Shown here: positions 1 through 64,000 of the stretch, one piece after another
How the letters are laid out: the number at the start of each line of letters is the position of its first letter
Numbering within the stretch: position 1 is the stretch's first letter
Origin: an uncultured Flavobacteriales bacterium
GTDB taxonomy: Bacteria; Bacteroidota; Bacteroidia; Flavobacteriales; BACL11
Length of the DNA: 64,000 bases
Reading direction: 5' to 3'
NCBI GenBank assembly: GCA_905478765.1
Contig: CAJQJY010000006.1
Span: 101,479 to 165,478, forward strand
Program-made: the position numbers and the translations under genes
Notes under the pieces: model-generated
Seen by the model: the letters and a program-made list of their open reading frames with translations, nothing else
Database searches by the model: none
What the model was told of the DNA's origin: nothing

Positions 1-1967
1 ACTCTACTTTTCCCAACATAATTTGCAGTTATATCAAACACCCATTTATCAAAGTTAGTAGCGTATGAGATATTAAACAATCCTCTATTCTTAGGTGTTA
101 ATGGTGCTGTTTTATCATCCCCTCCAAAAGTAGTTCTAACATCATTAATCTTGTAAGCTATCTTAACATCAAAACGATCGAATAATTCATATGCCAGATC
201 AAACTGCATACTATTAGCATAAGATGTACCCTCTAAATTAGAAAAGGATAACTCGCCAGGAGTCTCTATATCAACAACTATTTTATTTTCAAATTCTGTT
301 CTATATGCATCAGCATTAAATGTTCCTTCTCTACCAAACAGCTTAAAGCAATGAGTTAAATTCGCACCATAATTCCATGCAATCTCTGGCTTTAAATCAT
401 TTGCAATTTCAATAGTTCTTGAAGATGCTAAAAAAGATGCATTTTCAACAAGTACATTAGCTATCCTGAATGCTTTACCTGCCGAGAAACGAATTGCAGT
501 ACTCTCTGATGGATTGTACTTCATATTTAATCTTGGTAAGTAATTTACTTCTTCCGTTTTGTTGTAATAATCACCCCTTAAACCTGCAACTAAATTAAAA
601 CTCTCACCCCACTTATATGCATATTCTGAGAAGAATCCACTCACTAAATCAGTTCTGATTCTATCAGAAAACAAAACATTAACACTATCAGAAAAACTCT
701 CAGTATATCTATCAGTATAATTACTAATACCATACTTTAATTTATGATTTGTAGTAGCTATATAAGTCTGTCTTATAAAATTAAAGTAAGCGCTTTCTTG
801 CAACCCTTTGTAATCGTTTTTACCAAAAATAGCTGTTTGATTATGTCTTCTGAAGGAAGTTTGAAGTCCCATACTTTTACCAGGAGTACTAGGTAATATC
901 GCTCCTGTTTTTGAAGTAAACTCTATCAAATCATTATGAATATTTACTTCAAAAGGATTAGTAACATCTTCTTTAGTTCCTCCAATCCTATCTTCTACCA
1001 AAGCCCTTCCTGTAAGGCCAATATGATATTTTGCACTTGCATAGTCCCATCTGTTCAGCACATTTATCTGTTTAGTTTTTGGCATATCTAAAAAACCATC
1101 CCTAATACCATTCTTGGGATTGGGATTATCAACTTCTCTATCAAAATAAGAAATATGCGTAAATAAATTACTTGTCCATTTCCCTGATTTTTTAGCAAAT
1201 AATAAATTATTTTCAAGCTTACCTTCTGAGTTTGTGTAAGCATTCCAAAATAATTTTGGTGCTGTTTGCGGTTTATAGTACTCTAAATTAATCTGTCCTG
1301 CAAAGGATTCAAAACCATTTACAACTGAACCACTTCCCTTTATAATCTGAATAGACTCTATCCAAGTACCCGGTACATAACTCAAACCATAAGAAGAGGA
1401 AATCCCTCTTATTAAAGGCATGTTTTCTTGGGTTATCTGAGTATAAGCACCATCCAAACCTAACATTTGAATTTTTTTAGCCCCACTTACCGCATCAGTA
1501 AAAGTTACATCAACTGTTGCATTTGTACTAAAACTTTCTGATAAATTACAACAAGCTGCTTTCTCTAACTCTCCAGTTGAAAGCGTTTGCATATTTATTG
1601 TGTTTATAGTAGAAAACTTAGTAGTATTTACCTTACCCTTAACTTTTACTTCACCTAGTTCTACTGATGGTTTTAGGTAAATATGATAATGACTCCATTC
1701 AGTTATTTCTTGGCTGTAAGCTTGGTAACCCACATAACTAACAACCATAGTTGATGGATATTTTTCAGGAGAAGGGATTAAGTAGTAACCTTCTGAGTTT
1801 GTAGCAACACCTATTGTGGTCCCTTCCCAATACACATTAGCTCCAGGAATACTAACCTCACTACCATCTTGAAGTTGCTCTACAACTCTCCCTTTTATTT
1901 TTTTTTCTTGTGCTTTTGTATTTGTTGTTGCAATAAGCACTATTGCAATCAATAGTATCTTCTTCAT
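1..1967 (-). CDS. TonB-dependent receptor with N-terminal carboxypeptidase-regulatory-like domain (3' part runs off the window edge)
   Basis: Not in the ORF track because it is open at the edge. Reverse-strand translation from ATG at 1967 gives MKKILLIAIVLIATTNTKAQEKKIKGRVVEQLQDGSEVSIPGANVYWEG..., then a plug-like segment (KAACCNLSESFSTNATVDVTFTDAVSGAKKIQMLGLDGAYTQITQENMPLIRG) and beta-barrel-like sequence. Confidence 0.9.
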   Translation of the reverse strand, partial: MKKILLIAIVLIATTNTKAQEKKIKGRVVEQLQDGSEVSIPGANVYWEGTTIGVATNSEGYYLIPSPEKYPSTMVVSYVGYQAYSQEITEWSHYHIYLKPSVELGEVKVKGKVNTTKFSTINTINMQTLSTGELEKAACCNLSESFSTNATVDVTFTDAVSGAKKIQMLGLDGAYTQITQENMPLIRGISSSYGLSYVPGTWIESIQIIKGSGSVVNGFESFAGQINLEYYKPQTAPKLFWNAYTNSEGKLENNLLFAKKSGKWTSNLFTHISYFDREVDNPNPKNGIRDGFLDMPKTKQINVLNRWDYASAKYHIGLTGRALVEDRIGGTKEDVTNPFEVNIHNDLIEFTSKTGAILPSTPGKSMGLQTSFRRHNQTAIFGKNDYKGLQESAYFNFIRQTYIATTNHKLKYGISNYTDRYTESFSDSVNVLFSDRIRTDLVSGFFSEYAYKWGESFNLVAGLRGDYYNKTEEVNYLPRLNMKYNPSESTAIRFSAGKAFRIANVLVENASFLASSRTIEIANDLKPEIAWNYGANLTHCFKLFGREGTFNADAYRTEFENKIVVDIETPGELSFSNLEGTSYANSMQFDLAYELFDRFDVKIAYKINDVRTTFGGDDKTAPLTPKNRGLFNISYATNFDKWVFDITANYVGKSR

Positions 1968-1983
1968 TTTTTAATATTTAGAT

Positions 1984-2011
1984 TATTATTCAGTTTGTTT
2001 ACTGAATAATA
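1984..2011. repeat. Perfect 11-bp inverted repeat with 6-nt loop in the intercistronic gap
   Basis: TATTATTCAGT-TTGTTT-ACTGAATAATA between the TonB receptor start (1967) and the upstream gene stop (2014). Confidence 0.75.
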
Positions 2012-2013
2012 TC

Positions 2014-2466
2014 TTATAATAAAAATGACTGTATCTGAGATAAAACAGGTTTATTTAGCTTTGGTGGAGGTATGCCACTTTGAAAATTATTTGAAATTTT
2101 TGAGATAGAAAATACATCAGAACAAATAATATTAATTATCGGGTGTACTAAGAGTGAAAAATCATACTTAGAAAAAGAAATAATGGTTTCAAAATCAAAA
2201 TGCACTAATTCTGTTTCGCTAGCACAAGATTTATCTTCTGTTTCCGGGCAGCAAGCTTTTTCAATCTCTAACATACAGCATGTTACTTTCTTCTGCACCT
2301 GTTCACACTGAACTTCTTTTTCTTGGCTACAAGAAGGAACTTCAGTTCCTAAATAAACAGCACCGCCTTCTGCACATTTCATTTTTGAAATATTCAAACC
2401 CATTGACAAAAGCATAATAAATATTGCCATAGGTATAAAGATGATATTTTGTATAATCCATTTCAT
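2014..2466 (-). CDS. Small Cys-rich exported/membrane protein, resembles the HYC_CC_PP family
   Basis: 150 aa with an N-terminal hydrophobic segment, CC...CC pairs (VTCCMLEIEKACCPETEDKSC) and a C-terminal SGIPPPKLNKP motif; directly upstream of the TonB receptor. Confidence 0.6.
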   Translation of the reverse strand: MKWIIQNIIFIPMAIFIMLLSMGLNISKMKCAEGGAVYLGTEVPSCSQEKEVQCEQVQKKVTCCMLEIEKACCPETEDKSCASETELVHFDFETIISFSKYDFSLLVHPIINIICSDVFSISKISNNFQSGIPPPKLNKPVLSQIQSFLL

Positions 2467-2474
2467 TTCAATTA

Positions 2475-2482
2475 CAAATATA
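2475..2482 (-). promoter_or_regulatory. Bacteroidota -7 promoter element TATATTTG for the 2466->1967 operon
   Basis: CAAATATA on + (TATATTTG on -), 8 nt upstream of the ATG at 2466; matches the TAnnTTTG consensus. Confidence 0.5.
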
Positions 2483-2514
2483 CAACAATTTAAACAATTT
2501 AAAACATCTTGCTT

Positions 2515-3132
2515 TTAAATCTTATCTATTCTATCTCTTTTAAATATTGAAATAGTAAAATTTTGATTAGTATTAAAAGGGGTAAAATGAACTTTCTTAA
2601 AAGAATCAATAACAGTAAAAGACCCTTTAAATTGTTTTTTCAAATCTAATTCAGAATATTTGCAAATTTCCAAACCACTACATTTATTTGGACCATCTTC
2701 TGAGAAGGTAGCTAACAACATATAATCAGAAATAGCATAATCCACTAGTTTGTTATATTTATTTTTATCTTTCTCATTTGTTAGAAAATGAAATACTGCT
2801 CTATCATGCCAAATATCATATTTATCTATTGGCTCAAATTCAGTTATATCAGAAACAATCCACTTTACTTTATTTGAATCCTTTCCAAGTCTTTCTTGTG
2901 CTCTTTTAATTGCATTCGTTGAAATATCCAACACAGTAATATCGATATAACCTAACTTAAGTAAATGATCAACTAAAAAACCATCTCCTCCACCAATATC
3001 AATAATAGATGCATCCTTTTTTAATCTTAATGATGCTATTAAAGCAAGAGAAGTCTGTGGTACCTGCTGAAACCAAGAAACCTCTTCCATTGCCTTGGTA
3101 GCATAAATATTGTCCCAATGTTTTTTACTCAT
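2515..3132 (-). CDS. Class I SAM-dependent methyltransferase
   Basis: Glycine-rich SAM motif I (ASIIDIGGGDGFLVDHLL), followed by VLDIS and WIVSDITEF. Confidence 0.85.
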   Translation of the reverse strand: MSKKHWDNIYATKAMEEVSWFQQVPQTSLALIASLRLKKDASIIDIGGGDGFLVDHLLKLGYIDITVLDISTNAIKRAQERLGKDSNKVKWIVSDITEFEPIDKYDIWHDRAVFHFLTNEKDKNKYNKLVDYAISDYMLLATFSEDGPNKCSGLEICKYSELDLKKQFKGSFTVIDSFKKVHFTPFNTNQNFTISIFKRDRIDKI

Positions 3133-3133
3133 T

Positions 3134-4531
3134 TTATAAAGTTGAAGGACATAATTCTACAGATAAAGGAAGTTGAGTTTTTTTAATCGCGGCAAAACCA
3201 CCCTCAATATTAGTAACATTATGAATTCCCTCTCTTTTTAAGAGTGAACAAGCAATAACAGAACGATACCCTCCTGCACAATGTACAAAATTTTCAGAAG
3301 TAGAATTTAGTTTTTTATTTTCCAAATCACCTAGTGGATTAAGTACCGCAGAGATAATATGCCGGCTTTTATATTCAGCTTCTTTTCTTACATCAATAAT
3401 ATCAATCACATTATCTGCTTGGTAAATTTCATCAAAATATTTAGCTGATATAGACGATATAGTTGCTAAATCATCTTGTTCCCAAACTTGAATACCACCA
3501 TTTAGATGCCCCAACACATTATCAAAACCTACACGAGATAAACGAGTAGCAACTTCTTCCAATCTATTTTTATCACATACTAATAAAATTGGGGTTGCTA
3601 CTTGTTTGATAATTGTGCCAACCCAAGGAGCAAAGCCACCATCAATGCCAATAAAAATAGAATTTGGAATAAAACCTTTTACAAAATCTGCAGCACTTCT
3701 TACATCTAAAATAATAACACCTGATTGTATTGATTTTTTTTTAAACTCCTCAACTGAAAGGGAAATATTTGCTTTAACAATATTATCATTTTTAGGGTTA
3801 TACCCTAGTTTGTTTAACGTTACATTTTCAGGGAAATAAGCTGGTGGAGGTAAGATTCCTTCTGTTACTTCTTGTATAAATTCTTGCTTAGTCATATCTG
3901 GACGCAAAGCATAGTTATTTACTTTTTCATAACCAATTGAGCCGATTGTTTCCTTGCTCATATTTTTTCCACAAGCAGAACCAGCACCATGCCCAGGATA
4001 CACAATTACCTCATCCGGTAAAGTCATAATTCTAGTCCTTAAACTATCAAATAACATTCCAGCTAAATCCTCTTGAGTTAAATCAGATTTCTGTGCTAAA
4101 TCAGGCCTACCTACATCCCCTAGAAACAAAGTATCTCCTGAAAACAAGGAAACCTCTTTTCCATTTTCATCAATAAGTAAATAAGAAGAACTTTCCATAG
4201 TATGCCCAGGTGTATGTAGTAATTTTATAGTTACATCACCTATTTTAAACTCTTGATTATCTTCTGCAACTAAACAATTAAAATTAGGTTTAGCAGTTGG
4301 TCCAAATACAATTTCTGCTCCTGTTTGCTGAGCCAATGTTAAATGACCACTTACAAAATCAGCATGAAAATGTGTTTCAAAAACATATTTAATTTTTGCT
4401 CCCCTATCAGCAGCCATAGTGATATAAGTTCCTACCTCACGTAGAGGGTCAATAACAACAGCATCTCCGTTACTTTCAATATAATAAGACCCTTGCGCTA
4501 AACAGTTTGTATAAATTTGTTCTACTTTCAT
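3134..4531 (-). CDS. MBL-fold metallo-hydrolase with two rhodanese domains (persulfide dioxygenase/ETHE1-like)
   Basis: FETHFHADFVSGH metal-binding motif; two C-terminal rhodanese domains, one with degenerate loop CDKNRLEE and one with active-type loop CAGGYRS. Confidence 0.88.
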   Translation of the reverse strand: MKVEQIYTNCLAQGSYYIESNGDAVVIDPLREVGTYITMAADRGAKIKYVFETHFHADFVSGHLTLAQQTGAEIVFGPTAKPNFNCLVAEDNQEFKIGDVTIKLLHTPGHTMESSSYLLIDENGKEVSLFSGDTLFLGDVGRPDLAQKSDLTQEDLAGMLFDSLRTRIMTLPDEVIVYPGHGAGSACGKNMSKETIGSIGYEKVNNYALRPDMTKQEFIQEVTEGILPPPAYFPENVTLNKLGYNPKNDNIVKANISLSVEEFKKKSIQSGVIILDVRSAADFVKGFIPNSIFIGIDGGFAPWVGTIIKQVATPILLVCDKNRLEEVATRLSRVGFDNVLGHLNGGIQVWEQDDLATISSISAKYFDEIYQADNVIDIIDVRKEAEYKSRHIISAVLNPLGDLENKKLNSTSENFVHCAGGYRSVIACSLLKREGIHNVTNIEGGFAAIKKTQLPLSVELCPSTL

Positions 4532-4532
4532 T

Positions 4533-5327
4533 TTAAATTAACTCTTTTAATAATATATATATTGCCGTTGCTAACACAAACCAGCCAAAGCCTTTTTTTA
4601 ATTTTTTGCCGTCAATAAAATTATTTAAGTAAATACCTAAAATAATTCCAATCATTGAAAGTCCCGCAAAAGTAAGAAGGAAGTCCCAAGCAATATCAAT
4701 ATTGCCTATATCTCCTAAAAATCCAATTAATGATTTTATTGCAATAATCATTAATGAAGTAGCTACTGCCTTTTTTATTGGTAAGTTAGCAAATAATACT
4801 AATGCTGGAATAATTAAAAAACCTCCACCTGCACCAACTAAACCAGTTAAAAGACCTATAACTAAACCTTCGATAATAATTAAAGGATAATTAAAATGCA
4901 CATCTTTATTCAATACTGCTACATTCCGTTCTCTTAACATACTAATAGATGCTGCCAACATGATAACTGCAAAGAAAATCATAACTAGCATATCCTTTGT
5001 AATGATAAAACTATCCAAATTAAGTACTACTTCAGGAATTGAAGGGACAATTAATTTTCTTGTTAAAAATACTGAAATAAAAGAAGGTATAGCAAAAACT
5101 ATACCCACTTTATATTCAATCATACCTTTTTGTGCATTTCTTATCGTTCCAACTAAAGCTGTACTGCCTACAATAAATAAGGAATATGCAGTAGCCGTAA
5201 CCGGACTTACACTTAATAAATATACCAAAACTGGTACCGTTAATATAGACCCACCACCACCAGTTAATCCCAAAACAGTTCCAATAACAAGTGCCCCAAC
5301 AAATCCATATAAATTAAGTGCTTCCAT
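4533..5327 (-). CDS. TauE/SafE family sulfite/organosulfonate exporter
   Basis: Multi-TM protein with duplicated LGLTGGGGSILTVPVLVYLL / GLVGAGGGFLIIPALVLF motifs. Confidence 0.85.
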   Translation of the reverse strand: MEALNLYGFVGALVIGTVLGLTGGGGSILTVPVLVYLLSVSPVTATAYSLFIVGSTALVGTIRNAQKGMIEYKVGIVFAIPSFISVFLTRKLIVPSIPEVVLNLDSFIITKDMLVMIFFAVIMLAASISMLRERNVAVLNKDVHFNYPLIIIEGLVIGLLTGLVGAGGGFLIIPALVLFANLPIKKAVATSLMIIAIKSLIGFLGDIGNIDIAWDFLLTFAGLSMIGIILGIYLNNFIDGKKLKKGFGWFVLATAIYILLKELI

Positions 5328-5336
5328 ATGAACTAA

Positions 5337-5612
5337 TTATAATCTTTGCAAATCAACACTCATCCATCCTCCTCCATTATATACTTTTTCAAAACCATTT
5401 GATGAAAGGTATGAAACTGCTTGTCCACTTCTGTTTCCAGACTCACAACACATTACCATAGGCTGCAATGCTTTAAGCTCTTCAATTCTATCAACTAACT
5501 CATCCAAAGGAACATTAACAGAACCTGAAACATTACCTCCCATAAACTCACCTGGAGTTCTAACGTCCACAATTGTAATTGCAGGATCATTAATTAAATC
5601 TTGTAAATTCAT
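5337..5612 (-). CDS. Single-domain rhodanese-like sulfurtransferase
   Basis: VDVRTPGEFMGGNVSGSVNVPLDEL and catalytic loop CESGNRS. Confidence 0.88.
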   Translation of the reverse strand: MNLQDLINDPAITIVDVRTPGEFMGGNVSGSVNVPLDELVDRIEELKALQPMVMCCESGNRSGQAVSYLSSNGFEKVYNGGGWMSVDLQRL

Positions 5613-5669
5613 TTTTCTTTTTTTTAAAATTATTTATGATACAAATTAACAAACTATTTAATTCTATAT

Positions 5670-5685
5670 TGTAATATTTGTAACA
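5670..5685. promoter_or_regulatory. Putative Crp/Fnr-family operator (imperfect dyad TGTAATATTTGTAACA)
   Basis: 13/16 identical to the perfect palindrome at 7002-7017; starts 58 bp upstream of the rhodanese ATG at 5612. Confidence 0.5.
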
Positions 5686-5725
5686 AAATAGAAGAAAACT
5701 TGAACATATAAAATAGTAGCTTTTA

Positions 5726-6442
5726 CTACAATTTAATTTTATTTAACAACTCTTTTTTATCAATCGTACCAACATGCCTGAATTTCTCAATACCATCTTT
5801 AAATATAATAAAAACAGGCACCCCTCTTACTTTGTATTTTCTCACTAACTCTTTATTAGTATCAGCATCAATAAAAACAATTTTTACATCCTTATTCTCT
5901 TTTTTTATTTCTTCAATAACTGGCTTCATCTTTTTACAAGGAACACACCACTGCGTACTAAAATCAACTAAAACAACATTATTACTTTCTATAATATCAG
6001 AAAATTCAATAACTGAAATAGATTCTTGTTTTTTGAAAACCTTGTCTTTTGTTTTAACAAATTTAAAATCAGCTAATTTCCAGGCGCCGAAACCTCCTAT
6101 AAGATTAAACACTTTATAAAAACCTAATTCTTTCATTTTAGCTACAGTTTTAGAGCTTCTTCCTCCGCTTGCACAATACACATATACAGGCATATCTTTT
6201 GGCAATAAATTCAATTTAGATGTAAAATCAGATGCATAAAAATCAATATTTGTTGCATCTTGAATATGCCCTTTATTTACCTCATCAATAGTTCTAACAT
6301 CTAAAATAATTCCTTCATCAGAATTAATTAGTTTGCTAAATTCTTTAGCATCAACATTATTAACTACTTGAGCTTCAACTGGCCCTAATGAACAGGACAC
6401 AAAAACAAAACTTACTAAACTATAAATTATTTTTTTTATCAT
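5726..6442 (-). CDS. Exported rhodanese-thioredoxin fusion (probable lipoprotein)
   Basis: Signal/lipobox-like N terminus (MIKKIIYSLVSFVFVSCS), rhodanese loop CASGGRS, thioredoxin motif WCVPCKKMKP. Confidence 0.85.
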   Translation of the reverse strand: MIKKIIYSLVSFVFVSCSLGPVEAQVVNNVDAKEFSKLINSDEGIILDVRTIDEVNKGHIQDATNIDFYASDFTSKLNLLPKDMPVYVYCASGGRSSKTVAKMKELGFYKVFNLIGGFGAWKLADFKFVKTKDKVFKKQESISVIEFSDIIESNNVVLVDFSTQWCVPCKKMKPVIEEIKKENKDVKIVFIDADTNKELVRKYKVRGVPVFIIFKDGIEKFRHVGTIDKKELLNKIKL

Positions 6443-6445
6443 TAT

Positions 6446-6634
6446 TTATTTTAAAAAATCTCTTATTAAATCAAAAACTACACCTCCCATAAACATACCA
6501 TAAAGAGTACTTTTATAGCATACTGAAGTTATAGCACATGTACTTGTATTGCACCCAATATATTTCCAGTACAAATATCCTGATATTCCTCCAATAATCA
6601 ATCCAAATACTATCATAACTTTTCTTTTAGGCAT
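6446..6634 (-). CDS. DUF6132-like small membrane protein
   Basis: 62 aa, GGISGYLYWKYIGCNTSTCAITS...LYGMFMGGVVFD pattern. Confidence 0.65.
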   Translation of the reverse strand: MPKRKVMIVFGLIIGGISGYLYWKYIGCNTSTCAITSVCYKSTLYGMFMGGVVFDLIRDFLK

Positions 6635-6945
6635 TAGCTGCTTAATTTTCTATTTAAACTACTCCAACCTCCTCCGTTATAAGCATTGACACCTCTTGAC
6701 TTTGCATAAGAAGTAGCTTGCCCACTTCTCACGCCTGAAGCGCAACAAAAAATAACTGACTTATTTAAATTCTCTAATTTTTTAATCTTGGATTTAATCT
6801 TATCTAAAGGAACATTAGTTGAGCCATTAATATGTCCAGAATTAAACTCTCCTGGAGTTCTTACATCAATTAAAATTGCACCATCCTTTATCAAATGATT
6901 ATAGTCAGTTACCTTGCTTCCAAAAAGTCTCTTTAATATTGACAT
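6634..6945 (-). CDS. Single-domain rhodanese-like sulfurtransferase
   Basis: IDVRTPGEFNSGHINGSTNVPLDKI and catalytic loop CASGVRS. Confidence 0.88.
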   Translation of the reverse strand: MSILKRLFGSKVTDYNHLIKDGAILIDVRTPGEFNSGHINGSTNVPLDKIKSKIKKLENLNKSVIFCCASGVRSGQATSYAKSRGVNAYNGGGWSSLNRKLSS

Positions 6946-7001
6946 TTTATTTAATTTTTAAGTTTGATAGTGCAAAGAAAAGAACAATAAAATAAATATA
7001 A

Positions 7002-7017
7002 TGTAACAATTGTTACA
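7002..7017. promoter_or_regulatory. Putative Crp/Fnr-family operator, perfect 16-bp palindrome TGTAACAATTGTTACA
   Basis: Perfect dyad in the gap between the Crp/Fnr gene and the rhodanese operon, 57 bp upstream of the ATG at 6945. Confidence 0.65.
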
Positions 7018-7032
7018 GAGTAAATTTAGCTG

Positions 7033-7668
7033 TTAAAAATCAAGAATTTCAATTTGATTTCTATGAAGTTTGATATTTCCATCTATCTCCAATTTTTTAA
7101 GAATTCTGCTCACTACAACACGAGATGTATTTAATTCTAATGAAATGGTATTATGAGTAATTTTTAAAAATTCAGATTTATTTGCAATTACTTTATTCTT
7201 AAGGTATTTAAGTATTCTGTCATTCATATTCATAAAAGCCAATGAATCAACTGCTTCTAACATCTCTACAAAACGGTTGTTATAAGAACCAAATACAAAC
7301 GCCCTCCAACTCTTATAATGCAACCAGTCCTCAAGCTTATGGACTGGTATAAGTAACAATTCAGAATCTCTTTCAGCAATAGCTTTAATCTCGCTTTTAG
7401 CTCCTTTCATGCAACAATTTAATGTCATTGCACAAGTATCTCCACCTTCAATAAAATACAAGATATAATCATCCCCATCATCATCAGTTCTAAAAACATT
7501 GATAGCACCAGTAATAATTAAAGGGATAAAAGTCATTTCCTGACCTATATCTATTAGATAGTCGTTCTTCTTAACTTCTTTTAACTGAGCAACAATAGAC
7601 ACCTCATCTAGCAATGCTTTCTCAAATAGAGAAGAAAAATTAGCTTTAACTAAAACTTTTATATCCAT
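7033..7668 (-). CDS. Crp/Fnr family transcriptional regulator
   Basis: Cyclic-nucleotide-binding-like N-terminal domain and C-terminal HTH (THNTISLELNTSRVVVSRILKKLEIDGNIKLHRNQIEIL). Confidence 0.85.
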   Translation of the reverse strand: MDIKVLVKANFSSLFEKALLDEVSIVAQLKEVKKNDYLIDIGQEMTFIPLIITGAINVFRTDDDGDDYILYFIEGGDTCAMTLNCCMKGAKSEIKAIAERDSELLLIPVHKLEDWLHYKSWRAFVFGSYNNRFVEMLEAVDSLAFMNMNDRILKYLKNKVIANKSEFLKITHNTISLELNTSRVVVSRILKKLEIDGNIKLHRNQIEILDF

Positions 7669-7672
7669 TATA

Positions 7673-7900
7673 TTAAATTTTAAACCCTTGATGTGGCTTT
7701 AAAATTCCTCTGAGTTTATTTACTAAATCATCTGTTACAATCATATAAGAATCAGATGAAAATTGATTCTTCTCTTCAGCACCAAATTCAAACACATCAA
7801 TACTTTCAGTTTTACAATATTCTTTCAAATGAATTAAATGATGTTCAGCAGTTCTCAATGAACCTTCTCCACTAAAATTCCAAACTAATTTTACTTTCAT
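7673..7900 (-). CDS. Conserved hypothetical protein (75 aa)
   Basis: Tightly packed ORF in the same operon orientation (4-nt gaps to neighbours). Confidence 0.6.
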   Translation of the reverse strand: MKVKLVWNFSGEGSLRTAEHHLIHLKEYCKTESIDVFEFGAEEKNQFSSDSYMIVTDDLVNKLRGILKPHQGFKI

Positions 7901-7904
7901 ATTT

Positions 7905-8099
7905 TTAAAAGAAAAAACCTTTTACTACCAGATAAGGAATAAGAATATATAATATTGAATCTCTTATCAAATAAAACATAAAGAAATAAAATAAAATCTT
8001 CCAACCCCCTTTTCTTAATACGCCTTTAAATCCATCTTCTTTAAAAACAGCAATATACTCTTGAAGAAACTTAACTCTTAATAGCTTTTTAATTTTCAT
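7905..8099 (-). CDS. Hypothetical small membrane protein (64 aa)
   Basis: Abuts the rocD stop and is 4 nt from the next gene; hydrophobic C-terminal half. Confidence 0.55.
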   Translation of the reverse strand: MKIKKLLRVKFLQEYIAVFKEDGFKGVLRKGGWKILFYFFMFYLIRDSILYILIPYLVVKGFFF

Positions 8100-9311
8100 T
8101 TAGAATGATAAAATAGTTTTTTTAATAATAGTAATACACTCCATTAATTGTTCTTCTGTAATTAATAGAGGAGGAGCAAAACGAATAATATCTCCATGAG
8201 TTGGTTTTGCCAACAAACCATTGTCTCTTAGCTTTAAACATACATCCCATGCCTCCTTGCCGTTTTTAGGTTTTATAATAATTGCATTAAGCAATCCCTT
8301 TCCTCTAACAAGAGTAATCATATCGTTATCGAAATCTCTTAGTTCTTTTCTAAATATCTTTCCTAGTCTATATGCATTTTCAGCAAGATTTTCATCAATA
8401 ACTACTTCAAGCGCAGCTTGAGCTACTTTACAAGCAATTGGATTGCCTCCAAAAGTAGAACCATGCTCTCCAGGCTTAATACAGAGCATAATTTCATCAT
8501 CAGCTAATACGGCAGAAACAGGAAAAACTCCACCAGAAATAGCTTTACCAAGAATTAATATATCCGGACGTGCGTCTTCATAATCACAGGCAAGCATCTT
8601 ACCAGTACGTGCAATACCAGTTTGGACTTCATCAGCAATAAATAAAACATTATATTTATCACACAATTTTCTTACACCTTCCAAATAACCCTGATCTGGA
8701 ACAACAACACCAGCTTCTCCTTGAATTGGCTCAACCATAAAAGCACAAACATTAAAGTCTTGAAGCTCTTTTTCTAGCGCTTCAAGATTATTATATGGAA
8801 TCAAATCATATCCGGGCATAAAAGGACCAAAACCTTCATAAGAAGAAGGATCATCAGAACTAGAAATTGCAGCAAGTGTTCTACCCCAAAAATTTCCATT
8901 GGCAAAAACAATTCTAGCTTTATTCTTTGAAATACCTTTTTTCATATAACCCCATTTTCGTGCTAATTTATTAGCAGTCTCTCCTCCTTCAACACCTGTA
9001 TTCATAGGTAATACCTTGTCATAACCGAAAAGTTTTGTTATAAATTGTTCATATTGGCCTAATACGTTATTATAGAAAGCTCTAGAAGTGAGCGTTAAAG
9101 TATCAGCTTGTTTTTTAAGTACATCTACAATTTTAGGATGACAATGCCCCTGATTTACTGCTGAATAAGATGACAGAAAATCATAATATTTTTTCCCCTC
9201 AACATCCCATACAAAAACTCCTTCTCCTTTTGCCAAAACTACAGGTAAAGGGTGATAATTATGCGCCCCATATTTATCTTCTAATTCTATATATTTTTTT
9301 GACTTAAACAT
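8100..9311 (-). CDS. rocD: Ornithine--oxo-acid transaminase
   Basis: Class III aminotransferase: [22 protein letters not shown]-Lys region [26 protein letters not shown]. Confidence 0.92.
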
Positions 9312-9336
9312 TTTTACTACATTTATAATTAAAGTG

Positions 9337-9344
9337 CAAATATA
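9337..9344 (-). promoter_or_regulatory. -7 promoter element TATATTTG for rocD
   Basis: CAAATATA on +; exact TAnnTTTG match upstream of the ATG at 9311. Confidence 0.5.
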
Positions 9345-9432
9345 TGCATAGAAATTAAATACAGCTATGAAATAAAAAAGTAGGTTGAAAAATAACTAGC
9401 CCATCAAAAAAACCTCACTTTTATAAACTAAG

Positions 9433-9527
9433 TGAAACGAAAATTATTTTTAAAAAGAAGATGGTACCAATAAGAAACTATTGCCTAAAGCCCCACTTAA
9501 CAATAAAATTAATGAAACGAAAATTAT
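9433..9527. repeat. Two direct copies of TGAAACGAAAATTAT, 80 bp apart
   Basis: Exact 15-mers at 9433-9447 and 9513-9527 in the rocD/rlmD divergent intergenic region. Confidence 0.7.
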
Positions 9528-9879
9528 AAATCATAATAACTACTGCAAAAGAAAAAGTTATTATACTAACAAAAAACTAAATACGAAACTTCTTTGTTAG
9601 CCACTACGGTTACTATTTTTAGATAATTGTGACAAAATATAAATACAACACCCAAAAACATAATTATTTTAAAAATAATACAGCAATGATACAATCCTAA
9701 AAGTGCAAAATCAATCAATTTAAATATGGATGCTGAAAATTTAAACTAAAATTAACATAAAAAAACTAAAATCAAAAACTTTTATTTTTTATCCCTTTTT
9801 CATTAAGTTAGCGATTTTTCAAAAATTTCATAGAAAATTGATGTTTGAATAATTTTGATGTTTTTTTGCTAATATAATT

Positions 9880-9887
9880 TATTTTTG
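9880..9887 (+). promoter_or_regulatory. -7 promoter element TATTTTTG for rlmD
   Basis: Exact TAnnTTTG match ending 4 nt before the ATG at 9892. Confidence 0.45.
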
Positions 9888-9891
9888 CAAA

Positions 9892-11301
9892 ATGGGAAAA
9901 AATAGAAGACAGCCAATTTTAATAGAAAATATTGAAATTATTGATACAGCAAGTAAAGGAAAATCAGTAGCCAAACATGATGGAAGAACTATATTTGTAC
10001 AAGGTGGAGTACCTGGAGATATTTGCGATATTACTGTTTTTAAAAGGAGAAAGAAATATTGGGAAGCTAGAATTGAAAAAATACATTCTTATTCTGAAAA
10101 AAGAACAGAACCAAAATGTGAACATTTCGGAACTTGTGGTGGTTGCAAATGGCAAAACATGAAATACGAATCTCAACTTAATTTTAAACAAAATGAAGTA
10201 CTTAACAACCTAAAAAGAATTGGAGGCATTGATCTGCCGAATCATCAAGAAATAATTGGTAGCAAAAATGAGTATTTTTACAGAAATAAAATGGAATACA
10301 CCTTCTCTAATAAAAGGTGGCTTACCATTGAAGAAATACAATCACAAGAAGATATAAAAGACAAAGATGCTTGTGGGTTTCATGTACCTGGAATGTTCGA
10401 TAAAGTAATAAATCTGAATAATTGCTATTTACAACAAGAACCCTCCAACGCAATCAGATTATCAGTAAAAAAGTTTGCTGATAAAAATAATCTTACTTAT
10501 TTTGATATTCGGCATCATAAAGGGCTGTTAAGAAACCTGATGATTCGTACTTCATCCACAAACGATATAATGGTTTTAGTTCAGTTCTATGAAAACGATA
10601 ACAAGAACATCAATTTAATTATGGAATACATTAAAACTACTTTCCCTGAAATTACATCTTTAATGTATATCATCAACCAGAAAGCTAACAACAGCATGTA
10701 CGACCAAGAGGTGACTTGCTATAATGGACAAGATCATATCATTGAAGAGATGGATGGACTCTACTTTAAAATTGGAGCGAAATCCTTTTTCCAAACCAAT
10801 AGCGAGCAAGCAAAGGTATTGTATCGCAAAACAAAAGAACTTGCAAATATTACATCTGATGATTTAGTTTACGACCTTTATACAGGCACAGGGACTATAG
10901 CACAATATGTTGCTAATTCAGCTAAAAAAGTTGTTGGAATTGACTCTGTAGACGAAGGAATAAAAGCAGCTTATTTAAATGCAGAACGCAACAATATTCA
11001 CAACTGCACTTTCTATACTGGAGACATGAAAGAGATTTTTACAGATGAATTCATTTCAAAAAATGGAACTCCTGATGTAATCATTACAGACCCACCAAGA
11101 GATGGAATGCACAAAAAAGTAGTAGAGCAAATCCTTAAAATTAGTGCAAAACGAATTGTATATGTAAGTTGTAATTCAGCAACACAAGCAAGAGATTTAG
11201 CTTTGATGAATGAGAAATATAAAGTTTCACATATTCAGCCAGTAGATATGTTTCCGCAAACACACCATGTAGAAAATATTGTTGTTTTGGAATTAAAATA
11301 G
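9892..11301 (+). CDS. rlmD: 23S rRNA (uracil-5-)-methyltransferase, RlmD/RumA family
   Basis: TRAM-like N terminus, Fe-S motif CEHFGTCGGCKWQ, DLYTGTGTIAQYV, DPPRDGMHKKVV, YVSCNSATQARDL. Confidence 0.92.
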   Translation: MGKNRRQPILIENIEIIDTASKGKSVAKHDGRTIFVQGGVPGDICDITVFKRRKKYWEARIEKIHSYSEKRTEPKCEHFGTCGGCKWQNMKYESQLNFKQNEVLNNLKRIGGIDLPNHQEIIGSKNEYFYRNKMEYTFSNKRWLTIEEIQSQEDIKDKDACGFHVPGMFDKVINLNNCYLQQEPSNAIRLSVKKFADKNNLTYFDIRHHKGLLRNLMIRTSSTNDIMVLVQFYENDNKNINLIMEYIKTTFPEITSLMYIINQKANNSMYDQEVTCYNGQDHIIEEMDGLYFKIGAKSFFQTNSEQAKVLYRKTKELANITSDDLVYDLYTGTGTIAQYVANSAKKVVGIDSVDEGIKAAYLNAERNNIHNCTFYTGDMKEIFTDEFISKNGTPDVIITDPPRDGMHKKVVEQILKISAKRIVYVSCNSATQARDLALMNEKYKVSHIQPVDMFPQTHHVENIVVLELK

Positions 11302-11498
11302 TAATTTTAACAAAAAAACAGTATCTTTAATCATCTCATACCAAAACATCAATCCTGCAATAAGGAAAATAGAATATGATTTTTGTTTACAAGATTGTTC
11401 GTGTTTTAGTAGTGGAAATAATTATCGCAACATGTGGGAATTTACAACTATCATATTAAAAAGATATAAATAATTGGGAATAACAAAAATTTATTAAA

Positions 11499-11687
11499 AT
11501 GAAATCAAATAACATAATTACTGCTACTGCCATTGTTCTTTTCCTCGCTGGAATTTCACAGCTTATAAGAATTTTTTATGGATGGGAAATTACAATATCA
11601 GAATGGGAAATGCCAATTTGGGTAAGCATTATAGCAGGGGCTATTCTTGTATTCTTATCTTACAACCTACTTAAACTCAAAAAATAA
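11499..11687 (+). CDS. Small hypothetical membrane protein (62 aa)
   Basis: ORF with two hydrophobic segments; stop overlaps the next small ORF. Confidence 0.5.
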   Translation: MKSNNIITATAIVLFLAGISQLIRIFYGWEITISEWEMPIWVSIIAGAILVFLSYNLLKLKK

Positions 11688-11806
11688 TGAATGATTTTTG
11701 GGAAAAATTAAAAGACCTGTATGACGCAAATCCTATATTATTTGGCTTTTTACTTTTCCTAGATTTATCCATATTATACTTAATAATTCAATACTTCTTT
11801 AACTAA
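11687..11806 (+). CDS. Candidate 39-aa membrane microprotein (MNDFWEKLKDLYDANPILFGFLLFLDLSILYLIIQYFFN)
   Basis: Not in the ORF track; TAATG overlaps with both the preceding stop and the following start. Confidence 0.5.
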   Translation: MNDFWEKLKDLYDANPILFGFLLFLDLSILYLIIQYFFN

Positions 11807-12426
11807 TGTTCTTAAGAATTCATCCTGATAATCCAGACCCAAGGCAAATAAAAAAAGTTGTAGAGTGCCTTAAAGATGGAGGTGTAATTATTTACCCAAC
11901 TGATACTGTTTATGGATTTGGTTGTGATGTAAATAATAAAAAAGCAATGGAAAAACTATGCCTATTAAAAGGTATCGATATTAAAAAACATAACCTTGCA
12001 TTTGTCTGTTATGATTTAAGCCATATTGCTGATTTTACTAAACACTTGGGAACATCAATTTATAAATTGATGAAAAAAACTTTACCAGGGCCTTACACTT
12101 ATATTTTGAATGCAAATAGCAGCATTCCAAAGCTATTTAAAAACAAGAAAAAAGAAATTGGAATAAGAATCCCAGATAATAATATTCCCAGAGAAATAGT
12201 AAAAGAGCTAGGAAATCCAATAGTTACAACATCAGTAAAAGATGATGATATAGAAATTGAAAACAGCACAGATCCTGAGTTAATTTATGAATATTTTGGA
12301 AACAGAGTAGATATGGTTATTTCAGGAGGTTTTGGAGATAGCACACATTCAACTATTATTGATTGCACTGAAAATTACCCTAAAGTTATCCGTAATGGAA
12401 AAGGGGATACTAACTTAATTTACTGA
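11806..12426 (+). CDS. L-threonylcarbamoyladenylate synthase / Sua5-YciO-YrdC family
   Basis: GGVIIYPTDTVYGFGCDVNNKKAMEKLCLLKGI; KTLPGPYTYILNA; IGIRIPDNNIPREI. Confidence 0.88.
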   Translation: MFLRIHPDNPDPRQIKKVVECLKDGGVIIYPTDTVYGFGCDVNNKKAMEKLCLLKGIDIKKHNLAFVCYDLSHIADFTKHLGTSIYKLMKKTLPGPYTYILNANSSIPKLFKNKKKEIGIRIPDNNIPREIVKELGNPIVTTSVKDDDIEIENSTDPELIYEYFGNRVDMVISGGFGDSTHSTIIDCTENYPKVIRNGKGDTNLIY

Positions 12427-12985
12427 TAATTTTAATAACTTGAGGTAATATTAATTCAACTCCATCATTTACAATTATGTAATCAGATAATTTTTCTTTT
12501 TCTGATTGTTTCATCTGGCTCTCAATTCTACTTTTAACTTGATTAACTGAATCATTATCTCTTTGTTCCACTCTTTGAATCCTAATATTTTCAGGAGCAG
12601 TTACACAGATTATTTTATCAAGTCCTATATGTGAATTGCTTTCAAACAAAATGGCTGCTTCTTTAAACACTAATTCAGACTCTTGCTTTTCACACCAATC
12701 TAAAAAACTTTGCTTTACAAATGGATGAACTAATGCATTTAAACCCTTAAGTTTTTTAATATCAGAAAAAATAATACTTGCTAAAATTTCTTTTTGTAAT
12801 TTCCCATCACTATAAATATCATTACCAAATATTAATTTGATATTATTAATTAATTTTAAATCTGAAGACATGCATTTTTTCGCTTCAACATCTGCATTAA
12901 AAACAGGAATTCCCATTTGAGAAAACAACTTAGCAACAAAGGTTTTACCTACTCCAATTCCTCCAGTTAATCCTATTTTTTTCAT
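12410..12985 (-). CDS. coaE: Dephospho-CoA kinase
   Basis: MKKIGLTGGIGVGKTFVAKLF P-loop; VFNADVEAKK. Start set to the ATG at 12985, which overlaps the bshA TGA (ATGA); the track start is 13000. Confidence 0.9.
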   Translation of the reverse strand: MKKIGLTGGIGVGKTFVAKLFSQMGIPVFNADVEAKKCMSSDLKLINNIKLIFGNDIYSDGKLQKEILASIIFSDIKKLKGLNALVHPFVKQSFLDWCEKQESELVFKEAAILFESNSHIGLDKIICVTAPENIRIQRVEQRDNDSVNQVKSRIESQMKQSEKEKLSDYIIVNDGVELILPQVIKIISKLS

Positions 12986-14127
12986 GATTTCATTTTGCAA
13001 GAAAGTTCCTGATAAACAGCTTCATATTGTGGTAAAATATTTGGCAAATCAAAAGTATACGCATGTGCTAAAGCATTTTTTTTGAATAGCTTTAGCTTTT
13101 CATTATTTATCAGTATCCTTAAAGTGTCATTTGCCATTTTTTTCACATCCCCTACTTCTGATAAATAACCTGTTTTACCATCAATATTTACTTCTGGTAG
13201 ACCACCAGTATTAGTCGATATTACCGCCACTTTACTTGCCATAGCTTCCAAAGCAACCAAACCAAAACTTTCTCTTTCTGAAGGTAAAATAAAAATATCA
13301 GTAATGGAAAGCATCTTTTCAATTACCTTTAACTTTCCTAGGAATTTCACTTTATCACAAATACCTAATTTTCGGCACAATTGCTCTGCCTTTAAGCGCT
13401 CAGGCCCATCCCCAATCATTAATAATTTTGCTGAAACTTCTTTTTGAACTTTATGAAAAATCTTGATAACATCTTCCACTCTTTTTACTTTTCTAAAATT
13501 TGAAATATGTGTTAAGATAAACTCATTCTTTTTTGCAAATCGATTTCGCAATTTCATATCATCTTCCTGCTGATATAAACTCATGTCAATAAAATTAGGT
13601 ATAGCCTTTATCTCATTTTTAATATTAAAATGTTCTAAAGTTTCACTTTTTAAATCCTCAGAAACAGCTGTTACAGTATCTGACATATTTATTGCATATT
13701 CAATAACTGGTTTAAATGATTTATCCTTACCCAAAAGTGTGATATCTGTACCGTGCAAAGTAGTTACAATAGGAATATCAATACCATGAGTTGCTAAAAT
13801 TTGCTTAGCATTAACCGCTGCACTAGCATGTGGAATTGCATAATGAACATGCAAGATATTTAACTTTTCATGCAAAGCTACATCTACTAATTTTGAAGTC
13901 AAATTAAGCTCATAAGGTGCGTATTCAAAAAGTGGATAATCAGGGACACTTACTTCATGATAATAAATTTTTTCTGAAAAAATATCAAGTCTAAATGGTT
14001 GATCATAAGAAATAAAATGTACCTCATGACCTTTTTCAGCGAGTGCAATCCCAAGTTCGGTAGCCACTACTCCACTACCACCATAAGTTGGGTAACAAAC
14101 AATGCCTATTTTAAGTTTCTTAATCAT
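12982..14127 (-). CDS. bshA: N-acetyl-alpha-D-glucosaminyl L-malate synthase BshA (bacillithiol biosynthesis)
   Basis: KLKIGIVCYPTYGGSGVVATELGIALAEKGHEVHFIS; GT4 motifs PSERESFGLVALEAMA and STNTGGLPEV. Confidence 0.9.
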   Translation of the reverse strand: MIKKLKIGIVCYPTYGGSGVVATELGIALAEKGHEVHFISYDQPFRLDIFSEKIYYHEVSVPDYPLFEYAPYELNLTSKLVDVALHEKLNILHVHYAIPHASAAVNAKQILATHGIDIPIVTTLHGTDITLLGKDKSFKPVIEYAINMSDTVTAVSEDLKSETLEHFNIKNEIKAIPNFIDMSLYQQEDDMKLRNRFAKKNEFILTHISNFRKVKRVEDVIKIFHKVQKEVSAKLLMIGDGPERLKAEQLCRKLGICDKVKFLGKLKVIEKMLSITDIFILPSERESFGLVALEAMASKVAVISTNTGGLPEVNIDGKTGYLSEVGDVKKMANDTLRILINNEKLKLFKKNALAHAYTFDLPNILPQYEAVYQELSCKMKS

Positions 14128-17059
14128 TTAAACTATCATAAATTATTTGCATAATATTAGTTCTTACATCCATATTTAATAACTTCTTATTGTTTGCATC
14201 AGGATGAATTCTATTTGATAAAAATACATAAACTAAATCAGTTGATGGATCAGCCCAAGCCAAAGTTCCAGTAAAACCACTATGACCAAAACTTGATAAT
14301 GAAACGTATTGGCAAGTTGTACCACCTTCTTCTCCCTCCAGAACTGGTTTATCAAATCCAGCTCCTCTCCTATTATCATTATTAGGAAATTGACATTTTG
14401 TAAATTCCTTTACCACTTCTTTTGATAAATATTGTTCACCTGCGTACACTCCATTTTGCAAATACATTTGCATCAATTTTGCTAAATCATTAGCATTAGA
14501 AAAAAGTCCAGCATGACCACTAACACCACCCTGCATAGCCGATCCCATATCATGTACATACCCTTTTAAAAGCTGACTTCTGAATTCATAATCAAATTCA
14601 GTTGGAACAATTCTATTTGGATTAATTCTACCCAAAGGTAAATATCCTAAACTTTCCATTCCAAGCCCTTTATAAAATTGTTCCGCAACAATATTATTAA
14701 GTTTCTTTTTATATTTCGACTCAATCAACTTCTTAAAAAAGTAGTATCCTAAATCAGAATAGCGATAATTTTTATCTTCTAATAATTCTGATTCTTTTAT
14801 TTGCTGAAAAATTGAATCAGAAAATTGAGCGTGAAGATAAATTCCCTCAGCAACTTCAATAGGATATTCTTCTGATTCAAATTTACTATACAAAGTATCT
14901 CTTAAACTCATAATACCAGAAATACTGTCCTTTTGTAAAGTTCGTTTGTAAAACGGAATCCAAGGGTATAGTCTGGACTGATGAGATAAAATCTCACGTA
15001 TAATTAAATCCTTTTTATCAGAACTATCAAGAGGCATATAAACTCCTATTTTTTCATCTAAATCAATACTACCATTATCAACCATGCGCATTAAAACAGG
15101 TAAAGTTGCTCCAATTTTTGTAATTGATGCTAAATCATAAATATCAGAATTACTTACGGCTATTTTTTCATCATAAGTATGATAACCGTAAGATTTATTA
15201 AAAAAAATATCACCATCTTTTGCGATTAAAATCTGACAACCAGGTGTAGCTTTATTAGCAATTGCATTTTCAGCAATACTATCAATTTTATAAAGCAAAT
15301 CTGATCTAAAATTTATTTCTTCAGGAGACACATATCTCATTCTAATAGGTTCAGTTTTAAACCCTGTATTTATTTCATAATGATTAGATGTAACTGGTAT
15401 TTTACCGCTAATTCCAATACCACCAAAAATAGCTTGAGCACTCTGTTCTTGTGCTACTTTACTATTCTGATAGCTAAGTAAAAGCACATCAAAATTATTA
15501 ATAAACATAAAAGAATTCAAACTATAAGGATTTGCAAAAACAGAAACCACAATTTTAGATTGCAATGCAATAGACTGCAATAAAATATCTGCTTTTCTAT
15601 CAATTCTATAGTCTTTCCAAGCATTAGCATTAGACTTATGCACACTGGCAATTACTAAATTAAATTTTGAAAGTTTATTCAATAAAACTGCTTGCTGACT
15701 AGCAGTCGCTTTCTCAGAAATTGTAAAATGAGTAGTTGGAGCATAATTAGACAGCATAGACTGAAAGTCAGCACCACTTTCACCAATAGAAACAGAAGCA
15801 ATTCGCAATGTGTCTAGTCTTTTTAAAGGCAACAAATCATCATAATTCTGCAACAAAGTTAATGATGATTTTACCAATTTTTTATCTAATAGTTCAGTTT
15901 CACTTGTTATAATTTCATCAGTAATTTTTTCCAAATTTACAGAAGAATAATTATCTAGTCCCATCCATTGTTTTGCTTTTAAAATCTTTAAACATCTTGC
16001 ATCAATCTCTTTTTGAGTAATTTGATTTTTAGCAATTGCTTTTTTAATTTCTTCAATTGCTTTTGGAACATTCAAGGGATAAAGTAAAACATCATTACCA
16101 GCAAGTAAAGCTTTTACGTCAACTATTCCTGGTTCATAAAAATCACTTACCCCTTTCATATTTAATCCATCAGTAATTGCCAAGCCAGTAAATCCCATTT
16201 CTTTTTTTAGCAATCCATCCACTACTTTAGGAGAAAGAGATACAGCCAAATTCTTAGTATTATCTAGTACTGGTATATGCAAATGAGCAACCATAATTGA
16301 ACCAATTCCATTATTAATTAACTTTTTAAAAGGAACTAATTCAACTTCATCTAAACGATACTTCAGGTGATTTACTGTAGGTAATGTTTTGTGAGAATCA
16401 GCATCTGTATCACCATGTCCAGGAAAATGTTTTGCACAGGCTAAAATCTTATTATCTTGCATTCCCTTCATGTAAGCTACACCCATCCGTCCAACTTTCT
16501 CAGGATTTTCACCAAAGGAACGGTTATTAATAATTGGGTTTTCAGGGTTTGAATTAACATCAACAACAGGAGCAAAATTAATGTGAGTTCCAATAAGTTT
16601 GCATTGACGAGCTACTTCTTCTCCCATTTGGTAAATTAAGTTAGTATCTTCAATAGCACCCAAAGTCATTGGCCAAGGAAAACTCAACGCAGAATCCAAT
16701 CGCATAGCCACCCCCCATTCTGCATCCATAGCAATCATTAAAGGAGTTTTAGTTATTGACTGATAATAATTAGTCAACTTGGCTTGCCTTACAGGACCAC
16801 CTTGCAAAAACATCAAACCACCAACATTATAATGTTCAATCAAATCAGTAATTTGTTGTTTATGTGCGTCTCCTTGATTAGAGTAAGCAGTAACTACAAA
16901 CAACTGTGCAATCCTCTCTTCTTCAGATAAAGTTAGAAAAACGCTATCAGCCCAAGAAGTTGAATCAGTTAAGAAAACAGCATTACTTTGTGCATTTGTA
17001 TTGGAAATATTACTAATAAAAACTACAAAAAGCAATATTAAAATCTTAATTTTTATCAT
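14120..17059 (-). CDS. Glycoside hydrolase family 3 (NagZ-like) fused to a beta-lactamase-type serine hydrolase
   Basis: GH3 motif KHFPGHGDTDADSHKTLP; serine hydrolase SITK with downstream YSDLGYYFF and HSGFTG. Start set to the ATG at 17059, which begins a signal-like sequence; the track starts at a TTG (17092). Confidence 0.88.
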   Translation of the reverse strand: MIKIKILILLFVVFISNISNTNAQSNAVFLTDSTSWADSVFLTLSEEERIAQLFVVTAYSNQGDAHKQQITDLIEHYNVGGLMFLQGGPVRQAKLTNYYQSITKTPLMIAMDAEWGVAMRLDSALSFPWPMTLGAIEDTNLIYQMGEEVARQCKLIGTHINFAPVVDVNSNPENPIINNRSFGENPEKVGRMGVAYMKGMQDNKILACAKHFPGHGDTDADSHKTLPTVNHLKYRLDEVELVPFKKLINNGIGSIMVAHLHIPVLDNTKNLAVSLSPKVVDGLLKKEMGFTGLAITDGLNMKGVSDFYEPGIVDVKALLAGNDVLLYPLNVPKAIEEIKKAIAKNQITQKEIDARCLKILKAKQWMGLDNYSSVNLEKITDEIITSETELLDKKLVKSSLTLLQNYDDLLPLKRLDTLRIASVSIGESGADFQSMLSNYAPTTHFTISEKATASQQAVLLNKLSKFNLVIASVHKSNANAWKDYRIDRKADILLQSIALQSKIVVSVFANPYSLNSFMFINNFDVLLLSYQNSKVAQEQSAQAIFGGIGISGKIPVTSNHYEINTGFKTEPIRMRYVSPEEINFRSDLLYKIDSIAENAIANKATPGCQILIAKDGDIFFNKSYGYHTYDEKIAVSNSDIYDLASITKIGATLPVLMRMVDNGSIDLDEKIGVYMPLDSSDKKDLIIREILSHQSRLYPWIPFYKRTLQKDSISGIMSLRDTLYSKFESEEYPIEVAEGIYLHAQFSDSIFQQIKESELLEDKNYRYSDLGYYFFKKLIESKYKKKLNNIVAEQFYKGLGMESLGYLPLGRINPNRIVPTEFDYEFRSQLLKGYVHDMGSAMQGGVSGHAGLFSNANDLAKLMQMYLQNGVYAGEQYLSKEVVKEFTKCQFPNNDNRRGAGFDKPVLEGEEGGTTCQYVSLSSFGHSGFTGTLAWADPSTDLVYVFLSNRIHPDANNKKLLNMDVRTNIMQIIYDSLND

Positions 17060-17140
17060 AGTCGTAAAATTATAAATTGTAGGTAAAATCAAAAAGAATT
17101 AACAAAAGTAAAATCATTACTTATCAACTAAAATATTTAA

Positions 17141-17148
17141 TACTTTTG
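17141..17148 (+). promoter_or_regulatory. -7 promoter element TACTTTTG
   Basis: Exact TAnnTTTG ending 5 nt before the ATG at 17154. Confidence 0.45.
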
Positions 17149-17153
17149 TAAAT

Positions 17154-17393
17154 ATGCATGCACCAAAACTTCCATCATTTTTTAAAACAGAAAATAGTAA
17201 AAGATTTATGTTTAAACCAAGGTATTATGATGAAAGTAAGGAACGTATTGAACAACTAAAAAAAGCAGGGAAATCTCCTCTAAAATTCAAAAGACAAAAG
17301 ATGAAACATCCAGCGCAAAAAGGAAGAGCAAGAATAATTATATTTTTGATTATTATTTTATCTTTGTTTGCATACAAATTCATCATTAATTAA
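17154..17393 (+). CDS. Conserved hypothetical small protein (79 aa), basic with a C-terminal TM segment
   Basis: ORF directly upstream of mutL; C-terminal hydrophobic helix IIIFLIIILSLFAYKFII. Confidence 0.6.
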   Translation: MHAPKLPSFFKTENSKRFMFKPRYYDESKERIEQLKKAGKSPLKFKRQKMKHPAQKGRARIIIFLIIILSLFAYKFIIN

Positions 17394-17406
17394 GACAGAT
17401 TTTACA

Positions 17407-19152
17407 TTGGATATCATTCAATTATTACCAGATCATGTAGCTAATCAAATTGCAGCCGGAGAAGTAATTCAAAGGCCAGCATCAGCTGTAAAAGAAATGC
17501 TAGAAAATGCATTGGATGCAGGAGGATCTGAAATAAAATTATTCGTAAAAGACGCAGGGAAAACACTTTTGCAAGTAGTCGATAATGGATGTGGAATGAG
17601 CGAAACAGATGTTAGAATGTGTTTTGAACGCCATGCAACATCAAAAATTAAATCAGCAGATGATTTATTTGAAATACAAACTATGGGATTTAGAGGAGAG
17701 GCAATGGCGTCAATTGCTGCTATTGCTCATGTTGAAGTCAACACAAAGTTGACATCTAAAGAATTTGGAACTCATTTAATCATTGAAGGAAGTGAAATAA
17801 AAACACATGATGATTGTGCAACAGCTAATGGAACATCAATAAAAGTTAAAAACCTTTTTTATAATGTTCCAGCAAGGAGAAATTTCTTAAAATCTGATAA
17901 AGTTGAGATGCGACATATAACTGAGGAATTCACAAGAGTATCACTAGCAAATCCGAATGTAAAAATGCAAATGTTTCATAACAATAACGAGATTTTTCAT
18001 CTTCCAATAATTAATTTCAGACAAAGGATAGTTAATATTATTGGTGGTAAAAAAAATGAAAATTTAGTACCAATTGAAGAAGAAACTACTGTTGTTAAAA
18101 TTGATGGATTTGTAGGAAAACCAGAGTCTGCAAAAAGAACAAGAGGTGAACAATACTTTTTCGTAAATGGTCGATTCATAAAAAGTAACTATTTAAATCA
18201 TGCAGTTAGTAAGGCATTTGAAGAATTGATTCCTCATAATTACTTCCCATCTTATTTTATTAATTTAGATATTGATCCAAAATTAATTGACATCAATATT
18301 CATCCTACAAAAACGGAAGTAAAGTTTGAAGATGAACAAGCAATTTATGCAATTATTAGAGCTTGTGTAAAACGATCATTAGGCGCTTACAATATTGCTC
18401 CAACTCTTGATTTTTCTCAAGAAATTTCATTTGACTTAGAAGATAAACAAACAACAATAAAAGAACCAACAATTAAGGTTGATTCATCTTACAATCCCTT
18501 CGAAAATAAAAGCGAAAACCAACCAAAACAAACAGAGGGAAAAGCAGAAGAAGAATGGGAAACTCTTTCTTTTGAAGAAAATTTTGTTCCAGAATTCGAA
18601 AATACTGATTTGCAACAGATAGGAAACCATTTTATAGCTGTGCCAAATTCTAATGGGTTGCTTTTAATACACCAAAGAAGAGCACACAAAAGAATCCTAT
18701 TCGAATATTTCACAAAGGTTTTAAATAGCAACAAAGGACAATCTCAACAATTATTATTTCCCAAAGAAATTGAATTGAATAAATCAGAAATTGAAATAAT
18801 TACCTATATGACTGATGAATTGAAGAAAGTTGGATTTAATTTTGAGGTAAAAGAAAACCACATTTCAATAAGCGGAATTCCTCCAGAATGCCAAGAGGAA
18901 AACTTGCAATTTGTAATTGAAAATTTAATTGAACAACATAAAAATTCAGAAGATTTACTAACTGAACAACAAAATACTTTAGCAGTTTCACTTGCAACTT
19001 CTCTTGCTATAAATGAAGTAAAAAAGTTAAGATCTGAAGAAATGATTGGTTTAAAAAATGAATTGCTAAAATGCGACATACCAAGCGTTTGCCCAATTGG
19101 AAGACGAACAATGATCAATTTAAAAACTGCTGATTTAGAAAAATACTTTTAA
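17407..19152 (+). CDS. mutL: DNA mismatch repair protein MutL
   Basis: IIQLLPDHVANQIAAGEVIQRPASAVKEMLENALDAG; DNGCGM; TMGFRGEA. Start set to an in-frame TTG at 17407; the track's ATG at 17368 overlaps the upstream gene. Confidence 0.92.
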   Translation: MDIIQLLPDHVANQIAAGEVIQRPASAVKEMLENALDAGGSEIKLFVKDAGKTLLQVVDNGCGMSETDVRMCFERHATSKIKSADDLFEIQTMGFRGEAMASIAAIAHVEVNTKLTSKEFGTHLIIEGSEIKTHDDCATANGTSIKVKNLFYNVPARRNFLKSDKVEMRHITEEFTRVSLANPNVKMQMFHNNNEIFHLPIINFRQRIVNIIGGKKNENLVPIEEETTVVKIDGFVGKPESAKRTRGEQYFFVNGRFIKSNYLNHAVSKAFEELIPHNYFPSYFINLDIDPKLIDINIHPTKTEVKFEDEQAIYAIIRACVKRSLGAYNIAPTLDFSQEISFDLEDKQTTIKEPTIKVDSSYNPFENKSENQPKQTEGKAEEEWETLSFEENFVPEFENTDLQQIGNHFIAVPNSNGLLLIHQRRAHKRILFEYFTKVLNSNKGQSQQLLFPKEIELNKSEIEIITYMTDELKKVGFNFEVKENHISISGIPPECQEENLQFVIENLIEQHKNSEDLLTEQQNTLAVSLATSLAINEVKKLRSEEMIGLKNELLKCDIPSVCPIGRRTMINLKTADLEKYF

Positions 19153-19153
19153 C

Positions 19154-19891
19154 ATGTACAGACCAACATCATTTAGAGAATTACCAGAAATAATTAAGAA
19201 CCTATTAATTATAAATGGACTATTATTCTTTGCAACTATTTCTTTAGAAAGTTATGGGATTGACCTTACACAGCTTTTAGGTTTACATCAGTTTCAGTCA
19301 GAAGATTTTATGCCTCATCAATTGATTACGCATTTCTTTATGCACGGAAATTTTACTCATTTATTCTTCAATATGTTTGCTCTTTGGATGTTCGGTAAAA
19401 TTCTGGAAAATGTATGGGGAGCTAAACGATTTCTTATTTATTACATAATAACAGCTTTAGGAGCTGCCGCACTTCACTTAGGAGTTAGTCAGTATGAAAT
19501 AATGAGTTTGCAATCGCAAATTAACCCTTCAGATCTAAATATTTTACTAGAAAACGGAAGAAATGTTTTGGAAGGCAATCAAAACTACACTAATGCTTTA
19601 ATGGGAAAATTAAATCTATTAATTAACACCCCAACTGTTGGTGCATCAGGAGCTGTTTTTGGTATTCTATTAGCATTTGGAATGTTGTTCCCTAATACAC
19701 TCCTATACATCTACTTTGCTATTCCTATAAAAGCAAAATATTTTGTAATGATTTATGGAGCATTAGAGCTATATTTAGGATTAAGCAATAATCCAGCTGA
19801 CAATGTTGCTCACTTTGCACACTTAGGAGGAATGCTTTTTGGCTTTATATTATTAAAATATTGGCAAAAAGATAGAAATACATTTTATTAA
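19154..19891 (+). CDS. Rhomboid family intramembrane serine protease
   Basis: VGASGAVFG (GxSG) and AHFAHLGGMLFG catalytic segments. Confidence 0.9.
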   Translation: MYRPTSFRELPEIIKNLLIINGLLFFATISLESYGIDLTQLLGLHQFQSEDFMPHQLITHFFMHGNFTHLFFNMFALWMFGKILENVWGAKRFLIYYIITALGAAALHLGVSQYEIMSLQSQINPSDLNILLENGRNVLEGNQNYTNALMGKLNLLINTPTVGASGAVFGILLAFGMLFPNTLLYIYFAIPIKAKYFVMIYGALELYLGLSNNPADNVAHFAHLGGMLFGFILLKYWQKDRNTFY

Positions 19892-20769
19892 TGGATAATA
19901 TTTTAAATAATCTAAAACACGAATTTAAGAAAGGTACTATCTTAAATAAACTCATCTATATTAATGTAGGGATGTTTTTATTATTCAGCATATTAGGAGT
20001 TATATCTTTTATGTTTCAGTTTGATATTTCCCCATTATTAAACAAACTTTACTTACCAGCAGAAAATAGCAGGCTTATCAGTCAGCCATGGACTTTCATT
20101 ACTTATATGTTTTTACATAGTGGGTTTATGCACCTTTTATTTAACATGTTGTGGCTGCATTTTGGCGGAAAAATATTTTTGCAATACTTACATCCAAAAC
20201 AACTTTTAAGCACTTATATTCTAGGAGGATTTAGTGGTGGATTACTTTTCATAATTGCATACAATTACATACCCTCTTTACAAGGACACCTTTATGGATC
20301 ACAAGCTTTGGGAGCATCAGCTTCAGTACTAGCAATTATTGTTGCAATTGCAACTTACACGCCCAATTATAGCGTTCAGTTTCCATTTATAGGGTTTGTA
20401 AAACTAAAACACATTGCAATCTTTAGTGTCGCTTTGGATATCATCAGCATTCCTAAAGGAAATACTGGAGGACATATAGCGCATATTGGAGGAGCTATTT
20501 TCGGATATATCTACATTAAACAGTTACAAAAAGGAAATGATTTTAGTACAGGTTTTTCTAACTTCCTTGAAAGGCTATTCAACACTTTTAAAAATAAAAG
20601 TAAACTAAAAACGGTACATAAAAGAGCTAGAACTGATTATGAGTTTAACGCAGGAAAATCAGCTCAACAAAAAGAGATTGACAAGGTTTTAGAGAAAATC
20701 TCAAAATCAGGATATGAAAGCTTAAGTAAAAAAGAAAAAGCAACACTATTTAGTGCGAGTAAAAAATAG
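19891..20769 (+). CDS. Rhomboid family protein (second copy)
   Basis: MHLLFNMLWL, LGASASVLA, GGHIAHIGGAIFGY; start overlaps the preceding stop. Confidence 0.88.
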   Translation: MDNILNNLKHEFKKGTILNKLIYINVGMFLLFSILGVISFMFQFDISPLLNKLYLPAENSRLISQPWTFITYMFLHSGFMHLLFNMLWLHFGGKIFLQYLHPKQLLSTYILGGFSGGLLFIIAYNYIPSLQGHLYGSQALGASASVLAIIVAIATYTPNYSVQFPFIGFVKLKHIAIFSVALDIISIPKGNTGGHIAHIGGAIFGYIYIKQLQKGNDFSTGFSNFLERLFNTFKNKSKLKTVHKRARTDYEFNAGKSAQQKEIDKVLEKISKSGYESLSKKEKATLFSASKK

Positions 20770-21819
20770 ATGAAAGGGTTATCATTAATTAACAAGTTAC
20801 TTTATTTGATAAACTCCCTGAGTTTATTTACACTACTACTCTCCTATTTATCTCCATTTATAAGCCCAACTATATTTTGGCCTATCTCATTTATTGGCTT
20901 ATTATTTCCAATTTTATATCTAGTTAATTTGGCTTTTTTTATCTACTGGATTATTGGATTTAAAAAACCTATGTGGGCAAATCTTATTATTCTTTTATTA
21001 GGAATAGGAAATATTGGAGCATATTTCGGAACAAACCCTGATGCTACATCATCAAAAAAAAATACGAAAATATTATCCTATAACGTAAGGCTCTTTAACA
21101 GATATGAATGGTTAGAAAAACCGAATGTGAAAGAAGATATTTTTAGTTTTTTTAAAGAAGAAAATCCTGATATTTTGTGCATACAAGAATTTTATAGTCC
21201 CAATGAAATTCCAGACTTAAACTATCCTTACAGACATATAGGATTGCAAAGTAAAACGAGCCAATGGCATATGGCTATTTACAGCAAACACACTCAGATA
21301 AAAAAGAAAACTGTAAGCATAAAAGGGGAACGGATGAACAACACTTGTATCTATTCTGATATGATAATAAATGAAGATACAGTTAGAGTTTACAACATAC
21401 ATCTAGCTAGCAATTGGTTTAAAAATACTGACTATTCATTTATTCAAAATCCACAGAAAGCAAAAATAAAAGAAGGAATTATTGGAATTACAAAAAGAAT
21501 GAAAAGCAGTTTTATTAAGAGAGCTGAAGAAGTAGAAATAATAAAACAGCACATGGCCAATTGCACTTATCCGATTATAGTTTGTGGAGATTTTAATGAC
21601 ACTCCTCTCTCCTATGCATACAACTCAATAAAAGGAGATTTGAGTGATGCATTTAGAATATCAGGAAAAGGAATTGGTAATAGTTTTGTGAAAATTCCAG
21701 CTTTAAGAATTGACTACATTTTGCATGACAATGAACTAAAGAGTATCAATTACCAAAAGCACAAACAAGTCCTTTCTGATCATTATGCTGTAAGTTGCGA
21801 AATTGAAATTGGAAATTAG
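20770..21819 (+). CDS. Endonuclease/exonuclease/phosphatase family protein with N-terminal TM segments
   Basis: LSYNVRLFN, DILCIQEFY, VCGDFNDTPLSYAY, DYILHD...LSDHYAV. Confidence 0.88.
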   Translation: MKGLSLINKLLYLINSLSLFTLLLSYLSPFISPTIFWPISFIGLLFPILYLVNLAFFIYWIIGFKKPMWANLIILLLGIGNIGAYFGTNPDATSSKKNTKILSYNVRLFNRYEWLEKPNVKEDIFSFFKEENPDILCIQEFYSPNEIPDLNYPYRHIGLQSKTSQWHMAIYSKHTQIKKKTVSIKGERMNNTCIYSDMIINEDTVRVYNIHLASNWFKNTDYSFIQNPQKAKIKEGIIGITKRMKSSFIKRAEEVEIIKQHMANCTYPIIVCGDFNDTPLSYAYNSIKGDLSDAFRISGKGIGNSFVKIPALRIDYILHDNELKSINYQKHKQVLSDHYAVSCEIEIGN

Positions 21820-21882
21820 TCTAAATATTTTAGTATTTAAATATCAGAGTAAAAACTAACAACTAATTATTATCTTTACCCC

Positions 21883-22575
21883 ATGCAACTATTCTTCACA
21901 GCAAACCCAGAGAGCGAAATTGTTCTTTCCAAGGAGGAAAGCAAGCATGCTACTAAAGTTTTAAGAAAAAAAGAAGGGGACATACTTAACTTTACTGACG
22001 GAAAAGGTGGTTTTTACAAAGCTGAAATAACAGTAGCTGATACTAAAAAATGCAGGCTGCAAATTATTAGTAGCGAACAAAAACCAAAACAACACAACTA
22101 CCATTTACACATTGCTATTGCTCCAACAAAAAACATGGATAGGTACGAGTGGTTTTTGGAAAAAGCAACTGAAATTGGTATAGATGAAATTACCCCTATT
22201 ATTTGTGAACGCTCTGAGAGAAAAGTAATTAAAGCAGAAAGATGCAACAGAATTTTACTTTCTGCTATGAAACAATCCTTAAAATTGCATTTACCAAAAC
22301 TGAATGAAACAATTACATTAAAAGACTTTTTAAAACAAGATTTTGAAGGAAATAAATACATTGCTCATTGTGGAGATGGAGAGAAAACAAAATTAAGAAA
22401 AGAAGAAAAAGCAAATAAAACTACAGTTTTGATAGGGCCTGAAGGCGACTTCTCTGCTGGGGAAATTGAACTGGCTTTGCAAAACCAATTTAAAACAACA
22501 AGTTTGGGGACAAGTAGATTGCGTACAGAAACAGCAGGGCTAGTAGCTGTCCATACTATAAATTTAAAATACTAG
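21883..22575 (+). CDS. rsmE: 16S rRNA (uracil1498-N3)-methyltransferase
   Basis: HATKVLRKKEGD; IGPEGDFSAGEIELA; TSRLRTETAGL. Confidence 0.9.
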   Translation: MQLFFTANPESEIVLSKEESKHATKVLRKKEGDILNFTDGKGGFYKAEITVADTKKCRLQIISSEQKPKQHNYHLHIAIAPTKNMDRYEWFLEKATEIGIDEITPIICERSERKVIKAERCNRILLSAMKQSLKLHLPKLNETITLKDFLKQDFEGNKYIAHCGDGEKTKLRKEEKANKTTVLIGPEGDFSAGEIELALQNQFKTTSLGTSRLRTETAGLVAVHTINLKY

Positions 22576-22576
22576 A

Positions 22577-23224
22577 ATGAAAAAGCTATTTTTAATATTA
22601 ATGTCACTTCCAATTCTATTAATTGGGCAAAACACTTACCAAATAGCAGTACTTAAATATAATGGTGGAGGTGATTGGTACGCAAATCCTACTGCACTGC
22701 CCAACCTTATTGCTTTTGCAAACGAGAACATAGGTACTAACATAAAAACTAAACCAGCAACTGTAGAAGTTGGAAGTAGCGCTATTTTTAATTATCCTTA
22801 TTTACACATGACAGGGCACGGAAATGTAGTATTCAATTCCAGTGAAGCTGAGAATTTACGCACTTACCTTTTAGCAGGCGGCTTCCTACATATAGATGAT
22901 AATTACGGAATGGATGCTTTTGTTCGTACAGAAATAAGAAAAGTTTTTCCTGAAACTGATTTAGTTGAACTTCCAACTAATCATCCTATTTTTCATGGGA
23001 AATATGAGTTTCCTAATGGCTTACCAAAAATCCATGAGCATGATGCAAGTCCTGCTAAAGCTTATGCAATAATTGTTGATGGGCGTTTAGTTTGTCTTTA
23101 CACTTTTGAATCAGATATTGGTGATGGTTGGGAAGATGCAGAGGTCCATAATGACAGTGATCATATAAGACAAAAAGCACTACAAATGGGAGCAAATATT
23201 TTGGAGTATGTGTTCTCTAACTAA
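22577..23224 (+). CDS. DUF4159 family protein
   Basis: YNGGGDWYANPTALPNLIAFANENIGTNIKTKPATVEV; GGFLHIDDNYGMD. Confidence 0.82.
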   Translation: MKKLFLILMSLPILLIGQNTYQIAVLKYNGGGDWYANPTALPNLIAFANENIGTNIKTKPATVEVGSSAIFNYPYLHMTGHGNVVFNSSEAENLRTYLLAGGFLHIDDNYGMDAFVRTEIRKVFPETDLVELPTNHPIFHGKYEFPNGLPKIHEHDASPAKAYAIIVDGRLVCLYTFESDIGDGWEDAEVHNDSDHIRQKALQMGANILEYVFSN

Positions 23225-24204
23225 TCTTTAATCAACAAAAACTCAACTTCTTGCGGATAGAGACGCTCAAGTTTCACAAAAGACGGCAGGTTATTTATCT
23301 GTACTTTTAATCTTTTGGTGTTTTCATCTAGTTCAGATGCATCAACTGTAATTTTTAAAAAATCTGTTTTTAAGAAATTATACTTGCTCTTTGGCAAGCG
23401 AATAGTAGCACTAATCTCATTAGGAAACAACTTCAATGTATAACCTTTTTTAAGATTTTCGACTTTAACTTTTTGAGTCATTTTCTGCTCAATAAACTGC
23501 TCAACATTTATGGTTACACTTAATTCCGTTTCTTTAGTTTGTAATCCTTCAGGAATTATCAAATCAACTTTAATACTAGTATTCTCAAAAACATTATCAA
23601 TTTTTAAAAGTTCAGTGGAAATTTCAGTTAATGAATCTAATACATTTTGATCTCCATAAATCGTGATTTTTTCAGGATTTAACTGGATTTCTGATGACAA
23701 CCAATATTCGCTTTTTAAAGTAATATCATCAAACAACTTTATAGGTACTTCTTTTTTTGTTTTATTAGCAAAAGGAACAATTAATCGTTCAGGACTTAAA
23801 TCCATTATTTCCATTGAACTTCCTAAAATCTTAGCTACTTTTTCTCTTTTTGAATTTAAAATCCAAAATAAATTCTTACCATTTTTAAAAGGTTTAGAGT
23901 TAGCAATTTCATAGTCCAGTTTTAATGTCTTGAAATTAAAAAAATGATAAAAAACAATTGAGAATCCTGGAGCTTTTACCCTAGCTTCTATAAAATCAAT
24001 TGGGGGATTAATCTCAACTAAATCAACAGGGTAATTCTTGTAATTTACAGTAACGGAAAGAGTTGTTTCGTGTGTTTTTGAAAGCATACTCAAGAACCAA
24101 AAGGAGAAGGAAATAAAAAGAAAAAGTGAATAAGTATTGAACTTCTTATTTTTTGCAACTGACTTAAAAAAATGAGCTATTGATTTTTTTAAGTTGCTAG
24201 ACAT
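23221..24204 (-). CDS. YbbR-like domain-containing protein
   Basis: Single N-terminal TM followed by YbbR-type repeats (VTVNYKNYP..., VTINVEQFIEQKMTQKVKVENL). Confidence 0.72.
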   Translation of the reverse strand: MSSNLKKSIAHFFKSVAKNKKFNTYSLFLFISFSFWFLSMLSKTHETTLSVTVNYKNYPVDLVEINPPIDFIEARVKAPGFSIVFYHFFNFKTLKLDYEIANSKPFKNGKNLFWILNSKREKVAKILGSSMEIMDLSPERLIVPFANKTKKEVPIKLFDDITLKSEYWLSSEIQLNPEKITIYGDQNVLDSLTEISTELLKIDNVFENTSIKVDLIIPEGLQTKETELSVTINVEQFIEQKMTQKVKVENLKKGYTLKLFPNEISATIRLPKSKYNFLKTDFLKITVDASELDENTKRLKVQINNLPSFVKLERLYPQEVEFLLIKD

Positions 24205-24500
24205 TATTTTTGCTCTATACCAGCATCTCCACTCATTGATACTGCAGTTTTTTCAATTTTCAAAGTATTTCCTCCCATAACCTCAACAATAAAAGTATCT
24301 TCTTTTACATCATTAATTTTACCATGAATCCCTCCAATAGTAACCACTTTATCACCTTTTTTAAGTGCTGAACGATATTCACGCTCTTTTTTTTGTTTCT
24401 TAATTTGAGGACGAATCATAAAGAAATACATTACGGCAAAAATCATACCGAACATAATTAACGAACTCATACCTGTACCTGCTGCTTGTAATAAAATCAT
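24204..24500 (-). CDS. yajC: Preprotein translocase subunit YajC
   Basis: MIFAVMYFFMIRPQIKKQKKEREYRSALKKGDKVVTIGGIHGKI. Confidence 0.92.
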   Translation of the reverse strand: MILLQAAGTGMSSLIMFGMIFAVMYFFMIRPQIKKQKKEREYRSALKKGDKVVTIGGIHGKINDVKEDTFIVEVMGGNTLKIEKTAVSMSGDAGIEQK

Positions 24501-24501
24501 A

Positions 24502-24969
24502 TTATTCTGTTTCTGGAACTAAAACAGTTCCTTTTATTGTTAAAACCTTTGTACTTGGAATAGCATTAGTAACCAAAGTTACTGTTTTGTTTTGCTTTCC
24601 TTTTTTATTTCCACTATTGAAAGTAACTTTAATTATTGCTTCATTACCTACTGCAACTGGTTCTTTTGGCCACTCAGGTACAGTACAACCACAACTTCCT
24701 TTTGCTGAACGAATTAATAAAGGTGCATCACCAGTATTTTTTAATATAAACTCTGTACTCACTGACTCGTTTTGATACATTTCACCAAAATCAAAAAAGT
24801 CCTGAGCAACTTCAATTACAGGCATTGCAACAGGATCAGCATTCTCATTTGCTGTTAGAGGATTATTTACTAAATCAATTGTTATTTTTTTATCATCAGA
24901 ATTAGAGCAAGATGCAAAAAAAATTACTGATAATATAAGGGTGAAAAATGTTTTCATAATGACTTTCAA
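24502..24969 (-). CDS. DUF1573 domain-containing lipoprotein
   Basis: FFASCSN lipobox; FDFGEMYQNESVSTEFILKNTGDAPLLIRSAKGSCGCTVPEWP. Confidence 0.88.
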   Translation of the reverse strand: MKVIMKTFFTLILSVIFFASCSNSDDKKITIDLVNNPLTANENADPVAMPVIEVAQDFFDFGEMYQNESVSTEFILKNTGDAPLLIRSAKGSCGCTVPEWPKEPVAVGNEAIIKVTFNSGNKKGKQNKTVTLVTNAIPSTKVLTIKGTVLVPETE

Positions 24970-24984
24970 AACTAAGTAATTTTA

Positions 24985-25914
24985 TTAAACTAAACCTCTA
25001 CCAATTTTTTTAATCTTTCCTTCTCTAGTATATGTCTTTACAAAATTATCTAAAAGCCCATTAACAAACAATTTGCTTTTTGGTGTGCTGTAGTATTTTG
25101 ATATTTCTATATACTCATTCATAGAAACTTTTATAGGTAAATCTGGCATTGATAAGATTTCTGCAAAAGCCATTTTTAAGAAAAGTTGATCCATTTTTGC
25201 TATACGATCAATTTCCCAATTTCTTGCAAATTTTATAATAATTTCTTCATAGTCGGAATTATTATTAATTGTATTTCTAAATAACTTTAATGCAAATTCT
25301 TTATCCGAACTGTCCTTAAAAGCTTCTTTTGTATCCATGCTTTTACCTTCTTTAATATCACCAAAAATAATAGCTGCAATAAATGGTAAATCATCTACCC
25401 AGTAAATACTTCTTTCTTCAAAAATATGATGAACAAGTTCATTTTTAAGAATGTAATCGTTTAGGGCATTAATAATAAATTTCTTATCAACCTCAACATC
25501 ATTATTTTCATTAGCAATATATTTTTGATACAAGTCAGACTGATAAAGTTCCTTAAACAACTTATGTACAATATCATGATCGTTTTTAATCCAAATACCA
25601 GAAAATTTTGCTACTTTATCCATCACATCCAAATCATTTCTAACACTTGTAATAATATCATTATCAACAAAACGAGTATTAGGATTTAAATCCAATGAAG
25701 TAGGTAGATACTTTTTCTTCCCTTCATCATAAAAATTATCAGCATGCTTTACAAGCTGAATCAATAATGAGATGATTACTAATTTTAGTTCTACTACTTC
25801 ATCAAAATGCTTTAGCATTGCTCTTTCAGCAACTGGCATTTCATTTACTTTAGTGGAAAGGTAAGAATATAATGACTGCATTACTTTTACTCTGATGTGT
25901 CTTCTACTTAACAT
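24985..25914 (-). CDS. nusB: Transcription antitermination factor NusB
   Basis: MLSRRHIRVKVMQSLYSYL; NWEIDRIAKMDQLFLKMAFAEIL; KLFVNGLLDNFVK. Confidence 0.88.
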   Translation of the reverse strand: MLSRRHIRVKVMQSLYSYLSTKVNEMPVAERAMLKHFDEVVELKLVIISLLIQLVKHADNFYDEGKKKYLPTSLDLNPNTRFVDNDIITSVRNDLDVMDKVAKFSGIWIKNDHDIVHKLFKELYQSDLYQKYIANENNDVEVDKKFIINALNDYILKNELVHHIFEERSIYWVDDLPFIAAIIFGDIKEGKSMDTKEAFKDSSDKEFALKLFRNTINNNSDYEEIIIKFARNWEIDRIAKMDQLFLKMAFAEILSMPDLPIKVSMNEYIEISKYYSTPKSKLFVNGLLDNFVKTYTREGKIKKIGRGLV

Positions 25915-25919
25915 CTAAA

Positions 25920-27011
25920 TTATGCGTTTTTTCTATCGTTAATTCTTTGTTCAGCAATCTCCAAAGCAGCAGCATGAGTTGTCATATCTTCTAGCTCAGA
26001 TTTCTTTAAAATCTCCAAAGTTGTATTGTAAATCTCTCTTGTTTGATTTATTGCATGTTCTTTATCATATCCTTTAATTTCAGAATATACATTAATTAAT
26101 CCTCCTGCATTGATTAAGAAATCAGGAGCGTAAACTATTCCTTTATCAGAACATAATTGCCCGTCTCTTACCTCTTCTGCTAATTGATTATTTGCAGCAC
26201 CAGCAATTATCTCACATTTTAATCTGCTTAAAGTAGAAGGATTTACTGTTGCACCTAGAGCACAAGGAGCGTAAATATCAATATCTAAATCATAGATTGC
26301 ATCTCCCATTACAATAGTAGCGCCAAATTTCTCAGCAAGCTCAGCTAATCTTGTTTTGTTAATATCATTAATAATTACCTTAGCACCTTCTTCAGTTAAG
26401 TGTTTTACTAGGTTTTCTCCTACATGGCCAATGCCTTGTACGAGTACAGTTCTTCCGTCTAAATTATCACTTCCCCATTTGAATTTTGCAGAAGCTTTCA
26501 TTCCCATATATACACCAAAAGCAGTAACTGGTGAAGGATCACCACTTCCTCCCATACTTTCAGGAATACCAGTAACATGCTTAGTTTCCATACGCACATA
26601 TTCCATGTCCTTAGTACTCATTCCTACATCTTCAGCAGTTATATATTTACCCCCTAAACTATCAACATACTCACCAAACTTACGCATTAACGCTTCAGTT
26701 TTTTGAGTTGTAGCATCACCAATAATTACAGCCTTACCACCACCTAATTCTAAGCCAGAAATTGCAGCTTTAAATGACATTCCCCTTGAAAGTCTAAGAA
26801 CATCTTGTATTGCATCTTCTTCATTAGCATAATCCCACATACGAGTGCCTCCAAGTGCAGGACCTAAAGTTGTATCATGTATAGCAATAATTGCTTTTAA
26901 ACCTGTTTCACTATCTTGACAGAAAACCACTTGCTCATGTCCCATCATTGTCATTTTACTAACTACTAAACCTTCATTTGTAATTGTTTTTTCTGCATTT
27001 ACTATTGTCAT
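25920..27011 (-). CDS. Glu/Leu/Phe/Val dehydrogenase (leucine/valine dehydrogenase-like)
   Basis: LGPALGGTRMWDY; GLELGGGKAVIIGD; TVLVQGIGHVGENLVKHL. Confidence 0.9.
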   Translation of the reverse strand: MTIVNAEKTITNEGLVVSKMTMMGHEQVVFCQDSETGLKAIIAIHDTTLGPALGGTRMWDYANEEDAIQDVLRLSRGMSFKAAISGLELGGGKAVIIGDATTQKTEALMRKFGEYVDSLGGKYITAEDVGMSTKDMEYVRMETKHVTGIPESMGGSGDPSPVTAFGVYMGMKASAKFKWGSDNLDGRTVLVQGIGHVGENLVKHLTEEGAKVIINDINKTRLAELAEKFGATIVMGDAIYDLDIDIYAPCALGATVNPSTLSRLKCEIIAGAANNQLAEEVRDGQLCSDKGIVYAPDFLINAGGLINVYSEIKGYDKEHAINQTREIYNTTLEILKKSELEDMTTHAAALEIAEQRINDRKNA

Positions 27012-27102
27012 AAGCTAGTCAAATTTTAGTTATTTAATCAGATAACCCACAATTAAAACAGAAATAAATCATATTTTTAAAAGGGGTCGCGAATTTACTT
27101 AT

Positions 27103-27110
27103 TATTTTTG
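27103..27110 (+). promoter_or_regulatory. -7 promoter element TATTTTTG for the ABC transporter gene
   Basis: Exact TAnnTTTG match upstream of the ATG at 27140. Confidence 0.45.
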
Positions 27111-27139
27111 GCAAATCAAATAAAGTACTTAATCAATTA

Positions 27140-28888
27140 ATGAAACCTCTATTTTACTTAAATAAATTTTTTTGGAAATACCGAAAATTACTACTGATAG
27201 GATTTTTTTTTATAGTAGTTGCTAACCTATTTGCGCTATACCCAGCCGAGTTTGTAAGAAAAGCATTTGATGCCGTGCTTTTAAGCATGAATGAAGGAAC
27301 AAATACTGAACAAGGAGTAAAAAACATCCTTTTAAAATATGGAGGACTAATAGTAGCTTTTGCAATACTCAAAGGAGTGTTTATGTATTTTATGAGGCAG
27401 ACCGTAATTGTAATGAGCCGTAAAATTGAGTTTGATTTAAAAAATGAAATCTATCAGCAGTACCAATACCTTAGTATGAGTTTTTACAAACAGAATAAAA
27501 CTGGGGATTTAATGAACAGAATATCAGAAGATGTAAGTAGAGTCAGAATGTACTTAGGACCCGCACTAATGTATGCAATAAATATCTCAATACTGTTTTA
27601 TTTAGTTATCAGCAAGATGTTAAGCATCAGTACGACCTTAACTTTTTATGTATTACTTCCTTTACCAATACTTGCAATACTTGTTTATTTTGTAAGCAGT
27701 AATATCAATAAAAGAAGTGAAAAGGTACAAGCACAACTATCAAAACTTACAACCATATCACAAGAGACTTTTTCAGCAATTAAAATTATTAAATCTTTTG
27801 GTAATGAAACAAACACCTGGCAAGTATTTTTAAAATCGTGCAAAGAATACACCCATAAACAATTACAACTCGTAAAGATAGAAGCCTTCTTTTTTCCACT
27901 TATAATAACTATGATAGGTGCAAGTACTATACTTACAATTTACATAGGAGGATTGGAGAGCTTTAAAGGATATATCACCACAGGTAACATTGCTGAATTT
28001 ATTATTTATGTAAACATGTTAGCTTGGCCAGTAGCATCTGTCGGGTGGATTACTTCAATAATTCAAAGAGCAGCCGCATCACAAGAAAGAATTAATGACT
28101 TTTTACTACTGAAATCAGATATAAAAAACACAAAAAAAGCACTAACTCCTATTACAGGAAATATTACCTTTAAAGATGTAAGTTTAAAATATAAGGACAC
28201 AAATATAGTAGCACTAAACAACATCAACTTTACAATAAAAGAAGGCACTACCCTTGGAGTATTTGGCAAAACAGGCAGTGGAAAATCTACTATTGCAAAC
28301 TTAGTATGCAGACTGTATGACACAACAACAGGAAATATCACTTTTGGGAATATAAAAATACAAGATCTAAATTTATTTAGCTTACGCTCCTGCATAGGAT
28401 ATATCCCACAAGATGGTTATTTATTTTCAGGAACTGTAAAAGAAAATATTGCATTTGCAAGCAACACCTTAAATAAAGATAAAGTAATTAATGCAGCAAA
28501 AAAATCAGAAATACTTGATGAGATTGACAGCTTTATTGATGGATTTGAAACTATAATTGGAGAAAGAGGTGTGCAACTATCAGGAGGACAAAGACAAAGA
28601 TTAGCCATAGCCAGAACCTTTTACAAAAAACCGAACCTCTTTATATTTGATGATTGCTTATCAGCCATTGATGCTACCAAAGAACAACAAATACTTAAAA
28701 ACCTAAAGAAAGAAAGCAAAGGAAAAACATCAATAATAATTAGCCATAGAGTTGCTACATTAAAAGAAGCCGATAAAATCGTTGTACTTGAAAAAGGAGA
28801 AATAATTGAAGAAGGTACGCACCAGCAATTACTAGCTAAAAAAGGCTTTTATTTTGACATATCTCAAAGTCAGAATAAATCAATTTGA
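27140..28888 (+). CDS. ABC transporter, fused permease/ATP-binding protein
   Basis: GKTGSGKSTIANLV Walker A; LSGGQRQRLAIART signature; N-terminal six-TM domain. Confidence 0.92.
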   Translation: MKPLFYLNKFFWKYRKLLLIGFFFIVVANLFALYPAEFVRKAFDAVLLSMNEGTNTEQGVKNILLKYGGLIVAFAILKGVFMYFMRQTVIVMSRKIEFDLKNEIYQQYQYLSMSFYKQNKTGDLMNRISEDVSRVRMYLGPALMYAINISILFYLVISKMLSISTTLTFYVLLPLPILAILVYFVSSNINKRSEKVQAQLSKLTTISQETFSAIKIIKSFGNETNTWQVFLKSCKEYTHKQLQLVKIEAFFFPLIITMIGASTILTIYIGGLESFKGYITTGNIAEFIIYVNMLAWPVASVGWITSIIQRAAASQERINDFLLLKSDIKNTKKALTPITGNITFKDVSLKYKDTNIVALNNINFTIKEGTTLGVFGKTGSGKSTIANLVCRLYDTTTGNITFGNIKIQDLNLFSLRSCIGYIPQDGYLFSGTVKENIAFASNTLNKDKVINAAKKSEILDEIDSFIDGFETIIGERGVQLSGGQRQRLAIARTFYKKPNLFIFDDCLSAIDATKEQQILKNLKKESKGKTSIIISHRVATLKEADKIVVLEKGEIIEEGTHQQLLAKKGFYFDISQSQNKSI

Positions 28889-28930
28889 TGATTAAATATT
28901 GTGCTATTTTTTTAGTTACTAAATATTTTC

Positions 28931-28938
28931 TATATTTG
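28931..28938 (+). promoter_or_regulatory. -7 promoter element TATATTTG
   Basis: Exact TAnnTTTG match upstream of the ATG at 28961. Confidence 0.45.
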
Positions 28939-28960
28939 GCACATGAATAAAAACTAATAA

Positions 28961-29329
28961 ATGACTGAGAAGCGAGAGATAAAAGATATATTTTCAAAGA
29001 AAGTAAAAGCAGGAAGAAGAACCTATTTTTTTGATGTAAGAGAAACAAAAGCAAGTGACTATTACATGACACTTACCGAGAGCGTAAGAGATTTTAATGA
29101 AGATGGTGCTCCAACATACAGAAAACACAAGTTATACCTTTACAAAGAAGATTTTGCAAACTTTAAGGAAGCATTTGAAGATGTAAGCAACTTTATTATT
29201 GCAGAAAAAGGAGAAGAAATAATCTCAAATAAAAAGTTTGAAAAAAGGGAAGAAACGCCTACTGAGAAAAAAGAAGAATCTTCTACAGAATTTACTGAAG
29301 TTAATTTTGATGATTTAGGAAAGGATTAA
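28961..29329 (+). CDS. DUF3276 (PUR-alpha-like nucleic-acid-binding) protein
   Basis: IFSKKVKAGRRTYFFDVRETKASDYYMTLTES. Confidence 0.85.
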   Translation: MTEKREIKDIFSKKVKAGRRTYFFDVRETKASDYYMTLTESVRDFNEDGAPTYRKHKLYLYKEDFANFKEAFEDVSNFIIAEKGEEIISNKKFEKREETPTEKKEESSTEFTEVNFDDLGKD

Positions 29330-29356
29330 AATAACCCCACTCAAAAACACAAGTGA

Positions 29357-29386
29357 AAGTCCTACCAATTGTTAGGGCTTTTTTCT
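29357..29386 (+). terminator. Rho-independent terminator after the DUF3276 gene
   Basis: AAGTCCTA-(8 nt)-TAGGGCTT stem with one G-U pair, followed by a TTTTTT-rich tract. Confidence 0.65.
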
Positions 29387-29483
29387 TAACAACTATCCTA
29401 TATTGTTGATAATTACATTAGTTTGCAAAGATACTATTAGTAATTAGCATAGTACTTTTATAGCCGTAAAACACACTATAATT

Positions 29484-30257
29484 ATGGGAAGAATAATTGC
29501 AATTGCAAACCAAAAAGGAGGAGTAGGGAAAACAACAACTGCTATTAATTTAGCAGGCAGTTTAGGAGTGCTAGAAAAGAAAGTATTACTTATTGACGCT
29601 GACCCACAAGCCAATGCTACTTCAGGAGTTGGACACAACCCACAAAAAATAAAACAAGGAATATATGAATGTTTAATTGGAAATTCAATAGCTAAAGATT
29701 GTATCCTTGAAACAAGAAGCCCTAACCTTGATTTACTGCCAGCAAATATTGATTTGGTAGGTGCCGAACTAGAACTTGTAAACTTGAAAGAAAGAGAGTA
29801 CAAGATGAAAAAAGTACTTGATCCTATACAAAACAATTACGATTTCATTATTATTGATTGTGCTCCATCATTAGGACTTTTAACTTTGAATGCTTTATCA
29901 TCAGCAGATAGCGTAATAGTTCCTATACAATGCGAATATTTTGCATTAGAAGGGCTAGCAAAATTACTTAATACAATAAAAGTAGTACAACAAAGGCTCA
30001 ACATAAAACTAGAAATTGAAGGGCTTCTACTTACTATGTATGATACTCGTTTGCGCCTATCCAACCAAGTAGTTGAAGAAGTAAAAAAACATTTCCAAGA
30101 CATGGTATTTAAAACAATTATCCAGAGAAATGTTCGTTTAGGTGAGGCACCATCATTTGGAGAAACAATTGTAATACATGATGCGACAAGTAAAGGTGCA
30201 ATCAACTACCTTAATTTAGCTGATGAATTACTTAAAAAGCTGCAAGTAACTGTATAA
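29484..30257 (+). CDS. parA: ParA family chromosome-partitioning ATPase
   Basis: IIAIANQKGGVGKTTTAINLAGSLG; LLIDADPQANATSGVG. Confidence 0.93.
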   Translation: MGRIIAIANQKGGVGKTTTAINLAGSLGVLEKKVLLIDADPQANATSGVGHNPQKIKQGIYECLIGNSIAKDCILETRSPNLDLLPANIDLVGAELELVNLKEREYKMKKVLDPIQNNYDFIIIDCAPSLGLLTLNALSSADSVIVPIQCEYFALEGLAKLLNTIKVVQQRLNIKLEIEGLLLTMYDTRLRLSNQVVEEVKKHFQDMVFKTIIQRNVRLGEAPSFGETIVIHDATSKGAINYLNLADELLKKLQVTV

Positions 30258-30259
30258 CT

Positions 30260-31174
30260 ATGACAAAAAAGAAAAGCTCATTAGGTAGAGGGTTAGCATC
30301 TATATTAGGCACTAGCACTTCTGAAATTACAAGCAAAACAACTACTGATATAAAAACTGAGACCCATGTTGTAGGAACAACTCACGAAATTCATATTTCT
30401 CAAATAGTAACGAATCCATTTCAACCAAGAACAGATTTTGATGTAGAAAAATTAAATGAGTTAGCCGTATCTATTGAACAACTAGGAATCATTCAACCAA
30501 TTACAGTTCGTAAAATGGGATATGATAAATTCCAATTGATTTCCGGAGAAAGAAGATTTAGAGCATCACAAATTGCAGGACTTGATAAAATACCTGCATT
30601 TGTAAGAATTGCTAACGACCCAGAAATGCTTGAAATGGCATTAGTTGAAAATATACAAAGAGAGAACCTAAATCCTATTGAAGTAGCACTAAGTTACCAA
30701 AGACTCATTGATGAAATAAAACTTACGCAAGAGCAATGCAGTGAAAAGGTTGGGAAAAACAGATCAACTGTAACTAATTTTTTACGACTTTTAAAATTGC
30801 CTGAAGTAATACAAAAAGGATTAGGGGATGGAAGAATTAGTAACGGACACGCAAAAGCGTTACTAGTAATAAAAGATGAAAATTCACAAATTAACCTTTT
30901 TCATGATACAGTTGCAAATGGATACTCAGTACGAGAAGTAGAACAGTTAGCTAAGGAATTTTCTACTATTACATACACAAGAACTTCAATACAAAAAGTA
31001 GTTAACACTCCTACTCCACTTGCGTTTTCTCAGCAAAAAATGGTTCATGATTTATCAAGAAGTTTAGAAAAGGATGTAGAATTAAAACGGAACAAAAAAG
31101 GGAAAGGTAAATTGATTATTCCATTTGCTAATGATGAAGATTTAGAGCGCATATTCAACATTCTAAACAATTAA
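30260..31174 (+). CDS. parB: ParB/Spo0J family partition protein
   Basis: SSLGRGLASILG; LISGERRFRASQIAG; ALVENIQRENLNPIEVA; GKNRSTVTNFLRLLKLP. Confidence 0.93.
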   Translation: MTKKKSSLGRGLASILGTSTSEITSKTTTDIKTETHVVGTTHEIHISQIVTNPFQPRTDFDVEKLNELAVSIEQLGIIQPITVRKMGYDKFQLISGERRFRASQIAGLDKIPAFVRIANDPEMLEMALVENIQRENLNPIEVALSYQRLIDEIKLTQEQCSEKVGKNRSTVTNFLRLLKLPEVIQKGLGDGRISNGHAKALLVIKDENSQINLFHDTVANGYSVREVEQLAKEFSTITYTRTSIQKVVNTPTPLAFSQQKMVHDLSRSLEKDVELKRNKKGKGKLIIPFANDEDLERIFNILNN

Positions 31175-31175
31175 A

Positions 31176-31679
31176 TTGCCTGTTCTTAAAAAAATATTTA
31201 TTGCTTTTTTTGTAGGATTTTCCTTTACAACATCAGCACAAGAATATGGCGAGAAAATCCCTAAAAGAGCAGCACTATATTCTGCAATACTGCCTGGATC
31301 TGGACAAGTTTATACCAAAAAATACTGGAAAGTTCCTGTAATTTATGGGGGACTTATCACCTCAGCTTATTACATAAACGAAAGTAATGATTTGTTCCAA
31401 TTGTATAAATCCACTTACCTAAACAGATTAGATGGAAATTTCACTGATAACTTAAACTATTCTGATAGTGATTTAAGAACATTAACCGAACATTACAGAA
31501 GAAACAGAGAGGTATCAGCATTGCTTTTCACCCTAACTTATATTTTAAACATCTTTGACGCCTCAGTAAATGCACATTTGTTTGACTATGATGTTAGTAA
31601 AGATTTATCATTACACATACAACCTGTATATTTTTCAAGAGAAAATGCAAGTGGTGTTTCGTTATCCTTTAATTTATAA
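31176..31679 (+). CDS. DUF5683 family membrane protein
   Basis: ALYSAILPGSGQVYTKKYWKVPVIYGGL; TTG start two bases after the parB stop. Confidence 0.82.
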   Translation: MPVLKKIFIAFFVGFSFTTSAQEYGEKIPKRAALYSAILPGSGQVYTKKYWKVPVIYGGLITSAYYINESNDLFQLYKSTYLNRLDGNFTDNLNYSDSDLRTLTEHYRRNREVSALLFTLTYILNIFDASVNAHLFDYDVSKDLSLHIQPVYFSRENASGVSLSFNL

Positions 31680-31688
31680 ATTTGCCAT

Positions 31689-32357
31689 ATGAATATTGCA
31701 ATTTTAGGAAACGGAAGAATGGGCAAAAGAATTAGTGAACTAGCTACAGATAAAGGACACACAATTGTTGCTACCTCATCTTCAGAAAAACCTGCAACCA
31801 CTTTAGATTTCAGCTCTACTGATGTGGCTATTGATTTCAGCACTCCATCTACTGCATTTGCAAATATCAGCCATGCAATAAACAGTGGCATTCCTGTTGT
31901 TTCAGGAACAACTGCTTGGCTTTCCAAGCTACAAGATGTAAAGGATTTATGTCTACAAAAAGAAGGTGCTTTTTTATATGCTTCAAATTTTAGTTTAGGA
32001 GTAAATCTGTTTTTTGAACTGAATAAAATGTTAGCTACACTGATGAAAAATCATGATTACGAAAGTAAAATCCATGAAGCACATCATACCCAAAAACTAG
32101 ATTCTCCAAGCGGCACGGCCATTACATTAGCAGAGCAAATGCAGAAGATAACAAATACTAACTCAGTTATTACTGTTGATAGAATTGATGATCTTTTCGG
32201 AACACATATTATAAGTTACAATTCATCAGTTGATGAAATAGAAATAAAACACACTGCTAAAAATAGAGATGGATTTGCAATGGGGGCAATTATTGCAGCC
32301 GATTGGATTATTGGAAAAAAAGGAGTTTTTAGCATGAAAGATGTTTTAAAACAATAA
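31689..32357 (+). CDS. dapB: 4-hydroxy-tetrahydrodipicolinate reductase
   Basis: IAILGNGRMGKRISELA; SNFSLGVNLFFEL; EAHHTQKLDSPSGTA. Confidence 0.92.
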   Translation: MNIAILGNGRMGKRISELATDKGHTIVATSSSEKPATTLDFSSTDVAIDFSTPSTAFANISHAINSGIPVVSGTTAWLSKLQDVKDLCLQKEGAFLYASNFSLGVNLFFELNKMLATLMKNHDYESKIHEAHHTQKLDSPSGTAITLAEQMQKITNTNSVITVDRIDDLFGTHIISYNSSVDEIEIKHTAKNRDGFAMGAIIAADWIIGKKGVFSMKDVLKQ

Positions 32358-32376
32358 AAAAAATCATTTTAGGATT

Positions 32377-33642
32377 ATGAAAAAATTAAAAGAAGTATTA
32401 GGAAAATCATTTAAAGTTGTAATATTTATAGGCGCAACAATTATATGGAGTTTATTTGTTTATTCTATAGATGGAGAATGGCTCTATTTTGCACCTTTAA
32501 TTGCTGGTGATATTTTATTTTGGGAAACTATCTCATGGCAGTTCTGGAAGAAAAAGAAAAAGAAAACTAAGAAGAAAAAAGGTGAGCTAAGAAGCTGGTT
32601 TGATGCAATTGGTTTTGCTGTAATTGCAGCAACTATTTTACGAACTTTCCTAATTGAGGCCTATACTATTCCTACTTCATCAATGGAAAAATCAATGTTA
32701 GTTGGTGATTTCTTATTTGTAAGTAAAGTTGCTTATGGACCTAGAGTTCCTATGACTCCAATTGCATTTCCTTTAGTACACCATACCATGCCAATTGGAG
32801 GAGGAAAATCATACTCAGATATCGTAAAATTACCTTATCACAGAATGAAAGGCTTACATAATATTGAGCGGAATGATTGTGTAGTGTTTAACTGGCCAGC
32901 TGAGGACATTGGAAGGCCAGTAGATAAAAAAGAAAACTATGTAAAAAGATGTGTTGGTATTCCTGGAGATGTTCTTGAGCTTAAAAATGCACAGTTGTTT
33001 GTTAATGGTGCCCCTCAAGAAGAATTTGAAGGAATGAAAAAACAATGGACTTACTATGTAAGCACTAATGGAATAGGCTTAAACAAAAATATCCTTTACA
33101 AAAAATATGATATTACTGAGCCTATCAAAAGAGGCGTAAATCCTAATGAATATAATATTACGTTAACCAATAATAGCCGTGACGCTTTTAAAACTTTTCC
33201 GTACATAACTCGAGTTGAAAAAAGAATTGACAAAAAAGGAAACTCCACTCACTACTTTTTTCCTCATGATGAAAATTACAAATGGAATGTAGATAATTTT
33301 GGTCCTCTTACAATCCCATCAGCAGGAAGTACTATAGACATTTCATCTGCAAATATTTCTATCTACAAAGATATTATTGGAAGGTATGAGGAAAACAAAC
33401 TAGAAGTGATAAATGACAACATTTATATAAACGATAAGCTAGCAACTACCTATACCTTTTCAATGGATTACTACTGGATGATGGGAGATAACAGACACAA
33501 TTCTGCTGATAGTAGGTTCTGGGGATTTGTACCTGAAAACCATATTGTTGGGAAAGCTTTATTCGTATGGATGAGTTGGGATAGAAATGCAAAAGGTTTG
33601 AAAAAAATCAGATGGAACAGATTATTTAGAAGTGTTAAATAA
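32377..33642 (+). CDS. lepB: Signal peptidase I (Bacteroidota-type, long insert)
   Basis: TIPTSSMEKSMLVGDFLFVSK; KRCVGIPGDVLELKN; MMGDNRHNSADSRFWGFVPENHIVGKA. Confidence 0.93.
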   Translation: MKKLKEVLGKSFKVVIFIGATIIWSLFVYSIDGEWLYFAPLIAGDILFWETISWQFWKKKKKKTKKKKGELRSWFDAIGFAVIAATILRTFLIEAYTIPTSSMEKSMLVGDFLFVSKVAYGPRVPMTPIAFPLVHHTMPIGGGKSYSDIVKLPYHRMKGLHNIERNDCVVFNWPAEDIGRPVDKKENYVKRCVGIPGDVLELKNAQLFVNGAPQEEFEGMKKQWTYYVSTNGIGLNKNILYKKYDITEPIKRGVNPNEYNITLTNNSRDAFKTFPYITRVEKRIDKKGNSTHYFFPHDENYKWNVDNFGPLTIPSAGSTIDISSANISIYKDIIGRYEENKLEVINDNIYINDKLATTYTFSMDYYWMMGDNRHNSADSRFWGFVPENHIVGKALFVWMSWDRNAKGLKKIRWNRLFRSVK

Positions 33643-34249
33643 ACCTTTATTACCTACTGCTTATTTAGCCCCAATTTCCTATTACGCTATTTTATTGAAA
33701 TATAAAAATTGTAACATAGAAATGCATGAGCATTTTGTAAAACAAAGCATCCGTAACAGATGTGAAATTTATAGTGCTAATGGTAGATTAAGATTAACTA
33801 TTCCTAAACAAAGGAAAGGAAGTAGTAAAACCATTATCAAAGATATCAAAATTTCATATAAAGAAGATTGGCAAAAAAAACATTGGAATAGCATAAAATC
33901 AGCTTACAAATCCTCCCCTTTTTTTGAATACTACCAAGATGAAATTGAGCCCTTTTTCAAAAAAAAAGAAAGTAAACTAGTTGATTTTAACAACAATTTA
34001 CAAGAAGTAATTCTAGAGCTTTTACAAGATTGTAATTATCCTGATTTTACAACATCATATCATTATAAAATAGAGTTTGCTGATTTTAGAAATCATGATT
34101 TCAAATTAGAAAACTTATCAAAATACAACCAAGTATTTATGGAAAAGCACGGTTTTATTCCTAACCTATCTATATTAGATTTACTCTTTAATTTAGGACC
34201 TGAAAGTTCAGATTATTTGCATAAAATAGACATTAGTATTAATTTTTAA
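33632..34249 (+). CDS. WbqC family protein
   Basis: PTAYLAPISYYAIL; HEHFVKQSIRNRCEIYSANGRLRLTIPKQ; GTG start overlapping lepB. Confidence 0.82.
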   Translation: MLNKPLLPTAYLAPISYYAILLKYKNCNIEMHEHFVKQSIRNRCEIYSANGRLRLTIPKQRKGSSKTIIKDIKISYKEDWQKKHWNSIKSAYKSSPFFEYYQDEIEPFFKKKESKLVDFNNNLQEVILELLQDCNYPDFTTSYHYKIEFADFRNHDFKLENLSKYNQVFMEKHGFIPNLSILDLLFNLGPESSDYLHKIDISINF

Positions 34250-34297
34250 GATTATAGAGAAAATAAGTATAAAATCTAATATCTAACATCTATTTTC

Positions 34298-34305
34298 TAT
34301 TTTTG
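34298..34305 (+). promoter_or_regulatory. -7 promoter element TATTTTTG for the carboxylase gene
   Basis: Exact TAnnTTTG match 15 nt before the ATG at 34321. Confidence 0.45.
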
Positions 34306-34320
34306 ACAAAAAATTACAGC

Positions 34321-35952
34321 ATGGCAGATTTAAAATTCAATAAGAATGATGATAAAATGAGGTTGCTTATTTCAGAGATGAAAAGAAAGCATGGTCAAGT
34401 AGCTTTAGGAGGAGGAAAAAAGAAGATTGAAAAACAACATACCAAAGGAAAAATGACTGCTCGTGAGCGTATTGACTACCTAAAAGATACTGATGCTAAC
34501 TTTTTAGAAATTGGTGCTTTTGTTGGAGATGGGATGTATGCTGAGTATGATGGCTGTCCATCAGGTGGGGTTGTTGCAGGCATGACTTATGTAAAAGAGG
34601 TGCAATGTATAGTAGTTGCCAATGATGCTACTGTAAAAGCAGGTGCTTGGTTCCCCATAACAGCTAAAAAGAATTTGCGTTTGCAAGAAATTGCAATGGA
34701 GAACAGATTACCAATCATCTACTTGGTAGACAGTGCAGGAGTATTTTTACCATTGCAAGATGAGATATTCCCAGATAAAGAACACTTTGGTAGAATGTTT
34801 CGAAATAATGCTCGTATGAGTTCAATGGGAATTACACAAATTTCTGCAATTATGGGAGCTTGTGTTGCTGGAGGTGCTTACCTTCCTATCATGAGTGATG
34901 AAGCACTAATTGTAGATAAAACAGGAAGTATATTTTTGGCAGGAAGTTACCTAGTAAAAGCGGCTATTGGAGAGAGCATTGATAACGAAACTTTAGGCGG
35001 TGCTACTACTCATTGCGAAATTTCAGGCGTTACAGATTACAAAGCAAAGGATGATAAAGATGCTTTGGATAAAATCCGAAATATAATGGATAAAATTGGC
35101 GATACCGAAAAGGCAGGTTTCAACAGGAAAGAAAATAAAAATCCAAAAGAAAACGAAAGAGAAATTTACGGAATATTACCTAGGGACAGAGCAAAACCTT
35201 ACAACATGAAGGATATCATTGATCGACTTGTAGATAATTCCGAATTTGAAGAATACAAAGAAGGATACGGACGATCCCTAATTTGCGGATATGCCAGAGT
35301 AGATGGCTGGGCAGTGGGTATTGTAGCCAACCAAAGAGAGATGATAAAAACTAAAAAAGGAGAAATGCAATTTGGGGGTGTTATCTATTCAGACTCTTCA
35401 GATAAAGCAGCACGATTTATTGCCAATTGTAATCAAAAGAAAATACCATTGGTCTTCTTGCAAGATGTTACTGGATTTATGGTAGGCTCTCGTTCCGAAC
35501 ATGGTGGAATCATAAAAGATGGTGCCAAAATGGTTAACGCTATGGCTAATTCTGTAGTTCCTAAATTTACGGTTATTATTGGAAATTCATATGGAGCAGG
35601 AAACTATGCTATGTGTGGAAAGGCTTACGACCCAAGACTAATTGTTGCTTGGCCTACTGCTCAGTTAGCAGTTATGGGTGGTGAACAAGCAGCCAAAGTT
35701 TTATTGCAAATTGAAAAAGCTAGCCTAAAAGCAAGAGGAGAAGAAATTGACAAAAAAGCAGAAGAAACATTACTGAAAAAAATCACGGATAAGTATGATG
35801 CTCAAGCCTCTCCTTACTATGCAGCATCTCGCTTGTGGGTAGATGCTATTATCGATCCCTTAGAAACCAGAAAAGTTATCTCAATGGGAATTGAAGCAGC
35901 TAATAATGCTCCTATAAAAGAAGTTTATAATCCTGGAGTAATACAATCATAA
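34321..35952 (+). CDS. Acyl-CoA carboxylase, carboxyltransferase (beta) subunit
   Basis: KGKMTARERIDYLKD; GACVAGGAYLPIMSDEALIV; IIGNSYGAGNYAMCGKAYDPR. Start set to the ATG at 34321; the track start (TTG 34303) lies in a promoter-like motif. Confidence 0.9.
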   Translation: MADLKFNKNDDKMRLLISEMKRKHGQVALGGGKKKIEKQHTKGKMTARERIDYLKDTDANFLEIGAFVGDGMYAEYDGCPSGGVVAGMTYVKEVQCIVVANDATVKAGAWFPITAKKNLRLQEIAMENRLPIIYLVDSAGVFLPLQDEIFPDKEHFGRMFRNNARMSSMGITQISAIMGACVAGGAYLPIMSDEALIVDKTGSIFLAGSYLVKAAIGESIDNETLGGATTHCEISGVTDYKAKDDKDALDKIRNIMDKIGDTEKAGFNRKENKNPKENEREIYGILPRDRAKPYNMKDIIDRLVDNSEFEEYKEGYGRSLICGYARVDGWAVGIVANQREMIKTKKGEMQFGGVIYSDSSDKAARFIANCNQKKIPLVFLQDVTGFMVGSRSEHGGIIKDGAKMVNAMANSVVPKFTVIIGNSYGAGNYAMCGKAYDPRLIVAWPTAQLAVMGGEQAAKVLLQIEKASLKARGEEIDKKAEETLLKKITDKYDAQASPYYAASRLWVDAIIDPLETRKVISMGIEAANNAPIKEVYNPGVIQS

Positions 35953-35961
35953 AAAATAGTT

Positions 35962-35984
35962 GTCATCCTGAACGATAGTTGAAG
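35962..35984 (+). repeat. Degenerate copy resembling the GTCATCCTGAACG..AGTGAAG intergenic repeat
   Basis: GTCATCCTGAACGATAGTTGAAG directly downstream of the carboxylase gene. Confidence 0.4.
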
Positions 35985-36262
35985 AAATATTCTTGTATTA
36001 GGAAAATCTACAAACTCAAACTACAACATGCTATATGAAGAACTATTTGTTAAAAAATATAACATTTCTGCCAATCTGGAAATTCTTTCTGTTGGTGTTA
36101 TTGCTCTAAACCGTCTCACTTCATTATTCGTTTTTTTGAGACAAAATAACTAATTAGCTCCCCACATTTCTACTCAAGCTCTGAGGAAACTGAAGGTATA
36201 TCAAATTGATAAAACTTATAACAATTTTTACAAAGAGCAGATGTATTTTTAGAAATTACTTC

Positions 36263-36475
36263 TCAGTATTTTTTATCAATACCTTTTGAAGCTTCCTTGA
36301 AATTTTTTAACTTTATAAAAATATAACAATAATTATAAAAATCTATAAAAACTTGTTTCACATTTTCAAAGTCATTCAATCTTTGTTTTCTATCATTCTT
36401 TATTCCAATCTTCTTAAATCGTAATTTTCTAATCAAAACAAGTAACTCTGAAGGAGTTTTTTCACTGTTTAACAA
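36263..36475 (-). CDS. Orphan hypothetical ORF (70 aa), possibly remnant or spurious
   Basis: Isolated K/N-rich ORF in a ~700-bp gene-poor gap; no recognisable family. Confidence 0.3.
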   Translation of the reverse strand: MLNSEKTPSELLVLIRKLRFKKIGIKNDRKQRLNDFENVKQVFIDFYNYCYIFIKLKNFKEASKGIDKKY

Positions 36476-36619
36476 TATCTAATAAATTTTGACTCTCCTT
36501 AACATAAAACATATATTACATAATCAATTGAAATAAATAAAATATCATTATAAAAAACTAGCATTTCACCCACCCACCAAAATCTAAAAACTCACTACTC
36601 CTATCTAACTTCTAATTCC

Positions 36620-36627
36620 TATATTTG
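36620..36627 (+). promoter_or_regulatory. -7 promoter element TATATTTG for thrS
   Basis: Exact TAnnTTTG match 21 nt before the ATG at 36649. Confidence 0.5.
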
Positions 36628-36648
36628 CAACCTTTAAAACAAAAAAGA

Positions 36649-38592
36649 ATGATTAAAATTACTCTTCCTGATGGAGGAATTAAACAAGTAGAAAGCGGAA
36701 CTTCAGCTATGGATATTGCTATGGGTATTTCTGAAGGATTGGCACGAAATGTGCTATCGGCTAGTATAAATGGAGAAGTTTGGGATGCAAACCGTGCTAT
36801 CACCACCGATTCTACCCTTACCCTACATACTTGGAATGATAAACAAGGAAAGATGAGTTTTTGGCATTCTTCTGCACACATTATGGCAGAAGCTTTAGAA
36901 GCTCTTTATCCTGGGGTTAAGTTAGGTATTGGTCCTGCAATCGATAATGGATTTTATTACGATATCGATTTAGGAGACAGAGTATTATCTTCTGATGAGT
37001 TGCCAAAAATTGAGCAAAAAATGAAAGAATTAGCTTCTTTGAAAATGTCGTTTGAAAGAAAGGATGTTTCAAAAGAAGAAGCAATTGCTTATTTTGTTGA
37101 AAAAGGAGATGAATATAAGCTAGAATTACTAGAAAAATTAGAAGATGGAAACATCACTTTCTACTCACAAGGTAATTTCACTGATTTATGTAGAGGTCCG
37201 CATATTCCTTCATCAGGAAAAATAAAGGCAATTAAGTTATTAAATATTGCAGGAGCGTATTGGAGGGGAGACGAGAAACGTAAGCAACTTACACGTATTT
37301 ATGGAGTATCATTTCCCAAGCAAAAAGAACTTACTGCACATCTAGAATTATTGGAGGAAGCTAAAAAGCGTGACCATAGAAAACTAGGAAAAGAAATGGA
37401 GCTGTTTACTTTTTCACAAAAGGTTGGGCAAGGTTTACCATTATGGTTACCAAAAGGTGCTCAACTACGTGAAAAATTAGAGAACTTCCTTAAAAAAGCA
37501 CAAACACAAGCAGGGTATTTACCTGTAATCACACCACATATCGGCCATAAAGATTTATATGTTTGTTCTGGTCATTACGAAAAATACGGAGAGGATTCTT
37601 TCCAACCTATCCTAACTCCTAATGAGGGAGAAGAGTTTTTTTTAAAACCTATGAACTGCCCTCACCATTGTGAAATTTACAAATCAAAGCAATATTCCTA
37701 CCGTGATTTACCCGTTCGTTTTGCAGAGTTTGGTACTGTTTATCGTTACGAACAATCAGGTGAATTGCATGGTTTAACTCGTGTTAGAGGATTTACTCAG
37801 GATGATGCGCATTTATTTGTTCGCCCTGACCAAGTAAAGCAAGAGTTTATTAATGTTATTGACCTTGTCCTTTATGTTTTCAATGCCTTAGGTTTTGAGG
37901 ATTTTAAAGCACAAATCTCTTTGCGTGACCCTGAAAACAAAGCAAAATATATTGGTTCTGATGAAAACTGGGATAAAGCAGAATCTGCAATTATTGAAGC
38001 TTCTGCTGAAAAAGGATTAGATACAGTAATAGAATATGGAGAAGCAGCATTCTATGGTCCTAAGTTAGATTTTATGGTAAAAGATGCTTTAGGTAGAGAA
38101 TGGCAATTAGGAACAATTCAGGTAGATTACAATTTACCAGAACGTTTTGAACTAGAATACACAGGTACTGATAACAAGAAACACAGACCAGTAATGATAC
38201 ATAGGGCTCCATTCGGTTCAATGGAAAGATTTGTGGCTGTTTTAATAGAGCATTGTGGAGGTAATTTTCCTCTTTGGTTAGCTCCTGATCAGTTTACTAT
38301 TCTACCTATTAGTGAGAAATATCACGATTATGCTGAAAAAGTATCTCAATTCCTAAAAAAATACGATATTTGCGGCCCAATTGATCATAGGGCTGAAACT
38401 ACCGGAAGAAAGATTAGAGATGCAGAAGTTTCAAAAATACCTTACATAATAATTGTGGGAGAGAGAGAGGAAAATGAAGGAACAATCTCAGTTCGTAAGC
38501 ATGGTGGTGAAGATTTAGGAAGTATATCTTTAGAGAAATTTAAAGATTTAATTACAAAAGAAATAGATAATTTAACAGCTTTTAATAACTAA
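36649..38592 (+). CDS. thrS: Threonine--tRNA ligase
   Basis: [26 protein letters not shown] domain; [26 protein letters not shown]. Start moved from the track's TTG (36625), which lies within the promoter motif, to the ATG at 36649. Confidence 0.93.
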
Positions 38593-38604
38593 AATAATAG
38601 AACA

Positions 38605-39153
38605 ATCGCAAAAAAGAGGCCATTTAGAGGAAGGGTAGTTAAGAAAAAATTACACAAAACTAATAGAGAAATTACATCAGCATTCGTAAGAATGGTAGGT
38701 GAAGGTGTAGAGCCAAAAATCTGTTCCATTGATGACGCAATGAAAATTGCTAATACCTTAGGACTTGATTTAGTAGAAATTTCACCAAATGTTGATCCTC
38801 CAGTTTGTAAAGTTATTGATTATAAAAAGTTCATTTACGACCAAAAGAAAAAGCAAAAAGCTATAAAAAGCAAGGCGCAAAAGGTTGTAATAAAAGAATT
38901 AAGGTTCGGCCCAAACACTGGAGAACATGATTTTGATTTTAAATTGAAACATGCCAAAAGTTTTTTGGAAGACGGAGCAAAAGTAAAAGCGTTTGTATTC
39001 TTTAGAGGAAGATCAATTGTATTTAAAGACCAAGGACAAATTTTACTTTTAAAACTTGCACAATCCCTAGAAGATATAGGAGTGGTAGAAAATATGCCAA
39101 AGCTTGAAGGAAAGAAAATGATTATGATAATAGCACCAAAAAAGAAGAAATAA
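38605..39153 (+). CDS. infC: Translation initiation factor IF-3, probable ATC start codon
   Basis: Reading frame is open upstream of the track ATG (38692) back to the thrS stop; ATC-GCA-AAA-AAG-AGG-CCA-TTT encodes (M)AKKRPFRGRVVKKKLHKTNREITSAFVRMVGEGVEPKI, a typical IF-3 N terminus. Confidence 0.82.
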   Translation: MAKKRPFRGRVVKKKLHKTNREITSAFVRMVGEGVEPKICSIDDAMKIANTLGLDLVEISPNVDPPVCKVIDYKKFIYDQKKKQKAIKSKAQKVVIKELRFGPNTGEHDFDFKLKHAKSFLEDGAKVKAFVFFRGRSIVFKDQGQILLLKLAQSLEDIGVVENMPKLEGKKMIMIIAPKKKK

Positions 39154-39165
39154 AACTAAGAGACA

Positions 39166-39360
39166 ATGCCAAAAATGAAAACAAAGGCTGGAGCCAAAAA
39201 AAGATTCAAACTAACAGGTTCTGGTAAACTAAAAAGAAAGCATGCGTTTAAGTCACACATCTTAACAAAGAAAGAGACTAAACAAAAGCACAATTTAACT
39301 AAGACTGGATACGTGTCAAAATCTGATACCAAAAGTGTTAAACTTCAGTTAGGAATTTAA
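39166..39360 (+). CDS. rpmI: 50S ribosomal protein L35
   Basis: [36 protein letters not shown]. Confidence 0.95.
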
Positions 39361-39443
39361 AAAAAATAGGTTATTAACCAGGTATGTAGTTCAAACAAGG
39401 GTATAAAAATTAAAAGCCACTATACACCAAAAACAATTAAATT

Positions 39444-39788
39444 ATGCCAAGATCGGTCAATTCAGTAGCTGCCAAAGCTAGAAGAAAAGCAATTTTAAAA
39501 GCTGCCAAAGGTTACTTTGGAAGAAGAAAAAATGTACATACAGTAGCAAAAAATGCTGTAGAAAAAGGTTTGCAATATGCATACCGTGATAGAAAAAACA
39601 AAAAAAGAACTTTTCGTGCATTATGGATTCAAAGAATCAATGCAGGAACAAGACAATTTGGAATGTCTTATTCAGTATTTATGGGTAAAGTTCACGCTAA
39701 TGGAATCGAATTAAACAGAAAAGTTTTAGCTGATTTAGCAATGAACCATCCAGAAGCTTTTAAAGCAGTAGTGGATAAAGTAAAATAA
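39444..39788 (+). CDS. rplT: 50S ribosomal protein L20
   Basis: [57 protein letters not shown]. Confidence 0.95.
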
Positions 39789-39810
39789 ATTTTTTAGTTG
39801 GAATTGAAAA

Positions 39811-39842
39811 AGAAAAGGCGAACAAATGTTCGCCTTTTCTTA
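39811..39842. terminator. Strong (bidirectional) intrinsic terminator between rplT and the YqeY gene
   Basis: AAGAAAAGGCGAAC-AAAT-GTTCGCCTTTTCTT, 14-bp perfect stem with A/T tracts on both sides. Confidence 0.9.
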
Positions 39843-39860
39843 TTACTTATATTTTTTAAA

Positions 39861-40313
39861 CTATTTAGTAAGTTCCTCTTTCACTATTTTAGAAATAAGC
39901 GCACCATCTGCTTTCCCGTTAAGCCTACCCATTAATGGTCCCATGCATTTTCCCATATCAGAAGGAGATGCTGCACCAACTTTTGCAATAACTTCTTGCA
40001 CAACTTTTCTAACTTCTTCCTCTCCCATTTGAACTGGTAAATAAGGTTCTAAATAAGCCAATTGATTCACTTCATCAACAGCTAAATCTGGTCTATTTTG
40101 TTCTGTAAAAATGACAGCAGAATCTTTTCTTTGCTTTACTAATTTAGCAATTAATTTTAATGAAATTTCATCAGAAACCACCGGAATTCCTTTTTTAGTA
40201 GCTTCTAGCATTATTGCAGATTTTACAGCTCTTAGTGCTGCAAGTTTATCTACATTTTTAGCTTTCATAGCATCTTTAATATCAGAATTTATTTGTTCTT
40301 GTACGCTTTTCAT
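39861..40313 (-). CDS. GatB/YqeY domain-containing protein
   Basis: DIKDAMKAKNVDKLAALRAVKSAIMLEATKKG; YLPVQMGEEEVRKVVQEVI. Confidence 0.88.
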   Translation of the reverse strand: MKSVQEQINSDIKDAMKAKNVDKLAALRAVKSAIMLEATKKGIPVVSDEISLKLIAKLVKQRKDSAVIFTEQNRPDLAVDEVNQLAYLEPYLPVQMGEEEVRKVVQEVIAKVGAASPSDMGKCMGPLMGRLNGKADGALISKIVKEELTK

Positions 40314-41347
40314 TTATTGTATTTTTTATTCTTAGTTCTTAAATTTTCTAATGCTTCAATTGCATAAGTATACTCTGGGTTTAATTCAATTGCCCTATTA
40401 TAATCAACCTCCGCTTGCTTTACATTTCCTAAAGTTTCAAAACAATTTCCTCTTGAATAATAAGCTTCATAAAACTCAGAATTAGAATAAATCGCATCAG
40501 AAAAATTATTTGTTGCTACATCATAAAGACCTAATTTCATATGTATAAATCCTAAATTATAATGCCCACTACTATTAAAAGGAAACACTTTATGAAGATC
40601 GGCATAAGCATCTAAAGCCTTATTCCACTGCTCCATATCTTGATAAAAAAGAGCTTTATTATACAGTGTGAGTTCATCAGATGGATTAACTCTTAGTGCA
40701 TTATTATAATAAACAACTGCAAGAGTGTCTTTTTTAATATGAAAAATCTGTCCTAACTGAACATAGGATTCATAAAAATCAGGGTTTACATTTATTGAGT
40801 TTCTAAAACAATTTATTGCAAAATTTTCCTTACCTAATTGCCTGAATGTATAACCTAATAACATGTGAGTTTTATCTTGATTATATTCTATTTTTAAAGA
40901 GGTATTAAAAGATTCAATTGCCTGCTTATAACTCTTTGGATTAAATGCACCATAAGCTATCATAAGCTCCCCCATTAAAGCATGTGAATGATAATTGCTG
41001 TCATTAATCTTGATTGATTTTTCTAAATGATGTTTTACTAAAGAAGGATATTGAGAGTTAGCATTTTGAATTTTTGAAAGTTCAAAATATATCTCAGCAA
41101 TATTAAATTGAAAATCCGAATTAAGAGAATCTAATTTAATAACTTCTTTATAATCAAAGAGCATAGACTCTAAATTGTTCATTGATTTATTAAGAGCAAC
41201 CCTTTTCAATAAGAGCTCAACATTTGTAGGTTTTTCTTTTATTTTTTCAGACAACATAACAATTGCTGACTTTTCTTCCTTTTTCTCATCAGAAGTGCTG
41301 CAAGAGTAAGAAAATAAAAGTACAATAAAAGCAAACTTCTTTAACAT
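40310..41347 (-). CDS. Tetratricopeptide-repeat lipoprotein
   Basis: FSYSCSTS lipobox and multiple TPR units (e.g. FYEAYYSRGNCFETLGNVKQAEVDYNRAIELNPEY). Confidence 0.82.
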   Translation of the reverse strand: MLKKFAFIVLLFSYSCSTSDEKKEEKSAIVMLSEKIKEKPTNVELLLKRVALNKSMNNLESMLFDYKEVIKLDSLNSDFQFNIAEIYFELSKIQNANSQYPSLVKHHLEKSIKINDSNYHSHALMGELMIAYGAFNPKSYKQAIESFNTSLKIEYNQDKTHMLLGYTFRQLGKENFAINCFRNSINVNPDFYESYVQLGQIFHIKKDTLAVVYYNNALRVNPSDELTLYNKALFYQDMEQWNKALDAYADLHKVFPFNSSGHYNLGFIHMKLGLYDVATNNFSDAIYSNSEFYEAYYSRGNCFETLGNVKQAEVDYNRAIELNPEYTYAIEALENLRTKNKKYNK

Positions 41348-41350
41348 AAA

Positions 41351-42352
41351 TTACTCTTGTGTGAGTGCATCTTTAATTTTAGTTTCAATCTCATCAGATA
41401 ACTCAGGATTATCAGCAATCATTTGTTTTACTGCATCCCTACCTTGTCCAAGTTTAATGTCACCATAAGAGAACCATGAACCAGCTTTCTTTACAATATC
41501 TAAGTCAACTGCTTTATCCAAAACTTCACCTGAACGAGAAATTCCAGCTCCAAACATAATATCAAACTCTACTTTTCTGAAAGGTGGAGCAACTTTATTT
41601 TTAACTACTTTTACTCTAGTTCTGTTCCCAATAATATCCTCACCATTTTTAATAGCACCTATCCTTCTGATATCTAAACGAACAGAAGCATAAAATTTAA
41701 GTGCATTACCTCCAGTAGTAGTTTCTGGATTACCAAACATTACACCAATCTTCATTCTTAATTGATTGATAAAAATAACTGTACATTGAGTTTTACTAAT
41801 AGTAGCAGTCAATTTTCTTAAAGCTTGAGACATTAAACGTGCATGTAAGCCCATTTTACTATCTCCCATTTCACCTTCAATCTCTGATTTTGGAGTAAGA
41901 GCAGCAACAGAATCTACTACAACTAAATCCACAGCACCTGAACTAATTAAATGATCAGCAATTTCTAATGCTTGCTCACCATTATCAGGTTGAGAGATAT
42001 ATAAATTATCTACATCTACGCCAAGTGCAGCTGCATAAGAGGCATCAAAAGCGTGTTCTGCATCAATAAATGCAGCAACACCACCTTGCTTTTGTACTTC
42101 AGCAATAGCATGTATCGTTAAAGTTGTTTTTCCTGATGATTCAGGACCATAAATTTCAATTACTCTACCTCTTGGATAACCACCTATCCCTAAAGCTAAA
42201 TCCAAGTTAATTGAACCTGTTGGAATTGAAGCAACATCCTCCACTACTTGATCTCCTAACTTCATTACAACTCCTTTTCCATATGTTTTTTCTAACTTAC
42301 CTAATGTAAGTTCCAAGGCTTTCATTTTAGCACTTTGCTCCTTATTGCTCAT
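41351..42352 (-). CDS. recA: Recombinase RecA
   Basis: [69 protein letters not shown]. Confidence 0.97.
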
Positions 42353-42427
42353 AGTAATATATTTTTTACAAATTAGAGAAATTCTTAATCAATCATCAAA
42401 AAAAAGACCTTTGATTTATTAACAAAT

Positions 42428-43063
42428 TTACTTTTTTGAGAAATACTTACAGATATCTGTAATACCGCACCTTTCGCACTCAGGTCTTCTTGCTTTACAT
42501 AAATATCTTCCATGTAAAATAAGCCAATGATGTGCAATATTTAACTTATCTTCAGGCAAAATTTTCAATAACTGCAATTCTGCTTGCAAAGGGTTTTTGG
42601 CTTTAGTTGTTAAACCAATCCTATCAGCAACCCGAAAAACATGAGTATCCACTGGCATAGCAGGAATATCATAATAAACTGAACCAACAACATTAGCAGT
42701 TTTCCTTCCTACACCAGGAAGTTTTTGCATGTCTTCTAAATTATCAGGAACTTTGGAATTAAAATCATTTACTAGCATTTTAGCTAAACCAGACAAATGT
42801 TTTGCCTTGTTTCTTGGATAAGAACAAGATTTAATTAAATTAAAAATCGCATCAATAGAGGCTTCAGCCATAACTTCAGCAACTGGCATTTCAGCAAATA
42901 ATTTTTTTGTAATTATATTTACCCTTTTATCAGTGCATTGAGCAGAAAGCACAACAGCAACCGTGAGTTCAAAAACATTATTATAATCTAATTCTGTTTT
43001 TGCCTCAGGCATATTTTCAGAAAAATGAGCTATAAATTTTTGGGTAATTTCTTTTTTATTCAC
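42428..43063 (-). CDS. nth: Endonuclease III
   Basis: HhH motif KLPGVGRKTANVV; PVDTHVFRVADRIGL; C-terminal CKARRPECERCGITDIC Fe-S motif. Confidence 0.93.
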   Translation of the reverse strand: MNKKEITQKFIAHFSENMPEAKTELDYNNVFELTVAVVLSAQCTDKRVNIITKKLFAEMPVAEVMAEASIDAIFNLIKSCSYPRNKAKHLSGLAKMLVNDFNSKVPDNLEDMQKLPGVGRKTANVVGSVYYDIPAMPVDTHVFRVADRIGLTTKAKNPLQAELQLLKILPEDKLNIAHHWLILHGRYLCKARRPECERCGITDICKYFSKK

Positions 43064-43079
43064 AGATACAAAGCTAAAA

Positions 43080-43109
43080 AATAAAAGGAGGCAACAGCCT
43101 CCTTTTATT
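43080..43109. terminator. Intrinsic terminator hairpin
   Basis: AATAAAAGGAGGC-AACA-GCCTCCTTTTATT, perfect stem between the 43122 gene stop and nth. Confidence 0.8.
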
Positions 43110-43121
43110 AACCAAAACCAC

Positions 43122-43325
43122 TTAGTTTAAAGAAAATAAAAACTTATCTTTTGATTTAGTTTTAATTACTTTTACTGAACAAGCATACGCTAGCAAAGCT
43201 TCAATTGTTTCTTTTTTTGGGCCTATATGTGTTTCATTTAGGATTTTGTGTACCACTTTATCAAAAGACGAAAATTCTTCTTTTAAAAGATGGTCCCACA
43301 ACTGTAGAGTATGGGTTTTTATCAT
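43122..43325 (-). CDS. Conserved hypothetical protein (67 aa)
   Basis: MIKTHTLQLWDHLLKEEFSSFDKVVHKILNETHIGPKKETIEALLAYACSVKVIKTKS; followed by a clear terminator. Start set to the ATG at 43325 rather than the track's 43355. Confidence 0.55.
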   Translation of the reverse strand: MIKTHTLQLWDHLLKEEFSSFDKVVHKILNETHIGPKKETIEALLAYACSVKVIKTKSKDKFLFSLN

Positions 43326-43396
43326 ATATAGTGTTTTTATTATACATTTCACCAATCCTAACGCACACTTTATAAGTATATTATATCAAAATAACT

Positions 43397-43984
43397 TTAT
43401 TTTTGAGCAAGGTCAATATTTTGCTCCTCTGCTAATTTTCTTAAATTGATAAGGGCATAACGCATCCTCCCTAATGCAGTATTAATACTGACTCCTGTAA
43501 TTTTTGATATTTGCTTGAATGACATATCTTCAAAATACCTCATTTTTAAAACCTCCATTTGATCTTCTGGCAAATTCATAATAAGCATCTTTAAATCAGC
43601 ATGAACTCTTTTTCGAGTCATTTCTTCATCTTGCCCTCTATCCCCATTATTAATTACATCAAAAATATTAAACGTATCAGTAGGTCTGATTTTTCTCATT
43701 TTTGAATCCTTCCTGAAATGATCAATCACTAAATTATGTGCAATTCGCATCATCCAAGGTAGAAATTTTCCTTCTTCATTATAATTCCCTTTCTGCAAAG
43801 AGTTAATTACTTTTATGAAAGTATCTTGAAAGATATCTTCAGTAATATCACGGTTTTTAATTTTAGACATGATAAAAGCAAATACTCTACTTTTATGCCT
43901 TGTCAATAGGATTTCAAATGATGCATTATCACCATTTAAATAATTTGATACTAATTCTTTATCAGGAATTGCGCTCAATAACAT
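43397..43984 (-). CDS. ECF-type RNA polymerase sigma factor
   Basis: DIFQDTFIKVINSL region 2; RMRIAHNLVIDHFRK; MRYFEDMSFKQISKITGVSINTALGRMRYALINLRK region 4. Confidence 0.9.
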   Translation of the reverse strand: MLLSAIPDKELVSNYLNGDNASFEILLTRHKSRVFAFIMSKIKNRDITEDIFQDTFIKVINSLQKGNYNEEGKFLPWMMRIAHNLVIDHFRKDSKMRKIRPTDTFNIFDVINNGDRGQDEEMTRKRVHADLKMLIMNLPEDQMEVLKMRYFEDMSFKQISKITGVSINTALGRMRYALINLRKLAEEQNIDLAQK

Positions 43985-44126
43985 ATACTCAGTTTTTAGT
44001 TAATAAAAATTTAAAGTAAATGTTTTTCTATAAGCGTATTTTTGTGTTAATTGATTGACAAATATAGTAAAACAAATTTAAATATCCAAATCTTATTTCT
44101 TAATTTCGCAAATTATGTAAAACTAA

Positions 44127-46895
44127 ATGACGAAAAAGCAAACTAATACTAATGATACTATTGAGATTAGAGGTGCAAAGCTTCATAACCTTAAAAACAT
44201 CTCAATAAGCATACCAAAAGACAAATTAATTGTCATTTCTGGAGTATCAGGAAGTGGAAAATCATCTTTAGCCTTTGATACTTTGTTTGCAGAAGGGCAA
44301 AGAAGATACATTGAAAGTCTCTCATCTTATGCTCGCCAGTTTTTAGGAAAACTGCAAAAACCTGATGTAGATGAAATATTAGGAATCTGCCCCGCTATTG
44401 CAATTGAACAGAAAACTACTACCAACAATCCAAGATCAACTATTGGTACAAGTACAGAGATATTTGATTATGTAAAATTACTATTTACTAGAGTAGGAAA
44501 AACCTACTCCCCTATTTCAAATAAGGAAGTAAAGCGACAACAAGTAAGTGATGTAGTTAATTTTATAAACTCTTATAAAGAAGGTGAATTGATTATCATA
44601 CTTTCAAAGTTTAATTCTGAAAATAAAAACACTTTAGAATCCTTGATACAATTAGGATTTTCAAGAATCTACTTTGATGATGAATTACACAAGATAAAAA
44701 ACCTTATAAAAGAAGGGATATCAATAAAAAAGAAAGAAGTTCATATTGTAATTGATAGAATTCTGATTGATGAGTTTGACAATGAAGCTAGGATAGCTGA
44801 TTCTGTTCAAACTGCATTTTTTGAAGGAAAAGGAGAATGTTGTGTTCTAGTTAATAACAACAAAACTAACTTTTCAAATAGATTTGAATTAGACGGCTTA
44901 ACATTTGAAAAACCAAGCACAAATTTATTTGCTTTTAACAACCCATATGGAGCTTGTAAAGTATGTGAAGGATACGGTACAATATTAGGTATTGACAAGA
45001 AAAAAGTAATTACAAACCAAAACTTATCAGTTTATCAGGGAGTAGTTGCCTGTTGGAGTGGTGAAAAATTAAGCAAATGGAAAGAACGTTTTATCATTCG
45101 CTCAGCAAAATTTGATTTTCCTGTACATAGGCCTTACAATGAATTATCAGCAGAAGAGATAGAATTGTTATGGAATGGGAAAAACAAATGCAAAGGAATC
45201 AATCAGTTTTTTGATAAATTAGAAAGTAATAAATACAAAATACAAAATAGAGTATTAATTGCAAGGTATAGAGGAAAAACTGACTGTACGGAATGTGGAG
45301 GGAGCCGACTAAGAAAAGATGCACTATATGTAAAAGTAGGAGGTAAAAATATTGCAGAAATTAACAGAATGAGTATTACAAAAGCTATAGATTTCTTTAA
45401 GAACATAACACTAAAGAAGGAAGATCAAAAGATAGCTGAAAGGCTTTTATTAGAAATAAATAGCAGACTTTACTATCTTAATGAAGTTGGGCTAGGCTAC
45501 CTAGATCTTAACAGAAAATCAAGCACTTTATCAGGAGGAGAATCCCAAAGAATAAATCTAGCAACATCAATTGGAAGCTCACTTGTTGGAGCAATGTACA
45601 TACTTGATGAGCCAAGTATTGGATTGCATTCAAAGGATACTGAACGCCTCATTAAAATTTTAAAAGAATTAAGAGATATAGGCAACACAGTAATTGTTGT
45701 AGAGCATGATGAAGAAATTATGCAAGAAGCTGATCAGATAATTGATATAGGACCAGAAGCAGGAATAAATGGTGGTGAAATTATTTACCAAGGACTCCTA
45801 AAAGATAGTTTTAAGCAAAAAAGTAGTTTAACCACTCAATATTTATTAGGGCAACTTGAAATACCTACACCAAAAAAAAGAAGAAACCTAAAGTACAAAA
45901 TATCTATTTCTAGAATCTATCATCATAACCTACTAGATTTAAGTGTGGATATACCACTTGGTGGATTAACACTAGTAACAGGTATGAGTGGCTCAGGGAA
46001 ATCAACCTTAGTAAGAGATGTGGTGACGCCAGCAGTAAATACTTTTTTAGGAAATTACTCATTAGTAAGTAAGAATTTTGAATCAGTAAATATCACTACT
46101 AATAACATTACTAAACTAGAGTTTATTAATCAAAACCCTATTGGGAAATCCTCTCGTTCCAATCCATCTACTTACATAAAAGTATATGATGATATTAGAA
46201 AATTATTTACTAGACAAACACTAGCAGAACACAGACAATACAAAACTGGTTTTTTCTCTTTTAATGTAGATGGTGGACGGTGCGACAATTGCAAAGGAGA
46301 AGGAGAAATTACAGTGGAGATGCAATTTATGGCAGATGTACACTTGGAATGTGAGCATTGCAAAGGAAAAAGGTTCAAAAAAGAAATACTGGAAATTAAG
46401 TTTGCAGAAAAAAACATCTCAGATATTTTAGATTTATCAGTTGATGAGGCAATTAATTTTTTTACGAGCAATAATGAAAGAAAAATTGCATTAAAACTTC
46501 AACCATTACAAAATGTTGGGTTAGGTTATGTGAAACTAGGACAATCTTCAAACACCCTAAGTGGTGGAGAGGCTCAAAGAATAAAATTAGCACTCTTTTT
46601 AAGCAAAGGAAACACAAGCGAGAAAACACTTTTCATTTTTGATGAACCTACAACTGGTTTACACTTTCATGATATTAACAAACTTTTAAATTCCTTTTAT
46701 GCACTCATTGAAAAAGGCCATTCTATTATTTGCATTGAGCATAATATGGATGTAATAAAGTGTGCTGATTGGATTATTGACCTTGGACCTGAAGGAGGTA
46801 ATAAAGGAGGGAAAATTGTTTTTGAAGGAACTCCAGAAGATATGATAAAAAGTAGAGCCTCAATTACTGGAAAATACTTGAAAAGAAAGTTTTAA
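44127..46895 (+). CDS. uvrA: Excinuclease ABC subunit A
   Basis: [68 protein letters not shown] zinc finger; [12 protein letters not shown]. Confidence 0.94.
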
Positions 46896-47302
46896 GATTT
46901 ATAATCCAAGTAATTCTGCAAAATAATAGTAGCACTTACTTCATCAACTAAGGCTTTATTTTGCCTGCCTTTCTTCTTAACACCACTAGCTAATATGCTT
47001 TGTTTTGCTATCTTTGAAGTAAAGCGCTCATCAATTTGATACACAGGAATAGTTGGGAATTTTTGTTTTAACCTTTTTACAAATCCATTTACATGCCTCG
47101 TGCTATCAGTAGCACTTCCATCTAAATTTTTAGGATCACCCACCACAAAACATTCAATCTTTTCTTTTACCAATATATCAGCAATAAAAGCATCTAAAGA
47201 ATTAGTAGTAACAGTAGAGTGCCCAGTTGCAATAATTTGCAAAGCATCCGTAATTGCAATGCCTGTACGCTTAGTTCCAAAATCAATACCAAGAGCCTTC
47301 AC
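46892..47302 (-). CDS. ruvX: Holliday junction resolvase RuvX/YqgF
   Basis: ALGIDFGTKRTGIAITD; VVGDPKNLDGSATDSTRHVNGFVKRL; YQIDERFTS. Confidence 0.9.
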   Translation of the reverse strand: MKALGIDFGTKRTGIAITDALQIIATGHSTVTTNSLDAFIADILVKEKIECFVVGDPKNLDGSATDSTRHVNGFVKRLKQKFPTIPVYQIDERFTSKIAKQSILASGVKKKGRQNKALVDEVSATIILQNYLDYKS

Positions 47303-47304
47303 AC

Positions 47305-50300
47305 TTATTGTTTTACTATCTGATAAGTAATTCCTTCAGGCATTACTTTTACAGTGTATGTGCCTGTTGAGTATTCTTTTAAATCAAAAGCTGTATTTCC
47401 TTGCTGATTTGCTAAAGATGAAATCAATTTACCATTAGTATCATACACCTCAACTTTATGATTTTTTGCATCGTTAAAAGTTAAGTTAAAGCTTCCCATA
47501 GTAGGGTTAGGGAACAACTCAAAGTTAAAGTTATTCTCATCAATATTTGTTGATTGTCCTAAATCAATTGGAGGGAAAACAATATAATCCAACCAAGCAC
47601 AATCCTCACCATCCTGCCAGCCAGAATCTTTATCATATTCCCATTCTAAATCATGATTACCAACAGTAACAGGGAAAGAAACAAAGCTCCAAGAATTATC
47701 AATACCTGACCACTCCCCTTGTTTGTTTCCATCAATATAAAATTGTAAAAAATCATAATCTTGTTCAGATGAAACAAACTTATAGAATGAAATATCACCA
47801 GGAGCAGTAACATCAACATTAATTAACAAATGTGAAACTTCACCGTCAGGTAATCCTGCACCTGACTTAGAAGAATTAACTCCCTCATAAACATTTATAT
47901 TATCAATAGTCCAAGGATATACAGGATCATTTACCCAGGCATAATTTGTGAAATCACCAGTTTCATAATCTTCATCAATAATTCCTATAGTTACAGCAAA
48001 AGTTGCATTATGAGTATAATTTCCATCTGTTAAATTAAAAGGAAACTCAGCATAAGTTCCTACTGGTGTATTTGCAGCAACAGTAATATTGAATGTAGTA
48101 GTTTGTTGTGCATTTACATTTAAATTAGCAACATTCGCTGTTGTTGAATTTACCGTAACAAAAGAAGAAATACTTGCTAACGTAGCTGTTAAATTTGCAA
48201 TATCAGCATGTCCGATATTTGTAACATCAACAATTAAATCTAGGGTCTCACCCGCATCTAATTTTCCATTTCCATTTCCTGCCGAATCATCAATAGTAAA
48301 AGTTGTATGATCTAAAACAGGAGCATTCAGCAATACATTTATAGTTGAACTCCAAGTATTTCCTAAGTTATCAATTAAATCTAAAGTAAATGCAACTATG
48401 TGCTGATCAGCAATATTATTAGCAACTTGAAAAGTAAATGAAGATGGTAACAGTAAAGTTTGAGCAGCATTAATAATATTTACAGAAGCAGAATTATTTA
48501 TTACAGTAACTGTGGGATCAGTAGTTGATAACGTTGCGTTTACAAATGTAGCATCTACTGAACCTATATTTTCTATCTCAACATCCAAACTAATTAATTC
48601 ATTGTAATCAGCTAAAGTATTGTTATTTCCCGCACTATCATCTAATGTGTTTGATGAGTAAATCACATAAGGACCAGTTGGAGAAATAATTTGAAGTGCA
48701 CCTGTATAAGGAGCTCTGAATTGTTTTGTAACTACAATATCAGCAGTACCAACAGTTGCAATAGCAGGAAAAGTTAAAGTAACTACTCCAGATGCATCAG
48801 CAAGTTTTGCATCTAAAAGCACACCATTCATTGAGATAGCAACATAAGAATTTTCTTCACTATTAACTGTAAAGTTAGTTGTTCCTACAGGAGTTGCTGC
48901 ACCATGAGAAACAGTTAAAGAAGTTGGTACACCAATATAAGGCATTAATGACGGATCGCCCATTAAGTGATATATCTCCCAGTAATATTGAACAAGAGAT
49001 CCTCCACCCTGAGTAACAGCTAAGTTACCTGAATGAAGAATCTGTCCAGTTGTTATAAACCAATCTTGTTGCTGCTCTCCATTTTCATGCATTAAACAAT
49101 CATAAACTGCTAAGCCAGTTCCAGCATATGTAGGGTTAGCTGTAAAGTTTGATGTATTACCTACACCCCACCAATAATCTTCATCCCAGTAAGTATTATT
49201 AGAACCTCCAATATAAGCAACAGCTCCTTTATTATTAGCTCTTAATAAGCCTTCACCAAAACACTCAGGAACATCAAATTTATTAGACTGACAACAATTC
49301 CCTACCATCACTCCATATGCATCAAAGTTCTGCAAACCATTAATATCTGAAGTTTCAAAAGAAGGGTCAGACCATCCAGATGGTCCGCAATGAGCAGTAT
49401 AATTTGCAAAACCAGCTCCAGCACTTACATCCGCAATAATTGCTGCATCTGCAGCAGGATCATCAGAAGTAATTGGTGAACCAGAGCCATAAAGATAAGT
49501 ATGTGCTGTTAATCCATGTGCTGTATTAAAATAATAATCTGTACCATAGTTAATTTGTCCGTTACCATAAGTTGGCGCCATACCTGCATCTACTCCAGCA
49601 ACTAATACCACATCATCCAAAAATAAAGGGTCAGCAAAAGTATATTGCTCGTGTGTTAGTGTTTTATTAACTTGTACTTCTACTTCTTCAGGAATAGTAG
49701 CTGAAAACCTACCATAATACATCTCAGGATAAAAATCGCCTCCTCCATCAAATTCACAATAATACATATCAGCATGATGTGTACCTGTACTCCCTTGAAA
49801 AGAAGGAACTTCACCATCATCACCAACAATTAATAAATAAGTTGGAGCAGGATTAGAAGCAGTAGCATTATCATACATATCTTTGATAAATGCATGTATT
49901 GATGTTGTTGTACTCCCAACATTTGGATCGTTAGTATATGCTTCAATTACTTCAAAACCTTTTCTTGTTTTCCATTGTACTAATGGCTGTAAAGCGGATT
50001 GAAAAGCAGGATCAGCAACAATTACATATTTTACAGGGTAAGTAGTAATTACATCTTTAGCTGATGGAACATAATTAATTGCTCCTTTAAATAAATGGTC
50101 AAATTCTGATGAGTAATACCTTTCTAAATTTAACTGATGCGTAGCATAGTCAATGTTTTTAAAAATCACTTTTGCCTCTAGCTTTGTTATTACTTTTAAC
50201 TGATTAGTTGCAGGATTATATTGTATAGGAGCAACTGATAATCTTGCTAATTGCTGACCTCTCATTTTACCTAAAAGCTCAGTTGTTACTGCATCAATTG

Positions 50301-50748
50301 CATAAAAACTATCATTAGTATAATAAGATGAATTATAATAAAAAGGAAAGCTAGTTGCACTTTTTGAAAGTGATGGCTGAGAAGGAAAAACTAAGTTTGT
50401 AATTCCATAATCAGCTAATGAGATAATTTGTTCTTCAGTATTTAAAACTTTAATAGCTATAGATGCTCCACTTGGCACAGTAATCAACTCTTCCAAAACA
50501 GGAAGTTCAGCATTACCACTAATAGCATTTTCACCATAACCTCCGACAACAATCTTTACAAACTCGCCCATATCAGTTTTTACTCTTAAAGTATTTATTT
50601 CTGATAAATGACTTACAAATGTAAACTCTGATAAAGTTTTTGATGTAATACTTAACTGATTAGATGTTTCAGTTAGTTTAATGTCTTTTGCACTTAAACT
50701 AAAAGATAAAACAGTAATAATTGCTAGTAATAAATTTGATAATTTCAT
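47305..50748 (-). CDS. C25 (gingipain-type) cysteine peptidase with CARDB-like repeats and T9SS type A sorting domain
   Basis: TYLLIVGDDGEVP, YTAHCGPSGWSDPSF (His), MVGNCCQSN (Cys), GGSNNTYWDEDYWW; C-terminal LFPNPTMGSFNLTF...YDTNGKLISS...YSTGTYTVKV. Confidence 0.88.
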   Translation of the reverse strand: MKLSNLLLAIITVLSFSLSAKDIKLTETSNQLSITSKTLSEFTFVSHLSEINTLRVKTDMGEFVKIVVGGYGENAISGNAELPVLEELITVPSGASIAIKVLNTEEQIISLADYGITNLVFPSQPSLSKSATSFPFYYNSSYYTNDSFYAIDAVTTELLGKMRGQQLARLSVAPIQYNPATNQLKVITKLEAKVIFKNIDYATHQLNLERYYSSEFDHLFKGAINYVPSAKDVITTYPVKYVIVADPAFQSALQPLVQWKTRKGFEVIEAYTNDPNVGSTTTSIHAFIKDMYDNATASNPAPTYLLIVGDDGEVPSFQGSTGTHHADMYYCEFDGGGDFYPEMYYGRFSATIPEEVEVQVNKTLTHEQYTFADPLFLDDVVLVAGVDAGMAPTYGNGQINYGTDYYFNTAHGLTAHTYLYGSGSPITSDDPAADAAIIADVSAGAGFANYTAHCGPSGWSDPSFETSDINGLQNFDAYGVMVGNCCQSNKFDVPECFGEGLLRANNKGAVAYIGGSNNTYWDEDYWWGVGNTSNFTANPTYAGTGLAVYDCLMHENGEQQQDWFITTGQILHSGNLAVTQGGGSLVQYYWEIYHLMGDPSLMPYIGVPTSLTVSHGAATPVGTTNFTVNSEENSYVAISMNGVLLDAKLADASGVVTLTFPAIATVGTADIVVTKQFRAPYTGALQIISPTGPYVIYSSNTLDDSAGNNNTLADYNELISLDVEIENIGSVDATFVNATLSTTDPTVTVINNSASVNIINAAQTLLLPSSFTFQVANNIADQHIVAFTLDLIDNLGNTWSSTINVLLNAPVLDHTTFTIDDSAGNGNGKLDAGETLDLIVDVTNIGHADIANLTATLASISSFVTVNSTTANVANLNVNAQQTTTFNITVAANTPVGTYAEFPFNLTDGNYTHNATFAVTIGIIDEDYETGDFTNYAWVNDPVYPWTIDNINVYEGVNSSKSGAGLPDGEVSHLLINVDVTAPGDISFYKFVSSEQDYDFLQFYIDGNKQGEWSGIDNSWSFVSFPVTVGNHDLEWEYDKDSGWQDGEDCAWLDYIVFPPIDLGQSTNIDENNFNFELFPNPTMGSFNLTFNDAKNHKVEVYDTNGKLISSLANQQGNTAFDLKEYSTGTYTVKVMPEGITYQIVKQ

Positions 50749-50904
50749 AATTTTTTTGTTTGCTACAAATATATGATTTTATCTTGTAAAAATCTAAAGC
50801 ACTATAAACATTCTTATACATTCAAAAAAAGACTACAATTAATGTAACCTTTTTTGATTTTATCCGTAAGTGTAATTGGCTCAAGCGCACAACTTGGGCT
50901 TTTT

Positions 50905-53589
50905 TTATTCTATAACTACTCTTTTATCCACAGTACCATCACTATAAATATAAAGGAAAGTAGTATTATCAATTACTGTATTTGGATTGAGCTCTCTACC
51001 CAATAAATCAGTTACTTTTAGTAACTCTTTTTCTGCAGAAAAACTCATTCTTGCACTTGAGGGCATTGTCCAAAATACTAAGTTGGTCCAAGAAGTAGAA
51101 TTATAAGCCCCACCATTAGGATCACACCAAGTTCTTGCTTGCCCCCTGTAAGTTTCTCCTGGAATTAATCCATTTTTATTTTTAGTAATATCAGGATAAC
51201 TCACTCCAGCCCCACCAACATTTACCCAACTAGCACTCGTATAATCTTCTCTTATTTTAATTCTTACAAAAGAGTACGTTCCATTAAGTGTCCAGTCAAA
51301 TTTTACTTTAGTAGGGTTTTGAGGTGTAGCACTTAAGTTTGCAATAAGCGGACAATCATCAGTAGTATTAAAATAATACAATGCAGTCCAAGCACTACTG
51401 CCTCCACCACAATACCAAGCTTTCATTTGATATTCATATTGTGTACTTGGATTTAAATTCAACAACAATTTATCTATCCTATGGTTTCCAAAGCTACAGC
51501 TTGCTAGTGGTGCTCCCATTGTTTTTTGTATCCAAGCAGTTGTTCCTACCTCTCTGTATTTTATTCTATACTGATCGACAACACAAACTGATGAGTTCAT
51601 ATTATCCCAATTAATTATTGCTCTAGTACTAATAATATCAGAAACTAATAAATTAGCTGGAGCATCTTCTGAGCAACTTTGATTTGATAAATTTTCCACA
51701 ACATCAATATCAACTCCTATATAACAATTATTTACATCAACAATCCAAACTGTATATGTGCCAGCAATCAAATTACTGATATCTTCTGTTATTTGTGTTG
51801 GTGAAGTAGACCAATAATACAAATAAGGTGCAACACCTCCACTAGCATTTAAGTCAATTGCTCCATCATTACCTCCTGATGTAGTAACATTTGTAACGGT
51901 GTATGTTGCTGTTATTTCAGATGGCTCTATTATTATATAAGATGATGTGAAAGATTGCCCAGCAGCATCAGTTACAGTAACAGTATATGTGCCTGCGGCT
52001 AAATTTGATAAGTCATCAGTAATGGCTCCATTACTCCATATAAATGAGTAAGGTGTAGCTCCATCACTAACTGTTAAATCAATTGAGCCATTATTATTCC
52101 CAAAACAATCTATAGCAGAAGTTACTGCATTAACTTGCAAAGGAGTTAATTGCCCCTCTCCTACCACAATTGAAAACAACTCAGAACAACCATTATCATC
52201 CATTACGTAAAAAAAATAGGTGCCTGCTATCAAATTCTGAATATCTTTAGTTGATGCGCTATAACCATTAGGTCCTTGCCAAGAGAATGAATATGGTGCT
52301 GTACCTCCACTTACAGTTGTAAAAATACTACCATCACTAAACCCAGCTTGAGAGGTAGAATTAACAGTATAAGTAATAATAATTGGAGAAGGCTCACTAA
52401 TATAGAAAGTAGAAGACTCCGTTTGACCTACGGCATCAGTTACAATAACGTTATAATAACCACTCGATAAATTTGAGATATCTTGAGTTGTTGACCCGTT
52501 ACTCCAAATATAAGACAAGGGAGATACACCTCCAATTGCTGACAAGTTTATACTTCCATTATTTGCTAAACTACAACTTAAGTTTGTATTAGTAGAAGAT
52601 AATATTATTGGAGGATAAACCACCTGACATCCTAATGAGCTTAATAGAGAAGATCTACTGCCATTTAAAGTTGCTCTCATCCTATTTTTCTGGCCTGTAC
52701 TAAACATAAACATACAAGCATCATTTGTATAATCCATATAGTTCATAAACATCTCTCCAGAACTACCAGTACCCGAACAAGAAGATGCATGGGGATAAGA
52801 TGGACAACCATAATTTGATTCCTCATGTTTTGGAGTATCAGAAACATAATCATTACCACAATATGAATCGCCCCAAATATGATATAAGTTTAACCAATGA
52901 CCTACTTCATGAGTAGCTGTTCTGCCTAAATCATAGGGTGATGTTGCTGTTCCTGTATTGCCAAAATAGGCATAATCACAAACAACTCCATCTGTACTTG
53001 AGTTTCCACCCGGAAAAGTAGCAAATCCTAAAAGTCCACTAGCTAAATTACATACCCAAATGTTTAAGTAGTCTGATGTGTTCCAGGCATCTTGACCACC
53101 AGTACTAGAATATTTCATGCTTGTATAACCAGAAAAACTTGAAGTAGTTGTGTAATTCCTTGTAATTCCAGTTGTAACATTTCCATTTGGATCTCTAACA
53201 GCCAAACAAAATTCAATTTCACAATCAGCAGCTACACCAGCAAAAGCTGAAGGTACAGATGAAGCATCTGAATTGTTCATTCTGAAATCTTCATTTAAAA
53301 TATCAATTTGTGAAAAAATCTGTGCATCAGAAATATTCTGACTAGAATTTTTATAAATAACGTGAACCACAACTGGAATTGTAATTAGATTGGGCATAGA
53401 TTTTAAACTACTCTTATTATTGCTTATCCAATTCTTAATGTCTAAATTTTCAACATCCATTCTGTTATCAACTCCAGGATCTCTTTGTCTAATTTCATCT
53501 AAATGTTGCATAGTACCACAATTTCTTTGCTGAGCATTTGCAAAAAATACATGTAAAAACACAACTATTACTAAACATAATTTTTTCAT
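50905..53589 (-). CDS. M43-type (pappalysin-like) metallopeptidase with SprB repeats and a T9SS-associated C-terminal tail
   Basis: ATHEVGHWLNLYHIWGDSYC (HExxHxxxxxH), MNYMDYTNDACMFMF Met-turn, four SprB-like repeats, C-terminal DLLGRELNPNTVIDNTTFLYIYSDGTVDKRVVIE. Confidence 0.87.
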   Translation of the reverse strand: MKKLCLVIVVFLHVFFANAQQRNCGTMQHLDEIRQRDPGVDNRMDVENLDIKNWISNNKSSLKSMPNLITIPVVVHVIYKNSSQNISDAQIFSQIDILNEDFRMNNSDASSVPSAFAGVAADCEIEFCLAVRDPNGNVTTGITRNYTTTSSFSGYTSMKYSSTGGQDAWNTSDYLNIWVCNLASGLLGFATFPGGNSSTDGVVCDYAYFGNTGTATSPYDLGRTATHEVGHWLNLYHIWGDSYCGNDYVSDTPKHEESNYGCPSYPHASSCSGTGSSGEMFMNYMDYTNDACMFMFSTGQKNRMRATLNGSRSSLLSSLGCQVVYPPIILSSTNTNLSCSLANNGSINLSAIGGVSPLSYIWSNGSTTQDISNLSSGYYNVIVTDAVGQTESSTFYISEPSPIIITYTVNSTSQAGFSDGSIFTTVSGGTAPYSFSWQGPNGYSASTKDIQNLIAGTYFFYVMDDNGCSELFSIVVGEGQLTPLQVNAVTSAIDCFGNNNGSIDLTVSDGATPYSFIWSNGAITDDLSNLAAGTYTVTVTDAAGQSFTSSYIIIEPSEITATYTVTNVTTSGGNDGAIDLNASGGVAPYLYYWSTSPTQITEDISNLIAGTYTVWIVDVNNCYIGVDIDVVENLSNQSCSEDAPANLLVSDIISTRAIINWDNMNSSVCVVDQYRIKYREVGTTAWIQKTMGAPLASCSFGNHRIDKLLLNLNPSTQYEYQMKAWYCGGGSSAWTALYYFNTTDDCPLIANLSATPQNPTKVKFDWTLNGTYSFVRIKIREDYTSASWVNVGGAGVSYPDITKNKNGLIPGETYRGQARTWCDPNGGAYNSTSWTNLVFWTMPSSARMSFSAEKELLKVTDLLGRELNPNTVIDNTTFLYIYSDGTVDKRVVIE
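51690..52617 (-). repeat. Four SprB-like tandem repeats encoded within the M43 peptidase gene
   Basis: Repeated pattern NNGSINLSAIGGVSPLSYIWSNGSTTQDISNLSSGYYNVIVTDA / FSDGSIFTTVSGGTAPYSFSW / NNGSIDLTVSDGATPYSFIWSNG / NDGAIDLNASGGVAPYLYYWS. Confidence 0.8.
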
Positions 53590-53622
53590 TACTTTTCTTT
53601 TTGGTTTTTACAAACTTATAAA

Positions 53623-56406
53623 TTATCTTTTACAAACTGACTTATAATCACACCACTCGCAATTCTTAAGTTCTGATGTTTGTTCAAAATCATTATTTAA
53701 AATCTTAGTTAATACAAATTCTAATTGCTCCTCAAACTCATCTAAGACTTGAGCATCAATTTTAATCACTTCTCTTTGTTTTCCTGTTTTATTTGCAACA
53801 GTTATCAATCCTTGTTTTAAATTTTTAAAAGAGAAATTTCCTGCAACAACTTCCAATCCAATATAATTTGGATTCATTTTTAAATACAAATAAGCATACA
53901 TTAAAAGCTGAAATGCTTTTGCTTTTTTTGACCTATCAACCAACTCATGGTATTCAGAAAATTCAACTTCTTTACTCTCAACTTTCCCAGTTTTATAATC
54001 AATTATTCTGAGTAAATCTCCTTCAAAATCTACTCTATCAGCATTTCCTATTAGATTAAAATCAATTCCATCAACATTAACAAAATGCTTTAACTCCTCC
54101 TCTTTTCCAACTATTTTAATTTGCTTATTTTTACTATTTGCATCTTGCAAAAGTTTAATTTCTAAATTCAAGAAGTCTTTAATTAACTTATGTGCTATTT
54201 TCAAACTGAGATAGTTTTTTCCTTCTTTCATTCCTTGCTCAGAAAGCTCTTCAATAAAATAAGCTTTAATATCATTTAATATAGCTTGTGTATGATCTTT
54301 TACATACTGTTCCGTTAAAATTCCTAAAGGGTAATTATCCTCCAAAGCTTTATGAATTGCAGAACCTAAAGTACTTGCATCTGCATATTCATCTACTTCA
54401 TCATCTAGCCTAATTTTAGCTAAATAATGATAATAAAACTGCAAACTACAGTTGTTATATTTATTTATTGCTGATGGAGAGACTCCTTTCTCAGCCCAAG
54501 ATTTAAGCTCTTTATCTAATCCAATATTTGGGATTACAATTTCTTTAGATTTTGGCATTTCTAGCTCAGCACCCTTAAATACTTTTTCACTAATCTGCCC
54601 TTTGTACTCAGACAAGAGTTGGGTAACAAATCTACTTTTTTCGCCACTCCCAAAATCATCAGTTTCAGAATTATAAATAAGCGTAATATTTTTAGCTCTT
54701 TGCAAGAGCCTATAAAAGTGATAAGAAAAAACAGCATCACTCTCAGCATAAGTCGGGAGTTTAAAATAGCGTTTCATATCAAAAGGAATAAAAGAATTTA
54801 CGGACTTTCCTTTGGGTAATTTTCCTTCATTCACACTAAGAATTATAACATTTTTAAAATCCAAAGTTCTACTTTCCAAAATCCCCATTAGCTGAACTCC
54901 CTTTAGTGGCTCTCCTTTAAATGGTATCATTTCCTTAGATACTATTTGTTGCATTACAATCTGCAAAGTTTTCAATTCAATGTCAAAATTATTATCTGCT
55001 AATAAATTATTTAAAATAGTCCAACTTTTATAAAAAGTAGCTAAAACTTCTGATTCGATAGATGCTGAAACACCAACTAAAGGAAGTTTCAAATCTTCAA
55101 TTAATTTAGAAATACATCTTAAAGCATCATCCGATTTTCTCCAAAAATCAAAAATATTACTGAGTTTGCTTTTCTTAAAAAAAGTAGCCAAATTGCTTTT
55201 ACTTACAAAAACAATGTTATCCTTAATAATGAATCTTTTAAAAGTCAAAACTTCATTTACATCAGCAAGTTTGGAAAAATAAGGATGCTCAATAACCGAA
55301 ATAATATCCTTATAATAAAAAGCATTATTTTGATACTTTTCAGCATTAATTTGGATTTTAAACAATGCCTCAATAAATGCAAACAAAGTTGTGTTTTTTA
55401 AGGGGCTACCCATAGTAACGTTTAACTGCTTTATTGCAGAAGGCAGATTATGTAACACAGGAAAAAGCAATGCCTCATCAGCCAAAACAATAGCTGTATT
55501 ACTATTATCCAAATCATCTTTTGTGAAATCTTTTAGCACTTCTGAGGCAACCTTTGCTTGAGTGACATTTTTAGGACAAGCAATTACATTAAAACTGTCT
55601 TTAGTCTGATTAAAATAATCGCCAACACCTTTAAAATCAATTTCTGACCATTTGGCTCTTTGCTCTCTTAAAAACCCTCCTGCTTCATGCAGTTTATTAT
55701 CATAATAGAATTTGTCAGCATCCCAAAATACCCTTGCAACATCTTCTTTTTTTAGATAATCAACAATTTCTTGCTCTGATTTTGTGAGTGCATTTAAACC
55801 AACAAACCATACTTTTTCCCACTTAATCTCAACATTAGATATTTGCTCAGCAGCTTTTCTATAAGCCAATCCTTGGTAGGCAGTATTATCTTGAATTAAT
55901 TTCTGATTAAAATCATTATACCATTTTAACATTCCTTCAAAAAAACTAATATAATCAGTTTGCATATCAGTCAGATTTGTTTCAGAAAGACTCCAATCCT
56001 TAACATTCCAACTTTCTAATTCCTTAACATTTCTAAGGTTCGTGTAAATTGATTCTGCTTCAACTAAATTTCTATCTATCTCATTAAAATCATGCAATAA
56101 AACATTGCTCCATTTTAAGAAATCATCAAATGACTCTACCTTTTTAGGAGGATGAGTTAAATAAGTTTGATACAACTTAAACTGCAAGGAGATATTATCC
56201 AAAACATGCAATCCTGAAAGCTTCTCTGTAAACTCTTCAATTGAATAGAACTGCGGTAAAAAGATTGGTTTATCAATTTTTTGGGATAAATAATGTTTTA
56301 AAAAAACAACTGCTCTTTTTGATGGAAGAACAACTGCTACTTTTTCCATGTTTTCAGGAAACTTCTGCAATAACCTTGCTGCAATTTTATCTAGAAAAGC
56401 TATCAT
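53623..56406 (-). CDS. PD-(D/E)XK nuclease, AddB-like
   Basis: VVLPSKRAVVFLKHYL; LRIIDYKTGKVESKE; NNCSLQFYYHYLAKIRL and terminal CEWCDYKSVCKR (AddB-type Fe-S cysteine arrangement). Confidence 0.82.
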   Translation of the reverse strand: MIAFLDKIAARLLQKFPENMEKVAVVLPSKRAVVFLKHYLSQKIDKPIFLPQFYSIEEFTEKLSGLHVLDNISLQFKLYQTYLTHPPKKVESFDDFLKWSNVLLHDFNEIDRNLVEAESIYTNLRNVKELESWNVKDWSLSETNLTDMQTDYISFFEGMLKWYNDFNQKLIQDNTAYQGLAYRKAAEQISNVEIKWEKVWFVGLNALTKSEQEIVDYLKKEDVARVFWDADKFYYDNKLHEAGGFLREQRAKWSEIDFKGVGDYFNQTKDSFNVIACPKNVTQAKVASEVLKDFTKDDLDNSNTAIVLADEALLFPVLHNLPSAIKQLNVTMGSPLKNTTLFAFIEALFKIQINAEKYQNNAFYYKDIISVIEHPYFSKLADVNEVLTFKRFIIKDNIVFVSKSNLATFFKKSKLSNIFDFWRKSDDALRCISKLIEDLKLPLVGVSASIESEVLATFYKSWTILNNLLADNNFDIELKTLQIVMQQIVSKEMIPFKGEPLKGVQLMGILESRTLDFKNVIILSVNEGKLPKGKSVNSFIPFDMKRYFKLPTYAESDAVFSYHFYRLLQRAKNITLIYNSETDDFGSGEKSRFVTQLLSEYKGQISEKVFKGAELEMPKSKEIVIPNIGLDKELKSWAEKGVSPSAINKYNNCSLQFYYHYLAKIRLDDEVDEYADASTLGSAIHKALEDNYPLGILTEQYVKDHTQAILNDIKAYFIEELSEQGMKEGKNYLSLKIAHKLIKDFLNLEIKLLQDANSKNKQIKIVGKEEELKHFVNVDGIDFNLIGNADRVDFEGDLLRIIDYKTGKVESKEVEFSEYHELVDRSKKAKAFQLLMYAYLYLKMNPNYIGLEVVAGNFSFKNLKQGLITVANKTGKQREVIKIDAQVLDEFEEQLEFVLTKILNNDFEQTSELKNCEWCDYKSVCKR

Positions 56407-59400
56407 AATTCTTTTATTTTTATTTCATCTGAAATATAAATCAGAATCCTCTTAATATTCTTTTTTCCCATCTTAGATAGTGCATCAGCATATTCCGTAA
56501 TCTGATTTTCATGAGCATCTTTTTCTAATCCAGTTTTATAATCAATTACAACTACTTCATCAGTAATCTTTGAAAAAAGCAACCTATCAGGAATATATGT
56601 TTTACCATTTTCCATCAGAATTTCTTTTTCGGTTTTCACAATCCAATTATCCGAAAAATAAGGTTTAACTTTTTCCTCATTCAATAAATTATTTACGCTT
56701 TCTGTCAATTTTTTTAAATCATCCTTATCAAATTTTCCACTTTTAAAAAGTTGAGCAATCACTTTTTCCGTTTGCTTAACATAATGAATTTCAGCCAGAG
56801 TATAATGCAATAGTTTTCCCCAATCTCTTTTTGCATTTACAGTTTCTGTATCCCAAACCTCCTCAGCAGAATGTTTTAAAGAAATCACTTCTCGCCAATC
56901 TAATTTTTTTCTTTTATCCACAGAAAAAGTATTATTAGGTTCAGCTTTTTTTTCATGCATCATTTCTGAATCTCCTTCAATAATTGGAAACGCATCATCA
57001 TATTTATAAAGAAAAGAATTTAAATTTCCTTTAGTTTCATAATCTTTTAAAGTCTTTGGTAAATATTTTGATAAAATATACAAACGCTCTTTTGGGCGCG
57101 TCATTGCAACATAAAGTTTATTCAAACTATCTAGCAAAGTCATTTCTTTTTCTTTTTGATAATCTTTATTAAAATAAGAATGTTCTAACTTTTTATTTCC
57201 TCCAATAAGTGCAGAAGGAAGCTTTCTATTAAAATGAGCAGAAGAATCTACCCAAATATCATTCGTTTTAACTCTGTCCTCCCAATTGAAAGGAATCATA
57301 ACTACATTAAAAGCCAATCCTTTTGACTTGTGAATTGTCATAATTTGTACAGCATCCGTACCCTCAGGAATTACAATTGCCTCCTTATTTTTTCGCTCCT
57401 CCCACCATATTAAAAACTCCGAAAGGCTACTCCCTTTTTTCTCAGTAAATGCTAAAGTTACATCTAAGAAAAAGTTCAAATAAACATCCTCATCAAAACT
57501 AAAAAGGCGAATCAATTGCTCCACCATTTCATAAAGTGGTTCTTGCAATAATTCTAATGGATTTATTAAAACATTTGCCTTTTGCAACACCTCAACAAAG
57601 CCTTCTTCTGATTTAATATTGAGATTTAAATCATGCTGATTTTCTCCAACTATAACATGGGAATATAAATAATCAGCAATTACTGTTTTAGCAATTTTAT
57701 GCTTTGGATTCTGCAAATACATTAATAAAGAAATAAGCACATTTACTTTTTCAGATTTATGTAAAAGCAAGCCTTCATTTGAAATAACTGGAATTTGGTT
57801 TGCTGATAAACTTTCAGCAATAAGAGCTACACTTTTTCTGCTATTACAAAGTATTGCTACATCCTTAAAAGAGTAATTATATTTAGAAACTAACTTTTTA
57901 ATTTCAGTTGCGATTTTATTTAAAATTAACTCTTTAAAATCATTGTTCTTATCTCCAAAAAGTTCAATATGAACATAGCCACCATCCTTAGAAAAAGTAG
58001 TTTCTTGCTCACACCCTTTATAAATATCAATAATATTTTGAGGCAGTAAAGTTTTTACACTTTCAAAAAATTGATTATTAAAAAAAATAATATTCTTCAT
58101 ACTCCTAAAATTATGAGTCAAATTTTGAACATTTTCATGCTCTTTCAGTTTTCTTTCCCAATCAACCTTAAACATCAAATCATCACCTCTATAAATTTTT
58201 GGAAGCTGAAAAAACTGCTCTACTTCTCCTCCTCTCCATCTGTAAATTGACTGCTTTCCATCTCCTACAACCATGCTTTTTCCGTAATCTAGAGATTCTG
58301 TAATTAATGGTAAAATATTTTGCCACTGCAACAGTGAAGTATCTTGAAATTCATCAATTAAATAATGATTATATCGCTCACCTAATCTTTCATAAATAAA
58401 AGAAGAGGGTTGGTTAGTTACAACTTTATGAATTTTTTTATTGAACTCTGATATCTGTTCAATATTATTTTCTTTTTTATAACTCCTAATCTCAGCTATC
58501 AACTCATTTAGAACAGCAATTGAATAGATGTTTTTAAGTATCGCATTCACTGAATTATAATCAGACATTAAATCCATCAACTCAACAAAGAAATTCTGCA
58601 ACTGTGTTTTATAAGCATCCACCAAATCTTTTATATCCTGGCTTTTACTTTTAGTATACCACTCATCATTAGCCGTGTAACGAATCAAAGTATCAGTAGG
58701 CAGCCATTTGGAGTCGTTTTTTGCTAAGTTTATTGTAAAGTGATTGTAAAATGCACCTCTATTAAAATGCTCTTTTGTAAAGCCATTTTTATCAAAGAAA
58801 ACACAAACTCTATCAGCTAAATCATCAATTTTTTGAGCAATATCTTTTTTAGATCCTTGCAAATCTTTTTTCACTCTCATACATTCTTTTACACTCAGCA
58901 ATTTTCCATCAGTAAACTGACTCACTTCTTCTTTAAAAAGCTGTGCTGCGAAAACTTCTAAATCCTTTTCAATATTTATGCTTTTTCCGTCTTCAGCTTT
59001 TTGCATTGCAAAATTCACTAATGCATCTGATAGCTCTCCTCCACTATCAGACATTCTAGAAAGCAATAAAGCAACTATTGGTTGAATAATTTTGTAAGTA
59101 TCAATCTCTAAATCAAAGTTATGAGAAAGCCCTAAATCAGATGCAAAGGTTCTGACAATTTTATATGTAAATTTATCAATGGTTGAAATTCCGAGATCAG
59201 CATAATTATGCAGAATATGTCTATGCACTACTGCAGATCGCATATAAATTTTAGATGCATCAAAACCTGTTTCTTTCATCAGCCAATCCAAAATACCCTC
59301 TTTATCTTTTTCATTTGACAAAGATTCTAGATACTCCAAAATCCTTTCTTTCATTTCTGATGCTGCCTTATTTGTAAAAGTAATTGCGAGTATTTTTCGA

Positions 59401-59519
59401 TAATAATCTTCATACCCAAAGTGATTGCCTTTAAGGGCTAAAGCAATAAAACTCAATGACAAAGTATAGGTTTTTCCACTACCGGCAGAAGATCGATATA
59501 TTTGAAAATTTTTAGTCAA
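56403..59519 (-). CDS. UvrD/RecB-type helicase with C-terminal PD-(D/E)XK domain, AddA-like
   Basis: IYRSSAGSGKTYTLSLSFIALAL Walker A; LAITFTNKAASEMKERI; YLIDEFQDTSLLQWQ; TIHKSKGLAFNVVMIP; VVIDYKTGLE. Confidence 0.9.
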   Translation of the reverse strand: MTKNFQIYRSSAGSGKTYTLSLSFIALALKGNHFGYEDYYRKILAITFTNKAASEMKERILEYLESLSNEKDKEGILDWLMKETGFDASKIYMRSAVVHRHILHNYADLGISTIDKFTYKIVRTFASDLGLSHNFDLEIDTYKIIQPIVALLLSRMSDSGGELSDALVNFAMQKAEDGKSINIEKDLEVFAAQLFKEEVSQFTDGKLLSVKECMRVKKDLQGSKKDIAQKIDDLADRVCVFFDKNGFTKEHFNRGAFYNHFTINLAKNDSKWLPTDTLIRYTANDEWYTKSKSQDIKDLVDAYKTQLQNFFVELMDLMSDYNSVNAILKNIYSIAVLNELIAEIRSYKKENNIEQISEFNKKIHKVVTNQPSSFIYERLGERYNHYLIDEFQDTSLLQWQNILPLITESLDYGKSMVVGDGKQSIYRWRGGEVEQFFQLPKIYRGDDLMFKVDWERKLKEHENVQNLTHNFRSMKNIIFFNNQFFESVKTLLPQNIIDIYKGCEQETTFSKDGGYVHIELFGDKNNDFKELILNKIATEIKKLVSKYNYSFKDVAILCNSRKSVALIAESLSANQIPVISNEGLLLHKSEKVNVLISLLMYLQNPKHKIAKTVIADYLYSHVIVGENQHDLNLNIKSEEGFVEVLQKANVLINPLELLQEPLYEMVEQLIRLFSFDEDVYLNFFLDVTLAFTEKKGSSLSEFLIWWEERKNKEAIVIPEGTDAVQIMTIHKSKGLAFNVVMIPFNWEDRVKTNDIWVDSSAHFNRKLPSALIGGNKKLEHSYFNKDYQKEKEMTLLDSLNKLYVAMTRPKERLYILSKYLPKTLKDYETKGNLNSFLYKYDDAFPIIEGDSEMMHEKKAEPNNTFSVDKRKKLDWREVISLKHSAEEVWDTETVNAKRDWGKLLHYTLAEIHYVKQTEKVIAQLFKSGKFDKDDLKKLTESVNNLLNEEKVKPYFSDNWIVKTEKEILMENGKTYIPDRLLFSKITDEVVVIDYKTGLEKDAHENQITEYADALSKMGKKNIKRILIYISDEIKIKEL

Positions 59520-59648
59520 TTTATTTTATTTTTTTAAAACTCCAATATATAACTTTTTCTGATACAAATAAGGGGGTGTTAATAAGTCATATCAAAATAA
59601 AAGAATGTAATTATTTATGAAATTTTCTCTGTTACATAAAAAAACACT

Positions 59649-59656
59649 TAGTTTTG
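59649..59656 (+). promoter_or_regulatory. -7 promoter element TAGTTTTG for trkA
   Basis: Exact TAnnTTTG match 18 nt before the ATG at 59675. Confidence 0.4.
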
Positions 59657-59674
59657 CTAAAAATTCGTTACTAA

Positions 59675-61012
59675 ATGAAGATTATTATTGCAGGTGCAGG
59701 CGAGGTAGGTTCTTATCTAGCTCACATGCTTGCCAATGAAGCTCAAGACACATACCTAATTGATGACAATAAAAAAAGGTTAGATAAGGCAAGGCAACAC
59801 AATGACATTATTGCACTTGAAGGAGATGCAAAAGATGTAGATATTCTTCTAGAAGCAGGAGTTACTAAATGTGATTTACTTATTGCTGCTACATCATCAG
59901 AAGAAACTAACTTACTTATTTGTATACTAGGAAAAAAACTAGGCGCTAAAAGAACCATTAGTCGTATAAGTAATTTTGAAGAAATTGGAGGTGATATGCG
60001 TACCCTTTACAAAGAAATTGGGGTGGATCATGTAATATCTCCTGTTGAAATTGCAGCTAAAGAAATTCATCAACTTATTAAACATGAGGCCTTTCTAGAT
60101 CATTATGATTTTGAAGGTGGGAAACTTTCAGTATTTTCTATTCAGGTTATGAGCAATTCGCCAATGGTAGGGAACTGTGTTTTAAATTCTAAACATTTTC
60201 ACAACAATCTATCTTTTAAGCCAATTGCAATTCTAAGGCATGCAGAAACCATAATGGTTCAAGCAACTACTGAATTTGAAGTTGATGATATAGTTTACTT
60301 CATCTCAACACCTAAAGGCTATGAAAAAATCCCACTTATTTGCGGACAAGAAGATTTTGACATAAAAGATGTAATGATTTTAGGTGCCAGTAGAATTGGT
60401 GTACTTACTGCCGAAAAACTAGATAGAAAATACAATGTAACTCTTATCGAACAAGATGAAGATAAAGCAAATTTAATGGCATTGAAACTTAAAAGGACAC
60501 TCGTAATAAATGGTGATGGTACAGATGTATCACTTTTAGAAGAGCAAAACATTGAGGATATGGATGCTTTTATTGCCGTAACAGGAGATTCTGAAACAAA
60601 TATTATTTCATCATTAGTTGCTAAATCTCATGGAGTTAGAAAAACAATTTCTGGGGTTGAGAATATTGACTACATCAAACTCTCGCATAACATTGGGATT
60701 GACACTTTAATCAATAAAAAAATTATTGCTGCAAATGATATTCTTAAATACATCAGAAAGGGAGAAGTTAATGCAATCGCTACACTTAGCCTAGATGCTG
60801 AAGTCATTGAATTTACTGTAAAGGCTAAAAGTAAAATCACTAAAAAGTCTCTTAAAGATTTAGATTTACCAAATATGGTAAATATAGCAGGAGTTGTAAG
60901 GAACAATAAAGGATTTATTCCATTTGGAGAATTTAAACTTGAAGAAGGAGATAAAGCAATTATCTTTACAAATGATGAAACAATACATGAAATTGAAACA
61001 TTCTTTCAATAA
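59675..61012 (+). CDS. trkA: Trk system potassium uptake protein TrkA
   Basis: KIIIAGAGEVGSYLAHMLANE; second TrkA-N domain DVMILGASRIGVLTAEKL. Confidence 0.93.
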   Translation: MKIIIAGAGEVGSYLAHMLANEAQDTYLIDDNKKRLDKARQHNDIIALEGDAKDVDILLEAGVTKCDLLIAATSSEETNLLICILGKKLGAKRTISRISNFEEIGGDMRTLYKEIGVDHVISPVEIAAKEIHQLIKHEAFLDHYDFEGGKLSVFSIQVMSNSPMVGNCVLNSKHFHNNLSFKPIAILRHAETIMVQATTEFEVDDIVYFISTPKGYEKIPLICGQEDFDIKDVMILGASRIGVLTAEKLDRKYNVTLIEQDEDKANLMALKLKRTLVINGDGTDVSLLEEQNIEDMDAFIAVTGDSETNIISSLVAKSHGVRKTISGVENIDYIKLSHNIGIDTLINKKIIAANDILKYIRKGEVNAIATLSLDAEVIEFTVKAKSKITKKSLKDLDLPNMVNIAGVVRNNKGFIPFGEFKLEEGDKAIIFTNDETIHEIETFFQ

Positions 61013-61015
61013 AAA

Positions 61016-62482
61016 ATGGCAAAAAAACTCATCAATAAATCAGTAGTACTTAATGTTGTTGGAACTCTGATAATAATAACTGGTTTTTTAATGGTACTAT
61101 CTATTCCATTTAGTTTTTATTACAATGATGGGATGCAAGGAGTATTTATTCAATCTACTCTTATCACAATTTCAATAGGGCTTTTAATAAAATATCTTAC
61201 CAGAAAGAAGAAAGATGATGAGGTGAAGAAAAGAGAAGGGTACCTTATTGTTGCTCTTGGCTGGACAGGAATGATTATCTGTAGTGCAATTCCCTATTTA
61301 TTAAGCGGTACTTTTGATGGAGTAACAAATGCATTTTTTGAAACTATTTCAGGATTAACAACTACAGGTTCATCTATACTTAACAATATTGAGGAAATGC
61401 CAGAAAGCATCCTCTTTTGGAGGAGCATGACCCAGTGGATTGGAGGTATGGGGATTATTGTCCTTACTATTGCTATACTACCTCTTTTAGGGGTTGGAGG
61501 AATGGAATTATTTACATCAGAAGCTCCAGGGCCAACAAAGGATAAAATACACCCAAGAATTAAGGAAACTGCCAAAAGATTATGGCTTATTTATGTCTTT
61601 TTAACTGTATTAGAAACCGTATTATTGTGGTTTGCTGGCATGTCATTTTTTGACGCAATTAATCATGCATTAACAAATGTTAGTACTGGAGGATTTTCAA
61701 CTAAACAAGCTAGCATTGGTCATTTTACATCTCCTCTTATTCAATATATAATTATCCTTTTTATGTTTATTGGAGGGGTAAATTTCACTTTACTTTATTT
61801 TGGTGCAAAATTAAAATTCAAAAAATTTATTGAGAATGATGAATTTAAATGGTTTGTATGTGCTATACCTTTTCTCTTATTAATTATTTTTCCTTTAGTC
61901 AATCAAGTATCTGATAATAATTTTGAAACAAGTTTCCGACATGCTTTGTTTCAAATTATGAGTATAATTACAGGAACTGGCTACTCAACTGCTGACTTCA
62001 CAACTTGGGGAGCTTTTGCAACTTTCATCTTTTTCCTTCTGATGTTTAGTGGTGCTAGTGCTGGGAGTACTACCGGAGGGGTTAAAATTGTAAGAATTGG
62101 ATTACTTATTAAAAATACAGTATTAGAATTTAAAAGGAGGTTGCACCCAAATGCAATTATTCCTGTACAACTAAATGGAAATGGAGTTTCCCCAAAAATT
62201 ATCTTTAACCTATTGGCTTTTGTTTTCTTTTACCTTTTTGTATTTGTAACTGGAAGTATTGTTTTAACTTTTATAGGATTGGATTTTCAAAATGCAGTTG
62301 GTGCTTCAGCTACTGCAATCAGTAATGTAGGGCCTGGAATTGGAAGTGTGGGTCCCTCATCATCATTCGCTCACTTGCCTGATGCCGCTAAATGGGTACT
62401 TTCTTTCTTGATGATATTAGGAAGATTAGAGCTCTTTACAATCGCTATTTTGTTTACCCCTTATTTCTGGAGAAGAAATTAA
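61016..62482 (+). CDS. trkH: TrkH family potassium uptake protein
   Basis: FFETISGLTTTGSSIL; MTQWIGGMGIIVL; NVSTGGFSTK; SGASAGSTTGGVKIVRIGLL. Confidence 0.93.
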   Translation: MAKKLINKSVVLNVVGTLIIITGFLMVLSIPFSFYYNDGMQGVFIQSTLITISIGLLIKYLTRKKKDDEVKKREGYLIVALGWTGMIICSAIPYLLSGTFDGVTNAFFETISGLTTTGSSILNNIEEMPESILFWRSMTQWIGGMGIIVLTIAILPLLGVGGMELFTSEAPGPTKDKIHPRIKETAKRLWLIYVFLTVLETVLLWFAGMSFFDAINHALTNVSTGGFSTKQASIGHFTSPLIQYIIILFMFIGGVNFTLLYFGAKLKFKKFIENDEFKWFVCAIPFLLLIIFPLVNQVSDNNFETSFRHALFQIMSIITGTGYSTADFTTWGAFATFIFFLLMFSGASAGSTTGGVKIVRIGLLIKNTVLEFKRRLHPNAIIPVQLNGNGVSPKIIFNLLAFVFFYLFVFVTGSIVLTFIGLDFQNAVGASATAISNVGPGIGSVGPSSSFAHLPDAAKWVLSFLMILGRLELFTIAILFTPYFWRRN

Positions 62483-63823
62483 TTATTGAACAATTAATTT
62501 TCGCTCTATTCTTCCATCATTATAAATATTGATGAATGGTTTGTTGATATCAGGATTAACATCTCTACCTAATAAATCATTAGTTTTTACAACTTTTCTA
62601 TTAGTTGAATTAAGTACATTTATTGACACTACAGCAGATAACTCAACAAAAACAAAATGCACTTCATACTGTGTAGATGCCGTATAAGTTATTGCAAATG
62701 TATCCCCTCCAACATAAGTAATATCTGGTTCAATTTTATGTCCAAAAATTGAGGTGTCAGAAACAACTCCAGCATTTAAGTTTACTCCATTATCATCAAT
62801 AATACTATAAAAACATTCTTTTACACCATTTCTATTTTCCTCCCAAACTACAACACTCCAATTTGGACTATTTTTGAAAGATGCAATTTCTGCTTTATCC
62901 TGTAAAGGAGCATTACTAGCATCTAACTGAGTAAAGTAAGATTTTTGTAAATCATTCATATTGACATTTGATTTATAAAGCTCATTTACTCCACTACCAC
63001 CATTACGCCTTACAATCATAATACTATCTTTATTTACAGCACCAACTGGTGATGATGTAGGGCAAGAACTAAACACCCAATTCACATCATCTAAATCTTC
63101 AGCAAAATTGAATGTAATTCCTCCATCAATTGATTTTGCTATATATGAATTCCTTACATTAGTATCATTATTTCTAAAAAGGAGAAAAACATCATCATTT
63201 CCATTAGTAACCATAGTTGATTGACAACAATCACAAGGCTCACCTGGAGCTAAAGAACTAACATCAGCTGCTGCACTAAAAGTTGTTCCAAAATCAAAGG
63301 AAGTCCTTACTTTTTGCTTCCAATCTGTCCAATTTGGTAAACATTCCATATAAGATATTAATGGGTTGCCATCAGAACGAACAGCAACATTTGGCATTGC
63401 AAACTTATGTGTATTTGAATTTTCTGAAACACGAATAGTATCCGAAAAAGTAATACCTCCATCAAAAGATTTTTTCAAATAAATAACATGATTTGCATGT
63501 ATTAAAGATTCAAAAATTAAATAAACAGTATCCCCTTTTGCTGCAATTTCAGGACCAATAAAACCAGTAGGCATTAAATCAGAACCGACAACATCTACAG
63601 CACTATCAAATGAAGTTCCATTCCATTTTTTAGCTCTTATTGATTTAGGAGAACTGAATTTATTCCATATAATAAAAGGATTATTATTAGCTGTCACAAT
63701 AACTCTTGGCCTATCATATCCTTCAGAAGAACCACTACTAACAACAGTATAATTCTGGGGAGTTAATTGTACTTGTCCAAACGTGAAAAATGGAATATAG
63801 AGGAGAAATAAGAAATTTTTCAT
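62483..63823 (-). CDS. Secreted sialidase/BNR-like protein with a T9SS-associated C-terminal tail
   Basis: Repeated KKSFDGGITFSDTI / RTSFDFGTTFSAA / AKSIDGGITFNFA Asp-box-like motifs; C-terminal DLLGRDVNPDINKPFINIYNDGRIERKLIVQ. Confidence 0.72.
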   Translation of the reverse strand: MKNFLFLLYIPFFTFGQVQLTPQNYTVVSSGSSEGYDRPRVIVTANNNPFIIWNKFSSPKSIRAKKWNGTSFDSAVDVVGSDLMPTGFIGPEIAAKGDTVYLIFESLIHANHVIYLKKSFDGGITFSDTIRVSENSNTHKFAMPNVAVRSDGNPLISYMECLPNWTDWKQKVRTSFDFGTTFSAAADVSSLAPGEPCDCCQSTMVTNGNDDVFLLFRNNDTNVRNSYIAKSIDGGITFNFAEDLDDVNWVFSSCPTSSPVGAVNKDSIMIVRRNGGSGVNELYKSNVNMNDLQKSYFTQLDASNAPLQDKAEIASFKNSPNWSVVVWEENRNGVKECFYSIIDDNGVNLNAGVVSDTSIFGHKIEPDITYVGGDTFAITYTASTQYEVHFVFVELSAVVSINVLNSTNRKVVKTNDLLGRDVNPDINKPFINIYNDGRIERKLIVQ

Positions 63824-63854
63824 AGAAATATAATTTACTATAAAACTACAAAAA

Positions 63855-64000
63855 CTATCTAACTAAAATTAATTCTTTAATTTCTTGATGTTTCCAACCT
63901 TCATAATCTTGGTAGTACATTTTGTAAATATATACGCCCATTGGCAATTCATTTCCTGTTGATTGATGCTTACCATCCCATCCATTTTCACAATCTAAAT
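63855..64000 (-). CDS. C-terminal end of a gliding-motility-associated / T9SS type B (CHU_C) sorting-domain protein (partial)
   Basis: Reverse translation ...LDCENGWDGKHQSTGNELPMGVYIYKMYYQDYEGWKHQEIKELILVR*; runs off the window edge. Confidence 0.75.
   Translation of the reverse strand, partial: LDCENGWDGKHQSTGNELPMGVYIYKMYYQDYEGWKHQEIKELILVR

Follow-up and report, generated by a model that had tools for sequence, protein, structure and literature searches.

The window, a stretch of 64,000 nucleotides, belongs to an uncultured Flavobacteriales bacterium with a genome of 1.6 Mb (99% complete), and the named genomes closest to it are MAGs of uncultured Flavobacteriales from the sea. On the minus strand a crp/fnr gene, a palindrome, a first operon, a second site and a second operon follow each other in this order. 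The crp/fnr gene (7033..7668) encodes a regulator of 211 aa with a cNMP-like domain and a Crp HTH; both domains (PF00027 and PF13545) score over the cut-off and place the protein in the Crp/Fnr superfamily. It is followed by operator 1, the perfect palindrome TGTAACAATTGTTACA (7002..7017), and by the −7 box-like element TTTCTTTG of promoter 1 (6973..6980). Operon 1 is led by a gene for a rhodanese of 103 aa (6634..6945; PF00581). The next genes code for a small DUF6132-like membrane protein of 62 aa (6446..6634), which matches PF19628 weakly, just under the cut-off, and is kept in the locus of relatives, and for a rhodanese-thioredoxin fusion of 238 aa (5726..6442; PF00581 and PF00085).

Operator 2 (5670..5685, minus strand) is imperfect and reads TGTTACAAATATTACA on the gene strand, with 2 mismatches to TGTAACNNNNGTTACA. 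The −7 box-like element of promoter 2, TTAATTTG, is found at 5642..5649, and a rhodanese of 91 aa (5337..5612; PF00581) leads operon 2. Further genes on the same strand encode a TauE/SafE-type sulfite exporter of 264 aa (4533..5327; PF01925) and a persulfide-dioxygenase-like protein of 465 aa with a metallo-beta-lactamase (MBL) domain and two rhodanese domains (3134..4531; PF00753 and twice PF00581). The latter is not the Blh equivalog (DUF442-ETHE1 order), since the MBL domain precedes the two rhodanese domains and the score for NF040641 is far under the cut-off (54 bits versus 625). A gene for a SAM-dependent methyltransferase of 205 aa (2515..3132; PF08242/PF13649), which is retained in relatives, is probably the last gene of operon 2. 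The preliminary description had spoken of two rhodanese operons. The rhodaneses were confirmed, but the gene set is broader and constitutes a persulfide/sulfite module, which includes the rhodanese-thioredoxin fusion, the MBL-rhodanese protein and TauE. A type III sulfide:quinone reductase, the only type that was sought, was not found in the window genome despite the presence of the persulfide-dioxygenase-like gene. The region after the sulfur operon (3-2466) harbours, as judged by appearance, a TonB-dependent receptor look-alike with a carboxypeptidase-like start, and also a Cys-rich HYC_CC_PP-like protein; this neighbourhood is retained in the relatives L029-L032.

The two operator sites in the window genome

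The sequences of both 16-mers and their positions were correct to the letter in the preliminary description, as were their identity at 13 of 16 positions and their distances of 57 and 58 bp to the ATGs at 6945 and 5612. Both minus-strand elements, at 6973-6980 and 5642-5649, are indeed one-mismatch versions of the −7 box TAnnTTTG, and the distance from the dyad centre to the G of this motif is 36.5 bp for site 1 and 35.5 bp for site 2.

All genome-wide statements for the window genome refer to pattern searches with reversed-pattern controls. The exact sequence TGTAACNNNNGTTACA occurs a single time in the 1.6-Mb genome, at 7002-7017. Other sites with no more than one mismatch to either consensus were considered as additional members of the regulon and rejected, as all of them are located inside ORFs. 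When up to two mismatches were allowed, 107 matches were obtained versus 88 for the control, which is close to background. A background frequency of the motif throughout the genome had been named as an argument against a regulatory role: the exact palindrome withstands this argument by being unique, while at the level of two mismatches it applies. Of the two-mismatch sites that were examined, the intergenic ones (L010, L023, L184) were set aside, since no adjoining sulfur gene was seen. In the window genome the regulon appears to be essentially confined to this one locus.

A scoring matrix was built from 32 loci, all of them outside the family of the window genome, which avoids the circularity of testing the two sites with a consensus of their own. 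With this matrix, 7002 came first and 5670 fourth when every 16-mer of the window was scored; when TTTG at the conserved spacing was required in addition, 7002 ranked first and 5670 second. Both switch sites upstream of the sulfur-detoxification genes are real, and 7002 is the stronger one.

Conservation of operator and promoter in relatives and across the class

In the family of the window genome, 52 genomes were sampled and divided by a cut-off of E ≤ 1e-30 for regulator orthologs into 8 carriers and 44 non-carriers. The exact palindrome was present in 7/8 carriers versus 1/44 non-carriers (Fisher p = 5e-7); the sole match in a non-carrier lies within a coding gene, and the eighth carrier has a copy with one mismatch. 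Operator 1 is kept in L029-L035. At the orthologous loci it is positioned 11-16 bp behind the stop codon of the regulator gene despite a changing next gene, which can encode a rhodanese, a thioredoxin or a DUF983 protein, and SulP in a more distant locus. Along with the operator, the TTTG-ending promoter element is retained at its fixed spacing, and the −7 box of promoter 1 reads TTTTATTTG or TTTAATTTG in relatives. Operator 1, promoter and regulator gene are conserved together and therefore represent one travelling unit. In one relative, a perfect operator with an in-register TTTG (L034:9291-9306) was also seen in front of a gene for a secreted multicopper oxidase (Cu-oxidase domains and Por secretion tail), hinting at a link between sulfur and copper in the regulon of this relative.

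For the class Bacteroidia, 395 genomes were sampled (homolog cut-off E ≤ 1e-25; 234 carriers and 161 others), and 80 neighbourhoods around regulator homologs were examined. The genes that follow the regulator gene on the same strand often code for a persulfide dioxygenase, TauE, SulP or a rhodanese. Across the class the operator recurs as TGTRAC-N4-GTYAC. The pattern NGTNAC-N4-GTNACN together with an in-register TTTG was detected behind 28/42 regulators with downstream sulfur genes versus 4/40 without such genes (p = 1e-7), and a control pattern of the same shape gave no match behind the regulators; in 14 of the 42 sulfur-linked loci, the operator is missing from the position immediately after the regulator gene. 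Dyad centre and TTTG (measured to its G) are 36.5 bp apart in 26/42 non-family loci and 37.5 bp apart in 7 more, and a full TAnnTTTG at one of these two distances was present in 19/42. In 13/42 class loci the operator includes the stop codon of the regulator gene (offset −4), the stop TAA or TGA representing bases 3-5 in TG[TAA]C or TG[TGA]C, so that the regulator gene ends within the operator of the operon that follows (L090, L091, L094, L100, L121, L124, L130, L138, L144, L145, L148, L149, L162).

In Flavobacterium psychrophilum, mapping of transcription starts placed TAnnTTTG at −12 to −5 (PMC9723704). Combined with this position, the offset of 36.5 bp puts the dyad at −41.5; for the window the predicted dyad centres are at −41.5 (site 1) and −40.5 (site 2). 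The predicted location of site 1 thus coincides with that of a class II Crp-type dyad. The preliminary description had suggested a class II activator position, and the conservation of the −41.5 register throughout the class, with 26/42 non-family loci at exactly 36.5 bp, supports this prediction. A dyad at −41.5 that replaces the −33 element is the geometry of class II activation by Crp/Fnr proteins. It is improbable that the regulator acts instead as a repressor, with the dyad at −41.5 blocking the polymerase until a sulfur species releases the protein, as for BigR, SqrR and CstR. Known regulators of similar operons do repress (BigR, PMC5823870), but a fixed −41.5 register in promoters without a −33 element matches the class II activator, and repressor sites do not need a register conserved to 1 bp in a whole class.

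Blind to genes, the 395 class genomes were searched for the composite pattern TGTAACNNNNGTTAC-N26/27-TTTG. It was present in 80/234 regulator carriers versus 14/161 other genomes (p = 2e-9); by hand count of the tables there were about 107 matches in carriers versus 15 for the reversed control, and 17 versus 11 in the other genomes. The composite precedes genes for sulfide:quinone reductase (L188, L192, L237), persulfide dioxygenase (L197, L200, L201, L211, L220), TauE (L208, L209), SulP (L219, L225), YeiH (L189), YeeE (L215) and rhodanese (L235), and also DUF983 and DUF302 genes. Sulfur genes behind the motif, as the preliminary description would predict, are seen at the composite hits of other genomes. 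The composite was also observed upstream of genes for TolC-family-like outer-membrane efflux proteins (L223, L226, L232, L234; a family scan was applied to L223 only); these proteins may be components of metal efflux.

Palindromes or terminator-like repeats that arise by chance in AT-rich DNA have practically no probability as an explanation. The genome is AT-rich, and 22 matches with three mismatches in the window face 15.6 expected ones; this is countered by the conservation, by the co-occurrence with the regulator and by same-shape controls near zero. For site 1 a chance origin is refuted by its uniqueness, the co-occurrence in the family and the class-wide spacing.

The situation differs for site 5670, which cannot be claimed by its motif alone because the two-mismatch level is near the reversed control. 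It is supported by its position, by the spacing to the promoter and by a perfect counterpart in a relative: L032 carries TGTAACAAATGTTACA at the same position, with TTTG 36.5 bp away. In L029, the closest relative, a deletion of about 10 nt removes site 2, while the −7 region remains (a TTATTTG region is kept in L029 and L032). Second operators before TauE or persulfide dioxygenase genes within one locus were found in L090, L092, L098, L132 and L167, and multiple operators per locus are a general feature (56 composites versus 0 for the control; 12 loci with at least two). It is a serious, though not the favoured, possibility that operator 2 is a decayed or never strong copy that has no present function, and that transcription of operon 2 depends on promoter 1 or on a promoter that is constitutive. 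The two mismatches in the symmetric core, the deletion in L029 next to a persisting −7 region and the near-background frequency of the motif would fit decay. The perfect site at equal place and spacing in L032, the second rank in the window on the joint operator and TTTG score, and the recurrence of internal second operators elsewhere argue against it. As this alternative concerns only the second site, it leaves the explanation of site 1 standing. We judge site 2 to be real by descent, yet weak or fading; it appears to be the weaker and lineage-variable site, and its present function is uncertain.

Predicted operator recognition and possible signal perception by the Crp/Fnr protein

The AF2 model of the regulator has a pLDDT of 87, and its top PDB matches are all Crp/Fnr proteins. 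One other protein of the window genome, a 191-aa open frame (G000:C2:1574-1840), contains a cNMP-binding domain. The recognition helix of the regulator, SRVVVSR, aligns to SRETVGR of CRP, which gives a predicted R-x4-R recognition helix next to a conserved palindrome. CRP with Val at position 181 accepts A:T at base 4, as known from classical CRP genetics. In wild-type CRP, Arg180 reads G2, and Glu181 together with Arg185 reads the G4:C4 pair of TGTGA, Glu181 contacting the C of this pair (PMC11253593). In the homologs the residue equivalent to Glu181 is either Val or Glu and tracks the base of the half-site, A or G, respectively. In the set of 38 homologs that have an operator, base 4 was G in one or both half-sites for 8/9 proteins with Glu and 1/29 with Val (p = 2e-6), L167 being an exception to this covariation. 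On the tree, residue and base change five times each; 3 of 4 independent pairs were concordant and 0 opposite, for which the sign test is not significant. The covariation is suggestive of direct recognition of the operator by the adjacent protein.

There is a small probability that a different Crp/Fnr protein occupies the sites, either the second cNMP-binding protein of the window genome or, in relatives, a protein of the HcpR type. Where a close ortholog is lacking (L202, L205, L213), the composite was also observed before hcp and 4Fe-4S protein genes, pointing to recognition of a similar sequence by related regulators of the HcpR type. The operator, in turn, follows the ortholog both in the family (7/8 versus 1/44) and in the class, it is physically tied to the regulator gene through the overlapped stop codon in 13 loci, and its half-site base tracks the recognition helix of the adjacent protein. 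Co-occurrence, class-wide conservation and covariation all favour the adjacent Crp/Fnr protein as the probable cognate regulator, as proposed in the preliminary description.

Three cysteines are conserved among 91 homologs: Cys79 in 90/91, Cys85 in 86/91 and Cys86 in 78/91. They are located where cAMP-binding CRPs carry the phosphate-binding cassette, which is replaced by TCAMTLxCCM, with a one-residue uncertainty of the register there. The position of E72 is occupied by T or S, T127 is changed to M or L and S128 to L. Sensing of cyclic AMP was rejected, as the cAMP-contact residues of CRP are not retained, and so was FNR-type [4Fe-4S] sensing of oxygen, which uses a cluster of N-terminal Cys residues and one Cys of the barrel, since the window protein has no N-terminal Cys; any Cys within residues 1-40 occurs in 11/91 homologs. 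A persulfide-responsive thiol switch, in which persulfidation of regulatory cysteines would alter the affinity for DNA, would match the target genes, and the Cys trio is compatible with such a switch. The trio also occurs in homologs without adjoining sulfur genes, so that the sulfur signal is only inferred.

Proposed model and comparison with known regulators

Taking all lines of evidence together, it is very probable that the locus encodes a so far uncharacterised Crp/Fnr protein that acts as class II activator of genes for the detoxification of reactive sulfur, with operator 7002 and the weaker operator 5670. The 7033-7668 product would bind as a dimeric activator to TGTAACNNNNGTTACA centred at −41.5, where the dyad would stand in for the −33 element and RNA polymerase would be recruited. 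Its target would be operon 1 with the rhodanese/thioredoxin genes (6945 to 5726) and, more weakly, operon 2 with the genes for rhodanese, TauE and persulfide dioxygenase (5612 to about 2515). The encoded route would lead from sulfane sulfur to the persulfide dioxygenase, followed by export of sulfite. As signal we propose reactive sulfur species (persulfide/polysulfide), which may be read by Cys79/Cys85/Cys86. The operator, the promoter spacing, the conservation, the gene linkage and the residue-base covariation are properties of the sequences, from which we infer binding, activation, the signal and that site 2 is active. The small sulfur regulon suggested in the preliminary description is supported by these comparisons, and across the class the regulon would mostly serve the detoxification of sulfur. 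Its second site in the window is a weak one and varies between lineages.

More tentatively, and about evenly balanced with a slight leaning to doubt, Bacteroidia may possess a dedicated Crp/Fnr clade that senses reactive sulfur through Cys79/Cys85/Cys86 in a rebuilt cyclic-nucleotide pocket and switches genes for SQR, persulfide dioxygenase, TauE, SulP and rhodanese from −41.5. Direct sensing of sulfur would be the surprising part of this reading. If true, it would add a type of reactive-sulfur sensor that is absent from a review on reactive sulfur, in which no Crp/Fnr protein is named as sensor (PMC9774590). In the full-text literature outside subscription journals we found no Crp/Fnr regulator paired with rhodanese or persulfide genes in Bacteroidota.

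With the Crp/Fnr superfamily, and with class II promoters of E. coli CRP in particular, the system shares the domain order, the fold, the 16-bp palindrome, the half-site frame TGTNA and the predicted dyad position of −41.5. It differs in the half-site TGTAAC instead of TGTGA, in Val at the position of Glu181, in the loss of the cAMP-pocket residues, in the Bacteroidota −7 box TAnnTTTG and in sulfur genes as putative dedicated targets. HcpR, a heme-binding regulator of nitrosative stress that controls hcp/nrf genes (PMC13370916), is likewise a member of the Crp family and occurs in the same phylum and in others, and a similar operator with TTTG is found before hcp in genomes without a close ortholog; here, adjacent sulfur genes rather than hcp are linked to the regulator, and the Cys trio is present in addition.

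Apart from FisR, the reactive-sulfur sensors described to date are for the most part repressors with different folds. BigR/SqrR (ArsR type) and CstR (CsoR type) are persulfide-responsive, while thiol sensing is only suspected here, and the BigR operon likewise has adjoining genes for persulfide dioxygenase, rhodanese and TauE (PMC5823870). These proteins are repressors of unrelated folds, in contrast to a Crp/Fnr protein at a predicted activator position. FisR of Cupriavidus and Acinetobacter has three conserved cysteines and activates SQR/PDO genes (PMC9774590), as predicted here, but belongs to an unrelated protein family and uses a sigma54 enhancer mechanism, whereas a class II mechanism with the housekeeping sigma factor is predicted for the present system. 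The regulator would provide a concrete candidate for the control of sulfide/persulfide homeostasis in Bacteroidota that are abundant in the sea and in soil. It is found class-wide, its operator is defined and its promoter register constant, and the residue-base rule can be put to the test, for which culturable flavobacteria are suitable.
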